Of a DNA stretch of 64,000 nucleotides, positions 1 to 64,000 are shown in pieces (position 1 is the stretch's first letter; each line of letters opens with the position of its first letter). The stretch is taken from contig NZ_RKLR01000001.1 in NCBI RefSeq assembly GCF_019599465.1, positions 248,001-312,000 of the forward strand. The letters run 5' to 3'. The position numbers were made by a program, and so were the translations under genes. Origin of the DNA: Haloarcula rubra. Its GTDB lineage: Archaea > Halobacteriota > Halobacteria > Halobacteriales > Haloarculaceae. The notes under the pieces were generated by a model, which worked only from the letters and a program-made list of their open reading frames with translations, did not search any database and had not been told where the DNA came from.

Positions 1-314
1 AGATAGCCGACTGGACGCGCCAGCAGACGACCGACGAACTCGTGGCGCGACTCGACGGGCGCGTCCCGGCGGCACCCGTCCAAGACGCGAGTGACGTCTT
101 CGCTGACTCGCACGTCCGAGACCGGGAGATGCTCGCCGACATCTCCCAACCGGGCGTGGACGACGAGATGACCGTCGCCGGCAGTCCCATCAAGATGACC
201 GAGACGAACCCCCGGCCCCGCGGCCGTGCCCCCCTGCTGGACGAACACCGGGAGGAACTGCTCGGCGACGAGGAACCGACGAGCGACCGCCAACCCGCGG
301 AAAGCGACGACTAA
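1..314 (+). CDS. CaiB/BaiF family III CoA-transferase, C-terminal fragment (cut by window edge)
   Basis: The reading frame is open from base 3 to the stop at 314 and has no start inside the window, so only about the last 103 residues are present. The segment with GRVPAAPV, DPHV-like ADSHVRDREML, VAGSPIKM and RAPLLDEHREELL is the typical tail of family III CoA-transferases, which move CoA between carboxylic acids. The acidic tail after that is halophilic. Which acid it uses cannot be told from the tail. A mesaconate or succinate enzyme of the methylaspartate cycle is possible because a methylmalonyl-CoA mutase and epimerase lie further right, but this is inference. Confidence 0.85.
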   Translation, partial: IADWTRQQTTDELVARLDGRVPAAPVQDASDVFADSHVRDREMLADISQPGVDDEMTVAGSPIKMTETNPRPRGRAPLLDEHREELLGDEEPTSDRQPAESDD

Positions 315-363
315 CCGCGTTCAGACTCCATACTTTACTGTCCGGCGGGAGTGCCGACGGCCG

Positions 364-576
364 ATGCTCGTCGAGGCCGCACTGTTCGTCTCCGGACTCG
401 CCGCCCTCGTCGTCGGTGCCGACCGCGCCGTCACCGCCGCCATCGTGCCCTCGCTGTGGTACATGCTCGGCGTCTCCATCGCCGTCCTCGCGCTGTTCTA
501 CTGGCGACGGGGTATCGACCGGCGTGCGGCCGTCGTCTGTCTGGCGCTGTACCTCCCGAGTTTCGCCCTCGTGTGA
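364..576 (+). CDS. Small two-helix membrane protein resembling a shortened Na+/Ca2+ exchanger
   Basis: A 70-residue protein from ATG 364. Residues about 2-25 (FVSGLAALVVGADRAVTAA) look like the first membrane helix of CaxA-type sodium/calcium exchangers, and residues about 28-70 (a helix, then WRRGIDRRAAVVCLALYL) look like the last two helices of the same family. The central ion-binding repeats are absent. It could be a decayed exchanger with an internal deletion or a stable small membrane protein built from the two ends. The frame is intact and the start is the only ATG before the match. I see no partner gene: the CoA-transferase ends 49 bp upstream and a transducer starts 85 bp downstream. 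Family resemblance is from memory. Confidence 0.6.
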   Translation: MLVEAALFVSGLAALVVGADRAVTAAIVPSLWYMLGVSIAVLALFYWRRGIDRRAAVVCLALYLPSFALV

Positions 577-661
577 GTGCCGTTACCGGTACACTTCCGT
601 CGATTACAACGTTTGATACTGTGAGGCGAGCGCTTTTCTCCGACTAGGTTTCCCATCTCGT

Positions 662-2599
662 ATGGCCGATGCGAACGTGAGTTCCGGCGACGCGCTCGTC
701 CGGGGTTCCAAGTGGGAGCAAGCGCTCCGTGATTTCGTCAAGTACACGCCGAGCGGCGATTCGATTCCCGAAGAGACGTGGCGGGCCCGCCACCGGAAGA
801 TTATCTTCCTCGTGCTCGCTCACGTGCCGTTCCTCTTCGCTCTCGGGATGTTCGAGGGGACCGAGTCGCTCGTCACGGGGGCGACGGTGCCGTCGATTCC
901 ACTGGGGACCGTCCTGTTCGAACTGGGCGTCGTGGTCGCACTCGTCGCCGCCGCCAGCGTGTCGCGGCTACCACTCCGGGTTCGGACGGCACTCGCGACG
1001 ACGGGGCTCCTGTCGTGTTCGGTCGTCCTCGTCCACTTCTCGGGCGGGTTCATCGAGGCGCACTTCCACTTCTTCGTCGGGATGGCCGTCGTCGCCGTCT
1101 ACGAAGACTGGGTCCCGTTCGCGCTGGGCATCGGCTACGTCGTGCTCACGCACGGCGTCTTCGGGATGATAAATCCCAGCCGCGTCTACAACCACACGGC
1201 CGCTATCGACAACCCGTGGGTCTGGGGGCTCATCCACGGCGTGTTCGTCCTCGCGCTCGCCATGGCGCTGATGGCACACTGGTACTCGACCGAGCGGTCG
1301 CGCGAAGAAGCGGCCGAACAGTTAGCGCAGGCACGAGCGAAGAGCGAGGAGATCGCCGACCTCGAGGCGAAGCAGGCCGAGATAGAGGAGGCCAGAGCCG
1401 AGGCCGAGGAGCTGAAGGCCGAGGCCGAGGCGAAACAGCGAGCGGTCGAGGAGGCCAACCAGCACCTCGAAGCGACGGCCGACGCCTACAGCGAGACCAT
1501 GGCGCGGGCCGCCGAGGGCGACCTCGGCGTCAGGTTGGACGCCGACAGCGAGAGCGACGCCATGACCCAGATCGCCGCGTCGTTCAACGAGATGATGGAC
1601 GAGACGGAGTCGGCGATGCGGGAGATTCAGTCGTTCGCAGAGGAGGTCACGGCCACGACGACGGAGGCGAGTGCGGGCACCGGCGAAGCGAAGCAGGCCA
1701 GCGAGGAGGTGAGCCGGGCGATTCAGGAGATAGCCGCCGGCGCGAGCGACCAGCGGGAGATGCTCGAGACCGTCTCGGGGGAGATGACCGACCTCTCGGC
1801 GACCGTCGAGGAAGTCGCGGCGTCGGCCGAGACCGTCGCCGAGCGGTCCCGCGAGACGACCGAAATCGCGGAGTCGGGCGAGTCGACGGCTCGACGGGCC
1901 ATCGAGGACTCGCGGGAGGTGCAGTCGGCCATCGACGCGACGGTCGACAGCGTCGAGGTGCTGGACGACCAGATGGCCGAAATCGGCGACATCGTGGAAC
2001 TCATCGGCGACATCGCCGAGCAGACGAACATGCTCGCACTGAACGCCAACATCGAGGCCGCGCGCGCCGGGGGCGGCGAGGGCGGTGCGAGCGGCGACGG
2101 GTTCGCCGTCGTCGCGAACGAGGTCAAGCAACTGGCCGAGGAGACCCAGGAGTCGGCCAACGAGATCGAACAACTCATCGCGGAGACGCAGGCACAGACC
2201 GACGCGACGGTCGAGGAAGCCCGAGCGGCCGAGCGGAACATGCAGGAGGGCGTCGAGGCGGTTCAGGAAGTCCTCGACGCGTTCACGACGGTCAGAGAGA
2301 ACGCCGCGGAGACTGACGACGGGATTCAGGAGATAAGCGACACGGCCGACGAGCAGGCCGCGAGCACGGAGGAGGCCGTCTCGATGGTCGAGGAGGTAGC
2401 CGACATCAGTCGGTCGACGGCCGACGAGACGGAGAGCGCGTCCGCGGCCGCGGAGGAACAGGCCGCGTCGATGTCACAGGTGGACGGCAATGTGCAGTCG
2501 CTCAACCAGCAGGCAGAGCGACTCCAGTCCCTGCTGGCGAAGTTCGACGTGAGCGACTCCCGGGCCGCCGTCGAGTCCGGGGTCAGTACTGGGGTGTAA
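662..2599 (+). CDS. Membrane chemotaxis/aerotaxis transducer (HtrVIII-like methyl-accepting protein)
   Basis: A 645-residue transducer. Six hydrophobic helices lie at about residues 46-63, 78-99, 108-125, 133-148, 150-168 and 186-205. They include a histidine-rich stretch, EAHFHFFVG at 132-140, with H164 and H178 after it. Halobacterium HtrVIII, the aerotaxis transducer, has this kind of oxidase-like six-helix sensor. A coiled coil (about 211-275), a HAMP-like segment (about 270-320) and the long methyl-accepting helical hairpin follow. The hairpin tip is near [16 protein letters not shown]. The protein should sense oxygen or redox state in the membrane and signal to CheA through CheW; no che genes are nearby. 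The ATG at 662 follows an AT-rich box (cgctttt, 631-637) at leaderless spacing. Confidence 0.88.
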
Positions 2600-2707
2600 C
2601 CGACGCCGGCGTCGCGGGTCGGTTCCGTCCTCGCCCAGTGTTCTGCTTCACGGCCACCGAGGTGTGTGACCGGGCCCGCCCCAGCGCCGTGCCAGCGAAC
2701 CCGGCGG

Positions 2708-2715
2708 TTCAAATA
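2708..2715 (+). promoter_or_regulatory. TATA-like box for the XPD-like helicase gene
   Basis: The sequence ttcaaata is centred 27 bp before the ATG at 2739, the spacing expected for a leaderless haloarchaeal transcript. It supports ATG 2739 over the in-frame GTG at 2733. Confidence 0.5.
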
Positions 2716-2738
2716 CCGGGCCGCCTAACCCTGTGCCG

Positions 2739-5183
2739 ATGCGGGACACGGCCTCGACAGGCGACGAGTCATGGCGGCAGTACTTCGGCTTCGAGGCACC
2801 GTACGAGAATCAGGCCGACGCCGTCGAGCGCGCCATCGAGGCCGGGAAGTCGCGCGGTTTTCTGGCGATGGAGGGTCCCTGCGGGACGGGCAAGACGATG
2901 GCGGCGCTGACCGCCGCGGCCCACCTCGTCCGGGACACCGACCTCTACGAGCGAGTCGTCGTCGTCACGCCGGTCAAACAGCAGTTACAGCAGTTCGTCG
3001 ACGACCTGCGGACGCTGAACGCCGGGGTCGAAGAGCCGTTCGACGGCATCGCGCTGGTCGGGAAGACGGACCTCTGCCCGTACGGGCGGGAAGGGCAGTT
3101 CCCCGAGGACGTCGGGACCCACGACCGGTGTGAGGACTTACGCGAGGCGACGGCCAGACTCGTCGAGGACGACGGCCGCTCGGACGGGGCCGCCGTCGCG
3201 GAGACGGCCATCCAGAACGAGGTAGACGACGAGGACCAGTGGTGGGACCCGAGGAAAGGACAGGACCTCGCCGCGGCGGCGCGACCGGACGCCCAGTCCC
3301 AGACGCGACTCGGCGAGGACACGCTCTCGACGGCGGGGGCGGCCTCGCCCTATCGGCCCGAGCAACCCACCGCGCCCGAGTCGATGGCCGAGAGCGACGA
3401 CCCGCCGCTGTACTGCCCGTTCGAGGCCGACTGGTACGCCCGGAACAAGGGGTCGCCGGTGGACTTCTCGGCCGGGCCGAACAACGTCGTGACGCTGGAG
3501 AACTACCTCCCGGCCGCCGTCGAACGGGGGACCTGCCCCCACCGAGTGATGAGCGTCATGTTGGAGGAAGCGGACGTGGTCGTGGGCAACTACAACCACC
3601 TGTTCGACCCGACCGCGCGACCGCTCCTGTCGTCGGTGCTCGACGACCAGACGTTCGTCGTCGTCGACGAGGCCCACCGCCTCGAAGAACGGGTTCGGGA
3701 CCTGCTCTCGGATAGACTGGGCAAGCAGACCATCGCGCAGGCGCGCAACGACTGCAACCTGCTGGTCCAGCGCGCCCAGCAGAGCGCCGACCACAAGGCG
3801 CAGGTCCGGGAGGTGCTCTCGGCCCGCGAGGTGCCACTCGAAGCGGTCGACCACGCCCGGAAGTTCTACGACGATTTGGGGCGCTGGCTGGACGACCGGG
3901 TGGAGTCGTTCCTCGACGCCGAACACGAGGGCTGGCGGGCGAACCCGGAGCGACTGCCAGAACACGACCGCGAGATTCCGCTCCGGGACCCCGATACCGT
4001 CGAACGAGACGAACTCACCGAGTGGGCCGAGGACAAGGGGTACGACGGGCAACTGTGGCGCTCGCTGTCGAAGATCGGAGCGGCCGTCGAGGACGCCATC
4101 GACCAACTGGGCCTGACCCGCCAGCCGGTGTGTGCGGCCGTCGGCGTCCTCGCGGGCCAGTGGTGGGAGCGCGACCACTCGACGTTCCTCCGAGAGATAG
4201 AACTCGACCACTCGCCGAAGGAGTCTCGGAGCACCGACGCCGACTACGAAGCCGTCTACACGGCGGGCCTGCTCTGTTACAACTGCATGCCGGCGACGGC
4301 GCTCCGGGACGCCTTCGACGAGTTAGGCGGTGGCGTGCTGATGAGCGCGACGCTAGAACCGCTCGACGTGTTCACCCGCGTCTCGGGACTCGACGCGCTG
4401 GCAGAGACGGACGACGGCGACGACGGCGACGACCTGACGCGGCCGGTCCGGACGACGACGTACGACCTCCCGTTCCCGCCCGAGAACCGCGCGTCGTACC
4501 TCGTCGACGCGCGGCCGTTCACCGCTCGCAATCGGGGGGACCCCGAGGAGATGGAACCGCTCGGCGAGAACTGGAACCCGACCCGCGACGAGTACGCGCA
4601 GGCGCTGCGGGCCCTCGCTCGCTCGCCGGGCAACGTCATGGTGGCGATGCCGAACTACCGGGAGGCGCGCTGGGCGGGCGCGTATCTACAGGCGGCCGTC
4701 GAGAAACCAGTCGTCGTCGACGAGTCCTCGTCCAACGAGGAGACCGAGCGGCGCAAACAGGCGTTCTTCCGCGGCGACGGGAAGGTGCTGGTCACCTCGA
4801 CCCGGGGGACGCTGACCGAGGGCGTCGACTACGACGGCGCGAAACTGTCGACCTGTGCCGTGGTCGGCGTCCCACTGGTCAACATCGGGTCGCCCCGCGT
4901 GCGAGCGGTCCAGCGGGCCTACGGCGACGCCTTCGGCGACGAGAACGCCTTCGAGTACGCGTTGACGGTCCCCGCCGTCCGTCGCGCACGGCAGGCCATC
5001 GGGCGCGTCATCCGCGGGAGCGAGGAAGTGGGCGTCCGCGCGTTCGTCGGCCGACGGTACACCCCGGATGCCCGCCACTCCGTCTATCCGTTCCTCCCGC
5101 CCGGCGAACGCGAGGAGTTCACGCGGATGACCCCGGAGTTCCTCGCCGGCCAGCTGGACGCGTTCTGGCGAAAGCACGAGTAA
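2739..5183 (+). CDS. XPD/Rad3-family ATP-dependent DNA helicase
   Basis: A 814-residue superfamily 2 helicase. Walker A is GPCGTGKT at residues 46-53 and the DEAH box is D310-H313. Four cysteines, C113, C131, C226 and C266, sit between the two motifs, where XPD-family enzymes hold a 4Fe-4S cluster. Between C131 and C226 is an acidic, proline-rich insertion of about 95 residues, far longer than in classical archaeal XPD. The C-terminal helicase half carries SATLEP and QAIGRVIRG. The expected role is 5'-3' unwinding in DNA repair. The window also holds XPB and Bax1, the partner repair factors. Transcription is probably monocistronic from the box at 2708. A DinG-like role cannot be excluded. Confidence 0.9.
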   Translation: MRDTASTGDESWRQYFGFEAPYENQADAVERAIEAGKSRGFLAMEGPCGTGKTMAALTAAAHLVRDTDLYERVVVVTPVKQQLQQFVDDLRTLNAGVEEPFDGIALVGKTDLCPYGREGQFPEDVGTHDRCEDLREATARLVEDDGRSDGAAVAETAIQNEVDDEDQWWDPRKGQDLAAAARPDAQSQTRLGEDTLSTAGAASPYRPEQPTAPESMAESDDPPLYCPFEADWYARNKGSPVDFSAGPNNVVTLENYLPAAVERGTCPHRVMSVMLEEADVVVGNYNHLFDPTARPLLSSVLDDQTFVVVDEAHRLEERVRDLLSDRLGKQTIAQARNDCNLLVQRAQQSADHKAQVREVLSAREVPLEAVDHARKFYDDLGRWLDDRVESFLDAEHEGWRANPERLPEHDREIPLRDPDTVERDELTEWAEDKGYDGQLWRSLSKIGAAVEDAIDQLGLTRQPVCAAVGVLAGQWWERDHSTFLREIELDHSPKESRSTDADYEAVYTAGLLCYNCMPATALRDAFDELGGGVLMSATLEPLDVFTRVSGLDALAETDDGDDGDDLTRPVRTTTYDLPFPPENRASYLVDARPFTARNRGDPEEMEPLGENWNPTRDEYAQALRALARSPGNVMVAMPNYREARWAGAYLQAAVEKPVVVDESSSNEETERRKQAFFRGDGKVLVTSTRGTLTEGVDYDGAKLSTCAVVGVPLVNIGSPRVRAVQRAYGDAFGDENAFEYALTVPAVRRARQAIGRVIRGSEEVGVRAFVGRRYTPDARHSVYPFLPPGEREEFTRMTPEFLAGQLDAFWRKHE

Positions 5184-5242
5184 CCCCGGGCAGTTCGGCT
5201 GCAAGCAGTTATTAACCGGAACATTTCGTTGGCAACAAAAAG

Positions 5243-5249
5243 CCTATAC
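5243..5249 (+). promoter_or_regulatory. TATA-like box for the small zinc protein gene
   Basis: The sequence cctatac lies in a locally AT-rich patch and is centred 28 bp before ATG 5274, so it favours that internal ATG over an upstream start at 5229. Confidence 0.5.
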
Positions 5250-5273
5250 AGAATCATTAGAGTGTTACAAGAG

Positions 5274-5435
5274 ATGCCCGAGTGTCAAAACTGCGGTGAG
5301 TTCGTAACCGAGCAGTACGTGCGGGTGTTTACACCAGAAGCCTCCGAAGCACACGGGCCCAGGGTCTGCCCGAACTGCGAGGACAAACTACGCGACGGTG
5401 CGGAAGTCCGTGAAGCGCGGTCCTCTCGCCAGTAG
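5274..5435 (+). CDS. Small two-CxxC zinc-finger protein (DUF7563-like)
   Basis: A 53-residue protein with two CxxC knuckles, C4-C7 and C32-C35, that should bind one zinc ion. It resembles the haloarchaeal DUF7563 family, whose members begin MPECQNCG; the assignment is from memory. Its function is unknown. Many haloarchaeal small zinc proteins of this size are thought to act in regulation or stress adaptation. The start at 5274 was chosen because the family begins with MPEC and because a TATA-like box lies 28 bp upstream. It stands alone between the helicase and the ArsA gene. Confidence 0.8.
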   Translation: MPECQNCGEFVTEQYVRVFTPEASEAHGPRVCPNCEDKLRDGAEVREARSSRQ

Positions 5436-5555
5436 CGCTCTTCGGCCCCCGTGAGTGGTCCCCGTCGGACTCGCCACACCCGACGCGGGGACGGCCCACC
5501 GGACCCGTCGTGCCGTTTTCGGGAAGTACTCAAGGCCAGAGGCGTAGCCTCGGGT

Positions 5556-6623
5556 ATGAACAATCTCGACGTCGAGGCAGTCGACGACATCGACACGCCG
5601 ACCGGTGTCGACGCACCGGACTACGTGCTGTACGGCGGCAAGGGCGGCGTCGGTAAGACGACGTGTGCGGCCGCCACTGCGCTCGCCTCCGCCCGCGACG
5701 GGACGGCGACGCTCGTCGTCTCGACGGACCCCGCCCACTCGCTGTCGGACACGCTGGAGACGCAGATACCGGCCGAACCGACGCGCATCCGCGAGGACGT
5801 GCCGCTGTTCGCCGCGGAAATCGACCCGGAGGCGGCCGTGGGCGAGGGACCGCTCGGCATGGAAGACGACGCGCTGGGCGGCCTCGGTGGGATGCTGGGC
5901 GGTGACGACGGTCCACTCGGTGGCGGGGCCGGCGACGACCCCGTCGGTGGCGACGACGGCCTCCTCGGCGGGTCCATGCCCGGGGCCGACGAGGCCGCCG
6001 CGATGCGACTCCTGCTGGACTACATCGACGACGACCGGTTCGACCGCGTGGTCGTCGACACCGCTCCGACCGGCCACACGCTTCGACTGCTGGAACTGCC
6101 CGAGACAATGGACTCGATGGTCGGGAAGATTCTCCAGTTACGCGAGCGCTTCTCCGGGATGATGGGCAACCTCGGGGGCATGTTCGGCGCCGACGAGGAC
6201 GTGGACCCCGAGGAGGGCATCGACGACCTGCGGGAACTCAGCGACCGTATCGAGCATCTGCGGGCGATTCTGCGGGACCCGACGAAGACGGACTTCCGGG
6301 TCGTGATGGTCCCCGAGGAACTCTCCGTGGTCGAGTCGGAACGCCTCCTCGGACAGTTGCGGGAGTTCGACATCCCGGTCGGCACCGTCGTCGTCAACCG
6401 CGTGATGCAGGACCCCAGCGAGGTGCTGGGCCGCGACGTCGACATCGCGGGTCCGAACCACGACGACTGTGAGTTCTGTGCGCGGCGCTGGCAGGTCCAG
6501 CAGGACGCGCTGGCGCGCGCACAGGACCTGTTCCGGGGCCACGAGGTCCGTCGGGTCCCGCTGTTCGCGGAGGAGGTCCACGGCGAGCGACTGCTCGCCG
6601 TCGTGGCGGCCTGCCTCGACTGA
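5556..6623 (+). CDS. ArsA/Get3-family ATPase
   Basis: A 355-residue P-loop ATPase with the deviant Walker A GGKGGVGKTT (residues 27-36), STDPAHSLSDT, and the switch-like DTAPTGHTLRLLELP. C305 and C308 form a CEFC pair like the zinc-binding CxxC at the Get3 dimer interface. Family members either drive arsenite efflux or deliver tail-anchored membrane proteins. No arsB or arsenic regulator is nearby, and the CxxC favours the Get3-like role. A low-complexity glycine/aspartate insertion sits at about residues 98-145. ATG 5556 is preferred over a GTG 105 bp upstream because homologues begin shortly before the P-loop. The gene ends 1 bp from the convergent SDR gene. Confidence 0.88.
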   Translation: MNNLDVEAVDDIDTPTGVDAPDYVLYGGKGGVGKTTCAAATALASARDGTATLVVSTDPAHSLSDTLETQIPAEPTRIREDVPLFAAEIDPEAAVGEGPLGMEDDALGGLGGMLGGDDGPLGGGAGDDPVGGDDGLLGGSMPGADEAAAMRLLLDYIDDDRFDRVVVDTAPTGHTLRLLELPETMDSMVGKILQLRERFSGMMGNLGGMFGADEDVDPEEGIDDLRELSDRIEHLRAILRDPTKTDFRVVMVPEELSVVESERLLGQLREFDIPVGTVVVNRVMQDPSEVLGRDVDIAGPNHDDCEFCARRWQVQQDALARAQDLFRGHEVRRVPLFAEEVHGERLLAVVAACLD

Positions 6624-6624
6624 C

Positions 6625-7446
6625 TCAGTCTAGCAGTTTCCGGACGACCGAGAACGCGGCGTCGCGCCACCGGGCGGGGACGTGCCGTGCGAGCAAGAGG
6701 AGTTTCGCACCCTCGCCCACGGGATAGCGAGGGGCGGGGTCGCTGGCGTTGGCGGCGTCGCGGACGGTCAGCGCGACGGCCCCCGGCGTCACCGAGACGG
6801 CGTCCCTGACGCCGGCGAGGCGCGAGTCTTCCTGTGCCTGATAGAGCCAGTCGTACGCGCCGGTCTGTTCGGCGTTCGGTCCTCGTTCCGCTTCGTCGTC
6901 GCCCGCCGTCTGAACGGGGCCGGGTTCGACGACGACCACGTCCACGTCGAACTCCGCGGCCTCGACGCGGAGCGCGTCGCTCAGTCCCTCGACGGCGAAC
7001 TGTGAGGCCGCGTAGCCGCCCTGTCCCGGGAGCGAGAGGCGGCCCGCGACGCTGGAGACGGAGACGACGGTCCCGTTCTCGCGAGCGCGCATGTGCGGCA
7101 ACACCTCTCGGACCATCCGGTGGGTGCCGAGCAGGTTGCGGTCGAACTGCGCCTCTAGCTCGGCCGTCGAGACGTCCTCGACGGCTCCGAACTGGGCCGT
7201 CCCCGCGGCGTTCACTAGACAGTCGATGCGTCCGGCCTCGTCGACCACGTCCTCGACGACACGTTCACACTCGCGCGCGTTCGTCACGTCGAGTTCGGCC
7301 GTCTCACAGCCGTCCTCGGCGAGGGCGGTCAGGTCGGCCTCGTCGGCGGCCGTCGCCCACACGCGCCAGTCGTCGTCCAGAAACGCCTCGGCGGTCGCGC
7401 GGCCGACGCCGCCGGCCGCGCCCGTAATCAGCACCGTCTTGGCCAT
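6625..7446 (-). CDS. Short-chain dehydrogenase/reductase-like protein with degenerate active site
   Basis: A 273-residue Rossmann protein of the classical SDR family. The cofactor motif TGAAGGVG is at about residues 8-15 and NAAG follows near residue 78. The active-site serine is S132 and the tyrosine Y145, but the lysine of YxxxK is replaced: the sequence reads Y145-A-A-S-Q149. That lysine normally lowers the tyrosine pKa and holds the nicotinamide ribose, so activity is doubtful or the protein has another role. The codon is CAG, one base from AAG. The substrate is unknown. It may share a transcript with nothing: the next minus-strand gene upstream starts 867 bp away. Confidence 0.85.
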   Translation of the reverse strand: MAKTVLITGAAGGVGRATAEAFLDDDWRVWATAADEADLTALAEDGCETAELDVTNARECERVVEDVVDEAGRIDCLVNAAGTAQFGAVEDVSTAELEAQFDRNLLGTHRMVREVLPHMRARENGTVVSVSSVAGRLSLPGQGGYAASQFAVEGLSDALRVEAAEFDVDVVVVEPGPVQTAGDDEAERGPNAEQTGAYDWLYQAQEDSRLAGVRDAVSVTPGAVALTVRDAANASDPAPRYPVGEGAKLLLLARHVPARWRDAAFSVVRKLLD

Positions 7447-7500
7447 GGCAGGCCCGACACACCCCGGGCAATTAAGCCCACCCGGTCGCGGTCGGCCGGC

Positions 7501-8313
7501 CTACACCTCGCTCTTGAGTTCGTCGGCGTAGCTATCCGCCACGCGCGTCGGTTCGGGGAGTTTGTACCCCGCGGCCGTCGCCAGCACGAGGTCCGCGGCC
7601 GTCTCCGTTCCGACGCGGTGGCCGGGACTGACGAGGAGCGGGTTGACGTACTGCGTCTCCGACTCGTACTGCCGGGTCTGGACGGCGTAGCCGATACAGG
7701 TCCCGCGCTCGGCCGTCTCGACGTCGCCGTCGGCGTCGATGGGGACCCGCGTACCTTCGGGGAGTTTGCGGTCCAGCGACTCGCGTGGGGTCCCACAGAG
7801 GAGGTTCTTCGCGACGCCGACCGTCGGAACGTCGAGGGTGACGCCGACGTGTGTCGCGAGGCCCGCCTCGCGGTAGTGGATGCGCCCGCTCCCGTCGACG
7901 AACACGAGGTCGGGGTCGGCGTCGAGTTCCGCGAACGCCGAGAGGATGGCCCCGCCCTCGCGGAAGGAGAGGAGGCCGGGGACGTAGGGAATCTCCGTCG
8001 GTTCGACGGCGAAGGCCCGTTCGACGACCGTTCGGCCGCGCAGGACGACGACGGCCGAGACGGCCCGGTCACCGACGAACGCTTGGTCGACGCCGGCGAC
8101 GAGTGGCCGGTCGGCGTCCGGTTCGTCCGCCGCCCCGTCGCCGGCCTCGCCGAGCGTCGACTGTCCGACCGGCCCGTCGATGGCGACGGCGGCCGGGTCG
8201 ACGCCGTGGTCGTCGTCGAAGACCGCCACGTCGGCGATGTCTCGCTGGAGCGCCTCCATCTCGGCCGTCGACAGCGACGGGTCCGGGACGAACTCGGGGC
8301 GGACGACGTCCAT
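7501..8313 (-). CDS. nfi: Endonuclease V (deoxyinosine 3' endonuclease)
   Basis: A 270-residue protein. The catalytic acids are readable: D76 in VAGVDQAF, E119 in LLSFREG and D140 in FVDGSGRIH, with spacing close to that of known endonuclease V enzymes. YVPGLLSFREG and PTVGVAKNLL are family hallmarks. It cleaves DNA near deaminated adenine (inosine) and so protects against hydrolytic deamination. Family members usually have about 220-230 residues; the extra length is an acidic N-terminal part. ATG 8313 is 1 bp past the rhomboid stop codon, so the two genes are probably co-transcribed, with the rhomboid gene first. Confidence 0.92.
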   Translation of the reverse strand: MDVVRPEFVPDPSLSTAEMEALQRDIADVAVFDDDHGVDPAAVAIDGPVGQSTLGEAGDGAADEPDADRPLVAGVDQAFVGDRAVSAVVVLRGRTVVERAFAVEPTEIPYVPGLLSFREGGAILSAFAELDADPDLVFVDGSGRIHYREAGLATHVGVTLDVPTVGVAKNLLCGTPRESLDRKLPEGTRVPIDADGDVETAERGTCIGYAVQTRQYESETQYVNPLLVSPGHRVGTETAADLVLATAAGYKLPEPTRVADSYADELKSEV

Positions 8314-8314
8314 C

Positions 8315-9250
8315 TCAGAAGGGACCGCGTCCACCCGGTCCGCCCGGGCCGCCTGGGCCACCGCCGCCCCGCCCGAACTGGAGTTGGCTGGGTACGCGCA
8401 TCTCGCTCTTGAACTTCCGGCCGTACCAGAGGCCGATGGCGAGGCCGATGAGGTGTGCGGTGTGGGCGATGTTGCCGCCGAGGAGGCCCACGGACCCGGG
8501 TGACAGCGACCCGAGAATGCTGAACAGGACGTAGAACCCGGTGATGGCCCATATCGGTACCGGAATCAGGAAGTAGAGGTACACGCGGAGGCTGGGGTTG
8601 AGCACGGTGAGGAACGCCAGGATGGCGAGTGCGGCACCGCTCGCTCCGAGGACGCCGTACGCGCCGGTCCCTTGCACGACCTGCAGGGCAATCTGCCCGA
8701 GGCCAGCGAGCATCCCCGAGACGAGGAAGAACACCGTGAACCGCTTCGACCCCATCTGCTGCTCGACGATGCGGCCGAAGAAGTAGATGATGATGCCGTT
8801 CCCGAGGATGTGGTAGAACCCGCGCGGCGAGTGTGCGAAGACGGAGGTGACCCACGTCCAGACGTACTCGGGGTTGTCGGGGTGGAGCACGAACAGCGTC
8901 TGGAACAGGTCACGGCCGGCTATCCCGAGCACGACTTGCTCGGCGATGAAGGTGATGGCCATCGCCGCGAGGAACACGTAGGTCATGTTCCCGCGGAAGT
9001 ACGCCATCGGGCCGCCGGGACCGGTGTCGAGACCGAGTCTGCTGGCGACCCCGCCCGAGCTCGACGACCCGCCGGTGTCGACGCTGTCGTCGAACCCGCT
9101 GTCGAACACCCCCTGCGGGTCGTCCCAGTTGTCTAACCCCGCGCAGTCGTGGGACTCCGGCAACCGATGCTCGGCACAGTAAGTACCACCGCAGTGCCCG
9201 CACTGGTAGGGCATGTTTTCTTGCTTACCACAGACGTCACACTCCGACAT
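8315..9250 (-). CDS. Rhomboid intramembrane serine protease with N-terminal AN1-type zinc finger
   Basis: A 311-residue protein. Residues 1-40 carry a Cys/His array (CDVC, CGHC, CAEH, SHDC) that fits an AN1 zinc finger. An acidic serine/glycine linker follows, then six or more membrane helices. The rhomboid Ser-His dyad is S204 in GASGA and H266 in AHTAHLIG, and HILGN is also present. The C-terminus is a glycine/proline tail. It should cleave transmembrane segments of unknown substrates, with the zinc finger on the cytoplasmic side perhaps recruiting them. The start at 9250 is the ATG just before the first CxxC. It heads a likely operon with endonuclease V. Confidence 0.9.
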   Translation of the reverse strand: MSECDVCGKQENMPYQCGHCGGTYCAEHRLPESHDCAGLDNWDDPQGVFDSGFDDSVDTGGSSSSGGVASRLGLDTGPGGPMAYFRGNMTYVFLAAMAITFIAEQVVLGIAGRDLFQTLFVLHPDNPEYVWTWVTSVFAHSPRGFYHILGNGIIIYFFGRIVEQQMGSKRFTVFFLVSGMLAGLGQIALQVVQGTGAYGVLGASGAALAILAFLTVLNPSLRVYLYFLIPVPIWAITGFYVLFSILGSLSPGSVGLLGGNIAHTAHLIGLAIGLWYGRKFKSEMRVPSQLQFGRGGGGPGGPGGPGGRGPF

Positions 9251-9327
9251 TGTCCACACTTCGGGTGGGCCGTGCAAAGGGGTTGTGCTTGTGCGATACC
9301 GCGGCAAGAACGGGCGTCCGGGTCGGC

Positions 9328-10260
9328 CTACTCGTCTGTCTCGGACGGCCCGTCGGTCGCCCGGAGGACGCCTATCCACGCCGGCGCGTCGTCGTAGTCG
9401 ATGGCGCCGCCGGAGACTTCGACGGTGACCCGTTCGCCGTCGGCGCGGACGCCGGTGAACGTCGCGTCGAACGACTCCAGGTCGCCGTGGTCCTCCGACT
9501 GGACCTCCTCGAAGAAGGAACTGTCGTCGGTGGCGGTGATACGGGTCGGCGGCGCGCCGACGAGGTCGCCCTGCGTGTAGCCGAACGTCTCGGCCAGTTT
9601 CTTGTTCACGTAGACGAACTCGCAGTTCTGGACGATGCAGACGCCGGCTATCTCCTGTTCGACGAGCCGTTGGTACCACGACAGCGCGTTCCAGAACTGC
9701 TGTTCGGTGCGGTGTTTCTCGACGGCGTTCTGGATGCGGTTGGCCAGCACCTCGTACTGGTCCGTCCCGGTCCCCTTCTGCATGTAGTCGGTGACGCCGG
9801 CCTGAATCGCCTCGCTCGCTATCTCTTCGCTCCCGCGTCCGGTGAACAGAATGAACGGCATGTCGGGATACTGCTCGCGGACGATTTCGAGCAACTCCAA
9901 CCCGTCCGTGTTGGGCATCTGGTAGTCACTGACGATGCAGTCGACGGTGCCCTCACGAAGGTGGTCGAGTGCGGCGACGGCGCTCGTCTCGCTGACCACG
10001 GTGAACTCGTCGTTTATCCGTTCGAGGAACGTCTCTATCAGGTCGCCGATCTGAGGGTTGTCGTCGACGTGGAGGACGCGAATCTGCTGGCTCGTCTCGA
10101 CTTTCGCCAGCGGAATCGGCACCTCCGACTGCATCCCTTCGGCCGAGTCCGACGACTCCGTCCGGATGAGCGGAGCGCTCCGGTTCGACGCGCGCTGACT
10201 CCCGCGAAGGACCGCACGGGACAGTTCCACCGTCCCGCCACCGGTTCCGTCTGCCGTCAT
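9328..10260 (-). CDS. Response-regulator receiver domain fused to a PAS domain
   Basis: A 310-residue soluble protein. The receiver domain covers about residues 58-180, with acidic VDDN, the phospho-acceptor D112 in SDYQMPNTDG and the lysine in MQKGTG. A PAS sensor domain (about 195-305) follows. There is no DNA-binding, kinase or enzymatic output domain, so it probably relays phosphate or binds a partner kinase. ATG 10260 gives a 40-residue disordered lead. An ATG at 10134, just before the receiver, or a GTG at 10305 are alternatives. No histidine kinase gene lies in the window. Confidence 0.85.
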   Translation of the reverse strand: MTADGTGGGTVELSRAVLRGSQRASNRSAPLIRTESSDSAEGMQSEVPIPLAKVETSQQIRVLHVDDNPQIGDLIETFLERINDEFTVVSETSAVAALDHLREGTVDCIVSDYQMPNTDGLELLEIVREQYPDMPFILFTGRGSEEIASEAIQAGVTDYMQKGTGTDQYEVLANRIQNAVEKHRTEQQFWNALSWYQRLVEQEIAGVCIVQNCEFVYVNKKLAETFGYTQGDLVGAPPTRITATDDSSFFEEVQSEDHGDLESFDATFTGVRADGERVTVEVSGGAIDYDDAPAWIGVLRATDGPSETDE

Positions 10261-10660
10261 GCCGCGCCACCCGTCGACGGCCTGCGTTCGCTGCCGGTAC
10301 GCCACGCCCCGCCGTCGTCTGACCCACGAATGCGAGCCAGTCCGGCCCCCCGACAGGTCGAAATCGACGATTGCAAGCGGGCGACGTGCGTATGCTCGTA
10401 GTTAGCCATCGGTACGTATCTCTACCTACCTATTTAGTGGCCGGTCACAAAACGATACTGATAGTGATGGTAGTCACCGATTACCAATACACACCGACTC
10501 CCACGACGGGATGAACGCCAGCAAGGACGGAGACAGACCGTGATTGGCCGCGTTACAGCGGAACGTCCCCCCATTCGACCGACGGAATCGTAGTATGCAG
10601 CGATTATACCACTAATTTCTACTTAATACAATTTTAAATATGTGTGAACACTTCAAATAT

Positions 10661-10670
10661 TTTTAATATA
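10661..10670 (+). promoter_or_regulatory. TATA box of the 44-residue peptide gene
   Basis: The run ttttaatata, preceded by caaata, is centred about 31 bp before ATG 10697. It predicts a transcript beginning a few bases before the start codon. Confidence 0.55.
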
Positions 10671-10694
10671 CACCCCGGTGATGGTTTGGGTGTA
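10669..10694 (+). promoter_or_regulatory. Inverted repeat between TATA box and start codon (candidate operator)
   Basis: TACACCC at 10669-10675 is repeated inverted as GGGTGTA at 10688-10694, with a 12-base spacer. It begins inside the TATA box and covers the expected transcription start, so a protein bound here would block initiation. Confidence 0.4.
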
Positions 10695-10696
10695 CT

Positions 10697-10831
10697 ATGT
10701 CCGACAACACGATGCGAGACTACCTCGCAGAACACCCACGCATGGCTGGCGCACTGTTTACGATTCTCCTCCTGCTCACGCAGGCTGGGGGTGCAGTGGC
10801 CGCAAACAACGCGAGCATCGCTGGTCCCTGA
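10697..10831 (+). CDS. 44-residue single-helix peptide (DUF7503-like)
   Basis: A 44-residue peptide beginning MSDNTMRDYLAEHPRM, followed by one hydrophobic helix (about residues 17-36) and a short polar tail. It matches my memory of the haloarchaeal DUF7503 family, tiny proteins of unknown function. The helix with AVAA near its end could be a membrane anchor or a cleavable signal. It is expressed from its own strong-looking AT-rich promoter with an inverted repeat over the start site. It is convergent with the CHAT protease gene, whose 3' end is 122 bp away. Confidence 0.75.
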   Translation: MSDNTMRDYLAEHPRMAGALFTILLLLTQAGGAVAANNASIAGP

Positions 10832-10953
10832 GCCTCACATAGAATCCTTAGGCAGCACACCCGAATGGAACATGGAAAAAGAAGTATTTCGGGGAGCGTT
10901 CGTATTTTCAGACTAGATAAATTGACCGGATAGTTGTGTACCGTCCCAGATGA

Positions 10954-13053
10954 CTAATCTAAGTCTAATGAGGTACTCCACTGAAGCATACTGTCTCTTC
11001 TAACCGGAACTTCCTCCAGCTTGAGAAATTCTGACAATTCTCCGCGTGTGAGAGTGAATCTCCCAACTTCTCCAGATACGAGATAGAACTGGCCACTGTT
11101 AGATATGAACGGCATGAATATCGTCCCCATCCCCTTTTCATCGGTGGCATAGCTCCTTATCGCCACCTTGAATTCGTCTTGTTCTTTGTCGATTCTAAGC
11201 AGATTTGGGGAACCACCCACACATTGCGTCACCGTAATCCCGCCGTCACCGACGACGATGTACTGCCCGCCGAGGATGCTCTCCTCGCGGGCGATGGTCA
11301 GTGCCGCACGGAGTGGGAACCCGCTGTTGAGGAGGCGCGCGACGGACTCGCCGATGCGGACGGCGCCGTCGTTGAGCACCTCGTTGAGCGTGACGATGCC
11401 GCCGATGGCACCCTTCTCGACCAGTTTGAGCCCCTGCTGGTAGGAGTTGCAGGCGTTCAGCAGGAACGTGTCGACGCCGACGTCGTCAAGCGTCGCGGCG
11501 TCGAGCGTGCCGTCCTCGCAGGTGAATCCGTCGCGCTCGGTGTGCCCGATGTAGTGGAAGAAGTCGGCGTCGGTCGTGAGGACCGTCGCGAGTTCGTCGG
11601 TCGTCAGGTTCTCGTGAACGGTAATCTCGAACGGCAGGTCCGAGCGGTTGCCGTACACCTCGTCGGCAATCTGGCGTTCCGCGGCCATCCGGGCGTCGTT
11701 CTGGACCACCCTGATGGTGATGTCTCCCTCGGTCGTCTCGCGGTCCAGTCTGTTCTGGAACGCCTCGGGGACGAGTTTGGTCGCGCCGATGGGGACGCCG
11801 TCGCCGAGCCAGGCCTGTTCGAGTGCGTCGTCGGCCTGCGGTTCGACGTAGTTCGGCCCGGGAGAGTCCGAGTCGTCCTCCGTGCCGGTAGACCTGGCCA
11901 TAGTTCCGGTGCTGGCAGAGCGCGTGAAGTCGTCAGAGCGGGTGAGCGTCTCCTCGTAGCCCGCTGGTTCGCTGGTCCCACTGTTCCCGGTCGGCTGGTG
12001 CGTGCGGACGACGGCGAGGTCGTCGACGACGAAGGGCAACTGTGCGGCGTTGGCCGCGACGGGGTCGACGTGGGTCGTCAACCGCCACTCCGGGACGTGG
12101 TCCTCGACGACCTCGTAGGGCACGTCGAGGTAGGCCGCCACCTGTTCGGTCAGCGGGCGGTCGTACAGCGCCGCGAAGTCGAGGTCGAGGTACGGTTCGA
12201 CCGCGTTCCGCTCGTGGAGGTCGATTTGGTAGAGCCCCTCCGTCCGGGTGACGCAGTCGAGGAAGAACAGTTGCTTCAGCGTCCGTTCGACCGTGCGCTC
12301 GTACCCCCTCGGCCCCGACAGCGAGTGCTCGAAACCGTCGTCGGTCGTCAGGCGCGGTGCGGGACCGGGACCGACGGACGCCCCGAGATAGTACGCGAGG
12401 GGGGCGGCGACGAAGACGGACCCGAGGTCCGGCGGGAGTTCGAGGTGGACCCCGGTGTCGGGGCGCTCGATAGACGAGGGCACGTCCAGACTGTCGCCGA
12501 GTTCGAGCGCTGGCGGGTGGCCGCGGAGCGTCGGATACGAGCGCTCCGGGTCGGTCGTCTTCAGCGCCGACCCGAACGTCTCGACGGCGGCCATCACGTC
12601 CACCGGGTCCTCGGTAGTCGTGACCGTCGCCGCCGGTCGTTCGTGACGCGAGCGGGCACCGACCCGGATCTCGGTCGGGTCGCCGAAGTCGATGCGGGTC
12701 TGGTCCATGTCGACGCTGACCTCGAACCCGGTGTCGGCCCGGACGTAGGTCTTGATGCGGGTACAGAGGTCGATGCTGTACGTCCCCTCCGGCACCGCCT
12801 CGGCCTCGAACTGTTTGACCTCTGCGACCGTCTGGCCCGCCGTGTCGCGGACGTACACCGGCACGACGGTCGGGAGGACGATACTGCTCGTCCGGACGCT
12901 GACGGCCGACCCGACCGGGAACCGGAAGCCGTCGGTCGAGACCGGCGTCGGGGAGACGGGGGCGGACGTGTACAGTCGGTAGCGCTGGCGCTCCACCGGG
13001 TCGATGATTTCTACCCCGGGCTTGTCCGCTGTGGGCTCGAACGTTAGGGACAT
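10954..13053 (-). CDS. CHAT-domain (caspase-like) cysteine protease, large multidomain protein
   Basis: A 699-residue protein. An N-terminal beta-rich region of about 130 residues is followed by a mixed alpha/beta region to about residue 365 and a Ser/Thr/Asp-rich linker (about 370-430). The C-terminal domain has the caspase-like dyad: H504 in FHYIGH and C535 in FLLNACNSYQ, each after a hydrophobic beta strand as in CHAT proteases. GAIGGIVTLNEVLND follows. CHAT proteases act in bacterial defence and cell-death pathways, and in type III-E CRISPR effectors; here the target is unknown. The last 88 or so residues are encoded by AT-richer DNA. ATG 13053 (MSLTFEPTADKPG) is preferred; an in-frame start lies at 13134. 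The promoter is probably within 13054-13184, shared with the divergent DUF5788 gene. Confidence 0.85.
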   Translation of the reverse strand: MSLTFEPTADKPGVEIIDPVERQRYRLYTSAPVSPTPVSTDGFRFPVGSAVSVRTSSIVLPTVVPVYVRDTAGQTVAEVKQFEAEAVPEGTYSIDLCTRIKTYVRADTGFEVSVDMDQTRIDFGDPTEIRVGARSRHERPAATVTTTEDPVDVMAAVETFGSALKTTDPERSYPTLRGHPPALELGDSLDVPSSIERPDTGVHLELPPDLGSVFVAAPLAYYLGASVGPGPAPRLTTDDGFEHSLSGPRGYERTVERTLKQLFFLDCVTRTEGLYQIDLHERNAVEPYLDLDFAALYDRPLTEQVAAYLDVPYEVVEDHVPEWRLTTHVDPVAANAAQLPFVVDDLAVVRTHQPTGNSGTSEPAGYEETLTRSDDFTRSASTGTMARSTGTEDDSDSPGPNYVEPQADDALEQAWLGDGVPIGATKLVPEAFQNRLDRETTEGDITIRVVQNDARMAAERQIADEVYGNRSDLPFEITVHENLTTDELATVLTTDADFFHYIGHTERDGFTCEDGTLDAATLDDVGVDTFLLNACNSYQQGLKLVEKGAIGGIVTLNEVLNDGAVRIGESVARLLNSGFPLRAALTIAREESILGGQYIVVGDGGITVTQCVGGSPNLLRIDKEQDEFKVAIRSYATDEKGMGTIFMPFISNSGQFYLVSGEVGRFTLTRGELSEFLKLEEVPVRRDSMLQWSTSLDLD

Positions 13054-13184
13054 CTTATCGGGAGCCACCGAACTACCGACGTTCGTTACGTACTGTAGTA
13101 GGAACAGAGAGAACGAAAAAGATACCGACCCCACGGGTGGTCCGAGCGAAGCGGGTAAGACCCCGTGGCTCGAAAGCCGGGGTA

Positions 13185-13637
13185 GTGCAAGAGTTCGAGC
13201 GCAAACAGCTGTTGGAGCGCATCGAACGGGAGGGTGCGACCGTCGGTGCGGCGATTCCCGACGAGATCACCGTCCAGGGGGAAGACGTCGACCTGCAGTC
13301 GTTCGTCTTCGAGATAAAGCGCCGGGACACGATACCGCGCGGCGAACGCGAACGGGTCGACCGGGCGAAGAAGAACCTCCGTCGCGAGCGCATCGAGCGC
13401 AAGGAACTGATCGAGGAGGGGGAGGTGAGCTACGAGCGCGGCGAGGAACTCGCCGAGGCCATCATCGGCATCGACCGCGCGCTGAACGCGCTCGAACAGC
13501 TCGGCCCCGCCGACCTCGAAGCGGAGGCGAAGGCCCAGGAGACGGCCGACACCAAGCGCTGGATGAAGTTCCTGCAGAAGGCGCTGGGCCACGAGGACGC
13601 CGATTCCGGCACGGGTCGTGCCGGGCGAGGGAGATAA
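13185..13637 (+). CDS. DUF5788-like haloarchaeal protein
   Basis: A 150-residue charged helical protein with a motif QEFERKQLLERIEREGAT at the start and long basic/acidic helices at residues 45-85. It resembles haloarchaeal DUF5788, function unknown. GTG 13185 is preferred because the family begins close to QEFERK; an upstream GTG at 13137 would add a basic segment unlike halophilic proteins. It ends 1 bp before polX, so it is almost certainly translated together with that repair polymerase and may act with it. It diverges from the CHAT protease gene. Confidence 0.72.
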   Translation: MQEFERKQLLERIEREGATVGAAIPDEITVQGEDVDLQSFVFEIKRRDTIPRGERERVDRAKKNLRRERIERKELIEEGEVSYERGEELAEAIIGIDRALNALEQLGPADLEAEAKAQETADTKRWMKFLQKALGHEDADSGTGRAGRGR

Positions 13638-13638
13638 C

Positions 13639-15375
13639 ATGAGCCGGAACGACGAAATCGCGACACGACTGGAGGAGTTCGCCGACTTACTCGACGCGAA
13701 GGGCGTCGAGTACAAACCGCGGGCCTACCGGCGTGCGGCCGAGAACATCCGGGACCACCCGGCGGCCATCGAGGGACTGGCTGCCGAGGGCGCGGACACC
13801 GTCGGCGAGATAGAGGGCGTCGGCGACGCCATCTCCTCGAAGGTCGTCGAGTACTTCGAGACGGGCGACATCGAGGAGCTAGCGGAACTCCGCGCGGAAC
13901 TCCCCGTCGACATGGAAGCGCTGACCGCCGTCGAGGGCGTCGGCCCGAAGACGGTCGGGACCCTCTACGAGGAACTGGGAATCACGACGCTGGACGAACT
14001 CGAAGCCGCGGCGGAGGCCGGCGAGATTCAGGAGGTGAAAGGCTTCGGCGCGAAGACCGAACAGAACATCCTCGACAACCTCGACTTCGCGCGCGAGGCC
14101 CACGAGCGGACCCTGCTGGGCGAGGCCCGCCCCTACGGCGAACGGGTCGAATCGTACATGGCCGACGTCGACGGCGTCGAGGAGTGCGCGCTCGGCGGGT
14201 CGCTCCGCCGCTGGAAGCCGACCATCGGCGACGTGGACGTCCTCGTCGGGAGCGCGGCCGACGAGGCCGTCGTCGAGGCGTTCACCGACTGGCCGGACGT
14301 GGACCGCGTCATCGAGGCCGGCGAGACGAAGGCCAGCGTGATGGCCGGCGGCGTCCGGGTCGACCTGCGCGTGGTCGTCCCCGAGGAGTTCGGCGCGGCC
14401 CTCCAGTACTTCACCGGGAGCAAGGACCACAACGTCGCGGTCCGCAACCGCGCCATCGAACGTGACCTGAAGGTCAACGAGTACGGGGTCTTCGACGTCT
14501 CGGACGTAGAGGACGACGACCAGCGCGCGGGCGAGCGGGTCGCCGGCGAGACGGAGGAGGGCGTCTACGAGGCGCTCGACATGGCGTGGATGCCGCCGGA
14601 GATGCGCGAGAACCGGGGCGAGGTCGAGGCGGCGGCGGACAACGACCTCCCCGACCTCGTGGCGGAGAGCGACGTTCGCGGGGACCTGCACACCCACACC
14701 GAGTGGTCCGACGGGGGCAACAGTATCGCGGAGATGGTCGAGGGCGCCGCCGCGTTCGGCCACGACTACGTCGCCATCACGGACCACGCGACGGGGCCGG
14801 GGATGGTCGGCGGCGTCGGCGTCCCCGACGCGGAGTTGCGTGAGCAACTGGCAGAGGTGGAGGCCGTCGCCGAGGACGCCGACATCGACGTGTTCAGCGG
14901 CGTCGAGGCGAACGTCGGCGAGGACGGCAGCCTCTCGGTGGCCGACGACCTGCTGGCCGAACTGGACGTGGTCGTCGCCTCGCCGCACGCGGCGCTTGAC
15001 GGCGACGGGACTGACCGACTCGTCGCGGCCGCCGAGCACCCCGACGTGAACGTCATCGGTCACCCGACCGGCCGGTACCTCAACCGGCGGGCAGGGTTGG
15101 ACCTCGACGTCGAGCGACTGGCCCGGGTGGCCGCGGACAACGGGACCGCGCTGGAGATAAACGCCAGTCCGGCCCGTCTGGACCTGGGTGGGGGCGCCGT
15201 CAAACAGGCCATCGAGGCCGGTGCGACCGTCGTCGTCAACACCGACGCACACAGTCCCGGGAACTTCGAGCAGGTACGCTACGGCGTCCACACCGCCCGT
15301 CGGGGGTGGGCCGAGGCCGCCGACGTGTTGAACACGCGCGACGCCGACGGCATCCGGGAGTTCGTCCATGAGTGA
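13639..15375 (+). CDS. polX: DNA polymerase/3'-5' exonuclease PolX
   Basis: A 578-residue family X polymerase. Helix-hairpin-helix segments (VEGVGPKTV, VKGFGAKT) bind DNA in the first 150 residues. The nucleotidyl-transferase core carries the metal-binding GDVDVLV and VDLRVV. The C-terminal PHP domain (about 345-578) carries DLHTHTEWSDG, AITDHA and NTDAHS. It fills short gaps in base-excision and end-joining repair, and the PHP domain is a 3'-5' exonuclease or phosphoesterase. Length and domain order match PolX of bacteria and archaea. It lies 1 bp after the DUF5788 gene and overlaps the next gene by 8 bp. Confidence 0.95.
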   Translation: MSRNDEIATRLEEFADLLDAKGVEYKPRAYRRAAENIRDHPAAIEGLAAEGADTVGEIEGVGDAISSKVVEYFETGDIEELAELRAELPVDMEALTAVEGVGPKTVGTLYEELGITTLDELEAAAEAGEIQEVKGFGAKTEQNILDNLDFAREAHERTLLGEARPYGERVESYMADVDGVEECALGGSLRRWKPTIGDVDVLVGSAADEAVVEAFTDWPDVDRVIEAGETKASVMAGGVRVDLRVVVPEEFGAALQYFTGSKDHNVAVRNRAIERDLKVNEYGVFDVSDVEDDDQRAGERVAGETEEGVYEALDMAWMPPEMRENRGEVEAAADNDLPDLVAESDVRGDLHTHTEWSDGGNSIAEMVEGAAAFGHDYVAITDHATGPGMVGGVGVPDAELREQLAEVEAVAEDADIDVFSGVEANVGEDGSLSVADDLLAELDVVVASPHAALDGDGTDRLVAAAEHPDVNVIGHPTGRYLNRRAGLDLDVERLARVAADNGTALEINASPARLDLGGGAVKQAIEAGATVVVNTDAHSPGNFEQVRYGVHTARRGWAEAADVLNTRDADGIREFVHE

Positions 15376-15832
15376 GACGGACCGGCGGGACCCCCTGTTG
15401 CTCGACGCGATGCTGGGCAAACTGGCGTCGTACCTCCGGATGTGCGGGTACGACGCCGCCTACGCGCTGGACCGGGGCGCCGAGAGCGACGCTGACGTCC
15501 TCGCACTCGCCCGAACGGAGGGGCGCCGACTCGTGACGCGGGACGAGGGGCTGGCCCGAGAGATGGACGACGCGCTGTTGCTCACCAGACGGGACGTAGA
15601 GGAGCAACTCCGCGAACTGTCCGGGGTCGGGTTCGAACTGGACCTCTCGGACGAACCGGTCCACTGTGGCACCTGTAACGCGCCGGTCGAACGCGTCGAC
15701 AGGACGGAGCCGACGCCGGATTACGCCCCGGACCCCGCGGAGGAACCGGTCTGGCGGTGTCGGGACTGCGGCCAGCACTTCTGGCGCGGGAGTCACTGGG
15801 ACGACGTCGCCGACACCCTCGCGGAGCTATAA
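15368..15832 (+). CDS. Mut7-C RNase-domain protein with zinc ribbon
   Basis: A 154-residue protein. The first 95 residues form a PIN-like Mut7-C domain: LLDAMLGKLASYLRMCGYD, then acidic residues in RRLVTRDEGLA and the tail LLTRRDVEEQL. Two CxxC pairs (HCGTC, WRCRDC) in residues 98-140 make a zinc ribbon. The family is predicted to cleave RNA; no archaeal member's substrate is known to me. Its ATG lies inside the 3' end of polX (8 bp overlap), so it is the third gene of the DUF5788-polX operon. Confidence 0.88.
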   Translation: MSETDRRDPLLLDAMLGKLASYLRMCGYDAAYALDRGAESDADVLALARTEGRRLVTRDEGLAREMDDALLLTRRDVEEQLRELSGVGFELDLSDEPVHCGTCNAPVERVDRTEPTPDYAPDPAEEPVWRCRDCGQHFWRGSHWDDVADTLAEL

Positions 15833-16009
15833 CCGACAGACGTCGACGCCGTAGCGTAGTTCCTCGCCGACTGTTTCGAGCAGGGCGCTCACTCGGCCGA
15901 AGTCCTCCGGAGTGCCGCGGTCGGTCACCGGGCGGTGGGAGGGGTGTCCGGCTCGTCGGCGGGCGACCCCACGGGCCGAAGCGGACAGCCGTCCGACAAG
16001 CCGTCCTGT
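15833..16009. other. Convergent intergenic region with a possible gene remnant on the minus strand
   Basis: 177 bp between convergent genes. On the minus strand the frame ending with a stop at 15827 reads as a coding-like C-terminus with RGTPEDFGRVSALLETVGEE over roughly 15827-15945. Its upstream continuation loses coding character and has no start. It may be the tail of a deleted gene. I do not recognise the family. Confidence 0.3.
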
Positions 16010-17141
16010 TCAGCCACGGAGTGCCTCGACCGGCGGTTCCCACGCCGCTCGATAGGCCGGATAGAGGCCCCCGACCAGCGCGACGACGACGCCGAAGGCG
16101 AACGCGCCGAGCGGGACGAGGGCGTTCGCGGGCATGAGGACGGCCCACAGCGGGAGCTCCGTCTGCGTGGCGGTCACGACGACGGTGACGACGCCCAGCA
16201 CCGCACCGACGGCCCCGCCGACGACACCCAGCAGCGTCGCCTCGACGAGCAACGTCCGCAGGACTTGCCTGCGGTGGATGCCGACGGCCCTGAGGACGCC
16301 TATCTCGCCCCGCCGTTCGGAGACGGTCATCAGCATCACGTTGAAGATGCTGACGCCAGCGACGACCAGCGAGACGCCCGCGACGGCGAGCAAGAAGCCG
16401 TTCAGCAGGTCGAAGAACTCCGCGATGCGGTCGAGCACGCTCGTCAGCGAGAAGACGCTGACCCGCTCCTGTCTGGCGTTCAACCGCCGGTCCACCTCGT
16501 CGGCGACCGCCCGGGCGTCGGCGGCCGAGTTGGCGCGGACGACAACCTGTGAGTACCCCGACGTGGCGAACTCGTCCGGCGGGAGGACGACCGCCGAATC
16601 CGGCTGGAGCGGTGAGATGCTCTGGACCTCCGGCAGGACGCTGACGACGCGGTACTCGTTGCCCTCGACGGTGATGGTACTGCCCGGGCGCAGGGACAGT
16701 TCCTCGGCGACGTCGGCACCGACGATAGCACCCTGTCGATGGAACGCCGGGACGACGCCGCTCCCGTTGCCGAACAGCGCCTGCGGACTGTCGGTGCCGT
16801 ACACCTGCGCGACTGTGCGGCCCCCACTCCCCCGTACCGTCCCACCGGTCGCTTTCAGCGGGACGACGGTCCCCCGGCCGTCGGCGGCCCGCTGGACCGC
16901 CGCGAGGTCACGCGAGTCCAGCGATTCGGCGTCGCTTCCGTCGGCCGGGCTGACGATGACCTGGTCGCCGAGGCCGCCCAGTTCCTCCGTGGCGGCGACG
17001 CTCAGTGCGTTGCCCAGCAGACCGAGCGTGACGACGGCGAACACGCCGATGACGATGCCAAGCGCCGCCAGTGCTGCCCGGAGTCGCTGCCGCGAGAGGT
17101 TCCGGGTCGCCAGCGACAGCGCCGGGAACCGACGCCCGTTC

Positions 17142-17149
<8 letters not shown>
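16010..17149 (-). CDS. MacB/FtsX-type ABC transporter permease
   Basis: A 379-residue permease with the MacB layout: one membrane helix (about 25-48), a large extracellular domain (about 50-255), then three helices in the C-terminal third. ATRNLSRQRLRAALAALGIVIG and SERRGEIGVLRAVG are typical. MacB-like systems use ATP to move or release molecules at the cell surface instead of crossing the membrane directly. The gene overlaps its ATPase by 8 bp and follows a secreted protein, forming a three-gene operon read right to left. Confidence 0.92.
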
Positions 17150-17839
<690 letters not shown>

Positions 17840-17843
<4 letters not shown>

Positions 17844-19429
17844 CGGTTCCGGGAGCGGCGGGCGAACAGTGTCACGGCGACGGTCACGACCAGTCCGACG
17901 GTCAGCGCCAGTGCGATACCGATCGACTGCTGGCCACTCCCCCTGTTCGTGCCGTCGTCGGCCGGGAGCGGTACCTCGGTGGTCTCGCTGACTCGCTCGC
18001 CGTCGACGGTGTAGTCGACCCGGACGGTCAGCGCCGTCGCGTTCTCGGTGTCGGCCTGCGCGGTGAGTTCGAACGGCGCGAACTCGCTGCTGGCGACGCT
18101 CCCCACGAAGTAGTTGCGCTGTGGGTACGCCGGGTCGACGTACCGGGTGGGCTGGACGGCGACGACGGCGCTGGTCACCTCGCCGTCCCCGACGTTGGCG
18201 AGGTTGCCGTCGACGCTCACGCGTCCGTCCTCGGCCACGGTGACGTCGAGGCCGGTGACGGTGGCCGCACCGCGCTCCGCAGCGTAGTCGTAGGCGACGG
18301 CGCTCTCGGTGCGTCCGGTCGGCGCGTCGTAGTGCGCGACGAACCGAACGCCGTCGGCGGTCCGCACGCCCGAGAGGTCGACCGTCACCGTCGTCGACTC
18401 GCCCGGCGCGAGTTCCTCGGTCAGCGCGTACCTGCCGACCGAGGAGAGGGCGGTCCCGTCCGGCGTCTCGCCGGTGAGGACGACGCGCTCGACGGCCGCG
18501 TTGCCGAAGTTGGTCACGGTCACGTCGACCCGTGACTCGCTGGTCGCGTCGTCGCTCCCGGACTGTGGCTGGAGCGCCCCGCCACCGCCGCCACCGCCGA
18601 GGATGCCGGTCAGGCCACCGGGGACTTGCTGTGTGTCGTCCCCCTGTGCACGCTGTGCGCGGACGCCGACGTCGGTAGACAGCGGCGCGACGGTCACCGT
18701 CTTCGAGAACGTCGAGGCGGACCGGACGCCGTTGGGCGTCGTGAACGTCGTCGTCACTTCGAGGGGGCGTTCGCCCGGTGCGGGGGCCCTGACCGAGAGG
18801 TTCACCGTCTGTGACGCCCCGGCGGCTATCGTCGGAATCACGCGCCGGGTCCGCTCGCCCGTCGCCGGGTCGGTCACCCGAACCTCGACGTCGCGGAGCG
18901 CCGCCGTCGTCGGGTTCGAGACGACGGCCGTCACGGGGGTGTCGGCGCGAGCGACGAGGCCGTCGGTCCGGAGTTCGACCTGTGGCTGGCCGCGTTCGAC
19001 GCCGACCGTCAGCGGCCGTGTCGCACGCACCGTGTCGCCGGCCTCGTCGGTCCCGACGGCCACGAGTCGCAGGTCGTACGACCGCGGTCGGTCGACGGTG
19101 AACGTCACGGGCACCGTCAACGTCTCGCCGGGTGAGAGCCGACCGAGGGCCGTCGCGTTCCCGAGGACCACGTCCTCGCCGATGTCGGGCGAGCGGACGA
19201 CGCGAACGCTGTCGAGTGCGAGCGACGTGTTGCTACCGCCAGAGAGCCGAACGGTCGTCTCGGCGGTTATCGGTGCTCCGGCGGTCGGCGTCGCCGGCGT
19301 GACCGTCGTGTCTGTGAGGGTCAGGCGGGCGTCGGCGCCGGCGGCCGGCCCGACGGCGACGGTCAGCGGACCCACGGCGACGAGGACGGCCAGTGCGACG
19401 ACGAGCAAGCGGAGACGAACACGCACCAT
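17840..19429 (-). CDS. Secreted, membrane-anchored multi-domain (CARDB/COG1361-like) protein
   Basis: A 529-residue surface protein. Residues 1-32 are a signal peptide (basic start, hydrophobic core, AAGADA). Three or four beta-sandwich repeats follow, with phrases such as LSPGETLTVPVTF, IAAGASQTVNLSV and LAPGESTTVTVDL, typical of adhesion-like CARDB domains. A glycine-rich linker is near residues 275-285. One C-terminal helix (about 500-522) with RRSRNR anchors it outside the cell. As the first gene of an operon with a MacB-type ATPase and permease, it probably is the extracellular part that captures or passes on cargo. The cargo is unknown. Confidence 0.85.
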
Positions 19430-19526
19430 CTACGGTCGTAAGGGGCCGAGCGTGCAAATATCCCTCGCCGACCGAGGCCGCCCGACTCCAGAACGCTTGT
19501 AACCTCGGTCGCGCTACACTCGGGCA

Positions 19527-20006
19527 ATGACCCTCTCGGAGGCGGCCCGCGAGCGACTCGCCGACATCGTCGCCAACCAGCCGACGAAGAACGGCGAACT
19601 GCAGGACCTGTGGGACATGGACAGCGGCAGCGAGGTCCACCAGTACCTCGAATCCGAACTGAAGGAGTACTACTACCGCAACGAGGACAGTCTCATCTGT
19701 GCCACGCCGGAGGCGACGGAGTTGATAGACGGCGAGGGCTCCGACCGAGTCCAGACGATGACGGTCACGCCGCTCCAGCAGGCAATCGTGGAGGTCATCG
19801 CCGGCCCGGACGAGGAGAGCCAGAGCGTCGTCTCGGTGTTGCACGCGCTCCGCGACGCCGGCGAGGACCCCGACGTCGACGACGTTCGCTCGGCCCTGCG
19901 CGGCCTCGCCGACAAGGGGCTCGTCGAGACGGTCCAGAAGACGGTGCCGACGTTCCGACTGGCCATCGACCGCGAGGACGTCGACGTCGAGGTCACCGAC
20001 GCGTAG
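19527..20006 (+). CDS. DUF5797-like winged-helix protein
   Basis: A 159-residue acidic protein resembling haloarchaeal DUF5797. The first 75 residues include TKNGELQDLWDMDSGSEVHQ, a helix-turn-helix-like element with a YYYR segment; residues 85-145 look like a second winged helix (VVSVLHALRDAGEDPDVDDV). It is probably a transcription regulator, but I see no ligand-binding motif. It ends exactly where the convergent DUF5787 gene ends. Confidence 0.75.
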   Translation: MTLSEAARERLADIVANQPTKNGELQDLWDMDSGSEVHQYLESELKEYYYRNEDSLICATPEATELIDGEGSDRVQTMTVTPLQQAIVEVIAGPDEESQSVVSVLHALRDAGEDPDVDDVRSALRGLADKGLVETVQKTVPTFRLAIDREDVDVEVTDA

Positions 20007-21041
20007 CTACTCCTCCGGCAGTCCGGGACGTGTCCGGCGACGGCGACGGTCCAGCAGCCGTTTGATACCCTTTCCCGGCCCTCCCTCGACGGGCCACCCC
20101 TTCGCGCGCCACGCCGGCGGTTCCGGTTCGAACTCGGGACACGAGCCACGGCACTCGCTCTGTGTCGGGACCCGCTCTTTCGCCGCGCAGTACGGGACGA
20201 CACCCGACGCCTCGGCCCGCAACTGGAAGTGTCTGCAGTCTGGCCGCATCGTCCCCGCGTAGGCCCGCCAGCCGCGCCCGTAGGCCCGTTCGGCGATGAC
20301 CTGTCGCTTCTCGGCTTTCCACTCCGGGTCGGCGTACTCGAAGCGGGCGGCGCTGGCGTCGTCCTCGGGCCGTTCGAGGATTCTGGTCCCCGGCGAGGCG
20401 ACGTCGAGCGTCCGCGGTTCCCAGACCGCCTCGGCCGCCCCCGAATCGGCGTCGACGGTCAGCACGCCGACCGCCGCGGGGAAGTCCGCGAGCAGAATCG
20501 GTTCGACCCGCTCGCCCGTCGCCGCCGTCGCGACCCACACCTCGTCGGCCAGCCCCAGCGCCACGTCGCGCTCTAACTGCCCCGCGAGGTCACGCGCCGC
20601 GCTCGCCGTGAGGTCCGGTTTGTTCTCGATGGCGACGATGCGGCGCACCCAGTCGGGGTAGGGGCGTCGGCGGCGAATCTCGATGCGGTTCCCGCGCTTG
20701 CGCGTCTCGACGGCGTCCCGGTCGGCGGCCGCGTGGACGGCCTCGCGGACGTACCGCCACGGATAGCCCGGGTCCGGGAGGGCGTCGCGGTAGAAGGCCC
20801 ACTCGGCGGGGGCGTGTTCGAGGACGTGCAGGAGGTCCGAATCGAACGCCTCGGGGCCGAACGCGGCCCGCCGACGCAGGCCGTCCGGGTCGCACTCGAG
20901 GACGACGGTGTCCCACCGGCGGTACTTCGTCCCGAGTTGCCGGGCGACGACGACGGCCGAGTCCGCACGCCGCGGCGACCACTCGCGTTCGGCCCACTGA
21001 CAGACGCGCAGTTCGAAGGCGAACTCGGAGTCGACTGACAC
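20007..21041 (-). CDS. DUF5787-like protein; putative PD-(D/E)xK nuclease with Fe-S-type cysteine cluster
   Basis: A 344-residue protein resembling haloarchaeal DUF5787. Around residues 150-170, RRIVAIENKPD looks like the E-x-K half of a PD-(D/E)xK nuclease site, at the end of a hydrophobic strand. Four cysteines cluster near the C-terminus: C269, C285, C297 and C301. Such a cluster after a nuclease core is how Cas4/AddB-type enzymes hold a 4Fe-4S centre. DNA cleavage in repair is therefore a reasonable guess, but the assignment is mine and the family is uncharacterised. The tail is strongly basic (RRRRRTR), unusual in a halophile and consistent with nucleic-acid binding. Confidence 0.7.
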   Translation of the reverse strand: MSVDSEFAFELRVCQWAEREWSPRRADSAVVVARQLGTKYRRWDTVVLECDPDGLRRRAAFGPEAFDSDLLHVLEHAPAEWAFYRDALPDPGYPWRYVREAVHAAADRDAVETRKRGNRIEIRRRRPYPDWVRRIVAIENKPDLTASAARDLAGQLERDVALGLADEVWVATAATGERVEPILLADFPAAVGVLTVDADSGAAEAVWEPRTLDVASPGTRILERPEDDASAARFEYADPEWKAEKRQVIAERAYGRGWRAYAGTMRPDCRHFQLRAEASGVVPYCAAKERVPTQSECRGSCPEFEPEPPAWRAKGWPVEGGPGKGIKRLLDRRRRRTRPGLPEE

Positions 21042-21102
21042 GACCGACCGTTCGGCACGCGAACGCTAAACAACCACTGCTTCCGCCGACGGTCCCGGGC
21101 GG

Positions 21103-21396
21103 GTGGGTAGCGCCGACACCGCGTTCGGTTCTGACTTCTACATCAAGACGAAGAACGGGACGGCCAGCGAACAGGGTGCGTGGGAAGCGTGGGCCGTCAT
21201 CCTCGTCGGCGTCATCGGTATCGTCGCCGTCGAACTCGGCGGCGAGACGGGTGCGAAAATCGCGCTCGCGTTACTCCTCGTGGTCCCGATACTGGTTATC
21301 GTCGCCGCCGTCCTCGGGACGTTCGTCCTCGGCGTGGGTAGCTCTGCACAGGCGGCGCTCCTGCTCACCGGCGCGCCGGTGGTGCTGGCGGCCTGA
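21103..21396 (+). CDS. Small membrane protein, unknown function
   Basis: A 97-residue protein starting from GTG 21103. After about 25 polar residues there are two or three hydrophobic helices (about 29-45, 50-70, 76-97). I do not recognise a family with certainty. The start is uncertain, but no ATG precedes the first helix. It lies between the divergent DUF5787 gene and the convergent Nudix gene. Confidence 0.55.
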   Translation: MGSADTAFGSDFYIKTKNGTASEQGAWEAWAVILVGVIGIVAVELGGETGAKIALALLLVVPILVIVAAVLGTFVLGVGSSAQAALLLTGAPVVLAA

Positions 21397-21411
21397 CGCC
21401 GACGGGACCTC

Positions 21412-21852
21412 TCACTCCTCGGTGTCTTCGTCCTCGAACTTCTCGTCGAGGAAGTCGTGGGCGTCTTCCAGTATCTCGCGGGGGCCGTCCTGCGTGACGG
21501 TGTTTATCGCCTGATCGTAGTCGCGCCACTGCAGGTCGCGGTGTTCGGTCGATAGCTCTGCGGACGCCTCGAAGGACTTCGCGACGAACAGGTGGACCGT
21601 CTTGTGGATGGTGTTCCCGTTCGCCTCGAACACGTAGTCGTAATCTTTGCGGAAACCGTCCAAGAGCCGGAAATCGCCGATTCCGGCCTCCTCTTTCACT
21701 TCGCGTATGGCGGTCTGCTGGAGTTCCTCGTCGCCCTCGACGCCGCCCTTGGGGAATTCCCAGTCTCCGGGGCGGCTCTTGAGCAGGAGGTACTCCCGCC
21801 GGCCACGCGTATCGCGAAAGAGGATGGCTCCCGCGCTCGTGGCCTCTATCAT
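21412..21852 (-). CDS. Nudix hydrolase, diadenosine tetraphosphatase type
   Basis: A 146-residue Nudix protein with a complete box: GGVEGDEELQQTAIREVKEE followed by AGI at about residues 37-59. WEFPKGGVE and a conserved tyrosine region (KDYDYVF) point to the bis(5'-nucleosyl)-tetraphosphatase (asymmetrical) subgroup, which breaks down alarmone-like dinucleotides. It is acidic, especially at the C-terminus. A cttaagta box on its strand (21874-21881) is 26 bp before the ATG. Confidence 0.88.
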   Translation of the reverse strand: MIEATSAGAILFRDTRGRREYLLLKSRPGDWEFPKGGVEGDEELQQTAIREVKEEAGIGDFRLLDGFRKDYDYVFEANGNTIHKTVHLFVAKSFEASAELSTEHRDLQWRDYDQAINTVTQDGPREILEDAHDFLDEKFEDEDTEE

Positions 21853-21873
21853 TGCGAAGATTTAGTACACCGG

Positions 21874-21881
21874 TACTTAAG
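21874..21881 (-). promoter_or_regulatory. TATA-like box for the Nudix hydrolase gene
   Basis: Reads cttaagta on the minus strand, 26 bp before the ATG at 21852, with leaderless spacing. Confidence 0.5.
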
Positions 21882-22069
21882 AGAATATCGGAGGCGGCCG
21901 CGACGTCGCCGGCGAAGCCGAAACGGTAGGTTTCATATCGTAGCCCCCGACACGAAGCCGTGTGACGGCCGAAACGCGTGTGGCAGGTCCCGATTCTGCA
22001 ACCGGCGTCGGACGCCGATACGCGAAACGGAGGGCCTTTTACACCTCGCTGGTGAGAGTCAGGACAGAG

Positions 22070-22402
22070 ATGCCCTTCGTCACGACCCTGACGCTCACGA
22101 GTGGGGACCGCCACCGTCTCGACGACGTCGTGGCGGACATCAAGGACCGCGCCGCACGGAAAGGCGTCGAACTGAAGGGGCCGCACCCGAAGTCCCCCGA
22201 CGAACTGCGCATCCCGCAGTCGAAGACGCTGGGGCCCGACGGCGGCCGCTTCGAGTCGTGGCACCACACCGTCTACACCCGCACCATCGAAATCGTCGGC
22301 TACGAGGCGTTCGCCCGGTCGGTGACCGAGGAGGAGTTCCCCGACGGCGTCCACGTGTCGGTCGGCGTCGAGCAGCGAACCCAACTCGGGAGCGGGTCAT
22401 AA
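22070..22402 (+). CDS. uS10-family ribosomal protein paralogue
   Basis: A 110-residue protein with the S10 fold signature: a beta-strand start (VTTLTLTSGDRHRLDDVV), then ELKGPHPKSPDELRIPQSKT and RTIEIVGYEAFARSV. S10 sits in the small-subunit head and in bacteria doubles as the NusE antitermination factor. The sequence is clearly different from the canonical archaeal S10 that lies next to the elongation factor gene, so this appears to be a second copy with a changed loop and tail. The start (MPFVT) follows a cttttac box. The neighbours are not ribosomal genes. Confidence 0.7.
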   Translation: MPFVTTLTLTSGDRHRLDDVVADIKDRAARKGVELKGPHPKSPDELRIPQSKTLGPDGGRFESWHHTVYTRTIEIVGYEAFARSVTEEEFPDGVHVSVGVEQRTQLGSGS

Positions 22403-22426
22403 GTCCCTCCGGGGCCTTGGGCCCCT

Positions 22427-23701
22427 ATGGACGACGACAGACACGAGCGACTCGTCTCGCTGCGGCGTGACCTCCACCGGCGTCCCGAACCGGCGTGGCG
22501 CGAGTTCTACACCACCAGCCGCATCGTCGACGAACTGGAGCGCATCGGCGTCGACGACCTGCGACTCGGCCCGGAGATGCTCGACGGCGACGCCCGCATG
22601 GCCGTCCCGGACGACGACGAACTCGCCGAGTGGCACGAACGCGCCCGCGAGGCGGGTGCACGTGAGGACGTCCTCGAACGGACGGCCGGCGGGTTCACCG
22701 GTGCACTCGCGACGCTCGAACGCGGCGACGGGCCGACCGTCGCACTGCGGGTCGACATCGACGGCCTCCCCATCACCGAGTCCGAGGAGCCGACCCACGT
22801 GCCGGCGGACGGTGGCTTCCGCTCGACCAACGAGGGGTACATGCACGCGTGCGGGCACGACGCCCACGCCGCCTTCGGCGTCGGCGTCCTCGAAGCCGTC
22901 GCCGAGAGCGAGTTCGCGGGGACGTTCCACGTCCTCTTCCAGCCGGCGGAGGAGGTCATCGGCGGCGGGAAGGCCGTCGCCGAGAGCGGCGTACTGGACG
23001 ACGTGGACCGACTGCTGGCCGTCCACGTCGGCCTCGACCACCCGACGGGCGAAGTCGTCGCGGGCGTCGACGGGTTCCTCTCGGTCCGCCAGTTCGAGGT
23101 GACGTTCACCGGCGAGTCGGCCCACGCCGGCGCGAGTCCGGGGTCGGGCCGGGACGCGGTGCAGGCCCTCGCGACGGCGGTCCAGAACCTCCACGCCATC
23201 CGCCGACACGAGGACGGCGCGACGCGGGTCAACACCGGCGTCGTCGAGGGCGGCACCGCGACGAACATCGTCCCCGAGAGCGCCAGCATCGAGGGGGAAG
23301 TCCGCGGGGAGACGACCCACCTGAAGGAGTACATGAGCGACCGGGCCGACACCGTCGTCGAGAACGCCGCCGCGATGCACGACTGTGAGTCCACCATCCG
23401 GACGACGGCAGAGGCCCCCAGCGCCGTGAGCGACGACGAACTGGCGGACGTGGTGGCCGACGTGGCCGACGGCGTCGAGGGCGTCGAGTCGATTCTCCAC
23501 AGCGACGACCTCGGCGGGAGCGAGGACGCCACCTACCTGATGCGACGGGTCCAGGAGCACGGCGGCCTCGCCTGCTACGTCGGTATCGGCACCGACCACC
23601 CCGGCGGCCACCACACGCCGACGTTCGACGTCGAGGAGCGGTCGCTCGCCATCGGCGTCGACGTGCTGGCGGGCGCTATCGAGCGCTGCTGGGCGGAGTG
23701 A
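22427..23701 (+). CDS. M20-family amidohydrolase (AbgA-like)
   Basis: A 424-residue metallo-amidohydrolase. The metal ligands are visible in MHACGHDAHAAFG, FQPAEEVIGGG and HPGGHHTPTFD; HAGASPGSGRDA is the dimerisation domain. Length and the helical insertion at about residues 60-95 resemble the p-aminobenzoyl-glutamate hydrolase A branch of the aminoacylase family. The substrate is an N-acyl or amide-linked amino acid; it is not defined by sequence. A cataagt box overlapping the upstream stop codon gives leaderless spacing to ATG 22427. Confidence 0.9.
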   Translation: MDDDRHERLVSLRRDLHRRPEPAWREFYTTSRIVDELERIGVDDLRLGPEMLDGDARMAVPDDDELAEWHERAREAGAREDVLERTAGGFTGALATLERGDGPTVALRVDIDGLPITESEEPTHVPADGGFRSTNEGYMHACGHDAHAAFGVGVLEAVAESEFAGTFHVLFQPAEEVIGGGKAVAESGVLDDVDRLLAVHVGLDHPTGEVVAGVDGFLSVRQFEVTFTGESAHAGASPGSGRDAVQALATAVQNLHAIRRHEDGATRVNTGVVEGGTATNIVPESASIEGEVRGETTHLKEYMSDRADTVVENAAAMHDCESTIRTTAEAPSAVSDDELADVVADVADGVEGVESILHSDDLGGSEDATYLMRRVQEHGGLACYVGIGTDHPGGHHTPTFDVEERSLAIGVDVLAGAIERCWAE

Positions 23702-23721
23702 AGACGAGAGAAGAAACCTGC

Positions 23722-25095
23722 TCAGTACTTCGGGTCCGCGCCGGTGACCTCGTAGATGTCGTCCATGATGGCGTCGCGTTCGGCCTGCCACGCCGCGAAC
23801 CCGCTGGGGTCGTCCGGGTAGTCCTCGTAGTGGGCGAGGAGTCGGTCGGCGGCCTTCTTCGTCTGGTAGAGGTCCCGGATCGTGCCCCAGTGGCCGAAGC
23901 TCTTGACGGCCATCTTTAGTTTCAGCCCAAGTCCCACGCTCGTCGACCCACCGTACAGCGCCTCGGCCAGTTTCTCACCGGGGAGGGCGGCCAGCAGGCC
24001 CATCAGGTCGTCCACGTCGTAGGCCGTCGTGAAGATGTTGTACACGTCCAGCGCCGCGTAGCGGGCGCCGAAGTGGTCCATCACGTTGACGTTGTACTCC
24101 CAGAGGGCCGCCTCCTCGTCGGTGCGGCCGTCCTCGATGGCCTCGATAGCTTGCTCGGCGGCGTACTTCCCGGCGTAGGCCGCCCCGGCGATGCCGCCGC
24201 CGGTGGTCGGGTTGACGTGGCCGGCCGCGTCGCCGACGGCCATGTAGCCCGGCGCGACGGCCGAGTCGTAGGGGCGACGGGTCGGCAGGGCCGCGCCCAG
24301 TTTGTCCTGTACCTCGGCGCCCCGGAACTCCTCGCGCCCGCGCAGGTCGCGTTTCAGGTCCTCGACCAGTTCCATCGGTTCCTCGTTCATCTGGAAGCCG
24401 AGGCCGACGTTGATCTCGGTGTCCGTGCGCGGGAAGTACCAGAGGTAGCCAGCCGACCGCTCCGTCGGTTTGAACACCAGTGCGTCGTCCCACTCGACCG
24501 GTTCCTCGACTTCGACGATCTCCCGGTAAGCCGAACAGAACTGCGAGTAGCGGACGTTCGTGTCGAAGGTGGCGTCCTCGAAGTCCGTCTTGTCCTGCAA
24601 CAGCGAGAGCGCGCCGGCGGCGTCGACGACGATGTCCGCCTCGTAGGTGACCGGGTCGCCCTTCCGGATGGCGTCGAAGCCGGTGACCTCGCCGGACTCG
24701 TCCTGCAGGACGTCCTGTACCACGGTGTCGTAGTGGAACTCCGCGCCCGACTCGTCGGCCCCCTCGATGAGACAGCGGCCGTACTCCCAGCGGTCGATGA
24801 CGGCGAGTTCGCCGGGCACCGGAATCTCCAGCACCGTGTCCTCCTGTGGAATCTCGAACCGGCCGTGGTCGACGTCCGTGTTCGTGAACGCGGGTTCGAG
24901 TTGTGACTTCGGGATGGCTTCGGGGAAGTCGCTCGCCCCCTTCAGGGCGTCCCCACAGGCGATGTGCCCCGCTTCCTCTGCGTCCTTCCGTTCGACGACG
25001 ACGACGTCGTAGCCCGCGTCGGCGACTGTCGCGGCGGCGTAACAGCCCGACGTCCCCGCCCCGACGACGGCTACGTCGTACTGGTGAGTGGTCAT
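23722..25095 (-). CDS. Geranylgeranyl reductase-family FAD-dependent oxidoreductase
   Basis: A 457-residue flavoprotein. The dinucleotide motif VAVVGAGTSGCYAA is at about residues 8-21, and the second FAD motif YMAVGDAAGHVNPTTGGGI is near residue 295. The combination with CGDALKG is typical of geranylgeranyl reductases, which saturate the isoprenoid chains of archaeal lipids or menaquinone. It is divergent from the 2Fe-2S ferredoxin gene only 91 bp away, a plausible electron donor. Which isoprenoid is reduced is not certain. ATG 25095 places the motif close to the N-terminus, as in the family. Confidence 0.88.
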   Translation of the reverse strand: MTTHQYDVAVVGAGTSGCYAAATVADAGYDVVVVERKDAEEAGHIACGDALKGASDFPEAIPKSQLEPAFTNTDVDHGRFEIPQEDTVLEIPVPGELAVIDRWEYGRCLIEGADESGAEFHYDTVVQDVLQDESGEVTGFDAIRKGDPVTYEADIVVDAAGALSLLQDKTDFEDATFDTNVRYSQFCSAYREIVEVEEPVEWDDALVFKPTERSAGYLWYFPRTDTEINVGLGFQMNEEPMELVEDLKRDLRGREEFRGAEVQDKLGAALPTRRPYDSAVAPGYMAVGDAAGHVNPTTGGGIAGAAYAGKYAAEQAIEAIEDGRTDEEAALWEYNVNVMDHFGARYAALDVYNIFTTAYDVDDLMGLLAALPGEKLAEALYGGSTSVGLGLKLKMAVKSFGHWGTIRDLYQTKKAADRLLAHYEDYPDDPSGFAAWQAERDAIMDDIYEVTGADPKY

Positions 25096-25186
25096 GCACC
25101 CTCGTCCTAACCGGAGAGAGAAAATCGTTCCGACTGTCGCCGTGACGGGGATAAAGAGTTTTGACCGGGGCCGCGAAAGCCGGAAT

Positions 25187-25519
25187 ATGACCGAGTACAC
25201 CGTCGAGTTCGTGGGGACGGGCGAGGAGATTACCGTCTCCGACAAGGAGACCATCCTCTCGCGCTGTATCGAGGAAGGCATCGCACAGGAGTACTCCTGT
25301 CGCGTGGGGATGTGTCTCGCCTGTTCGGCCGAAATCGTCGCGGGTGAGGTGACCCAACCGGCCGCCCGCGGCCTCACCGAACAGGAGCGAGAGAACTACG
25401 CGTTGACCTGCATGGCCCGACCGGCCTCGGACCTCCGCCTGGACCGCGGGAAATACCCCCCGAGCATCGAAGCCGACGCGGCCGACGCGGCCGGCGACGC
25501 CGCGGCCGCCGACGACTGA
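25187..25519 (+). CDS. 2Fe-2S plant-type ferredoxin
   Basis: A 110-residue ferredoxin with the cysteine pattern of plant-type clusters: three cysteines in YSCRVGMCLACS and a fourth in YALTCMARP. An alanine/aspartate tail of about 20 residues follows. It transfers single electrons; the divergent geranylgeranyl-reductase gene may be its partner. An agttttga box sits 28 bp before ATG 25187. It lacks the extra acidic domain of the main haloarchaeal ferredoxin, so it is a second, smaller type. Confidence 0.9.
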   Translation: MTEYTVEFVGTGEEITVSDKETILSRCIEEGIAQEYSCRVGMCLACSAEIVAGEVTQPAARGLTEQERENYALTCMARPASDLRLDRGKYPPSIEADAADAAGDAAAADD

Positions 25520-25564
25520 CAACTGCCCGTCGCCGCTCTCGCGCGATGCGTGTTACCACCTCCC

Positions 25565-25607
25565 GCGTGCGGTATTCTCACGCACACAAACGTCTGCCAC
25601 GGGCAGA
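25565..25607 (+). terminator. Two short hairpins after the ferredoxin gene
   Basis: GCGTG/CACGC pair over 25565-25583 with a 9-base loop, and TCTGCC/GGCAGA over 25593-25607 with a 3-base loop. They lie 45-90 bp after the ferredoxin stop. No long T run follows, so a termination role is only possible; a processing or regulatory role is equally open. Confidence 0.3.
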
Positions 25608-25700
25608 ATGAAGGGCAGGTCATATAAGCACGTGGGTCCTACATGGTAGTGACACCAGCGTCAGCGGACGGCCGTCGACGATTGACACACGCTCCCAACC

Positions 25701-26303
25701 ATGACCAGCCGCGTATACAGACTCCATTCGACGCTCGAACTGCCACTGGAAGACGCCTACGACTTCTTCGAGGACCCCGACCTTCCACCCGAAATCGCTG
25801 ACGTAGAGATTACCCGTCGGAACAACACGCTCATCGTGAGCGCCGTCGCCAAAGACGACACGATGAGCAAGTACACACCGACGGCCCAGCTCAAGGCCAG
25901 CGTGACAGAGAACCGGGTCTACGAGGAGGACCCCGACGAGATGGGGCCGCCCGGGGCCGCCAGCACTGGTTCGACGGGTGGGGGCCCGCAGTGGGGGGCC
26001 CTCGAAGAGGAAGAGGAAGAAATCGAATCGGAACTCGTCGAGTACGCCTGCTTCAAGGGTGACCGCGAGACCGTGCTCCAGAACACCGCCCTGCAGTACG
26101 CGATGTTCGAGGTCCTCTGTGAGGTCGCGAAGGTCGCCGAGAAGGGCACGTTGACCGCCATCGCCGCCGTGGACGAGGAACTGGAGGCTATCCGCATCGT
26201 CGACGGCGAGGAACACCCCGCCTCGATCAACGTCGTGGAAGACCCCACCGACGAGGACGAGGAAGACGGGGTCAACTGGCGCGACAACGAGTTCATCAGC
26301 TAA
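25701..26303 (+). CDS. Conserved acidic haloarchaeal protein, unknown function
   Basis: A 200-residue soluble protein. The N-terminal 70 residues (YRLHSTLELPLEDAYDFF and so on) look like a compact alpha/beta domain; a disordered glycine/glutamate stretch with six glutamates follows (about 90-112), then a helical part. I believe it belongs to a haloarchaea-specific DUF but cannot name it with certainty. A catataag box at about 25621-25629 predicts a leader of roughly 50 bases, unusual among its leaderless neighbours. Confidence 0.7.
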   Translation: MTSRVYRLHSTLELPLEDAYDFFEDPDLPPEIADVEITRRNNTLIVSAVAKDDTMSKYTPTAQLKASVTENRVYEEDPDEMGPPGAASTGSTGGGPQWGALEEEEEEIESELVEYACFKGDRETVLQNTALQYAMFEVLCEVAKVAEKGTLTAIAAVDEELEAIRIVDGEEHPASINVVEDPTDEDEEDGVNWRDNEFIS

Positions 26304-26318
26304 CTCTGCGGGCCGTTC

Positions 26319-26927
26319 TCAGACGCTTCCGAGTTCCCGACCAGCCACTCGCTCGGCGATTTCGAGCGTGAGCGTCGCCTCGACGTACGCCGCGACCAGA
26401 ATCATGACGACGGCGACGGCGACCAGCCAGCCCGCCTCGCGGAGGTCCCGCTCCGTCACCAGTTCGTCTTCGAGTCCCCGGAGGTAGCGGACCGTGAGCC
26501 GAGCGAAGCGGAGGCCGACGGCCGCGACGACGAGGAGCGCCGGAATCTCGACGACACCGTGGGGCAGGATGAGTGCGACGACCACGATTGGGTCGACCTG
26601 CTGGACGGCGATGCCGACGACTGCCCCGATGAGGAGGCCGTTGAGGACGAGGCCGGCCACCGTGACGATGCCCAGCGACACCGCACCGAGCAGCAGCACG
26701 AACATCGCGACGAGGTTGTTGACGGCGATGGCGTAGGTGGTCAGTTCGTCCGGGAAGAACGGGTTCGACCCGCTCTCGGCCGCGGTCGGGAGCGACTCTA
26801 TCGGCACCGCGCTCCCGAGGAGGAACCCGACGGCAGTACTCACCCCGAGCAACAGCGCGGCGATAGGCACGTAGAGTACGAGCCACCGTCGGCAGACGGC
26901 CCGCGCCCTCGCGTAGCGAGACGACAT
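26319..26927 (-). CDS. SpoIIM-like (DUF95) integral membrane protein
   Basis: A 202-residue protein with about five membrane helices and the motif ILPHGVVEIPALL, a hallmark of stage II sporulation protein M-like proteins found throughout bacteria and archaea. Its role outside sporulation is unknown; such proteins often sit with membrane or stress genes. ATG 26927 (MSSRYARARAV) is preferred over an upstream start because the basic stretch just precedes the first helix. It stands between two plus-strand genes. Confidence 0.8.
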   Translation of the reverse strand: MSSRYARARAVCRRWLVLYVPIAALLLGVSTAVGFLLGSAVPIESLPTAAESGSNPFFPDELTTYAIAVNNLVAMFVLLLGAVSLGIVTVAGLVLNGLLIGAVVGIAVQQVDPIVVVALILPHGVVEIPALLVVAAVGLRFARLTVRYLRGLEDELVTERDLREAGWLVAVAVVMILVAAYVEATLTLEIAERVAGRELGSV

Positions 26928-27063
26928 GGACGGGCGTGTGCACGCACTGAGCCGTGAAAAAAGGTGCAGGCGACAGTGCCGACGTGGACGGTGTGGCAAC
27001 CGTCTGCACCCGACCGGGCATCCCAAAAAGTACTTACAGCGGCTAATTATATGTCATTACACG

Positions 27064-28041
27064 ATGTCCGAGACAGCCGAGTTCCCCGACTACCTCGACG
27101 TCGACTACACCGACGGCGAGGGCGAATCGCCCGAGGAGTACCCGACCATCAACCACAAGATAGAGAAGGCTATCGAGGTCACGAAGACGGGCCTCGAACA
27201 GTACGAGAACCCCGTCGTGATGTGGACCGGTGGGAAGGACTCGACGCTCACGCTGTACTTCGTGAAGGAGGTGGCGGACCGCTTCGACCTCGAAGTCCCG
27301 CCGGTCGTCTTCATCGACCACTACCAGCACTTCGACGAACTCATCGACTTCGTCGAGCACTGGGCCGACGAGTGGGACCTCGACGTCATCTGGGCCCGCA
27401 ACGAGGACGTCGGTAACTACGTCGACGAGAACGGCCTCGAACCGGGCGACGACATCCCCATCAGCGAACTCTCGGAGCACAACCAGCACCACGTCCGCAA
27501 CATCCTCGAGTACGAGGAGGACACCTTCCCCTTCCTGCTGGACACCTACGTCGGCAACCACCTCCTGAAGACGGTGGCGCTCAACGACGCCATCGAGGAG
27601 TACGACGTCGACGGCATCATCTCGGGTATCCGCTGGGACGAACAGGAGTCCCGCGCCGACGAGACGTTCTTCTCGCCGCGTCACGACCCCGACATCTACC
27701 CGCCCCACGACCGTATCCAGACTATCCTCCAGTTCGCCGAAGCCGACGTCTGGGAGGCCTTCTGGAACTTCGTCGTGCCGGACACGGTCGAGGGCTACCC
27801 CGAAGACGGCTACGTCCCGCAGGGGCAGGACGACCTGCCCGAGGGCATCGAGAAAGAGGACGTGCCCGTCTCGCCGAAGTACTTCGCCGGGTTCCGCTCG
27901 CTGGGTAGCGAGGTCTCGACGGACAAGTCCGCCGAGGAGCCCGCTTGGCTGCAGGACATGGAGAACACGACCGAGCGCGCCGGCCGCGCCCAGGACAAAG
28001 AGGACCTGATGGAGCGCCTGCGCGACCTCGGCTACATGTAA
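27064..28041 (+). CDS. PAPS reductase-family ATP-pyrophosphatase-like protein
   Basis: A 325-residue protein with the PP-loop in VVMWTGGKDSTLTLYFV (about residues 50-66) and FIDHYQHF and ISGIRWDEQESR, characteristic of the phosphoadenosine phosphosulfate reductase/sulfate adenylyltransferase superfamily. A C-terminal helical extension is typical of haloarchaeal forms. It lacks the ECGLH-type C-terminal cysteine motif of true PAPS reductases, so it may instead adenylate or thiolate another substrate. No sulfate-assimilation genes are adjacent. Confidence 0.8.
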   Translation: MSETAEFPDYLDVDYTDGEGESPEEYPTINHKIEKAIEVTKTGLEQYENPVVMWTGGKDSTLTLYFVKEVADRFDLEVPPVVFIDHYQHFDELIDFVEHWADEWDLDVIWARNEDVGNYVDENGLEPGDDIPISELSEHNQHHVRNILEYEEDTFPFLLDTYVGNHLLKTVALNDAIEEYDVDGIISGIRWDEQESRADETFFSPRHDPDIYPPHDRIQTILQFAEADVWEAFWNFVVPDTVEGYPEDGYVPQGQDDLPEGIEKEDVPVSPKYFAGFRSLGSEVSTDKSAEEPAWLQDMENTTERAGRAQDKEDLMERLRDLGYM

Positions 28042-28078
28042 GCTCGGGACGCGACCGCTGCCGGAGTCGTCCGGTCAC

Positions 28079-28798
28079 TCAGTTCGTGGCGTCCGGCGAC
28101 GACCGCTCGTCGACCGGCGGCCGGACCTCCTCGACGAACTGCAGGAAGTTCTCGAACAGCCGTTTCGCTTCACAGGCGGCCCGGTAGTTCTCCTCGGTGA
28201 CGCCGTCGAGTACCGTCGCTATCCGCTCGTCGGAGAGTTCGTCTTTCCCCTCTGTCACCGTCCGTGCGGTCGACATGTCGTACTCGGGGTGGAACTGGAC
28301 GGCGAAGACGCGGCCCTTCCGGAACCCGTGGATGCCGTAGTCGTTCCGGGCGAACACTGTCGCTCCGGGTGGGGCCTCGGAGACACGGTCAGAGTGTGTC
28401 GTGAACACGGTGAAGTCGTCGTCGAGGCCGTCCAGCAGACGGTTCTCCCCGTCCTGTTCGACCGTCCGGTACCCGATTTCGTACTCGTCCATCGGCTCGA
28501 CGCGGCCGCCGAGGACGTTCGCGAGGAGTTGGTGCCCGTAACAGACGCCCAGAAACGGCATCCCGGCCGCGACGGCGTCGCCGACCCACTCCTTCAGGCG
28601 GCCGATCCACGGTTCGTCCCAGTAGACAGAGGCTCTCGACCCAGTGACGACGCAGCCGTCGAACGTCAGGTCCTCCGGGAGTTCGCCCGACGGACAGTGG
28701 TACTCGACGAGGTCGGCGTCTATCTCCCGCCGGAAGTTCCGGCGGGTGTCCTCGGCAGCGTGCGCGGCGTTCAAGAGCGCGAGCCGTGGCCGGGTCAT
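28079..28798 (-). CDS. Class I glutamine amidotransferase-like protein
   Basis: A 239-residue protein with the catalytic triad of the GMP-synthetase-like amidotransferases: C86 in FLGVCYGHQ, and H170 and E172 in VQFHPEYD. It releases ammonia from glutamine, or hydrolyses gamma-glutamyl bonds. It lies next to a glutamate-cysteine ligase transcribed the same way (79 bp gap), so a role in gamma-glutamyl compound turnover is possible. The tail is acidic and disordered. Confidence 0.88.
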   Translation of the reverse strand: MTRPRLALLNAAHAAEDTRRNFRREIDADLVEYHCPSGELPEDLTFDGCVVTGSRASVYWDEPWIGRLKEWVGDAVAAGMPFLGVCYGHQLLANVLGGRVEPMDEYEIGYRTVEQDGENRLLDGLDDDFTVFTTHSDRVSEAPPGATVFARNDYGIHGFRKGRVFAVQFHPEYDMSTARTVTEGKDELSDERIATVLDGVTEENYRAACEAKRLFENFLQFVEEVRPPVDERSSPDATN

Positions 28799-28877
28799 TG
28801 GCTCCCGCTAGGAGCGCGACTCGCAAAGGTCGTGCCCTCGTGTCACAATTTGCCACGCCGTGTGGCTGGGTGGGGCG

Positions 28878-30077
28878 CTAGAACCCGTCGGAGAGCCTGT
28901 GCGCCGGACTGGACCGCTGGATGTCTCGTTCGAGTCGCTCCGCGTGTTCCAGACGCAGGTCGCGCGCCGCCGCTACCGAGATGGTCTCCGCGTCGAGCGT
29001 CGCCGAGACCGGGTCGTATCCCGACAGGTCGAACCCGAACGTATCGAGGTACGACCGGAGCGATGCCGAGTCGAGGCCGTGACTAATCGCGGCGTCGACG
29101 TGTTCGGTCACCGTCTCGAAGGCCGGCAGTGTGACGACGTCGTCGCCGAGACCGACGGCGTCGTCCGTGGGTTCGTCCCGTATCTGGAGGTCGACATCCC
29201 GAAGCCGTTCGACGACCGACACGACGTCGTCGGCGAGTCGGACGACCTGACTCGGCACCGCCGTGTCGGGCGACCGCCACTCGACCGTACTGAACTCGTT
29301 CCGGAGTTGAACAGGGGTCCACACGGCGCTCTCGGGGTCGAACGCGGACTCGACCGTGTCCCGGTCGAAGTCGGTGTCGAGACTCGAGTGCAGGAACGCG
29401 TCGTAACAGCGTCTGAGTCGCACCCGATATTCGGCGGTGTTCTCGACGTACGGCCAGAGTGTCCCCTGGTTGGGGAGGCTGTCGTACGCCATCCGGCGGT
29501 AGAGCTCCGAGCGAGCGCCGTTGGCCACGGGGCTACCACGGAAGTGCCGCGCCGAGTTGACCAGCGCCAGCGCCGGATCCAGCGCGATGAGGGTGTTCAA
29601 CTGGTCGACCGTCCGGCCCGGTATCTGTTCGACGTGGACGTGTGTCCCGGCACAGTGGCGGACGTACTCGAAGTCGTCTCCGACGACGGCGTTCTGGATA
29701 CGGGTCCGGTCGCTCGGCAGTTCTCGAACCGCCGACGCGTGGAGTGGTGTCGCCAGTGGGACGAGGTGCTTGTCGAGTTCGTCGGCGCGTCGCAGAACGC
29801 GCCGCACGCGCCTGAACAGTTCCGTCCGTAGCTCACCCGTCGTCTCGCAGGGTGTCGTCTTCACTTCGAGCATCGGACGGACGAACTCCCGTTCCGCACC
29901 GGGCGTCGCGTCGACGAGTCCGTCGGGGTCGACGAGTCGGCCCTCCTCGTCGATTACCCAGTACTCGACCTCGATACTCCGTCGAATCGGCTCTCTCGAT
30001 GACACAGTCTGTATGTTCGGTTCGCTGCGGACACCCGTTCTACCGGGAAGCGTGTCTCTCGTCCCGTCAGCGGCCAC
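28878..30077 (-). CDS. gshA: Glutamate-cysteine ligase family 2 protein (gamma-glutamylcysteine synthesis)
   Basis: A 399-residue GCS2-family ligase. SIEVEYWVID (substrate/ATP binding), FVRPMLEVKTTPC and CAGTHVHVEQIPG are hallmark stretches. It joins glutamate and cysteine; gamma-glutamylcysteine is the main low-molecular-weight thiol in Halobacterium, which has no glutathione. GTG 30077 gives a 36-residue acidic lead; an in-frame GTG at 30005 would start just before SSREPIRRSIEVEYW and fits the family better. The gene symbol reflects family membership. Paralogues exist in haloarchaea, so the physiological amino acid is unproven. Confidence 0.85.
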   Translation of the reverse strand: MAADGTRDTLPGRTGVRSEPNIQTVSSREPIRRSIEVEYWVIDEEGRLVDPDGLVDATPGAEREFVRPMLEVKTTPCETTGELRTELFRRVRRVLRRADELDKHLVPLATPLHASAVRELPSDRTRIQNAVVGDDFEYVRHCAGTHVHVEQIPGRTVDQLNTLIALDPALALVNSARHFRGSPVANGARSELYRRMAYDSLPNQGTLWPYVENTAEYRVRLRRCYDAFLHSSLDTDFDRDTVESAFDPESAVWTPVQLRNEFSTVEWRSPDTAVPSQVVRLADDVVSVVERLRDVDLQIRDEPTDDAVGLGDDVVTLPAFETVTEHVDAAISHGLDSASLRSYLDTFGFDLSGYDPVSATLDAETISVAAARDLRLEHAERLERDIQRSSPAHRLSDGF

Positions 30078-30232
30078 GGCGTCGCTCGACGTCGCAGTGA
30101 ACGGCTGTAACCAGTCACGGGAGTAGTCGGTCTGTCGCCAGTCGGTCAGTGTGCGTCTGTCGGTCGCATCGCCATGGTGTCTCGTGACACACGCATACGA
30201 TAAGAAATCTTCGTCAAAATGTGCTCTAATAC

Positions 30233-30250
30233 CTTATATTATATTATAAG
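30233..30250. promoter_or_regulatory. AT-rich inverted repeat, possible promoter/operator
   Basis: CTTATA (30233-30238) and TATAAG (30245-30250) flank 6 bases. It is the most AT-rich spot in the region and reads as a TATA box on both strands. No recognised gene starts at proper spacing on either side, so an unannotated small RNA or the weak frame at 30324 may be the target. Confidence 0.35.
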
Positions 30251-30323
30251 TACGCTGTAGACAGGACGTTCACCCCTCAATTTCGGCTACAGAGTGAAGA
30301 ATAGGTAGATAGGTTGCAGACTC

Positions 30324-30593
30324 GTGCAGTCCGAAACTGGTCGCCACAGCGACAGTTCGACGACAGTCGATGAAGTCCTCGATGCGTGTCTGCACTCGAT
30401 GCCGGCGTTTTCACCCGATTCGACACCGACCGGCGGCTCGCGTTCCACCGACGAGTCGACGAACGCACGCGGATACCTCGCGCCCGCAGACGTCGCCGAC
30501 ACTGTCCTCCGTCCGCCAGATGGGCAGTCACGCCTGAATCGACCCGACGCCGGCCCGAGTCCGGAGAACGACAATTGTCGTATAAAGCTTTAG
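30324..30593 (+). CDS. Possible 89-residue protein, very uncertain
   Basis: The frame is open from GTG 30324 and has a mild halophilic bias (Asp/Ser rich). I cannot match it to a family. Its 3' end overlaps the palindromic operator of the next gene, which argues against it being real. Confidence 0.25.
   Translation: MQSETGRHSDSSTTVDEVLDACLHSMPAFSPDSTPTGGSRSTDESTNARGYLAPADVADTVLRPPDGQSRLNRPDAGPSPENDNCRIKL
30568..30581 (+). promoter_or_regulatory. Perfect 14-bp palindrome upstream of small zinc-ribbon gene
   Basis: ACGACAATTGTCGT reads identically on both strands. Its half ATTGTCG recurs at 30596-30602, 22 bp further, on the other side of the TATA box (ctttagata, 30588-30596). It looks like an operator for a dimeric repressor, sited at the BRE/TATA region. 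Confidence 0.5.
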
Positions 30594-30596
30594 ATA
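30588..30596 (+). promoter_or_regulatory. TATA box of the 37-residue zinc-ribbon gene
   Basis: The sequence ctttagata is centred 28 bp before ATG 30620; tataaag at 30581-30587 is an alternative. Confidence 0.5.
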
Positions 30597-30619
30597 TTGT
30601 CGAATAGTACACTGTCGTG

Positions 30620-30733
30620 ATGACTGCCAGTCAGTACAAGTGTCCCGAGTGCGGAACGGAACTGAGCTACGTGACGACCAAACACACGGGCTGTACCGAG
30701 TGTGGGTTCGTCCCACCCCACAGCGCCGAGTGA
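30620..30733 (+). CDS. 37-residue zinc-ribbon micro-protein
   Basis: A 37-residue protein with two CxxC knuckles, C8-C11 and C25-C28, spaced as in a zinc ribbon; the rest is short loops. Haloarchaeal genomes contain many such micro-proteins and some influence stress or metabolism, but this one is uncharacterised. The gene is preceded by a perfect palindrome and a TATA box at leaderless spacing, which supports it as real in spite of its length. The PH-domain protein gene starts 95 bp downstream. Confidence 0.75.
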   Translation: MTASQYKCPECGTELSYVTTKHTGCTECGFVPPHSAE

Positions 30734-30827
30734 GTATCCGGACCGGACAGAGAGTCCGCGAGCGTCGCTCTCGGCGAGGCCGAGCCCATCGGACAGACTT
30801 TTCATTCAGCTATACGGAGCCGAACGT

Positions 30828-31391
30828 ATGAGTACGGACTACGACTGGCTCACACTGGACGACGACGAAGAGATCGTCTGGGCCGGTCGGCCCTCCACCG
30901 AATCGCTCTACGGCGCGTACCTCGTCGGCGTGCCGATGATACTCCTGCTGGGTCTGGGAGTCGTCGTCATCGCCTCGGCGTACCTGCGCCAGCAGAACAC
31001 CGACTACGTCATCACGAGCAAGGGCGTCTACAAGAAGACGGGCGTCTTCAGTCGCGCCGTCACCGAGATAGAGTTCGACAAGGTCCAGAACACCTCCTTC
31101 TCTGTCGGCGCCATCGGCCGGTACTTCGGCTACGGTGACGTGATGATCAGCACCGCCGGTGGGTCCGGGGTCGAGATGACGCTGCAGGGCGTCGAGGACC
31201 CTCAAGCGGTGCAGAAACAGCTCTCCCGCCGAGTCAAGCGGGCACAGGGCGAGACGGGGGAGGCGGCCGACGACGAGTCGAAGGCCGACGTCCTCGACGA
31301 GATTCTGGCCGAACTGCGCGCGATACGCCAGTCGCTAGACGCCGAGACGGCACGGCGCGGCGACGCGGGCGCGGACGACCGGGGCCGATGA
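30828..31391 (+). CDS. Membrane-anchored bacterial PH-domain protein (YdbS-like), first of pair
   Basis: A 187-residue protein. Short N-terminal acidic part (LTLDDDEEIVWAGRPS), one or two membrane helices (about 28-48), then a PH-like beta domain with TDYVITSKGVYKKTGVFSR and IEFDKVQNTSFSVG, and a charged helix at the end. The WAGRP/QNT motifs define the bPH2 (YdbS) family, found in membrane stress proteins. It overlaps the next gene by 4 bp (ATGA), so the two probably form one complex. Confidence 0.82.
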   Translation: MSTDYDWLTLDDDEEIVWAGRPSTESLYGAYLVGVPMILLLGLGVVVIASAYLRQQNTDYVITSKGVYKKTGVFSRAVTEIEFDKVQNTSFSVGAIGRYFGYGDVMISTAGGSGVEMTLQGVEDPQAVQKQLSRRVKRAQGETGEAADDESKADVLDEILAELRAIRQSLDAETARRGDAGADDRGR

Positions 31392-31981
31392 GCGCCGTCG
31401 ACCGGGTGGTGCTGGACGACGAGGAGACCGTGCTCTGGCAGGGTCGGCCGCGACGCCGCGTCGTCCTGCAGGGCGTCGCGACGGGACTGGTCGGGGCGCT
31501 CGTCGTCGCCGCCGTCGTCTGGACGGCGCTCTCTGCCGCCGCCGTCTCGGTGCTGCTCCGGGTCGCCGTGACGGTTCCGCTGGCGGCCGTCGCGCTGGCC
31601 GTCCCGACAGTCGCCGTCTGGCTCTGGCGTCGGACCACCCACTACCTGCTGACCGAGCGTACGCTGTACCACCGCACCGGCGTCCTCTCGGTGACGGTGA
31701 CGGAACTACCGCTCCGGAAGGTCCAGAACACGGCCTACGGGCAGGGCGTCCTCGGCGCCGTCTTCGGCCACGGAACGATAACCGTCGACACCGCCGGCAG
31801 CGAGGGCGCCGAACTGACGCTTCGCGCCATGGACGACCCCGGCGCCGTCCAGCAGCGCATCGCGGAGCAGACTGCGCGGGTCCGCGGTGACGACGCCGAC
31901 GCCGTGCCCGGGTCGGTCGAGCAGTGGCGAGCGGTGCGCTCCGAGGTGCGCGCGATTCGGGCGGCGCTGGGCGAGCGATAG
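31388..31981 (+). CDS. Membrane-anchored bacterial PH-domain protein (YdbS-like), second of pair
   Basis: A 197-residue paralogue of the preceding gene: VLWQGRPRRRV, two strong helices (about 29-75), then TTHYLLTERTLYHRTGVLSV and LPLRKVQNTAYGQG. Tandem YdbS/YdbT-type genes occur in many bacteria. Function is unknown; cargo or lipid binding at the inner membrane face is a guess. Its start is inside the first gene's stop (4-bp overlap). Confidence 0.82.
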   Translation: MSAVDRVVLDDEETVLWQGRPRRRVVLQGVATGLVGALVVAAVVWTALSAAAVSVLLRVAVTVPLAAVALAVPTVAVWLWRRTTHYLLTERTLYHRTGVLSVTVTELPLRKVQNTAYGQGVLGAVFGHGTITVDTAGSEGAELTLRAMDDPGAVQQRIAEQTARVRGDDADAVPGSVEQWRAVRSEVRAIRAALGER

Positions 31982-31982
31982 G

Positions 31983-32189
31983 CTACCGGTCTCCGGTGGG
32001 CCGGTACTGGTCCCCGTCTTTCTCCAGACGGTCCTCGGCGACGGCGCGTTTCAGCGCCCGGTCGACCTCTCGCTTGTCTATCGTGGTCGCTCCCATCAGC
32101 GAATCCACCTGCGCGCGGGAACACCATCCGTCCTCGCCCGTCACGTCCCGTATCGTCTCGACGACGCGCGTGGTGATGTCTGTCGGCAT
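31983..32189 (-). CDS. Small winged-helix-like protein
   Basis: A 68-residue protein with helices and a turn (SRAQVDSLMGATTIDKREVD) that fits a small winged-helix DNA-binding domain, ending in GDQYRPTGD as the wing. It is probably a regulator or part of one. It is convergent with the PH-domain pair (1 bp between stops) and divergent from the penicillin acylase gene, which it might regulate. Confidence 0.65.
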   Translation of the reverse strand: MPTDITTRVVETIRDVTGEDGWCSRAQVDSLMGATTIDKREVDRALKRAVAEDRLEKDGDQYRPTGDR

Positions 32190-32273
32190 CGGTCGGGAGG
32201 GCGGGCCAGCGACACTTGAACCCGTCGAGAGAACCGACCAAACGTTTACAGTTGCCCGGGCCACCCGTGGCGT

Positions 32274-34664
32274 ATGGACCGCAGTCGCAGGGCCGTTCTC
32301 GCGGCCGTTCTCTCGGGTGGGGTCGGGGCGGCGTTGCTCTCGCCGGCGAAGGGGTATCTCGACCGATTCGCCCCGCTGTCGGGCGACTACTGGGACGCCG
32401 CGACGACGACCACCCCGGAGACGGTCAGCAGTGCCTACGGGTCGGCGTCGGTGCGCTACGACGACGCCCACGTCCCGACTATCGAGGGGGACTCGGAGGC
32501 CGCACTCGCCTACGCCGTCGGCTACGTCCACGGGACGGACCGGCGCTTCCAGATGGACCTGTTCGTCCGGCGGATGCGCGGCGAACTCGCCGCCGCCGTC
32601 GGCGAACAGGGCGTCGAGTCGGACCGGTTCCACCGGCAGATGGACTTCACCGCCGCCGCAGAAGCCAACTGGGACGCGTTGGAAGATACCGAGACGGGCG
32701 CGTCGCTATCGGCGTTCGCCGACGGCGTCGGAGACGCCACCGCCGACGGGTCGGTGGCCCCGGAGTTCCAGTTGCTCGACTACGAACCCCGCGAGTGGTC
32801 GCCGGTCGACACGCTCCTGATACAGAAACAGATCGGCTGGGGATTGACCGGGAGTTTCCGCACGCTCCGGAACGCGGCGGCGGCAGACGCGCTGGGAGCG
32901 GACGCGGCCGCGGAACTGTACCCGGACCGACTCGACCACGACAGCCCGATTCTCCGGCCATCCGTCTCGTTCGACAGTCTAGCGAGCGACGTGACCGCGA
33001 CGCCCGAGCGCACGGTCGACGCCGAGTTCGCTCGATGGGCCTCGACGTTCGAGTCCCCGGACGGCGTCGGGTCGAACTCGTGGGTCGTCTCGGGAACCCA
33101 CACCGAGAGCGGGAAACCCCTGCTGGCGAACGACCCGCACCTCTCGCTGCTGGCCCCGCCGCTGTGGTACCGCCAGCACTTGCGCGCCCCGGACCTGCAG
33201 GTCGGCGGCGTCGCCTTCCCCGGCGTCCCGTTCGTCGTCATCGGCGAGAACGACGCGGGCGCGTGGGGCTTTACCAACGCCGGTGGGGACTCAATCGACT
33301 TCTACCGGTACGACACCGACGGCGAGACGTACCGCTACGGCGACGAGACACGCGAGTTCGACGTCGAGACACAGACCATCGCGGTCAGCGGCGGGGAGGA
33401 CCGCGAGGTGACCGTCCGGAAGTCCGTCCACGGCCCCGTCCTCGAACGGTTCGGCCAGCGAGTCGGCGTCGCGTGGGTCGGCCTGCAGGCCAACCGAACC
33501 GCCGCGGCCATCCGGGAGTTGAACTACAGCGATGGGCGCGACGAGGCGATGGCCGCGCTCCGGGCGTTCGACCACCCGACGCAGAACGCCGTCTACGCCG
33601 ACCGCGAGGGCAACACCCAGTACTACATGACTGGACTGGTGCCCCGGCGAGTGACCGACAGCGAGTCGGTGCCCGTCAATCAGATTTTCGACGGCAGCGA
33701 GACGGAGGGGGAGTGGCCCGGCTACGAACCCTACGGCGTCCCGGACCGGAGCGAGTTCGTCCCGAGCGAGGCCAAACCCCAGTCCCGCGACCCCGACTAC
33801 CTCGCCACGGCGAACCAGCGCATCGTCGCCGACGAGGAACTCGACTACTACCTCGCGGAGGCCTACAGCGCACCGTGGCGCGGCAAACGCATCTACGACC
33901 TGCTGGACGAACGCGCGGCGAGCGACGACCCGATGGACTTCGCGTTCGTGCGCCGGGTCCAGCGCGACGTCCGGGACGAGCGAGCGGCGCTGTTCGTGCC
34001 CGTGATTCTGGACGTCCGGGGGGAGATGGACGGTCGCGCACGCGCGGCGGCCGACGAACTCGCCGACTGGGACTACCGGATGGACCGGGACTCGCGGGCG
34101 GCGCTCGTCTTCGCGTTCTTCGTAGACGCCTACCGCTCGCAGGTGTTCGACGCGGCCTTCGAGGCGGCCGGACTGGACGACCGCTTCTACCCGAACGACT
34201 GGGTCTTGCTCCACCTGCCGCCCGACAGCAGGTGGTTCGAGGACCCGCCGAGTGGCGACGCCCGAAGTCGAGCGGCGACCATCGCCGCAGCGATGACCGA
34301 CGCGCTCGACGCCGTCGACGAGGCCGGCCACGAGGTGTACGGCGACTACAATCGGACCGCCATCGACCACCCGTTCGACCAGTCGTTCCTCAACTATCCG
34401 CGCTACCCGACCGACGGGTCGCCGGCGACGGTCCGAAACGTCCGCAAGGCGTCGGCCGTCGGCAGTAGCTACCGGCTGCTCGCCCGGTTCGACGGCGAGA
34501 CGTCGGAGTCCGTCATTCCCGGTGGCAACGCGGGCAGTCCGTTCTCCGACCACTACGACGACCAGTTGCGCGACTGGGCCGACGGCGAGTACCGGCCACA
34601 GACGCCGACGACAGACGGCGACCCCGACGTCGAGTTCGTCCCCGAGGAGGGCGGCGATGCGTAG
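32274..34664 (+). CDS. Penicillin acylase-family N-terminal-nucleophile hydrolase, Tat-exported
   Basis: A 796-residue precursor. The N-terminus RSRRAVLAAVLSGGVGAALL is a twin-arginine signal, the usual export route in halophiles. The alpha chain (about 30-265) contains YVHGTDRRFQMDLF; autocatalytic cleavage should expose S267 in GVGSNSWVVSG as the nucleophile, and LANDPHLSL follows. Family members hydrolyse amide bonds of penicillins, acyl-homoserine lactones or other N-acyl compounds. The archaeal substrate is unknown. The last 8 bases overlap the next gene. GC and codon use match the neighbours. Confidence 0.9.
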   Translation: MDRSRRAVLAAVLSGGVGAALLSPAKGYLDRFAPLSGDYWDAATTTTPETVSSAYGSASVRYDDAHVPTIEGDSEAALAYAVGYVHGTDRRFQMDLFVRRMRGELAAAVGEQGVESDRFHRQMDFTAAAEANWDALEDTETGASLSAFADGVGDATADGSVAPEFQLLDYEPREWSPVDTLLIQKQIGWGLTGSFRTLRNAAAADALGADAAAELYPDRLDHDSPILRPSVSFDSLASDVTATPERTVDAEFARWASTFESPDGVGSNSWVVSGTHTESGKPLLANDPHLSLLAPPLWYRQHLRAPDLQVGGVAFPGVPFVVIGENDAGAWGFTNAGGDSIDFYRYDTDGETYRYGDETREFDVETQTIAVSGGEDREVTVRKSVHGPVLERFGQRVGVAWVGLQANRTAAAIRELNYSDGRDEAMAALRAFDHPTQNAVYADREGNTQYYMTGLVPRRVTDSESVPVNQIFDGSETEGEWPGYEPYGVPDRSEFVPSEAKPQSRDPDYLATANQRIVADEELDYYLAEAYSAPWRGKRIYDLLDERAASDDPMDFAFVRRVQRDVRDERAALFVPVILDVRGEMDGRARAAADELADWDYRMDRDSRAALVFAFFVDAYRSQVFDAAFEAAGLDDRFYPNDWVLLHLPPDSRWFEDPPSGDARSRAATIAAAMTDALDAVDEAGHEVYGDYNRTAIDHPFDQSFLNYPRYPTDGSPATVRNVRKASAVGSSYRLLARFDGETSESVIPGGNAGSPFSDHYDDQLRDWADGEYRPQTPTTDGDPDVEFVPEEGGDA

Positions 34665-35016
34665 TCCGCTGGCCACGCTGTGGGCGGTCCAGCGCTCCGC
34701 CCGGCAGCGTCGGGCCGCGACGGTCGGTGCCGTCCTCGTGGGTCTGGGCCTCGGGTCGGTCCACTGGCTGGGGTTCGTCGTGGGCGGTGCACTGGTCGGC
34801 GTCTGCTGGCCGTCGCTCCGGTCGGCTATCGCCGCGGGGTTCGGGTTCGGCGTGGTCGCCGTCGCCGTCTTCCTCGCCCGGTTCGCACTCGTCGGGACGC
34901 TGGACGGGGCCCTCGGGATGGGACCGCTCATCGCTATCGCCGTCGTGACGCCGCTGGTCGCCGGGTCGCTCGGCGCGGCGGTGCGAGGGCTGCTGCCCGC
35001 AGGCGAGTCGGAGTGA
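34657..35016 (+). CDS. Small integral membrane protein
   Basis: A 119-residue protein with a short basic N-terminus (RSARQRRAA) and four or so hydrophobic helices. Its start overlaps the end of the penicillin acylase gene by 8 bp, so it is co-translated and may anchor or assist that enzyme. I do not recognise the family. Confidence 0.65.
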   Translation: MRSPLATLWAVQRSARQRRAATVGAVLVGLGLGSVHWLGFVVGGALVGVCWPSLRSAIAAGFGFGVVAVAVFLARFALVGTLDGALGMGPLIAIAVVTPLVAGSLGAAVRGLLPAGESE

Positions 35017-35059
35017 GGTGTTCGACACGTATTTTCGTCCGTCAGTCCAACCGACGCCT

Positions 35060-36250
35060 GTGAGCGCACGCCGAGAGCGCGTGGTCCTCGCCGGCGTCGT
35101 CTTCGCCGTCCTGCTCGCGCAGGTGCTGCTGTACCCCGGGGTCGACACCCTCGTCCGGGCGCTGGGGGCCACGACGGAGTTGGACGCCAGCATGTGGTTT
35201 CTGGCCGTCGAGTTCGGCGCCTTCGTCGCCTTCGCCGGCGTCTGGGGCGTGGTGAGCGACGCGACCGGACGGCGGGTGCCGTTCATCGTGACCGGCGCAC
35301 TGGGCGGCGCCGTGTTCTACGTCACGTTGGCGTGGCTCCCGACGCAGGTGCCGATATCCTTCGACGGCATCCTCGTGCTTCGGGCGCTGCAGGGCGCGAT
35401 GACCATCGCCGCGTTCTCGCTGGCGATGACGATGCTGATGGACCTCACGGGCGGGCACGGCAAGAACATGGGCGCGGCGGGCATCGCCATCGGCGCGGGG
35501 ACGGCACTCGGGGCGCCGCTGGGCGGCCAACTGTACGGCGTCTCTCCGACGCTCCCGCTGTACGCCGCCAGCGCCCTCCTGTTCGCCGTCGCCGCTCTCG
35601 CGACGCTGGTGACGGACCGCGCGCCCTCGAACACCGACGGTCGACTGGCCGCCGTGACTGCCCGCCTTCGCGAGACGCCGGCGCTGGGTATCCCCTACGC
35701 CTTCGGCTTCATCGACCGCTTCACTGCCGGCTTCTTCGCCCTCGTCGGGACGCTGTACTTCCGGGAGGTGTTCGCACTGACCCCCGGCGAGACGGGGCTG
35801 ATGCTCGCGCTCTTCTTCGCGCCGTTCGCGCTGCTCCAGTACCCCTTCGGCGTCCTCTCGGACAGCATCGGCCGGACAGTCCCCATCGTCGCCGGGTCGT
35901 CGCTGTACGGCCTCGCCGTCGTCGGCGTCGGCCTCGCACCGACCGTCACGACGGCCGGCGTCGCCATGGTGGTCGTCGGCGTCATCGGGGCGCTGATGGC
36001 CCCGGCGACGATGGCGCTCGTGACGGACCTCGCCGGGGAGAGCGGTCGCGGGACGGCGATGGCCGGCTTCAACGCCTTCGGGAGCGTCGGGTTCCTCGCG
36101 GGCATCCTCGTCGGCGGGTTCGTCGCCGGCGAGTTCGGCTACCTCGCCGCCTTCATCGTCGCCGGCGGCGCGGAACTGGCGCTGGCGATGGTGTCGTTGC
36201 CGCGACTGCTCGCACTCGACGTGCCGACGGCGGACCGGCCGGCGGACTGA
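35060..36250 (+). CDS. Major facilitator superfamily transporter
   Basis: A 396-residue protein with about twelve membrane helices and the MFS loop motif GVVSDATGRRVPF between helices 2 and 3, repeated as GVLSDSIGRTVPI in the second half. It is probably a drug or metabolite proton antiporter of the DHA type; the substrate is unknown. GTG 35060 (MSARRERVV) is chosen over a GTG at 35018 because a gtattttcg box lies 28-30 bp before it. It follows the small membrane-protein gene with only 43 bp between stop and start. Confidence 0.88.
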   Translation: MSARRERVVLAGVVFAVLLAQVLLYPGVDTLVRALGATTELDASMWFLAVEFGAFVAFAGVWGVVSDATGRRVPFIVTGALGGAVFYVTLAWLPTQVPISFDGILVLRALQGAMTIAAFSLAMTMLMDLTGGHGKNMGAAGIAIGAGTALGAPLGGQLYGVSPTLPLYAASALLFAVAALATLVTDRAPSNTDGRLAAVTARLRETPALGIPYAFGFIDRFTAGFFALVGTLYFREVFALTPGETGLMLALFFAPFALLQYPFGVLSDSIGRTVPIVAGSSLYGLAVVGVGLAPTVTTAGVAMVVVGVIGALMAPATMALVTDLAGESGRGTAMAGFNAFGSVGFLAGILVGGFVAGEFGYLAAFIVAGGAELALAMVSLPRLLALDVPTADRPAD

Positions 36251-36256
36251 GACGGG

Positions 36257-38290
36257 TCAGCGGGCGTCGGCCACCGCGTCCAGCGCCTCCGGATTCTCGA
36301 TGCTGGACATGTCCCCCAACTCCTCGTCGCGATAGACGGCCCCGATAGCCCGGCGGATGATCTTCCCGCTCTGGGTCTTCGGGAAGGCGTCGACGAACAG
36401 CACCTCGCGCGGGCGGAAGGGCTTGCCGAGTTCGTCGCCGACCGTCGACTGGACGGCCTCGCGGAGCGAGTCGGTGGGGTCGTGGCCCGGTTCGAGCACG
36501 ACGTAGAGGACGACGGCCGTCCCGGTGGTGTCGTCGGGCGCGCCGACGGCGGCGGCCTGATTCACCGCCGGGTGGTCCATCGCCGCCCCTTCGACTTCGG
36601 CGGGCCCGACCTTCCGACCGGCGACGTTCAGCGCGTCGTCGGCCCGGCCGTGGAGGAACCAGAGGCCGTCCTCGTCCTTCTGGGCCCAGTCGCCGTGGTC
36701 CCAGAGGTCGTCCCACGTCGACCAGTACTCCGCCAGATAGCGCTCGTCACCGCTCCACAGCGACTTCGTCATCGAGGGACAGGAGTCGCGCGCGACGAGG
36801 AACCCGCGTTCGTTCGTGTCAGCGATTGACTCGCCGCTCTCGTCGACGATGTCGACGTCCATCCCGAGGCCGGGGCCGCCGAGCGTACAGGGTTTCAACG
36901 ACTGGATGGGCATCGGCATCAGGAAACAGCCCATTATCTCCGTGCCGCCGGAGATGTTGATGATGGGACACTCGCCGCCGCCCACCTCGTCGTAGAACCA
37001 CTGCCAACTCTCCGGGTCCCACGGTTCGCCCGTCGACCCGAGCAGTCGGAGCGAGGAGAGGTCGTGGCCGTCCAGCCACTCGTCACCTTTCTTGCGGAGC
37101 GCCCGGATAGCCGTCGGCGACACGCCGAAGACGGAGAGGTCGTGGCGGTCGATCATCGCCCAGAAACGGTCGGGGTCGGGGTGGTCCGGCGCGCCCTCGT
37201 ACATGAAGACGGTGCCGCCCAGCGCGTGGTTGCCGAGCAACGTCCACGGTCCCATCATCCACCCGATGTCGCTCACCCAGAAGAAGCGGTCGCCGGGTTT
37301 GTGGTCGAACCCGAAGTAGATCTCCTTCGTCGCCTGCAGGAGCGCTCCCGCGTGCGTGTGGACGATGCCCTTCGGTTCGCCCGTCGTCCCGGAGGAGTAC
37401 AGCAACATCGACTCCGCGTCGCTCGGGAGCGACTTCGTCTCGTAGCTGTCCGACCGGGGCTGGATAGCCTCGTCCCACCACTCGTCGCGGCGCGTCCACG
37501 TCACCCGGTCGACGGGGTCCTCGGCGGTGCCGATACGGTCGTAGACGACGACGTGTTCGACGGGCGTGTCGCCGCTCTCGGTCAGGTCCGCGGCCTCCCC
37601 GATGGCTTCGTCGGCGGTGTCCTTCAGATGCACTTTCGACCCGCGGCGGTAGAAGCCGTCGCCGGTGAACAGCACCGAACACTCGGCGTCGGCGATGCGC
37701 GTCGCCGTCGCGTCGACGCCGAACCCGGAGAAGATGGGCACCGCGATGGCACCGACCTGCAGGCAGCCATAGAGGATGCTCGCCACCTCGGGGACCATCG
37801 GCATGTAGAGGCCCACGGTGTCGCCAGTCTCCACGCCGACCGATTCGAGGTAGTTCGCGACCCGGTTGCTCTGCTGGTGCAAATCGTGGTACGTGAACTG
37901 TCGGACGTCGCCGGGTTCGCCCTCCCAGATGAGGGCGACGTGGTTCCGGGCGCCGTCGTCGCGGGCGGCGTGCCGGTCGACGGCGTTGTGCGCGGCGTTC
38001 AGTTCGCCGCCGGGGTACCAGTCGGTGAACTGTGGCCCCTCGCTGTCGTCCCGGACCGCGTCGTAGTCCTCGAAGAACTCGATGCCCAGATAGTCGACCA
38101 GTTCGTCCCAGAACCAGTCGACGCCGCTCTCCGGGACGCCGTCGACGTCGGTCGTCGTCCGGGTTATCAGGTCGTCGTAGTCCTCCATGTCGTACGTCTC
38201 CATGAACTGCCAGACGTTGGTGGATTCGACGAACTCGCGCGAGGGCTCGTGGACGACGTGGTCCAGTTCTTCGAGTGACTCCGGAGCCAT
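36257..38290 (-). CDS. Acetyl-CoA synthetase-like AMP-forming acyl-CoA ligase
   Basis: A 677-residue enzyme of the adenylate-forming family. The AMP-binding signature LYSSGTTGEPKGIVHTH and the C-terminal lysine region KTQSGKIIRR (near residue 640) are complete; WVSDIGWMMGPW and GGTEIMGC are also present. Length and N-terminal helix match acetyl-CoA synthetase, which makes acetyl-CoA from acetate, ATP and CoA. Propionate or another short acid is an alternative: methylmalonyl-CoA mutase lies 1.3 kb to the right. It is divergent from the GNAT gene. Confidence 0.88.
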   Translation of the reverse strand: MAPESLEELDHVVHEPSREFVESTNVWQFMETYDMEDYDDLITRTTTDVDGVPESGVDWFWDELVDYLGIEFFEDYDAVRDDSEGPQFTDWYPGGELNAAHNAVDRHAARDDGARNHVALIWEGEPGDVRQFTYHDLHQQSNRVANYLESVGVETGDTVGLYMPMVPEVASILYGCLQVGAIAVPIFSGFGVDATATRIADAECSVLFTGDGFYRRGSKVHLKDTADEAIGEAADLTESGDTPVEHVVVYDRIGTAEDPVDRVTWTRRDEWWDEAIQPRSDSYETKSLPSDAESMLLYSSGTTGEPKGIVHTHAGALLQATKEIYFGFDHKPGDRFFWVSDIGWMMGPWTLLGNHALGGTVFMYEGAPDHPDPDRFWAMIDRHDLSVFGVSPTAIRALRKKGDEWLDGHDLSSLRLLGSTGEPWDPESWQWFYDEVGGGECPIINISGGTEIMGCFLMPMPIQSLKPCTLGGPGLGMDVDIVDESGESIADTNERGFLVARDSCPSMTKSLWSGDERYLAEYWSTWDDLWDHGDWAQKDEDGLWFLHGRADDALNVAGRKVGPAEVEGAAMDHPAVNQAAAVGAPDDTTGTAVVLYVVLEPGHDPTDSLREAVQSTVGDELGKPFRPREVLFVDAFPKTQSGKIIRRAIGAVYRDEELGDMSSIENPEALDAVADAR

Positions 38291-38407
38291 ACCGTGTGGT
38301 TCGCTGACAACACACTAAGTAGTTGCGTGGCGGTGTCCCGGACGGACACGGACTCTCCGACTGGTACTCGGCAAACCCTTTTTACCGGGGACGGCGAACC
38401 TACACCC

Positions 38408-38995
38408 ATGTACGTCCGGGACGCGAAAAACCGCGAAGAGGTCTGGTTGCTGGACCGAATCGAGGAGATGGGACTGGACGACACCGCCTTCCGCTCCCGC
38501 GACTACGTGGTCGCCATCGACGAACACGACCACCAGAAGGCCGGGTTCGGCCGCATCCGCATCCACAAACCCGAAGACACCGACCCGATATGTGAGTTGA
38601 CGAGCATCGGCGTCCTGCCGGAGTGGCGCAATCAGGGCGTGGGTGCCCACATCATCGAACGACTGGTCGAGTACGCCAGCGACGAAGGGTTCGACGTGGT
38701 GTACTCCCTGACCAGCGCCAGCGAGTATCTCGCCCAGTTCGGTTTCGAGCGCATCGAACCCGAGCAGTTGCCCGAGCGTCTGGGGGAACGACTGGAGGTC
38801 AAACGGGAGAACATCCAGCCAGACGCCGTCCCCCTGCGCCTCCAGATAGACCGGTTCCGGATGCCAGAGCGGTTGCGCGAGCAGTTCAAGAACGCCTCGG
38901 TCCACGAACCGACCGAGTCCGAACCCGAAGACACCGCCGAGGACTTCGGTATCGACCCCGACGAGGCGACCTACAAGTACGATACGGGGAGCTAG
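38408..38995 (+). CDS. GNAT-family N-acetyltransferase
   Basis: A 195-residue protein. The acetyl-CoA pyrophosphate motif is RNQGVGAHIIERLVEYA (about 75-91), after the strand CELTSIGVLPEW. A C-terminal acidic extension of about 50 residues is specific to the halophilic form. The acceptor (amine, protein or aminoglycoside) is unknown. An aaacccttttta stretch lies about 25-30 bp before ATG 38408. Confidence 0.85.
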   Translation: MYVRDAKNREEVWLLDRIEEMGLDDTAFRSRDYVVAIDEHDHQKAGFGRIRIHKPEDTDPICELTSIGVLPEWRNQGVGAHIIERLVEYASDEGFDVVYSLTSASEYLAQFGFERIEPEQLPERLGERLEVKRENIQPDAVPLRLQIDRFRMPERLREQFKNASVHEPTESEPEDTAEDFGIDPDEATYKYDTGS

Positions 38996-38996
38996 G

Positions 38997-39470
38997 TCAC
39001 CGCACGTCGACGACTTCGACGTCGAACACCAGCGTCCGGCCGGCGAGTTCGTGGTTGAAGTCCACCGAGACGGCGTCGTCTCGCACCGCCGTCACGTCGC
39101 CGTGAAGTCCGTTCTCGGCCTCGACGTGGAGGCCCACCTCCGGCGCTTTGCCGACCATCGCCTCGAACGTCTCCGGGTCGTACTCCCGGACCTTCTCGTC
39201 GTCGGCCTCGCCGTAGGCCTTCTCGGGTGGCACCGTCACCGTCGCCTCTTCGCCGTCTGCCATCCCGACGAGTGCCTCGTCGAGGCCCTCGATGATGTCG
39301 CCAGCACCGACGGTGAAAGCCAGCGGTGCGTAGTCCTCGGGGTCGGTGTCCTGTGCGTCCAGCAGGCCCTCCTCCTGTGCGACGTCCAGCCGTGAGGTGT
39401 CGAAGACGCTCCCGTCCTCGAAGCGACCGACGTACTCGATGGAGACTCCGTCTCCGCGCTCGATTGCCAT
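38997..39470 (-). CDS. FKBP-type peptidyl-prolyl isomerase, SlyD-like
   Basis: A 157-residue protein with the split FKBP domain (GDGVSIEYVGRFEDGSVFD, ...PPEKAYGE) and the inserted flap that gives SlyD-type chaperone activity. It catalyses proline cis-trans isomerisation and helps folding in the cytoplasm. The histidine-rich nickel-binding tail of bacterial SlyD is missing. It diverges from the methylmalonyl-CoA mutase gene. Confidence 0.9.
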   Translation of the reverse strand: MAIERGDGVSIEYVGRFEDGSVFDTSRLDVAQEEGLLDAQDTDPEDYAPLAFTVGAGDIIEGLDEALVGMADGEEATVTVPPEKAYGEADDEKVREYDPETFEAMVGKAPEVGLHVEAENGLHGDVTAVRDDAVSVDFNHELAGRTLVFDVEVVDVR

Positions 39471-39550
39471 GGCCGAGACTGAGTAGAGGAGGGGGATAAA
39501 TCCCGGGACACGTCTGATACTCGTGTAGGACCGTGCAGGATTCGCGAACG

Positions 39551-39556
39551 CTTAAG
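39551..39556 (+). promoter_or_regulatory. TATA-like box of the mutase gene
   Basis: The sequence cttaag is 27 bp before ATG 39581, with leaderless spacing. Confidence 0.5.
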
Positions 39557-39580
39557 CCCGGTCCGGTCCACGATATCCGC

Positions 39581-41263
39581 ATGTTCGACCCCGACGAGCT
39601 GGACGAAATCCGCGAGGCGAAAGCCGAGTGGGAACAGGAAGACGTCCAGCCGACCGTCGACCGGTTCGGCGAGCGCGAAGAGACGTTCACGACGGACACC
39701 GAGGGGCACGAGGTAAACCGCCTGTACACGCCCGCGGACGTCGCTGACCTCGACTACGAGGAGGACCTCGGTTTCCCCGGCAGAGACCCCTACACCCGCG
39801 GCGTCTACTCGACGGGCTACCGCGGCCGCCTCTGGACGATGCGCCAGTACGCCGGCATGGGCACGGCCGAGGAGACCAACGAGCGGTTCAACTACCTGCT
39901 GGACGAGGGTCAGACCGGGCTCTCGATGGCGTTCGACCTGCCGACCCAGATGGGGTACTCCTCGGACCACGCGATGGCGGCCGGCGAGGTGGGCAAGACC
40001 GGCGTCGCCATCGACTCGCTGGACGACATGGAGACGGTGTTCGAGGGCATCCCGCTGGACGAGGTGTCCACGTCGATGACTATCAACGCGCCCGCCGCGG
40101 TGTTGCTGGCGATGTACATCGCCGTCGGCGACAAGCAGGGCGTCGACCGGGAGGAGCTACGCGGCACCATCCAGAACGACGTGCTCAAGGAGTACATCGC
40201 CCGGAACACGTTCATCTACCCGCCGGAGCCGTCGATGCGACTCATCACCGACATCTTCGAGTTCTGCGCGGCGGAGGTGCCGAACTTCAACACCATCTCC
40301 ATCTCGGGCTACCACATCCGCGAGGCGGGGTCGACGGCCGCCCAGGAGATAGCGTTCACGCTCGGCGACGGCATCGAGTACGTCGAGGCCGCCATCGAGG
40401 CGGGGCTGGACGTCGACGACTTCGCGCCGCAACTGTCCTTCTTCTTCGCCTCCTACAACAACATCTTAGAGGAGGTGGCGAAGTTCCGCGCCGCCCGTCG
40501 CCTCTGGGCGAAGATAATGGACGAACGGTTCGACGCCGAGAACCCCAAGTCCAAGCAGTTGAAGTTCCACACCCAGACCGCCGGGTCGACGCTGACGGCC
40601 CAGCAGATAGAGAACAACGTCGTCCGGGTCGCCTATCAGGCGCTCGCCGCGGTGCTGGGCGGCACGCAGAGCCTCCACACCAACGGGAAAGACGAGGCCA
40701 TCGGCCTGCCGACCGAGGAGTCGGTCCGGACCGCCCTTCGCACCCAGCAGATTCTCGCCCACGAGTCCGGCGCGGCCGACACCATCGACCCCCTCGCCGG
40801 GAGCTACTACGTCGAGTCGCTGACCGACGAACTCGAAGCGGACGCCCGCGCGCTCATCGAGGAGGTGGACGAGCGCGGGGGGATGCGCCGGGCCATCGAG
40901 GACCAGTGGGTCCAGCGCCAGATTCAGGACGTTGCCTTCGAGCGCCAGCGCGAACAGGAGGCCGGCGAGCGCATCATCGTCGGCGTCAACGAGTACGAGG
41001 TCGAGGAGGAGGGCGAACAGGACATCGAGGAGGTCGACGAGGCCGTCGAGGCCGCCCAACAGGAGAACGTCGCCGCCGTCCGCGAGGAGCGAGACGACGC
41101 GGCCGTCGAAGCCGCGCTGAACGATCTCGCCGACGCCGCGGCGGGCGACGAGAACCTCATGCCCTACATCGTCGACGCGGTGAAAGTCTACGCCACGACC
41201 GGCGAAATCTGTGACGTGCTCCGGGACGTGTTCGGCGAGTACCAGCCCGGGTCCTCGATGTAG
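39581..41263 (+). CDS. Methylmalonyl-CoA mutase, catalytic (large) subunit
   Basis: A 560-residue TIM-barrel subunit. [21 protein letters not shown] and [18 protein letters not shown] are diagnostic; Y80 aligns, from memory, with the substrate-contact tyrosine of methylmalonyl-CoA mutase (isobutyryl-CoA mutase has phenylalanine). The cobalamin-binding domain is absent, so a separate small subunit is needed, and it is not in this window. It converts methylmalonyl-CoA and succinyl-CoA in propionyl-CoA use and in the methylaspartate cycle of Haloarcula. An epimerase gene follows 535 bp later. ATG 39581 is preferred over an upstream start at 39533. Confidence 0.93.
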
Positions 41264-41384
41264 CGACTTTCGAATCGAAGGTTTCCGCCGGTCGTTCGTT
41301 CGGTATCGTAACAGGAACGGCATTGAACGAGGGTCGTGTACCTCTAGGTATGTACTGGACTCGACACGCTGGAGGTGTGCGACG

Positions 41385-41753
41385 ATGAGCGCGACCGAGC
41401 GCGACAGCCGTCTCGTGGTGTTGGTCTTGCTCGTCCTCGGCGCTTTGCTCGTCCTCCCCGCTCTCGCCATGGGGTTCGGGATGATGGGCTACGGGATGAT
41501 GGGAAGCGGCATGTGGGGCGGTGGCGGCATGTGGGGCGGGACCGGCACGGGGTGGATGTGGCTCGTCGGCCTCCTGTTCCAACTGCTGTTCCTCGCGGCC
41601 GTCGTCGGCCTCGGCTACCTCGTCTACCGAGCGGTCACCGGCGGCGACGGCGGCCGTGACGCGGCCGTCGCGGAACTGCGCGAGGCGTACGCTCGCGGCG
41701 ACCTGACCGACGAGGAGTACGAGCGACGGCTCGAACGGTTGCGCGAGGAGTGA
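41385..41753 (+). CDS. SHOCT-domain membrane protein with Met/Gly-rich loop
   Basis: A 122-residue protein with two membrane helices (about 11-28 and 57-77) joined by an external loop, GFGMMGYGMMGSGMWGGGG and more, very rich in methionine and glycine. The C-terminus carries a SHOCT module, VAELREAYARGDLTDEEYER, a helix-turn-helix oligomerisation piece found at the ends of many membrane proteins. Met-rich loops can bind Cu(I); this is inference. It lies between mutase and epimerase genes but its link to them is unclear. Confidence 0.78.
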   Translation: MSATERDSRLVVLVLLVLGALLVLPALAMGFGMMGYGMMGSGMWGGGGMWGGTGTGWMWLVGLLFQLLFLAAVVGLGYLVYRAVTGGDGGRDAAVAELREAYARGDLTDEEYERRLERLREE

Positions 41754-41767
41754 CGGCGGGACAGAGA

Positions 41768-41774
41768 CTTATAC
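41768..41774 (+). promoter_or_regulatory. TATA-like box of the epimerase gene
   Basis: The sequence cttatac is centred 27 bp before ATG 41798, within 15 bp of the upstream stop, so the epimerase has its own leaderless promoter. Confidence 0.5.
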
Positions 41775-41797
41775 GTCGGCCGGACGAGAGCCCGTAC

Positions 41798-42187
41798 ATG
41801 CAGTTCGACCACGCGGGCGTCGCCACCGACGACACCGACACGCTGGCAGCGCTGTACGAGACCGTCTTCGACGCACCGGTCGCCCACGAAGAGGTGTTCG
41901 ACGGGCTACGAGTGACGTTTCTGGACCTCGGCAACGGCTACTTCGAACTTCTGGAACCCCTGCCCGACGCCGAGGGCGCGATACCGCGCTACCTAGAACG
42001 CAACGGCCCCGGCCTCCACCACGTCGCCCTCGCCACCGACGACATCGCGGCGGCACTAGAGACCGCCCGCGGCGCTGGCGTCGACCTCGTCGACGAGACG
42101 CCACGAGACGGCGCGTGGGGCCACGACGTCGCGTTCTGTCATCCGGAGTCGACCGGCGGCGTCCTCGTGGAGTTCGTCGAACACTGA
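41798..42187 (+). CDS. mce: Methylmalonyl-CoA epimerase (VOC-fold protein)
   Basis: A 129-residue vicinal-oxygen-chelate protein with the metal histidines in QFDHAGVATDD and LHHVALATDD, FELLEPL and a final acidic ligand in VLVEFVEH. It interconverts the two epimers of methylmalonyl-CoA, giving the mutase its substrate. Length and motif order match the family. Placement 0.5 kb after the mutase supports it. Own promoter at 41768. Confidence 0.9.
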   Translation: MQFDHAGVATDDTDTLAALYETVFDAPVAHEEVFDGLRVTFLDLGNGYFELLEPLPDAEGAIPRYLERNGPGLHHVALATDDIAAALETARGAGVDLVDETPRDGAWGHDVAFCHPESTGGVLVEFVEH

Positions 42188-42209
42188 CGGTGTCGGGTCG
42201 GCCGACCCG

Positions 42210-42953
42210 CTACTCCTCGGTCTCTGTATCGAGTTCGTCGCCCCGGTCGCGCGCTTCGAGGAACTGCTCCCAGAGGCGCTCTGCGCCCTCGGTCATGTGT
42301 TGGGGTGGTTCGGCGAACCACGCCGCGCCGACGAGTTCGGACTCGTCGACGTCTATCGCCCCGTTGGCGTACTCGGCGCGGAAGTAGACGTCGAGCGTGT
42401 GGACCGACCCCTCCGCGTCGGTGTCCGGGTAGTACTTGCGGTGGAACACGTCCTCGACGCCCTCGATGGTCCCGCGGACGCCCGTCTGTTCGGCCGTGCG
42501 ACGGAGCGTGGTCCCCTGCATCGACTCGTACTGCTGGCCCTGTCCGCCGCCCGGGAGCGCCCACAGGTCGGCCCCGCGCCCCAGCACCATCAGCACGCGG
42601 TCGCGCGTGTCGTGGCTGGCCTGTTCCGGGATGTTCTCGCTCAACTCCGGGAACGTCTCGCCGTCGCGGACGAGGAAGGCGACACTGTTGCCGTCGTACC
42701 CCGTGCTGTTCGTCGCGGCGAACACCTCCGCGTACTCGCCGGCCGAGAGTTCGTACGTCTCCTCGGTCACCGGCACCTCGTACATCGCCCGCAGGTCGTC
42801 GAGTTTCTGCTCGACGTTGACGTGGTTTATCTTGTCGATGACGTTCTCCCCCTGCTCGGCGGCCGTCTCGGCCAGTTCCGAGTCGAACGAACCGTCGGCG
42901 TCGGCCGTCGATGCCTCGTCACCCACGTCCTGCGAGCCGTCGTCCCCAGTCAT
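42210..42953 (-). CDS. Nudix-fold protein with degenerate catalytic box
   Basis: A 247-residue protein whose first 100 residues are acidic and helical, followed by a Nudix domain (about 105-215). The Nudix box reads GQGQQYESMQGTTLRRTAEQ then TGV, where RExxEE should be: the first glutamate is arginine and the last glutamate glutamine, while only one catalytic acid is kept. It has probably lost hydrolase activity or needs other metal ligands, and may bind nucleotides as a sensor. It is divergent from the NDP-sugar synthase gene. Confidence 0.75.
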   Translation of the reverse strand: MTGDDGSQDVGDEASTADADGSFDSELAETAAEQGENVIDKINHVNVEQKLDDLRAMYEVPVTEETYELSAGEYAEVFAATNSTGYDGNSVAFLVRDGETFPELSENIPEQASHDTRDRVLMVLGRGADLWALPGGGQGQQYESMQGTTLRRTAEQTGVRGTIEGVEDVFHRKYYPDTDAEGSVHTLDVYFRAEYANGAIDVDESELVGAAWFAEPPQHMTEGAERLWEQFLEARDRGDELDTETEE

Positions 42954-43039
42954 ACGTGGGACGTTCCCGTGGACGCCGATAAATGGACCGGTGCCGTCAG
43001 ATGAAAAGGAACTTGTCCGTCGGTGGTGTCGCCCCCGGT

Positions 43040-44008
43040 ATGAAAGCGATAGTCCTCGCCGGTGGGTACGCGACGCGACTGTGGCCGGTCACGAAACACC
43101 GGCCCAAGATGCTCCTCCCGGTGGGCGACTCGACCGTCATCGACCGGATTCTCTCCGACCTTGAATCCGACGACCGCATCACGGACATCTTCGTCAGCAC
43201 GAACGAACGCTTCGCCGAGGACTTCGAAGACCACTTCGCCGAGAACGGCTACGAGAACGTCTCCCTGACCGTAGAGGACACCACAGAGGAAGACGAGAAG
43301 TTCGGCGTCGTCGGGGCACTGGCCCAACTCGTCGACCGGGAGGGACTGGGCGACGACGACCTGCTGGTCGTCGCGGGCGACAACCTCATCAGCTTCGACA
43401 TCTCGGAGTTCGTCGACCACTTCGAGGCGTACGGTGACCCGACACTGGCGGCCTACGACGTGGGGTCCTTGGAGAAGGCCAAGTCCTACGGCCTCATCGA
43501 GACGGAGGGCGACGAAGTCGTCGACTTCCAGGAGAAGCCCGACGACCCGAAGAGCACGCTCGTCTCCATCGCCTGCTACGCCTTCCCCGCGGACGCCATC
43601 CGATTCGACGAGTACCTCTCGGAAGGCAACAACCCGGACGAACCCGGCTGGTTCATCCAGTGGCTCGTCGAGAACGGCACCGTCCGGTCCTTTACCTTCG
43701 ACGAGGCGTGGTACGACATCGGCACGCCCGAGAGCTACCTCGAAGCCGTCGGCTGGGAACTCGGAGGCGAGAACGTCGTCGCCGAGGACGCCGCTATCGA
43801 GAACACGACGCTGGGGGACAACGTCCACGTCCTCTCCGGCGCGGAAGTCGTCAACTCCAGTCTCGACAACACGGTCGTGTTCCCGAACGCGACCATCGTC
43901 GACGCCGACATCCGCAACTCCATCATCGACAAGGACACCCACATCGAGAGTCTGGACCTCGCCGGCGCGCTCATCGGCGCGCACACCCAGTTGACCAACG
44001 GCGGATAG
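43040..44008 (+). CDS. NDP-sugar synthase-like nucleotidyltransferase
   Basis: A 322-residue protein. The N-terminal nucleotidyltransferase domain has the signature KAIVLAGGYATRLWPVTKHRPKML-type start (first 20 residues carry LAGGYATRLWP), VVAGDN and FQEKPD. The C-terminal 90 residues form hexapeptide repeats (ENTTLGDNVHV and similar) of a left-handed beta helix. Such enzymes activate glucose-1-phosphate or mannose-1-phosphate for surface glycans. Substrate not defined by sequence. Confidence 0.87.
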   Translation: MKAIVLAGGYATRLWPVTKHRPKMLLPVGDSTVIDRILSDLESDDRITDIFVSTNERFAEDFEDHFAENGYENVSLTVEDTTEEDEKFGVVGALAQLVDREGLGDDDLLVVAGDNLISFDISEFVDHFEAYGDPTLAAYDVGSLEKAKSYGLIETEGDEVVDFQEKPDDPKSTLVSIACYAFPADAIRFDEYLSEGNNPDEPGWFIQWLVENGTVRSFTFDEAWYDIGTPESYLEAVGWELGGENVVAEDAAIENTTLGDNVHVLSGAEVVNSSLDNTVVFPNATIVDADIRNSIIDKDTHIESLDLAGALIGAHTQLTNGG

Positions 44009-44023
44009 CGCCGCCGCTCGCTT

Positions 44024-44638
44024 TTAGGCCCTCTCCTCGAACAGCGTCGTCGCCAGTGCGCCCGCCAGCGCGATACCGGTCGAGACGGGAACGCTCGTCG
44101 TCGCCGCGTCGACGTCGTCGGCCCACACCTCGTACTCGCCGTCGTCCGCGAACACGTGGACGTAGCCACACACCTGTCGGTAGATGCGCTCTAGAGTCGG
44201 GTCCGCCTCGGGGTCGACGTGGTCGGAGACGCCGATAGAGACGACGGCGTCCGCGTGCGAGCGAGCGACACCGTCCGGCGCGACGCCGATTTCGACCGTC
44301 TCTTCCCACACCGGCGTCGTCGACCGGACCGTCCCGGGTTCGTCGCGCAGGAACGGGACGACGAGTGGGTCGAGCACGCAGACGTACTCCTGCCGGTGGT
44401 CGCTCCCGACGAAGGCGTGGCGGCCGTCGTCGGTCGTACACAGGTCCTCGGCCGTCGGGAGTCGCCCGTCTCGCGCCTGTTTGACCGCCCGCATCTCTCC
44501 GACCCACTCACCGGCCGTCTCGAGTGGGTCCGTCCCGAACAGCGTCCCCAGATTCGCCGCCACGTCCGGCGGGAGGGCGAAGTCGTCGAGGTCTAATTCG
44601 TGACCGAGTTCGGCCGCGTCGATAGTGTCGTCGGACAT
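44024..44638 (-). CDS. MerB-like organomercurial lyase
   Basis: A 204-residue protein. The C-terminal half resembles organomercurial lyase (MerB): C87 and D90 in YVCVLDPLVVPF match the Cys96/Asp99 pair and C157 in VCGYVHVFAD matches Cys159, so the whole Cys-Cys-Asp catalytic set is present. MerB breaks carbon-mercury bonds. The N-terminal half is a small helical domain as in MerB. No merA, merR or mercury transporter is nearby; instead an HxlR regulator with several cysteines diverges from it 77 bp away. It may act on mercury compounds or on another organometal/thiol substrate. Confidence 0.72.
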   Translation of the reverse strand: MSDDTIDAAELGHELDLDDFALPPDVAANLGTLFGTDPLETAGEWVGEMRAVKQARDGRLPTAEDLCTTDDGRHAFVGSDHRQEYVCVLDPLVVPFLRDEPGTVRSTTPVWEETVEIGVAPDGVARSHADAVVSIGVSDHVDPEADPTLERIYRQVCGYVHVFADDGEYEVWADDVDAATTSVPVSTGIALAGALATTLFEERA

Positions 44639-44660
44639 TGCGCCTCGACTTTGCTATGCG

Positions 44661-44690
44661 AAGTTATTAAGCTGTGAAGTCCAAAGTAAC
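44661..44690. promoter_or_regulatory. Divergent promoter between MerB-like and HxlR genes
   Basis: On the minus strand ttaataac (44664-44671) is 27-30 bp before the MerB-like ATG; on the plus strand aaagtaac (44683-44690) is about 30 bp before the HxlR ATG. The two boxes lie 11 bp apart, and aagtcc occurs twice near them, so one regulator could control both genes. Confidence 0.5.
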
Positions 44691-44715
44691 GGAGTAAGTC
44701 CACGGAGACGAAGCT

Positions 44716-45060
44716 ATGGAAGGATTCGACTGTGCCACCGACGACCCGCGGTGTTACTGCCTGCTCTCGGACGTGCTGGACCTGCTCGGTCGGAAGTACG
44801 TGATGGACGTCGTCTGCGTCGTCGCTGTCCACGGAACAGTCCGGTTCGGGACGCTGGAGGACCACATCCCGGAGGCGAGCACGTCGACGCTGTCGGCCCG
44901 TCTCGACGCGCTGGAAGCGGCCGGTCTGCTCACGCGGGAGCAGTACGACGAGATTCCGCCGCGCGTCGAGTACGAACTGACCGACGACGGCGCTGAGCTG
45001 GCCGAGCGGCTAGAACCGGTGTTAGAGTGGGCGCAGAAACGAGCGACGGCAGAGAGTTAG
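44716..45060 (+). CDS. HxlR-family winged-helix regulator with cysteine-rich N-terminus
   Basis: A 114-residue MarR-like winged helix of the HxlR type: LLGRKYVMDVVCVV, RFGTLEDHIPEASTSTLSAR, LTREQYDEIPPRVEYEL. Cysteines C6, C13 and C15 in the first 20 residues, plus C34, match the HxlR pattern in which an N-terminal cysteine senses electrophiles, and suggest metal or thiol sensing. It probably controls itself and the divergent MerB-like gene. Confidence 0.87.
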   Translation: MEGFDCATDDPRCYCLLSDVLDLLGRKYVMDVVCVVAVHGTVRFGTLEDHIPEASTSTLSARLDALEAAGLLTREQYDEIPPRVEYELTDDGAELAERLEPVLEWAQKRATAES

Positions 45061-45063
45061 CGG

Positions 45064-45786
45064 TTATTCGGCCAGCCACGCGTCCTCGACGACGATGCTG
45101 CCGCGCGTCCCGTCCCACTCAGTCTCGTACTCCAGTTCGATGCGCCGGTCCATGTGTGGGCCGTCGGTCACCAGCGTCTCGAACTCCCCGCCTTCCCCGA
45201 GGATGTGGACGCCGTACTCGTCGTTGAGCGCTTCGAGTTCGTCGAGTGCGTCGGCGTCGAGTCGGCGACCCAGCCACGACTCGTCCAAGCCGTAGGCCGC
45301 GACGCGGATGATGCGAATCTCGAAGCCGGCGTCTAACATCGCGTCGGCGAGGTCACGGGGGTTCTCCTGCCAGAGCGGGGCGAAGACGTTCGCCTCGAGG
45401 CGTTCGGCCATCGCCTCGATGCGAGTGGTCTGGTACTCACTCTCGACGGCACCAGCGGTGAGGCCGCCGACGCCGTCCGGCAGGTCCGCGTCGAGTTCGC
45501 GTAGGGCGGCCTCCAGCGGTTCGAGTTCCTCGTCGCCTTGCTGGCCCGAGTCCGCGACGTCGTCGGCCCCGAAGTCGTCGGGTTCGACCTCCAGTAGCGG
45601 GATGCCGATGCTCTCGGCGGCCAGCGAGGCCAGTCGCGTCGCCGGGACGTGGTACATGTAGGAGTCGCCCTCGGGGTGGACCGTCACCAGTCGCTCGACG
45701 GAGTAGCCGCGTTCGAGCGCACGGTACAGCGCCCACGAGGAGTCCTTGCCGCCGGAGAACAGCGAGACCCACGCGCCGTCTGTCAT
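45064..45786 (-). CDS. dph6: Diphthine--ammonia ligase (Dph6)
   Basis: A 240-residue ATP-pyrophosphatase with the loop SLFSGGKDSSWALY, the Dph6-specific ESEYQTTRIE, VFAPLWQENP, and HILGEGGEFETLVTDGP. It makes the last step of diphthamide on elongation factor 2, amidating diphthine with ammonia. Length and motif order match the archaeal family. It is read from the right, with the DUF373 gene 36 bp upstream. Confidence 0.93.
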   Translation of the reverse strand: MTDGAWVSLFSGGKDSSWALYRALERGYSVERLVTVHPEGDSYMYHVPATRLASLAAESIGIPLLEVEPDDFGADDVADSGQQGDEELEPLEAALRELDADLPDGVGGLTAGAVESEYQTTRIEAMAERLEANVFAPLWQENPRDLADAMLDAGFEIRIIRVAAYGLDESWLGRRLDADALDELEALNDEYGVHILGEGGEFETLVTDGPHMDRRIELEYETEWDGTRGSIVVEDAWLAE

Positions 45787-45821
45787 GGCCGTCCGTAGCC
45801 TGCGGCGGCCTAAATCGCTGT

Positions 45822-46946
45822 CTATTCGGCCAGTTCCTGCTCGATGTCCGATTGGCTGACGTAGGCGGCGACGCGGACGCCGACGAGGCTGATGAGGATG
45901 CCGGCGAGGATGAAGATGGCGAGGCGGGTCCCGGCCTCCATCGGGAAACTGTTGACCTCGACGATACCGAAGTCCATCGCGGGCACGCGGAAGGCGTCGA
46001 AGACGCCGGCCCGTTCGAGGAAGTACGCCGAGAACCCGCGGACGACGAGGCCGACGGCGACCGCACCGAACGGGAGGTTCACGTACGCGCTGCGGACGCC
46101 CTCGCGCTGGAGAAGTTCGTCAAGCAGGCGGCCGAGCGACGCCGCGAGCGCCGCCGCGGTCAGCCACGGGACGCTCTCGAAGAGGAACCGGTTACCGAGG
46201 ATGAAGGGGCTGGTCGACGCGACCGACGATATCTCCAGCGCGCCGGCGAACACGCCGACGACGGAGAGGCCGGCGGCGACGACGTAGGTGACGAGCGACA
46301 CCTGTCCGGAGTACAGCGCCTCGCGAATCTGGCCGGGCAAGCGCGAGAGGTAGGTGTCGATACCCAGCCCCTTGTAGATGAGGAACACGCCGAAGGCGGC
46401 CGCGATGGCACCGACGGCGATGGTGGTGCTGTCGGCGACGATGAGCAAGAGGGGGAAGGCGAGCATCGCGAGTCCCAGCGGGACCAGCACCGTCTTCCGG
46501 AGTTCCTCGTCGGCGAGGAACTGCTTCAGCAGGTAGTAGGTGGACTCGATGTCGCGGGCCTGCCGGACGACGACGCGGTCGACGGCGTCGACCCGGACGC
46601 GGCTCTCGATGATGGGCACGAGTCGCTCGTCGTCGGCGCTGTCGACGACGACGACCGCCGAGTCGGGGTCGTACTCGGCGACGAGGTCGTCGGTCTGGTC
46701 GGCTATCTTCCGGTCGGTCCCCACCGAGTCCCCGCCGCCGCCGACCACCGCGACGACGGTGTCGTCGCCGTCGGCTTCGAGGTCGCTCGCCACGCGAAGC
46801 CCTTCGAGCAGACAGTTGATGCGACTGTCCTCCGGGTCGACGATACCGGTCTCGGTAATCATCGACTCGACGGCGTCGCTCCCCACCACCGGGCACTCGT
46901 CCGCTACCGGGCTGTCCCGGTCGATACACACCACCAGCGTGGTCAC
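45822..46946 (-). CDS. DUF373 multi-pass membrane protein
   Basis: A 374-residue protein: a soluble N-terminal part (about 1-140) with VVCIDRDSPVADE and VAVVGGGGDSVGTDRKIADQ, followed by about seven membrane helices. This is DUF373, an archaeal family often found near SppA and rhomboid genes, function unknown. GTG 46946 is preferred; a gaaataaaaaac stretch lies 26 bp before it and the family begins at TTLVVCIDRD. Confidence 0.85.
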   Translation of the reverse strand: MTTLVVCIDRDSPVADECPVVGSDAVESMITETGIVDPEDSRINCLLEGLRVASDLEADGDDTVVAVVGGGGDSVGTDRKIADQTDDLVAEYDPDSAVVVVDSADDERLVPIIESRVRVDAVDRVVVRQARDIESTYYLLKQFLADEELRKTVLVPLGLAMLAFPLLLIVADSTTIAVGAIAAAFGVFLIYKGLGIDTYLSRLPGQIREALYSGQVSLVTYVVAAGLSVVGVFAGALEISSVASTSPFILGNRFLFESVPWLTAAALAASLGRLLDELLQREGVRSAYVNLPFGAVAVGLVVRGFSAYFLERAGVFDAFRVPAMDFGIVEVNSFPMEAGTRLAIFILAGILISLVGVRVAAYVSQSDIEQELAE

Positions 46947-46966
46947 AGTACCCGAGAGAGGGTCCC

Positions 46967-46978
46967 GAAATAAAAAAC
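46967..46978 (-). promoter_or_regulatory. TATA box of the DUF373 gene
   Basis: The AT run gaaataaaaaac (plus-strand reading) is centred 26 bp before GTG 46946 on the minus strand. It lies between SppA stop and the DUF373 start, so DUF373 has its own promoter. Confidence 0.5.
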
Positions 46979-46989
46979 CCTCGCGACCC

Positions 46990-47985
46990 TCAACGACGGA
47001 ACGAGAGGCCGTCGACGTCGCCGTCGACGGTGCTGGCGAGACCCGCGCCGAGCGCGAAGGCGACGCGCTGGGCGCCGCCACGGAGTCTCCCCATCAGCCC
47101 TCGCTGGGGTTCGAACTCGGCGACCGTCACGGCCTCGCCGAGGTGTGTTTCGAGGCGGTCCTCGACGTCGTCTCGCGTGCCGATGTCGTCGACGAGGCCG
47201 CGCTCGTGGGCTTCGCTCCCGAGGAAGATGCGGGCCTCGGTCTCTCTGAGGGTCTCGTCGTCCATGTCGCGGCCCTCCGCGACGGTCTCGACGAACTGGT
47301 CGTAGTAGTCGTCGACGATGCCCTGCAGGTACTCGCGTTCGTCGTCGGTCATCTCCTTCAGCGGCGTCCCGGCGTCCTTGTACTCGCCGGCGGTGAACTG
47401 CTCGTAGGAGAGACCGGCGCGGTCGGCGAGGTCCTTGGCGTTGACTCGAGAGCCGATGACGCCGATAGAGCCGACGATAGAGCCCTCTCGCGCCCACAGT
47501 TCGTCACAGCCAGCGGCGATGTCGTACCCGCCGCTGGCACAGACGTCGGTGGCGTAGGCCACGGTCGGGCCGTCGAACCGCTCCGCGGCGAGGCGGATGT
47601 CCTCGCTCGGGACGATTTGGCCGCCGGGCGTGTTGAGTTTCAACAGGAGTGCCTCCGCACCCTTGTCCTCGTCGGCCTGTTCTATCTGCTCGACCACGTC
47701 GTCGGCGCTGGCCCCTGTCGGCGGACTCGCGATGCCGCCACCGCCGTCCCGCGTGATGGGTCCTTCGACGGCGACCTCCGCCACGTTGTGGGCCGGGACG
47801 ACAGAGCCGGCGAGGTTGCTCCCGATGCGGGCGGCGACGGCCACCGTCGCCACCACCAGCAACACGCCGAGCAGTTCGGCGAAGTCGTCCGGGATGGCGA
47901 CGAAGACGACCCAGCCGAGCAGTACCGCGACGGCGACGACGCCGAGGACGACGGCGAGCCGTTCGAGTGCGTCCGCGTCCACCAT
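46990..47985 (-). CDS. sppA: Signal peptide peptidase SppA (archaeal type)
   Basis: A 331-residue membrane protease. Two N-terminal helices (about 10-30 and 35-52) are followed by the catalytic domain with the Ser-Lys dyad S151 in VCASGGYDIAAG and K203 in FTAGEYKDAGTPLK. The spacing of 52 residues equals that of characterised archaeal SppA. It cuts up leftover signal peptides in the membrane. It begins with ATG sharing one base with the stop of the PAC2 gene (TAATG), so the two are coupled. Confidence 0.92.
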   Translation of the reverse strand: MVDADALERLAVVLGVVAVAVLLGWVVFVAIPDDFAELLGVLLVVATVAVAARIGSNLAGSVVPAHNVAEVAVEGPITRDGGGGIASPPTGASADDVVEQIEQADEDKGAEALLLKLNTPGGQIVPSEDIRLAAERFDGPTVAYATDVCASGGYDIAAGCDELWAREGSIVGSIGVIGSRVNAKDLADRAGLSYEQFTAGEYKDAGTPLKEMTDDEREYLQGIVDDYYDQFVETVAEGRDMDDETLRETEARIFLGSEAHERGLVDDIGTRDDVEDRLETHLGEAVTVAEFEPQRGLMGRLRGGAQRVAFALGAGLASTVDGDVDGLSFRR

Positions 47986-48725
47986 TACTGATACATCCCC
48001 AGCGGTCGAGCGCTCGTGCTCTCCTCGTCGGCCTCCTGCATCTGCTCTGCCAACCGCTCTTTGGCCTTCCCTATCTCCTCGGCCTGTTCGACGAGGGCCT
48101 CCGTGTCCACCTCGAACGAGCCGAGCGGGCCGATAGCCGTCGTCAGGAGGGCGCGAGCGGCCTCGGGGTCGGGGAACTGCGGGTCGGCTTCGACGACGAG
48201 GCCGACGCCGGTCAACCCGACGCGCTGGGCCTCGTGGACCAGCGACCCCGTCGGGCCGGTGACCGCCCCGGACTCCGTTGGTGCGCTCACGCCGGCCTCC
48301 TCGAGCAGGCCCGCCCCGTCGCCGGTGGCGATGCCGTAGACGCCGGGGACGTCGCCGTCTTTCTCCGCGGGCATCCCGCTGAGGAATATCGGCGTCACGT
48401 CGTGGCTGACGAACCAGCCGACGATGCAGGTGGCGAACTCCTCGGCCGCCGACGGCGAGACGGGCGCGTCGCTCTGGAGGACCAGCAGGTCCCGCTCCTC
48501 GTCGGCGTAGATGCGTACCGGCGCCCTGACGGTCGGGTCGCCCTCGCTGTACACCGCTATCTCCGGGAGGCCATCACAGTGGGCCGTCCCGTAGTGAACC
48601 ATGTCGTAGGCGTCGACCAGATGGTCGGCCGCTATCTTGCCGACCAGTCCCACCCCTGGGAGCCCCTCGACGAGTGTCGGGTCGTCGAGTTCGACGTCGT
48701 CCCGATGGACCTGTACGTGTGCCAT
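47985..48725 (-). CDS. Proteasome assembly chaperone PAC2-family protein
   Basis: A 246-residue protein with LVEGLPGVGLVGKIAADHL, ATGDGAGLLEEAG and a long C-terminal coiled coil (about 200-235). Archaeal PAC2-family proteins help to assemble or open the 20S proteasome. ATG 48725 is preferred over 48761 because a ttgaaag/ctttcaa box lies 27 bp upstream. It precedes sppA in a two-gene operon, linking protein quality control functions. Confidence 0.87.
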   Translation of the reverse strand: MAHVQVHRDDVELDDPTLVEGLPGVGLVGKIAADHLVDAYDMVHYGTAHCDGLPEIAVYSEGDPTVRAPVRIYADEERDLLVLQSDAPVSPSAAEEFATCIVGWFVSHDVTPIFLSGMPAEKDGDVPGVYGIATGDGAGLLEEAGVSAPTESGAVTGPTGSLVHEAQRVGLTGVGLVVEADPQFPDPEAARALLTTAIGPLGSFEVDTEALVEQAEEIGKAKERLAEQMQEADEESTSARPLGMYQ

Positions 48726-48750
48726 ACCCGAAGAGACGGCCGCCGTACGC

Positions 48751-48757
48751 TTGAAAG
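48751..48757 (-). promoter_or_regulatory. TATA-like box of the PAC2-sppA operon
   Basis: Reads ctttcaa on the minus strand, 27 bp before the ATG at 48725. Confidence 0.4.
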
Positions 48758-48901
48758 GCATGGCTACTCGGAGGTGACTGGTAGGTGTTCGGCGAGGGAC
48801 GGCGGCCGCCCGTCGTCGGTCGCAACCGTAGCGGTGAGAGAGAGAATCCGCTGTCTCTAGCTTCGAAACCCACAAACAGACCCCCGCCGAACCCCGTCGC
48901 A

Positions 48902-49810
48902 ATGGAACCCATCGAACGGTATCGCCCCATCGTCGACGACTGGGCGGCGTTCCGGGCGGCCTGCGACCGGCCGCTCCCGTCGGCGATTCGGGTCAACACC
49001 ATCAAGGCCACCGTCGCGGATGTGCGGACGACGCTCGACGAGGCCGGCGTCGCCTACGACCCGGTGGACTGGCACGACCTGCTGTTCGTCCTCCCGGAGG
49101 ACTCGCCGGGGCGGAACTGGCCGTACTTCCACGGCTGGATACACGGGCAGGAGGAGGTGTCGGCGGTGCCGGCCACCGTCCTCGACGCCCAACCCGGCGA
49201 GCGAGTGTGGGACGCCTGCGCCGCGCCCGGAACCAAGACCACCCAGTTGTCGGCCCAGATGGACGACACCGGCGAGGTGGTGGCGACGGACAACAACCTC
49301 GGGCGTATCTCGGCGCTGCGGACGAACACCGAGCGACTGGGCGCGACGAACGTGGCCGTCACCCACGAGGACGGCCGCAACCACTCGCTGAAGCCCTTCG
49401 GTGGCGAAGAGTACGACCGTGCACTCGTCGACGTGCCCTGTTCCTGTGAGGGGACCATCCGAAAGAACCGCGACGCCTTCGACGACTGGTCGCTCTCGCA
49501 CGTGAAGGGCATCTCCGGCGTCCAGAAGGGTATCCTCACGCGGGCCGTACAGGCGACGAAAGAGGGCGGCACCGTCGTCTACTCGACGTGTACGTTCGCG
49601 CCGGAAGAGAACGAGGCGGTGCTGGACTACGCGCTGGCCGAGGAGGACTGCCGACTCGTCGACTACGACCTCGACCTGACCCACCGCGCCGGCGTCACCG
49701 AGTGGGAAGACGAGGAGTTCGACCCGAGCGTGGCGAAGGCCAAACGCATCTACCCGCACCACAACGACACGGGCGGGTTCTTCTGTGCGAAACTGGAGGT
49801 GACGGGATGA
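48902..49810 (+). CDS. RsmB/NSUN-family RNA cytosine-5 methyltransferase
   Basis: A 302-residue SAM-dependent enzyme. The SAM-binding motif CAAPGTKTTQLSAQM, the two catalytic cysteine motifs DVPCSCEGT and VYSTCTF, and QKGILTRAVQ are complete. It methylates cytosine in tRNA or rRNA. The PUA-like domain that usually ends this family is missing here and is encoded by the next gene (4-bp overlap). Confidence 0.92.
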   Translation: MEPIERYRPIVDDWAAFRAACDRPLPSAIRVNTIKATVADVRTTLDEAGVAYDPVDWHDLLFVLPEDSPGRNWPYFHGWIHGQEEVSAVPATVLDAQPGERVWDACAAPGTKTTQLSAQMDDTGEVVATDNNLGRISALRTNTERLGATNVAVTHEDGRNHSLKPFGGEEYDRALVDVPCSCEGTIRKNRDAFDDWSLSHVKGISGVQKGILTRAVQATKEGGTVVYSTCTFAPEENEAVLDYALAEEDCRLVDYDLDLTHRAGVTEWEDEEFDPSVAKAKRIYPHHNDTGGFFCAKLEVTG

Positions 49811-50313
49811 GCAACGACAGCACGCAGTTCACGCGCCTGCCGGCGACGGCGGACGAACGCGAGGACGAGGGCCGGGCGACCCGCGAGGAGGTCCTTGACT
49901 TCTGGTCGGACCGCTTCGGCGTCCCACGGGAGACGTTCACCGACCACACCTTCTGGGAGCGCGGGGCCGGGAAGATATGGCTCTACCGCGGCGACCCGCC
50001 GTCGCCCGTCGACGTCGAGGGTCTGGGGATGACGTTCCTCCGGACCCGACAGGAACACTGGAAGCCGACGCTGGAGGCGGTCCAGCGCTTCGGCGACCAC
50101 GCGACGGAGAACGTCGTCCACCTCTCGGAGGGCGAGGCGACGGCGTTCACCGCCGGCCACGACCAGGAACTCGAGTGGGACGGTGACTGGGGGTACCTCG
50201 TCGTCACCCACGACCTCGCCGGCGAGGCCGAACCCGTCGGTGTCGGCCTGTACGTCTACGGCGAACTGCGCTCGCAGGTCCCGAAAGGACGGCGGCGGGA
50301 CCTCGAGACGTAG
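49807..50313 (+). CDS. PUA-like RNA-binding protein, partner of the NSUN methyltransferase
   Basis: A 168-residue protein. Residues 30-160 look like the C-terminal domain of NOL1/NOP2/RsmF-type methyltransferases: FWSDRFGVPRETFTDH, IWLYRGDPP, GMTFLRTRQEHWKPTLEAVQ, GYLVVTHDLAGEAEPVG. It starts within the stop region of the methyltransferase (4-bp overlap), so it is probably the RNA-binding half of a split enzyme. Confidence 0.78.
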   Translation: MSNDSTQFTRLPATADEREDEGRATREEVLDFWSDRFGVPRETFTDHTFWERGAGKIWLYRGDPPSPVDVEGLGMTFLRTRQEHWKPTLEAVQRFGDHATENVVHLSEGEATAFTAGHDQELEWDGDWGYLVVTHDLAGEAEPVGVGLYVYGELRSQVPKGRRRDLET

Positions 50314-50317
50314 CGCG

Positions 50318-50527
50318 TTACTGCTGGTGGTGGACCGGGAACGCGACTTCCACCGTCGTCTTGTACTCGGTTATCTGTCCGTCCTCGACGTTGGCGGTCC
50401 AGTCCTCGACTTCGACGCCGTGGATGTCCTCTATCGTCTCGCTGGCCTGTGCGACCGCCTCGTGGGCCGCGTCCTCCCAGGATTCTGTCGACGTGCCCAG
50501 CACCTTGACTATCTTGACTGCCGTCAT
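50318..50527 (-). CDS. Dodecin flavin-binding protein
   Basis: A 69-residue protein with KIVKVLGTSTESWEDAAHEA and VEDWTANVEDGQITEYKTT, where the tryptophan and glutamine stack and hold riboflavin. Dodecins form twelve-subunit shells that store flavin; the Halobacterium protein is the founding member. Start at 50527 gives the usual length; an upstream ATG would add an unrelated ten residues. Confidence 0.92.
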   Translation of the reverse strand: MTAVKIVKVLGTSTESWEDAAHEAVAQASETIEDIHGVEVEDWTANVEDGQITEYKTTVEVAFPVHHQQ

Positions 50528-50623
50528 GGCAGTCTCTGTAGCGCAGACCGAGGACATAGCTATGCTTCAGCTATCCGTACGGCTGTCGAGTAGGACCGGA
50601 TTATCGCTCTCCGCCCCGCGAAA

Positions 50624-52171
50624 CTACTCAGAGTCGCGTTCACGGACGGTCCCACCGCTCAGCCCCGTCCACTCGACGCGGTAACCGATGCGTGCGAGGA
50701 CGGCGCTGTCGTCGTCGATACCGTATCCCTCCAGTATCGCTTCGGCGTCCGAGAGCGACATGCCCGCTTCGACGTCGTCGGCGAGTGCGTCGAGCACCGA
50801 CGGCCGAACGAGCGTGCGGCCCACTCGCTCGTGGTCCGGGAACGCCTTGTCCTCGATAGCGTCCTCGCTGACGCCGTAGTCGGCGGCGAGAGCGGCGAGC
50901 GACACCACGTCGGCCTCGGGCCGCAGTTCGGCCGGGATGTCCGCCGCGCTCTCGGCGACCAGTTCGTCCTCGTAGGGCCGGAGGGCGTCCCGGACGTCCT
51001 TGACGCGGACCGACCCCGAGTACGGAATCGCGCGGTGGTCCCGCGCCTCGACGGCGTCGCCGACACCTAGCGACTCGTCGACGGCGACCAGCATCTCCAC
51101 GTCCTCCATCGCCGCGAGTCGGTCGAGTTTCTTCTCGACGTACTCGGGCGTCCAGAACCCCATCACCTCGAAGAAGACCCGGAACGGTGCGTCCGGGTCG
51201 CTCGTGTTCCCGACGGTCGCGTCGCCGCCCGGTGCCCACTCGAACGCGAAGTCGGGGACGACGACGTGTTCGCCCGCTTCGAGGGGTTCGGGTTCGCGGA
51301 CCAGTCGCCAGTCCAGCCCCAGCGCCGAGAAGCGAGCGGCGAAGTCCGCCTCGACGCCGCTGTCGTACGTGACGTCGGTGACTGGGTCGACACCGGGGAC
51401 GGCCACGTCGCCGTCCGACAGTTGGAGTTCGCGGTCGGTCCCCCGATCGTCGACAGTCGCCGTCAACTCCCACTCGCTGGCCTGTGCGACGGTTCGCAGG
51501 AGGCGGGCGAAGCGGGTGCCGTACCGGCGCGTGTTCGAGAACAGGGCGTCCGGGCCGGTGACGACCACCTCTCGGCCGTCTGGCGTCGTTCGTATCTCGT
51601 ACATGAGGCGGAGGCGCTTGACCGCCGAGACGAGCGTGGTCGGGTCCGAGGAGCGCACGCGGACCTCCGTGGCGTCGAACAGCGCCGTCTGGGCCAGCGA
51701 GAGGTTGTACTGCGTGACGAGTTCGGCAGGCGTCCAGCGCGAGTCCACCGCGGCGAGCACCTGTCGGTCCTCCAAGTCGGCGTACAGCGAGGCTTCGACC
51801 GCGTCGGCGTCCACACCGAGTCGGTCGGCGGCCCGGTCGATGGCTTCGCGTCGCTCCGTCTCCGTGACGACGCCGACTGCTTCCGCGGCCTCGAACACCC
51901 GCTTTCGCGCTCGCTCCGGTGGGACCGCCGCCCGCGTCTCGAAGTCGGCCTCCCGTTCGACGAGTTTCGCGAACCCGCGGACGAGTTTGAAGTCCTCGGC
52001 CCCCCCTTCGAGGTCGGTGAGCGCCGCCTGCAGGTCGGCCCGCGTCTCGCCGACGTGGCCCTGATACACCCCGAGGACGCGGGCCGCGAGTCGCTCCCGG
52101 GCGTCGTCGACGAACTGCGGGTGGTAGCCGCCGCCGGCCCGCGAGACGCGCAGGAGGTCCTTCGTCAGCAC
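50624..52171 (-). CDS. bax1: Bax1 nuclease (DUF790), partner of XPB helicase
   Basis: A 515-residue protein beginning LTKDLLRVSRAGGGYHPQF, with KLVRGFAKLVEREADFE and a nuclease-like core (VVPDFAFEW, FFEVMGFWTPEY). This is Bax1, which in Sulfolobus binds XPB and cuts DNA 3' of bubbles, forming a repair machine. The XPB gene lies 1.6 kb upstream on the same strand, with a DUF389 gene between. GTG 52171 follows a caaaaac stretch at leaderless spacing and matches the family's start. Confidence 0.9.
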   Translation of the reverse strand: MLTKDLLRVSRAGGGYHPQFVDDARERLAARVLGVYQGHVGETRADLQAALTDLEGGAEDFKLVRGFAKLVEREADFETRAAVPPERARKRVFEAAEAVGVVTETERREAIDRAADRLGVDADAVEASLYADLEDRQVLAAVDSRWTPAELVTQYNLSLAQTALFDATEVRVRSSDPTTLVSAVKRLRLMYEIRTTPDGREVVVTGPDALFSNTRRYGTRFARLLRTVAQASEWELTATVDDRGTDRELQLSDGDVAVPGVDPVTDVTYDSGVEADFAARFSALGLDWRLVREPEPLEAGEHVVVPDFAFEWAPGGDATVGNTSDPDAPFRVFFEVMGFWTPEYVEKKLDRLAAMEDVEMLVAVDESLGVGDAVEARDHRAIPYSGSVRVKDVRDALRPYEDELVAESAADIPAELRPEADVVSLAALAADYGVSEDAIEDKAFPDHERVGRTLVRPSVLDALADDVEAGMSLSDAEAILEGYGIDDDSAVLARIGYRVEWTGLSGGTVRERDSE

Positions 52172-52195
52172 GTCCGCCACTCCGGCGGCGACGGA

Positions 52196-52202
52196 CAAAA
52201 AC
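52196..52202 (-). promoter_or_regulatory. TATA-like box of the bax1 gene
   Basis: Reads gtttttg on the minus strand, about 28 bp before GTG 52171. Confidence 0.4.
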
Positions 52203-52336
52203 GCCCCGTGTCGGTGTGGCTACGGCGACGGGGACACCACCGTGGCGGCGTCCGTCGCGGCGAGAGCGTGCCGGCCGAGCGTCCGTCGACCGCCGGCGAA
52301 CCGCCGTTTACCGGGCCGGCACAGACCGCGGTCCCG

Positions 52337-53611
52337 CTACGACTCGGTGGTCTGTCGGTCGACGAACGTCACCTCGACTGTCGTCTCGTCGTCGATAGCG
52401 GCCGTGACCGCCGACTCCAGTCTGTCGGCTAGCGACGGGTACGCCTCGTCGTCGGGCCGACTCACCTCAACGGACACTTCTCGGTCGAGTCGGTAGATGG
52501 AGACCCCTCCGAATCGGGTGCGGACCGACAGCAAGCGGAGGTCCCCGTACGCTTCCTCGGCCAGTACCTCCTCGACGGCGTCGTTGACCGACGTCTCGAC
52601 CTGCATCTGTCGCACCGTCACCGTGCTCGCGCCGGCGAACGTCGCCAGCAACACGAGGAGCGCCATCGCCGTCGGGGCGTACCTGCGCGCCGTGCCCAGC
52701 GACGGGCGGCCGTCGGGCCAGTCACGGGGGCGGAAACCGAGGCCCCAGAGGACGAGAAAGCCGGTGAGGTTGATGGACGCGGCGTTCACCAGCAGGAGGA
52801 TTCCCGCGCCGAGCGCCACAGCCGGCAGGCCCCACGCGATGCCGACGCCGACGGCGGCCGCGGCCGGGATGAGAGCGGCCGCGATCATCACGCCGACGAG
52901 CGAGACCGGGAGCGCCGTCGCCAGACCGACCGCGCCGGCCGCGCCGGCACACAACCCGACGGCCAGCGAGAGAAAGCCCGGAGAGATGCGCTGGGATATC
53001 TGCTGGACCGTCGTCACGCGCAACTGGCCGGGGACGAACCCGACGTTCCGCACGAGGAACCCGAACGCGGCCGCGCTCACGACGGCCAGCAGCAGGCCGA
53101 GTATCTGGTCGCGGAACCCCTCTCTCACCAGCGGTCGGTCGTCTAAGGTCGTCCCGACGGCGGCGATGAGCGCCGACCCGACCTGCGGCGCGATGACCAT
53201 CGACCCGACGACGATGGCCGGCGAGTCCAGCAGGAGGCCCGCCGTCGCGACCACTGCGCTCAGGACGGTCATCCCGTAGTAGGTCACGACGCCGGGGTTC
53301 ATCCCGACCGCTCGGCCCCGGAGTTCGTCGTGGGAGATGCGGTCCTCGTGGTCCTCCGCGGCGACGGACTGGTCCGGTCTGGCCGTCTCCGCGGTGGCGA
53401 CGACGGCGTACCGGTCGGGGTCCAACCCCGCCGCTTCCAGTTCCTCGAACACCTCGTCGACGGCCTCCGGTGGGAGCGGGAACTGGACGAGCGACGCCCC
53501 ACCGCCGGCGCTCTCCTCGTCCGTCTGGACGTAGCTTATCTCGCGGTCGTCGAGGACCTCCTGTACCGTCGCGAGGTCCTCGTCTTCGACCCGTATCTGT
53601 ATCAACCGCAC
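52337..53611 (-). CDS. DUF389 (TIGR00341) integral membrane protein
   Basis: A 424-residue protein: soluble N-terminal domain (about 1-115), about eight membrane helices with MNPGVVTYYGMTVLSAVVAT and APQVGSALIAAVGTTL, and a soluble C-terminal domain. DUF389 proteins are widespread; their function is unknown. It lies between xpb and bax1 with its own TATA box (53688-53697), implying a roughly 55-base leader to GTG 53611 (MRLIQIRVED). Confidence 0.85.
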   Translation of the reverse strand: MRLIQIRVEDEDLATVQEVLDDREISYVQTDEESAGGGASLVQFPLPPEAVDEVFEELEAAGLDPDRYAVVATAETARPDQSVAAEDHEDRISHDELRGRAVGMNPGVVTYYGMTVLSAVVATAGLLLDSPAIVVGSMVIAPQVGSALIAAVGTTLDDRPLVREGFRDQILGLLLAVVSAAAFGFLVRNVGFVPGQLRVTTVQQISQRISPGFLSLAVGLCAGAAGAVGLATALPVSLVGVMIAAALIPAAAAVGVGIAWGLPAVALGAGILLLVNAASINLTGFLVLWGLGFRPRDWPDGRPSLGTARRYAPTAMALLVLLATFAGASTVTVRQMQVETSVNDAVEEVLAEEAYGDLRLLSVRTRFGGVSIYRLDREVSVEVSRPDDEAYPSLADRLESAVTAAIDDETTVEVTFVDRQTTES

Positions 53612-53687
53612 CGCTCGCGCCCCCGCGCGACCGTCGAACCGAGAGAGAACAGCGACTGCATCCGTCTCACCCAACTCACCGTCCCCC

Positions 53688-53697
53688 GTTATTTATG
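53688..53697 (-). promoter_or_regulatory. TATA box of the DUF389 gene
   Basis: Reads cataaataac on the minus strand. At usual spacing transcription starts near 53666, which rules out the TTG at 53674 and leaves GTG 53611 with a short leader. Confidence 0.5.
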
Positions 53698-53753
53698 CGC
53701 CACCTATGTGGCCGTGGGTCGACTTACCGACGAACCGACCCCGAGCGCGCGCC

Positions 53754-55088
53754 CTACCGGCGCCGGCGGGCCACGCGCTCCTCGGCCGTCGCCTCGGTGA
53801 CGAGTTCGTAGAGGAGCGCCCGTCCGCCGTCGTCTTTCGGGCGGAGAATCCGGCCGAGTCGTTGGGTGAACTCCCGTTCGCTCCCGCTCCCCGAGAGGAC
53901 GACGGCGACGTTGGCGTCGGGGACGTCGACGCCCTCGTCCAAGACGTTCGCGGTCACGACGCGGGAGTAGGTGCCGTCGCGGAACCGTTCCAGAATCTCG
54001 CGGCGCTCGCTCGCCCCCGTCTCGTGGGTGATGGCCGGCAGGAGGAACCGTTCGGAGAGACGGTAGACGAGGTCCGTGTAGGCGGTGAAGACGATGACAC
54101 GGTCACCCCGGTGCCGGTCGAGGATGTCGGCCAGTCGGTCGACCTTCCGCTGGGCGTTCATCATCACCTCGCGGGCGCGCTGCTTCGCCAGCAAGGCCTC
54201 GCGGGCGGCGGGGTCGGTGCCCGACCGCTTGACCAGTTCCTGATAGTCGCTCCCCGAGCGCAGTTGGATGTTCGACCGGTTCAGGTAGTCCGTGAACGTC
54301 CCCTGTTCGGCCTCGTAGCGCTCCCGTTCGTCGTCGGTGAGTTCGACCTCGACGCGCTTGATGTCGTAGTCGGCGAGGTGGTCGCCGGCGAGGTCGTCGA
54401 CCGAGAGGTCGTAGACGAGGGGGCCGACGAGCGTCTCGACGACCTCGTGGGCACCGTCGGGGCGCTCGAACGTCGCCGTGAGGCCCATCCGGGCGGGCGC
54501 GGCCAGCAGTCGGGCGATGTCGCGGTACCCCTCTCCGCCGAGGTGGTGGACCTCGTCGAAGACGACGAGACCGAACCGGTCGCCCAGTTCGTCGGCCCGG
54601 AGGTACGCCGAGTCGTACGTGGCGACGGTGACCGACTCGACCCGCTGTTCGCCGCCGCCCAGACGGCCGATAGGCCGGTCGAACTCCCGTTCGAGTTCGC
54701 GTTGCCACTGCTCGAGGAGGTCGATGGTCGGGACGACGACGAGCGTCGGGGTGTCGAGCGCCACCATCGCGGCGATGCCGACGACCGTCTTCCCGCTCCC
54801 GGTCGGGAGTTCGAGACAGCCACGGTCCCCGGCCTCGCGCCACGCCGACAGCGCCGCTCGCTGGTACTCGCGCAGGTCGTACGTCGTCGAGAGCGAGAGC
54901 GGGGCGGTGTCGAGGACGTGGTCGGCGTAGTCGACCCCGCGGGCGTCCAGCGCGGCCCGGACCTCGGCGTAGCGGTGGGCCGGGGCGCGGGCGCTCTTCG
55001 AGCGGTCGTCTCGCTCGACGGCCGGGAGGTCCGGCGGCGGGTCCCCGTCGAGTCGGACGGTGCCCGACTCGAAGGTCAACTCCAGCAC
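53754..55088 (-). CDS. xpb: XPB-type DNA repair helicase
   Basis: A 444-residue superfamily 2 helicase of archaeal XPB length. Walker A LELPTGSGKTVVG, DEVHH box VVFDEVHHLGG, SAT-like GLTATFERPDG, and motif VI QRLGRILRPKDDGG are complete. An N-terminal damage-recognition-like segment covers the first 70 residues. With Bax1 it should open and incise damaged DNA. GTG 55088 (MLELTFESG) is the start. The YihY-family gene lies 42 bp upstream on the same strand. Confidence 0.92.
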   Translation of the reverse strand: MLELTFESGTVRLDGDPPPDLPAVERDDRSKSARAPAHRYAEVRAALDARGVDYADHVLDTAPLSLSTTYDLREYQRAALSAWREAGDRGCLELPTGSGKTVVGIAAMVALDTPTLVVVPTIDLLEQWQRELEREFDRPIGRLGGGEQRVESVTVATYDSAYLRADELGDRFGLVVFDEVHHLGGEGYRDIARLLAAPARMGLTATFERPDGAHEVVETLVGPLVYDLSVDDLAGDHLADYDIKRVEVELTDDERERYEAEQGTFTDYLNRSNIQLRSGSDYQELVKRSGTDPAAREALLAKQRAREVMMNAQRKVDRLADILDRHRGDRVIVFTAYTDLVYRLSERFLLPAITHETGASERREILERFRDGTYSRVVTANVLDEGVDVPDANVAVVLSGSGSEREFTQRLGRILRPKDDGGRALLYELVTEATAEERVARRRR

Positions 55089-55130
55089 GGACGGCGGTTC
55101 GACGGGCCCGCCGATAACGGTTTCGCGGCG

Positions 55131-55910
55131 TCACCGACGCCCAGCGAGGACGGCGTTGAGCACCCCGCCGGCGAGGACGACGGCGCTCCCGAAGAACAGC
55201 CACGTCACGAACAGCACGACGGCACCGAGCAGGCCCGAGACCGTGCGCGACCCCACGGCGAGGTAGAGGTCGAAGGCGATGCGGAGCAGTTCCCATCCGC
55301 CAGCGGCGAGGACGGTCCCGGGGAGCACCTCTGTCACGGCGAGGTCAGCGTCGGGGAGCGTGTAGTACAGCGGCCAGAGGAGGACGGCGACGACGACGAC
55401 CCGGACCAGCGTTACTGCCGGGCCGGTCACCGTCGCGCCCGTGACGTCGGCGAGGAGGCGAGCGCCGAGGATAGCGGCGACGGCGCCGCCGACGCCCAGC
55501 ATCGCGAGGACGCCGCTGGAGAACCGGCCGCCGACCGAGGACTCCGTCTGGTACACCCGGGCGAGTGCGGCGTCGAGTCCCCGGAACAGCCGGAGGACGC
55601 CCCAGACGAGGACGACGGCGCTCCCGAGCGAGGCTTGCCACCGACCCGCCGCACCCGTGACGGCCTCTCTGAGTACCCGCGTGCCCGACGGAGAGAGCGT
55701 CTCGCCCGCCGCGGTGACGAGTGCGTCCGCGACCGTCTCGCCCCAGACGGCGGTCACGACGGTCGTCGCGAGGACGGTGGCGGGGACCAACGCGACCAAG
55801 CCGTAGTACGCGAGCGCGGCCGCCGTCAGACCGAAGTCCATCGCCCGACCGACGGCGACGACCCGGCGCCCCGTCTCACGAAGCGTCTCCGGTCGGTCGG
55901 TGGCGTCCAT
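55131..55910 (-). CDS. YihY/BrkB-family membrane protein
   Basis: A 259-residue protein with six membrane helices and the YihY motif TAAALAYYGLVALVPATVL near the N-terminus. Function unknown; some members affect virulence or envelope stability in bacteria. It has the same direction as xpb and a 42-bp gap, so co-transcription with xpb is likely though a shared function is not obvious. Confidence 0.87.
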   Translation of the reverse strand: MDATDRPETLRETGRRVVAVGRAMDFGLTAAALAYYGLVALVPATVLATTVVTAVWGETVADALVTAAGETLSPSGTRVLREAVTGAAGRWQASLGSAVVLVWGVLRLFRGLDAALARVYQTESSVGGRFSSGVLAMLGVGGAVAAILGARLLADVTGATVTGPAVTLVRVVVVAVLLWPLYYTLPDADLAVTEVLPGTVLAAGGWELLRIAFDLYLAVGSRTVSGLLGAVVLFVTWLFFGSAVVLAGGVLNAVLAGRR

Positions 55911-56033
55911 ACGCCGTTCGGTGGCCGTCGGGGGTTAGCTATTGCCAGCATACCGCCGGCGTCCCGATTAACGGCGCGATTACCGACCATTATCAGCCCA
56001 GTAACAATGTTCGGCCGGGTCCGTACGCTCGGT

Positions 56034-56225
56034 ATGGCTCGTTCTGTCGCCACGATACCGCTCCAGTTCAGTGGCGAGTTCCTAGAGTACGCGCTCGTCT
56101 TTCTGGTCCTCGCGGTCGTGGCTGGACTGGCCGGGTTCCGCGGCATCGCCGGTCTGAGCATGAGCATCGCGAAGCTACTGGTCGTCATCTTCCTCGTGCT
56201 CATGGTGGTCTCGCTCATCCTGTGA
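56034..56225 (+). CDS. DUF1328-like small membrane protein
   Basis: A 63-residue protein with two helices (EYALVFLVLAVVAGLAGFRG and SIAKLLVVIFLVLMVVSLI) and the GFRGIAGLS loop, matching the DUF1328 family of small membrane proteins of unknown role. An ATG at 56007 would add nine residues. The start choice is uncertain; expression may come from the AT-rich stretch at about 55977-56000. Confidence 0.75.
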   Translation: MARSVATIPLQFSGEFLEYALVFLVLAVVAGLAGFRGIAGLSMSIAKLLVVIFLVLMVVSLIL

Positions 56226-56247
56226 GCGACCCCTAACCGAACCAACA

Positions 56248-56254
56248 CCTATAC
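56248..56254 (+). promoter_or_regulatory. TATA-like box of the gene at 56277
   Basis: The sequence cctatac is centred 26 bp before ATG 56277, with leaderless spacing. Confidence 0.5.
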
Positions 56255-56276
56255 ACCTGCGAGGCCAACCCTCACT

Positions 56277-56897
56277 ATGGACCGGTGGGTCGACCCCGAC
56301 GAGACCGACCCGAGGACGTGGCGCGGCAGCGGACCGCACGACGACCTCCGCCGGGGCGAGGAGATAGGGACCGTGCTCCAGCGGGCGGCACGGACCCCGC
56401 TCCCGTATCAGTACGAGGAGGACCGATACTACGCCGAGGACGTCGCCGAGACGTTCCGGAGCCGTCAGTTCACGAACGCCCGCGTCGTCTACAACTGCGG
56501 CGTCGACACCGAGCGCCGCATCAAGATGCTCACCAGAGGGCTGTTCTGGGGTGGCGGGGAGGACCACCAGCGGTTCAAGGCCCAGTACCGCCGCTCACCG
56601 CCGCCGACCGACAGCATTCCGTTCGAGGAGTACACGGTCTGGACCCGGTACCAGTACGGCCACATCGAGCGCACGGACGACGGCCTGACCTTCACGTCGG
56701 GCGAGCGTGCACCGGAAGAACGCCTCGAGACCCTCGCGTGGGCCGACCTCTACGAACCGGTGCGGCAGCGACTCGTCGAACTCGAACTCGTCCGGAACCC
56801 GCCGTTCGCGAGGTACCGGTTGCAGGAACTGGACGAGTGGGACGACTACCGGACGCAGTTCCGGTACGACGACGACGCGTTCGCGATGGGTCCGTGA
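56277..56897 (+). CDS. Uncharacterised acidic protein
   Basis: A 206-residue soluble protein rich in Asp, Glu, Arg and Tyr (for example LPYQYEEDRYYAEDV and YNCGVDTERRIKMLTRG). No family, membrane helix or metal motif is recognisable to me. It has a good leaderless promoter. It ends 42 bp before grpE, which has its own promoter, so a connection with the chaperones is not shown. Confidence 0.7.
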   Translation: MDRWVDPDETDPRTWRGSGPHDDLRRGEEIGTVLQRAARTPLPYQYEEDRYYAEDVAETFRSRQFTNARVVYNCGVDTERRIKMLTRGLFWGGGEDHQRFKAQYRRSPPPTDSIPFEEYTVWTRYQYGHIERTDDGLTFTSGERAPEERLETLAWADLYEPVRQRLVELELVRNPPFARYRLQELDEWDDYRTQFRYDDDAFAMGP

Positions 56898-56909
56898 CGT
56901 TTCTGAATC

Positions 56910-56918
56910 CTTTTATTC
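56910..56918 (+). promoter_or_regulatory. TATA box of grpE
   Basis: The run cttttattc is centred 26 bp before the grpE ATG at 56940. Confidence 0.5.
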
Positions 56919-56939
56919 GTGTGACGACTCCTATCGCGT

Positions 56940-57611
56940 ATGACCGAGCAGGACGCCGCCGAGGAGGAGACGCCGTCGAGCGAGGAGGCTCCGGAGGACG
57001 TCGAGGTGGAAGCGGCCCCCGACGACGTCGACGCCGACGACATCGACCTCGACGACGTGACCGGGGCGGACGAACCGGTCGACGAGGAACTGGTCGACCG
57101 CGTCGCCGAGTCGGACCCCGAGGACGTCGCCCGCGAACTCGCGGCGCTCCGGACCCGCGCCGAGAGTCTGGAAGGGCAGGTCGAAGACCTCGAAGCGGAG
57201 GCCGAGGAACTGGCGGACAAACTCAAGCGCAAGCAGGCGGAGTTCCAGAACTACAAGAAACGGATGGACAAGCGCCGCGAGGAGGAGAAACAGCGCGCGA
57301 CCGAGGACCTCGTGACCCGACTCCTCGACGTCCGGGACAACCTCGAACGCGCCCTGCAACAGGACGAGGACGCCGAGATTCGGAGCGGCGTCGAATCGAC
57401 GCTGCGCCAACTGGACGACGTCCTCGCGGCGGAGAACGTCGAGGTCATCGACCCCGAACCCGGTGAGGACGTCGACCCGACGCAGCATCAGGTGCTGGCC
57501 CGCGTCGAGAGCGAGGAGGCGGGTGGCTCCATCGCCGACGTGCACCGCCCCGGCTACGAGATGGCCGAGAAGGTGCTCCGAGAGGCCCAGGTCACCGTCA
57601 GCGAGGAGTAA
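56940..57611 (+). CDS. grpE: GrpE nucleotide exchange factor
   Basis: A 223-residue protein. The first 60 residues are acidic and disordered; a long coiled coil (about 60-115, ending KRKQAEFQNYKKRMDKR) leads to the beta domain with HQVLARVES and GYEMAEKVLREAQVTVSE. It exchanges ADP for ATP on DnaK. Leaderless ATG at 56940. It precedes dnaK, 301 bp away, and both probably respond to heat and salt shock from separate promoters. Confidence 0.93.
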   Translation: MTEQDAAEEETPSSEEAPEDVEVEAAPDDVDADDIDLDDVTGADEPVDEELVDRVAESDPEDVARELAALRTRAESLEGQVEDLEAEAEELADKLKRKQAEFQNYKKRMDKRREEEKQRATEDLVTRLLDVRDNLERALQQDEDAEIRSGVESTLRQLDDVLAAENVEVIDPEPGEDVDPTQHQVLARVESEEAGGSIADVHRPGYEMAEKVLREAQVTVSEE

Positions 57612-57912
57612 CGAGGCGCGACGACCGAACGATAGTGCGGGAGTCGACCCTGAAGCGACGTGGTGAGTGAGACGACCCGCAGAGCAGTAGCGAGGGGCGC
57701 GAGGGCAGTGAGCACCCCTCGAAGAGCGAGCGGCCCGGTCGAGAGTGGGCGCTCCCGACGACGGCGAACGGTCGGATTGCGGTACTTGATATATTCTCCG
57801 GTCGTCGCCGTCACGAGCGTCGAAAACCGCCGGGAGGCGGCCACTCGTCGCGGTTCGCGAGTCAGCCCATCTAGCAACTTTTAACCGGCCGAGTCCGCTA
57901 TCAGCGGGTAAG
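57612..57912. other. grpE-dnaK intergenic region with dnaK promoter
   Basis: 301 bp, no gene evident. The first 170 bases are purine-rich with recurring gcga/gagcg elements; an AT patch near 57787-57799 (cttgatatattc) could be a second, distal promoter or regulator site. The proximal TATA box is at 57877-57885. Confidence 0.45.
57877..57885 (+). promoter_or_regulatory. TATA box of dnaK
   Basis: The run acttttaac is centred 32 bp before ATG 57913, slightly further than for most neighbours, implying a leader of a few bases. Confidence 0.5.
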
Positions 57913-59829
57913 ATGGCGAGCAACAAGATTCTGGGTATCGACCTCGGGACCACGAACAGCGCGTTCGCGGTCATGGAAGGTGGCGACCCCGAAATCATCG
58001 TCAACGGCGAAGGCGAGCGGACGACACCCTCCGTCGTCGCGTTCGACGACGGGGAGCGCCTCGTCGGCAAGCCGGCGAAGAATCAGGCGATAAAGAACCC
58101 CGACGAGACGGTCCAGTCCATCAAGCGGCACATGGGCGAGGACGACTACTCGGTGACCCTCGACGGCGAGGAGTACACGCCCGAGCAGGTCTCGGCGATG
58201 ATCCTCCAGAAGATAAAGCACGACGCCGAGGAGTACCTCGGCGACGAGGTGGAGAAGGCCGTCATCACCGTCCCGGCGTACTTCAACGACCGCCAGCGAC
58301 AGGCGACGAAAGACGCCGGCGAAATCGCCGGCTTCGAGGTCGAGCGCATCGTCAACGAACCGACGGCCGCCGCGATGGCCTACGGGCTGGACGACGAGTC
58401 CGACCAGACCGTCCTCGTCTACGACCTCGGCGGGGGCACCTTCGACGTCTCCATCCTCGACCTCGGCGGCGGCGTCTACGAAGTCGTCGCGACCAACGGG
58501 GACAACGACCTCGGTGGCGACGACTGGGACCACGCCATCATCGACTATCTGGCCGACGAGTTCGAGGCCGAACACGGCATCGACCTGCGCGACGACCGAC
58601 AGGCCCTCCAGCGCCTCACCGAGGCCGCCGAGGAAGCCAAGGTCGAACTCTCCTCGCGCAAGGAGACCCGCATCAACCTCCCCTTCATCGCGACCACCGA
58701 CGACGGTCCCCTCGACCTCGAACAGAAGCTCACCCGCGCGAAGTTCGAGTCCCTGACCGAAGACCTCATCGAGCGCACCGTCGGCCCGACGGAGCAGGCG
58801 CTCTCGGACGCCGGCTACGACAAGTCCGACATCGACGAGGTCATCCTCGTCGGTGGCTCGACCCGGATGCCGCAGGTCCAAGAGCAGGTCGCGGAGATGA
58901 CCGGCCAGGAACCGAAGAAGAACGTCAACCCCGACGAGGCCGTCGCGCTGGGCGCGGCGATTCAGGGCGGCGTCCTCTCGGGCGACGTCGACGACATCGT
59001 CCTGCTCGACGTGACGCCGCTCTCGCTGGGTGTCGAGGTCAAGGGCGGCCTGTTCGAGCGCCTCATCGACAAGAACACCACGATTCCCACGGAAGAATCG
59101 AAGATATTCACCACGGCCCAGGCCAATCAGACGCAAGTCCAGATTCGCGTCTTCCAGGGCGAGCGTGAGATAGCCGAGGAGAACGAACTGCTCGGCGCGT
59201 TCGCGCTCTCGGGCATCCCGCCGGCCCCCGCCGGGACGCCCCAGATCGAGGTGTCGTTCAACATCGACGAGAACGGTATCGTCAACGTCGAAGCCGAGGA
59301 CAAGGGCTCCGGTAACAAGGAAGACATCACCATCGAAGGCGGCGCTGGCCTCTCCGACGAGCAGATAGAGGAGATGCAGGAGGAGGCCGAACAGCACGCC
59401 GAAGAGGACCAGGAGCGCCGCGAGCGCATCGAGGCCCGCAACGAGGCCGAGGCGTCCATCCGCCGTGCCGAGACCCTCCTCGAGGAGAACGAGGAGGACC
59501 TCGACGAGGACATCACCTCGGACATCGAGGACAAAATCGAGGACGTCGAGGAGGTCCTCGACGACGAGGACGCCACCAAAGAGGACTACGAGCAGGTGAC
59601 CGAAGAACTCTCCGAGGCCCTGCAGGAGATCGGCAAGCAGATGTACGAAGGACAGGCCCAGCAGGCCGCCGGCGGTGCCGGTGGCGCCGCGGGCGCCGGT
59701 CCGGGCGGCATGGGCGGTGCCGGACCCGGTGGTGCGGCGGGCGCCGGTGCTGGCGGTGCGGCCGGACAGGGCGAGGAGTACGTCGACGCCGACTTCGAGG
59801 ACGTGGACGAAGACGACGAAGACGAGTAA
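57913..59829 (+). CDS. dnaK: Molecular chaperone DnaK (Hsp70)
   Basis: A 638-residue Hsp70. ATPase signatures [36 protein letters not shown] and [16 protein letters not shown] are complete; the substrate domain has [13 protein letters not shown]. The lid ends in a disordered stretch rich in glycine and alanine (about 575-615), followed by an acidic [17 protein letters not shown] tail that replaces the bacterial EEVKD-like end. It folds proteins with DnaJ and GrpE. Only grpE lies next to it; dnaJ is 2.6 kb downstream. Confidence 0.97.
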
Positions 59830-59948
59830 CGCGAGTCGTTCGCTTCGGTTCGTCTGAGTTTTCGCGACGGAGTTCGAAAAGCGACCGGAGCGAGGTTTTT
59901 CCCCGGGAAGCGACCGCGGAGCGGTCGTGGAGACGACGAGTAACGCGA
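59821..59948 (+). repeat. 14-bp direct repeat bracketing a 100-bp segment at the dnaK 3' end
   Basis: gacgagtaacgcga occurs at 59821-59834, covering the dnaK stop codon, and again at 59935-59948. The 100 bases between contain the hairpin noted separately. This could be a small insertion with target duplication or a partial tandem duplication. Confidence 0.55.
59911..59927 (+). terminator. GC-rich hairpin after dnaK
   Basis: CGACCGC (59911-59917) pairs with GCGGTCG (59921-59927) over a 3-base loop. A T run (gttttt, 59895-59900) lies just upstream of it. Archaeal termination usually follows T runs, so the run may be the true signal. Confidence 0.35.
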
Positions 59949-59984
59949 CGCCCGCTTTGCCGACGCCACACCGCTCGTGGTCTG

Positions 59985-61724
59985 CTACGCCTCCCCGTGA
60001 ATCGACTCGCCGCGGAACAGACGGTGGGCGATGGTGAACGTCTGTTCTCGTTCGCGTCGCGTCGGGAAGTGAGCCGCGAGATACCGGGCGGTGGCGACGA
60101 GCGGGAGCCGTCGCTCCGCGTCCGTCTCGGCGAACGCGGTCTGCCGGAACGCGGCCTCGACGTTCTGGAGTTCGTGGAAGCCGGCGTCCTCGCGGAGCAG
60201 TCCCTCGCCGAGCGTCTGTTTCAGGGCGTCGACGTCGCCACCCGCGTCGAAGTGTTCGGCGACCAGTTCGCCCGCGTCGTTCACGCGCCCCTGTTCGTCG
60301 AACGTCGCCAGCAACGCCTCGCGAATCGTCTCGGGGTCGCGGGCCGACTCGCCGGGGTCCGGTATCGGCGCGGCGGGCGTGTTCAGGAACCGGTCCAGAT
60401 AGACGGCCATCGCGCCGTCGAAGCAGGGCTTGTAGGCCTCGACGGCGTCGGTGCGAGCGGCCAGCGCGTGGGCGGCGTTGGCGTAGCTGAAGGTGTGGTG
60501 GACCGTGTTCCAGTCGCTGAACTCGTTGCTGGTGGCGAACTGCGCGACGCGGCGGGTGGCCGCCAGCGCGACGGCGCGGGTCACCTGTTCGGCCGTCGCG
60601 CCCTCGCGGATGGCGTTCCGAAGCGCGTCGAGGACGGTCTCGGGGTCGTCGGCGAGCAACGTCTCGACGAAGTCGTCGGGTCGGTCCCACTCGCGGCCCT
60701 TGCCCGCGGCTACGAGGTCCGGGAGGGCGTCGTGGGCGTCGAAACACAGGGCCGCCACGTCGACCGGCTGGCGCCACTGGGAGAGTTCCTCGCTCCGGGT
60801 GGCGTCGGTGAACTGGTCGACGAGCGAGGCGAGGACGTCCTCGGCGTTCCCCCACCCGACGTGGTCGAGCGTCTCGACGGCCTTGTTCACGAAGTCGAGC
60901 GTGTGGCTGGCGTTCATGTAGAGGTGGTCCGTCGCCGCGGCCAGCAGAATCTCGACCACCTCGTCGGGTGGGAGGACGGCGGCCGCGGTTCGGAGACAGC
61001 GCTCGGCACCGTCGCTGTCACGGACCTCGCAGGTCTCGCGGAACCACGACTTCAGGCGGGTCTTCGAGAGGGCGTCGTTGCTGAGTTCGTACTGGTCGAA
61101 GCGCGGCGGTTCGCCCGAGCAGTCGTCGGCGACTTCGGTGACGCCGACGTACATCGCCCGCAGTTTCTCGGCGTGGGCCACGTCGTCGTAGAGGTTCGCC
61201 ATCGCACCGAGCGTGGTGAGGCCGCGGCCCCACCCCATCGAGCGGTAGGTCGTCCCGAAGTCGACGGCGGTCTCGAGCGGCGTCGCGAACCCCTCGCCGA
61301 GGTCGTCGAGGTTGACGACGGCCTTGGCCGCGACGAGGTCGATGTTCTCCTGCATCGCGTCGGCCAGTCGGTTCCGCCAGTGGGTCTCGGGCGGCACGTC
61401 CGGTTCGGGGTCGGGGTTGACGTAGACGACGCCGTCGCGTATCTCGACGGGGAACGTCTGGACGTCGTCGGCCCACGGGTCCAGCGTGTCGCCGCGGGCC
61501 AACTCGAAGCGCGCGTGGTGCCAGTGGCAGGTCAACAGGCCGTCGTCGACGGTCCCCTTCGAGAGTGGGAACCCCATGTGGGGGCAGCGGTTGTCGACGG
61601 CGTAGACGGTGTCCTCGTGGTGGAAGAGGGCGATGGAGCGGCCGCCGACCTGCGCCAACTGTGGCGAGGTCTCGGCGAGGTGGTCGAGGGGGAACAGTTC
61701 GCGGTAGGCGTCCTCGGTAGCCAT
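59985..61724 (-). CDS. Rieske 2Fe-2S domain fused to a large helical domain
   Basis: A 579-residue protein. The first 105 residues form a Rieske domain with C47-P-H49 and C66-H-W-H69, which bind the cluster, and PHMGFPLSKG. The remaining 470 residues are all-helical with clustered histidines (H267, H274, H409, H410, H419 in VHHTFSYANAAHALA) that could bind metal. There is no signal peptide or membrane helix, so it is a soluble oxidoreductase-like protein, not a bc1 subunit. The combination occurs, as far as I recall, in actinobacteria and haloarchaea without a known function. It lies between dnaK and dnaJ on the opposite strand. Confidence 0.85.
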   Translation of the reverse strand: MATEDAYRELFPLDHLAETSPQLAQVGGRSIALFHHEDTVYAVDNRCPHMGFPLSKGTVDDGLLTCHWHHARFELARGDTLDPWADDVQTFPVEIRDGVVYVNPDPEPDVPPETHWRNRLADAMQENIDLVAAKAVVNLDDLGEGFATPLETAVDFGTTYRSMGWGRGLTTLGAMANLYDDVAHAEKLRAMYVGVTEVADDCSGEPPRFDQYELSNDALSKTRLKSWFRETCEVRDSDGAERCLRTAAAVLPPDEVVEILLAAATDHLYMNASHTLDFVNKAVETLDHVGWGNAEDVLASLVDQFTDATRSEELSQWRQPVDVAALCFDAHDALPDLVAAGKGREWDRPDDFVETLLADDPETVLDALRNAIREGATAEQVTRAVALAATRRVAQFATSNEFSDWNTVHHTFSYANAAHALAARTDAVEAYKPCFDGAMAVYLDRFLNTPAAPIPDPGESARDPETIREALLATFDEQGRVNDAGELVAEHFDAGGDVDALKQTLGEGLLREDAGFHELQNVEAAFRQTAFAETDAERRLPLVATARYLAAHFPTRREREQTFTIAHRLFRGESIHGEA

Positions 61725-61749
61725 GTGTGAACGGTCGGCACAGACGAGT

Positions 61750-61758
61750 GTAAAGATT
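61750..61758 (-). promoter_or_regulatory. TATA box of the Rieske fusion gene
   Basis: Reads aatctttac on the minus strand, about 30 bp before the ATG at 61724. Confidence 0.45.
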
Positions 61759-61791
61759 CGCTGAAACGATTTCGAGTTGGGTTCTCGACAG

Positions 61792-62313
61792 TTACGTAGA
61801 CTCGTCACCGACCGTGACCGTCCCCAGCGTCGCCGTCCGTTCGTTCGGGGCGCCGACGAGTCGTCCCGTCCAGACGACGGCGACGGTGTCGCCCGAGTCG
61901 AGGTAGAAGCCGACCGACCCGTCGCCGTCGAGGTAGTCGCCGTCGCCGTCGCTGTCGACGCGCGGGTCGTCGACGGTGAAGGCGTCACCCGAGGTGACGG
62001 GGAACTCGCTCCCCTCGTCCGCCCACGTGAGCGCCGTCGTCGCGTTGCGGTCGGCGTCCGTGACGACGACGGCGAGTCTGGTCGTGCTGGTAGTCGTCAG
62101 TCGGTCGCCGCCCTCGTGTGACACCGTGACCGACCCGGCCTCGGCGTCGTAGGTGCCCTGCACGTCGACGGCGGGCGTCGCCGTCTGCAGGTCGGCACCG
62201 GGGCCGACGACGAGCGCCGCCAGCCCCGCGACGGCCAGCGCCGCCAGTAGCCAGACTGCGACGCGTTCGACGGTCACGACTCCGCGCGAGTCCGACCGGG
62301 GAGTCCCCCTCAT
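61792..62313 (-). CDS. Type IV pilin-like secreted protein
   Basis: A 173-residue protein. A short basic lead (MRGTPRSDSRGVVTVERVAV) precedes a hydrophobic helix (about 18-38), similar to archaeal type IV pilins. The rest is a beta-rich extracellular domain rich in Asp and Thr, with an aspartate loop DSDGDGDYLDGDG that looks like a calcium-binding repeat. No pilin peptidase or assembly ATPase is nearby. It is divergent from dnaJ. Confidence 0.65.
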   Translation of the reverse strand: MRGTPRSDSRGVVTVERVAVWLLAALAVAGLAALVVGPGADLQTATPAVDVQGTYDAEAGSVTVSHEGGDRLTTTSTTRLAVVVTDADRNATTALTWADEGSEFPVTSGDAFTVDDPRVDSDGDGDYLDGDGSVGFYLDSGDTVAVVWTGRLVGAPNERTATLGTVTVGDEST

Positions 62314-62445
62314 TGGTGCATCCGTCCAGCGGCACGGAGATAAGCGCCCCGGTCACGCGTCGGTAGCGGCCACGTTCGTCAGGGCACCGACCGGTACCAG
62401 ACCCGTTCCGTTGAAGTGGCTGAATCCAGTATCCACGCACAACGA

Positions 62446-63588
62446 ATGAGTCAGGATTTCTACGAGATACTGGGCGTCTCGCGGGACGCCTCCGAAGACG
62501 AGATACAGGAGGCGTATCGCGAGAAAGCCCGAGAGTTCCACCCGGACGTGAGCGACGACCCGAACGCAGAGGAGAAGTTCAAGAAGGCGAAGAAGGCCAA
62601 AGAGGTGCTCACCGACGAGGAGAAGCGCCAGATGTACGACCAGATGGGGCACGAGCGCTTCGAACAGGCCGAGAAGCGCGGCGGTGCCGGCGGCCGTGGT
62701 GGGATGGGTGGCGACCCGTTCGGCGGTGGCGCCGGTGGGTTCGACATGCAGGACATCTTCGACCAGTTCTTCGGCGGCGGCGGTCGCCGGGGTGGGGGCA
62801 ACCGCCCGCGACAGGGCCAGGACCTCCAGACGCGGCTGGAGATAGACCTCGAAGAGGCCTACACCGGAGCGACCAAGCAGTTGACCGTCACGCGCCCGGA
62901 GACCTGTGACGACTGCGACGGCGAGGGGCACCCACCGGGGGCCGACTCACAGACATGTCCCGAGTGCAACGGGCAGGGCCAGACCACGCGGGTCCAGCAG
63001 ACCCCGATGGGACGGGTCCAGCAGACCGCCACCTGTCGCCGCTGTGAGGGCGAGGGGACGCTGTACGACGAGACCTGTTCGACCTGCGGCGGGAACGGCA
63101 CCGTCCAGAACGAGGCGTCGCTGGAAGTGGAGATTCCGCCGGGCGTCGAAGACGGCCAGAGCCTCCGGATGGAACGCGAGGGCGCGCCGGGCGAACGCGG
63201 CGGCCCCAACGGCGACCTGCTCATCCAGTTGTCGGTCCGGGACCACCCGGACTTCGAGCGCGAGGGCGACGATCTCTCGCACCAGCACCCCATCTCCTTC
63301 CCGCAGGCCGTCTTCGGCGACACGGTCAGCGTGCCGACGCTGGACGGCGACGTCGAGATGGACATCCCCTCCGGTACCCAGAGCGGCGAGGTGTTCCGGT
63401 TGGAGGGCAAAGGGATGCCTCGCCTCCGGCGCCGGGGGAACGGCGACCTCTACGTGCAGGTGCAGGTCGTCACGCCCGACAGCCTCAACGACGAGCAACG
63501 CGAGGCCCTCGAACAGTTCGCCGAGGCCGGCGGCGAGGAGGTCGACGTCGAGGAAGGCTTCTTCGAGAAACTGAAGAACTCGCTGTAA
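62446..63588 (+). CDS. dnaJ: Chaperone DnaJ (Hsp40, type I)
   Basis: A 380-residue protein. The J domain with YREKAREFHPDVS (HPD motif near residue 33) is followed by a glycine/phenylalanine stretch, four CxxCxGxG zinc motifs (CDDCDGEG, CPECNGQG, CRRCEGEG, CSTCGGNG) and the substrate-binding C-terminal domains. It delivers unfolded proteins to DnaK and stimulates its ATPase. Start ATG 62446; no convincing TATA box was seen. It is 2.6 kb from dnaK, separated by two minus-strand genes. Confidence 0.96.
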   Translation: MSQDFYEILGVSRDASEDEIQEAYREKAREFHPDVSDDPNAEEKFKKAKKAKEVLTDEEKRQMYDQMGHERFEQAEKRGGAGGRGGMGGDPFGGGAGGFDMQDIFDQFFGGGGRRGGGNRPRQGQDLQTRLEIDLEEAYTGATKQLTVTRPETCDDCDGEGHPPGADSQTCPECNGQGQTTRVQQTPMGRVQQTATCRRCEGEGTLYDETCSTCGGNGTVQNEASLEVEIPPGVEDGQSLRMEREGAPGERGGPNGDLLIQLSVRDHPDFEREGDDLSHQHPISFPQAVFGDTVSVPTLDGDVEMDIPSGTQSGEVFRLEGKGMPRLRRRGNGDLYVQVQVVTPDSLNDEQREALEQFAEAGGEEVDVEEGFFEKLKNSL

Positions 63589-63661
63589 CCGACGGCTCGA
63601 CGAACCGGGCCGGAGCGCGCGTTCCGTCTGGCTTTTGTCCGGTGACGCCCAACGGTCGGGC

Positions 63662-64000
63662 ATGCAGGTACTCGGTGACCTCGTCGCAGACGGGCGCGGC
63701 CGTGAGGGCCCCCTGTTTACCGCACCGGAGCGAACGGCGCCGTACAGCTATCGGGACTTCTGTACGAACGTCTGGAAGGGTGGGAACCTGATGCGCCACT
63801 ACGGCGTCCGGCACGGGACCCGCGTGGCCGTCGTCGCCGGCCCGAAGGACCCCGTCGACGGCGACGAACCGGGCTATCTCGGCGACGCCCCGGACCCGCT
63901 GCTGGCCGTCCTCGCGGCGACGCTCGACGGCGCTATCGTCGACGTGGACCCCCCGAGCGCCGTGGACGCGACGGCACTCGTCGCCCCGGCGGCGTGGCTG
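63662..64000 (+). CDS. Acetyl-CoA synthetase-like AMP-binding protein, N-terminal part (cut by window edge)
   Basis: Open from ATG 63662 to the window end (113 residues, no stop). LFTAPERTAPYSYRDFCTNV, GGNLMRHYGVRHGTRVAVVA and LLAVLAATLDGAIVDVDPP resemble the N-terminal part of the adenylate-forming family, where the amino-terminal helix and first strands lie. The catalytic motifs lie beyond the window, so a degenerate relative is possible. It follows dnaJ by 73 bp. Confidence 0.7.
   Translation, partial: MQVLGDLVADGRGREGPLFTAPERTAPYSYRDFCTNVWKGGNLMRHYGVRHGTRVAVVAGPKDPVDGDEPGYLGDAPDPLLAVLAATLDGAIVDVDPPSAVDATALVAPAAWL

Follow-up and report, generated by a model that had tools for sequence, protein, structure and literature searches.

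A merB-like/hxlR gene pair of Haloarcula rubra as the probable organomercury branch of a mercury regulon scattered over the haloarchaeal genome

What is the role of a gene resembling organomercurial lyase (MerB) that diverges from an HxlR-family regulator in a stretch of haloarchaeal DNA holding no other mer gene? The window (the whole stretch analysed here, 64,000 nucleotides of Haloarcula rubra) raises this question, and a preliminary description of it had proposed a stand-alone system independent of MerA and MerR. Here, we relate the pair to the remainder of its genome and to a class scan of 391 haloarchaeal genomes, in which near relatives are counted in. On the evidence of sequence, we consider it probable that the pair forms the organomercury arm of a mercury regulon dispersed over the haloarchaeal genome, in which an HxlR thiol switch would replace MerR or ArsR. 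Genomes with MerB alone were known before; the novelty lies in the HxlR regulator, its operator and their link to both merA and merB. Christakis et al. (2021) reported, in the portion of their article drawn on here, merB-like genes in genomes lacking merA, about half of those with MerB, and MerB in only 11 archaeal genomes, for which that portion names no regulator (PMC8261052).

The gene pair and its MerB-like protein

Both reading frames lie where the preliminary description had placed them, divergent across a 77-bp gap, and their Pfam families are confirmed (Table 1). The pair occupies the same site between the nucleotidyltransferase gene and dph6 in six other Haloarcula species, with merB truncated in one of them (L026), and in many congeners without the pair these two flanking genes abut directly. 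Remnants are found in two further congeners, and the remnants and truncation taken together (L034, L208, L210 and L026) suggest repeated loss. Class-wide, a merB-like gene is present in 61 of the 391 genomes, at 70 places. The HxlR subfamily lies within 1.5 kb of 38 of these genes (30 divergent, 7 convergent and 1 tandem), and the other 32 are without it. Conservation of the pair, which had been proposed as a check, is thus borne out, and the shared site in six congeneric species together with the 38 of 70 linked genes rules out chance adjacency.

Table 1. Coordinates of the gene pair, its promoter elements and its flanks within the window
Feature	Position	Strand	Remarks
Nucleotidyltransferase gene	42983..44008	+	Flank; boundary of the pair's insertion/deletion site
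merB-like gene, organomercurial-lyase family protein	44024..44638	-	204 aa, ATG; Pfam MerB 49.4 bits
Codon of C157	44168..44170	-	Aligned with MerB C159; conserved 74/75
Codon of D90	44369..44371	-	Aligned with MerB D99; conserved 74/75
Codon of C87	44378..44380	-	Aligned with MerB C96; conserved 74/75
Codon of C67	44438..44440	-	Extra Cys in DLC motif of haloarchaeal homologues; 71/75
Divergent promoter region	44639..44715		77 bp between merB-like and hxlR start ends
Dyad box O1 GACTTTGCTATGCGAAGTT	44647..44665		Consensus TACTTYG-N5-CRAAGTA; mean 4.9/7 pairs (42 loci) vs 1.9 shuffled
Conserved promoter core GAAGTTATTAAGCTGTGAAGTCCAAAG	44660..44686	+	27 bp; genome-wide motif search
TATA-like element TTATTAAG	44664..44671		Between O1 and O2; from sequence and conservation; putative role
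Dyad box O2 AGCTGTGAAGTCCAAAGTA	44670..44688		Consensus TACT-N11-AGTA; mean 4.2/7 pairs
hxlR gene, HxlR-family winged-helix regulator	44716..45060	+	114 aa, ATG; Pfam HxlR 71.8 bits
Codons of C13-x-C15	44752..44760	+	Invariant in merB-, merA- and CC-protein-linked HxlRs
Codon of C34	44815..44817	+	Cys in all merB-/CC-protein-linked HxlRs, Ser in 31/31 merA-linked
dph6 (diphthine--ammonia ligase)	45064..45786	-	Other boundary; TIGR03679 265 bits

The MerB-like protein exceeds the Pfam MerB cut-off (49.4 vs 27 bits) and scores far lower than the NCBIfam MerB equivalog cut-offs require (49 vs 193 and 38.5 vs 200 bits). Its AlphaFold2 model, built from a 12-sequence input (mean pLDDT 89.5), matched only MerB structures when searched with Foldseek against the PDB at E ≤ 1e-3 (best E 1.9e-7, probability 1.0, TM about 0.5). 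Profile alignment to PDB MerB places C87 and D90 on C96 and D99, and C157 on C159, so the Cys-Cys-Asp triad is complete, as had been claimed. Its homologues retain it as well, a point on which the preliminary description had staked its proposal: the full triad is kept in 73 of 75 haloarchaeal rows (74 detected ORFs plus P0001 as reference, whose own ORF is among the 74), the exceptions being the truncated gene at L026 and one other gene, at L128. Compared with MerB of plasmid R831b (PDB 3F0O), the window protein shares the fold and the Cys-Asp-Cys triad, but it is about 20% identical, carries the extra conserved C67 and lacks the structural Cys117, with Thr108 at the aligned position. Cys117 is the signature by which Christakis et al. 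recognise canonical MerB, terming '117alt' proteins MerB-like (PMC8261052). Because this residue is absent and the equivalog cut-offs are not reached, we likewise class the window protein as MerB-like rather than canonical MerB. It is probably an organomercury-splitting enzyme.

Other merB-like genes differ in their surroundings. Elsewhere in this genome, a second stretch resembling MerB (L001/L020, G000:C34, about 7041-7472) contains the triad; it has no plausible N-terminal start codon, neither HxlR nor operator was found nearby, and it is probably truncated. A different merB-like group (L073, L075, L088, L090-L094) adjoins P-type ATPase and ABC transporter genes, without this HxlR. At L127 (G400:C4), a divergent merB-like gene lies in tandem 195 bp from merA, again without HxlR, so that both mercury-resistance genes are clustered.

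The HxlR regulator and its link to merA

The regulator scores well above the Pfam HxlR cut-off (71.8 vs 20.8 bits) and its best PDB match is HxlR (E 8e-12); its Pfam and NCBIfam matches include no MerR model and hence no MerR-type helix-turn-helix. Of its four cysteines (C6, C13, C15 and C34), the last three occur without exception in the 45 HxlRs that reach the subfamily score at merB-like loci. The cysteine cluster noted earlier therefore stands for these three but not for C6, which is not conserved among the same 45 proteins and is ruled out as a member. A candidate N-terminal sensing cysteine is present, as C15 aligns with Cys11 of Bacillus subtilis HxlR, through which that protein senses formaldehyde (PMC7835342).

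The statement that the pair occurs without other mer genes is true of the window only. On other contigs the same genome carries two MerA genes (526-527 bits vs the TIGR02053 (NCBIfam) cut-off of 454) with the CVNVGC motif ('GGTCVNVGC') and the C-terminal CC ('MSCCIE'). Each diverges from an HxlR paralogue, and these two, 57-58% identical to the window HxlR, are its closest relatives in the genome. As merA and merB lie on separate contigs here, they are not clustered under one regulator as in a canonical mer operon. The literature annotates merA and merB in a few haloarchaea. The class scan gave 59 haloarchaeal merA genes of the close type; 54 of them have a neighbour of the HxlR subfamily, always divergent and mostly with a 118-bp gap between the matches, and 92 of all 123 HxlR matches adjoin merA or merB. 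The earlier view of independence from MerA and MerR thus survives in part: no MerR adjoins the pair, but the regulator subfamily diverges from these 54 merA genes and the operator is held in common. Of the 61 genomes with a merB-like gene, 54 are without this type of MerA, which makes MerA-free operation possible there; the MerA query was one close type, and genomes scored as being without it may carry more distant MerAs.

A considerable share of the other HxlR matches adjoin a small protein that carries a vicinal CC pair and an N-terminal Cys. In many haloarchaea this protein (about 112 aa; L183:2584-2925, L171, L169, L216 and others) is encoded divergently from that HxlR type, with the operator in common; it is absent from this genome, has no Pfam, NCBIfam or PDB match, and is a possible Hg-binding partner.

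When the HxlRs were sorted by divergent partner, C13, C15 and C34 occurred together in 34/34 merB-partnered and 19/19 CC-protein-partnered proteins, and all 31 merA-partnered ones combined C13 and C15 with Ser34 and had one more Cys, at most nine residues upstream of C13. The merA-linked regulators form one group in a tree of 94 HxlRs, separate from those linked to merB or the CC protein (94/85 support), although many inner forks of this tree are poorly supported. It could be, and we put this forward tentatively, that there are two kinds of three-cysteine site, each suited to its cargo: CxC with C34 would serve organomercury at merB and C-x(5-6)-CxC with Ser34 inorganic Hg(II) at merA, both acting through a common operator with the small CC protein as a third target.

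A common operator at merA and merB

The gap between the two genes bears out the promoter region in common that had been described, since it holds a conserved core and dyad boxes. O1 and O2 are 19-bp dyads 23 bp apart, and the core overlaps both. The pattern GAAGTnnTTnnnCTnnnnAGTCCnAAG is common to the upstream regions of these hxlR genes: at least 12 of its 17 fixed positions are matched in 30/30 merA-linked and 43/45 other hxlR upstream regions, compared with mostly 9 or 10 in shuffles. Within the 4.67-Mb genome, the core pattern (≤3 mismatches) occurs at three sites, which are the window pair and both merA/hxlR pairs (reversed-pattern control 0).

Searching the 391 genomes (≤1 mismatch) gave 91 sites, with 5 for the reversed pattern. 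Most of them (82) are just upstream of hxlR. Seven are just upstream of merB, and these are exactly the seven loci at which merB and hxlR converge, where hxlR cannot share the promoter of merB. The best argument that the motif is part of merB control, and is not merely co-inherited with hxlR, comes from these seven separate merB sites. Of the remaining two sites, one lies upstream of a CC-protein gene beside a broken hxlR and one is a poor match that is unexplained. The likeness of the merA and merB promoters may derive in part from the common ancestry of their two hxlR genes. At one locus (L216:2742-3300), the operator is retained upstream of the CC protein next to an hxlR of which a fragment is left.

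The proposed regulon and its alternatives

We assign the pair to the merB arm of a dispersed regulon because the merA genes neighbour the same regulator subfamily and the merA and merB promoters share the operator. As we envisage it, an HxlR dimer would bind O1 and O2 on either side of the TATA element, which probably serves both directions, and by blocking this element would keep merB and its own gene down. Once C13, C15 and C34 had bound or reacted with Hg(II) or an organomercurial, the grip on DNA would change and transcription would be released. The MerB-like protein would then convert R-Hg+ to RH and Hg2+ by way of its Cys-Asp-Cys triad, and MerA, supplied from the two other loci, where a paralogous HxlR accompanies the same operator, would reduce Hg2+ to Hg0. 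We infer repression rather than activation; activation by HxlR is possible, as the B. subtilis protein is an activator (PMC7835342).

The same cysteines would also fit a general electrophile or oxidant switch of the Bacillus HxlR/YodB type, with the MerB-like protein and MerA belonging to a broad thiol-stress response and mercury being one trigger among others. In other HxlR/DUF24 regulators, the same N-terminal cysteine does serve to detect electrophiles (PMC7835342), the nearest NCBIfam models to the window regulator are the redox regulators RrpA and RrpB, well below cut-off, and some relatives are partnered with the small CC protein, DoxX or other genes. However, the known targets, MerA and MerB, are mercury-specific enzymes, and an operator found only three times in the genome argues against a broad stress regulon; we therefore regard this reading as unlikely. 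Somewhat less likely again is a role of the MerB-like protein as metal chaperone or organometal binder, for example of copper, arsenic or tin compounds, with its lyase activity lost or changed. Its distance from characterised MerB, the missing Cys117, the extra C67 and some relatives that lie beside P-type ATPase and ABC genes and lack this HxlR would suit such a role, but the three catalytic residues are retained class-wide, a relative stands in tandem with merA (G400), and the clade of the window protein has its operator in common with merA. The original proposal of a pair that responds to organomercury independently of MerA agrees with the absence of other mer genes from the window and with the 54 of 61 merB-like genomes without this MerA type, but it is very improbable overall and is rejected for this genome, where two merA/hxlR pairs have the same regulator type and operator.

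The regulon proposed here can be set beside known systems. Like the bacterial mer operon (merR-merTPAB), it combines Hg-specific MerA and MerB with a divergent regulator and an operator in the joint promoter (PMC3466566); unlike it, HxlR stands in the place of MerR, and merA and merB occupy different loci that each have an hxlR of their own. MerT and MerP were not seen beside the haloarchaeal merA or merB loci. In Sulfolobus merRHAI and archaeal arsR-merA, too, a winged-helix regulator governs an archaeal merA (PMC3466566, PMC3600143), although that regulator is of ArsR type and the one here of HxlR type. B. subtilis HxlR belongs to the same family and uses a cysteine of its N-terminal helix for sensing, but it is an activator that responds to formaldehyde via Cys11-Lys13 (PMC7835342), whereas the haloarchaeal protein combines CxC with a third Cys and would have mer genes as its targets. 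The mer regulators named in the literature covered here are of the MerR and ArsR types, plus MerD, and we found no link between HxlR and mercury in the open-licence literature.

If the proposal is right, haloarchaea would have a regulated mercury system working in saturated salt, with its regulator and operator named, and widely separated merA and merB genes would be tied into one system. Further, the cysteine placements would amount to a natural experiment on how organic could be told from inorganic mercury. Beside one merA gene (L131:1572-4534) we also observed a P-type ATPase with an HMA domain, together with an ArsR-like regulator that carries CEYC as well as other His/Cys residues.
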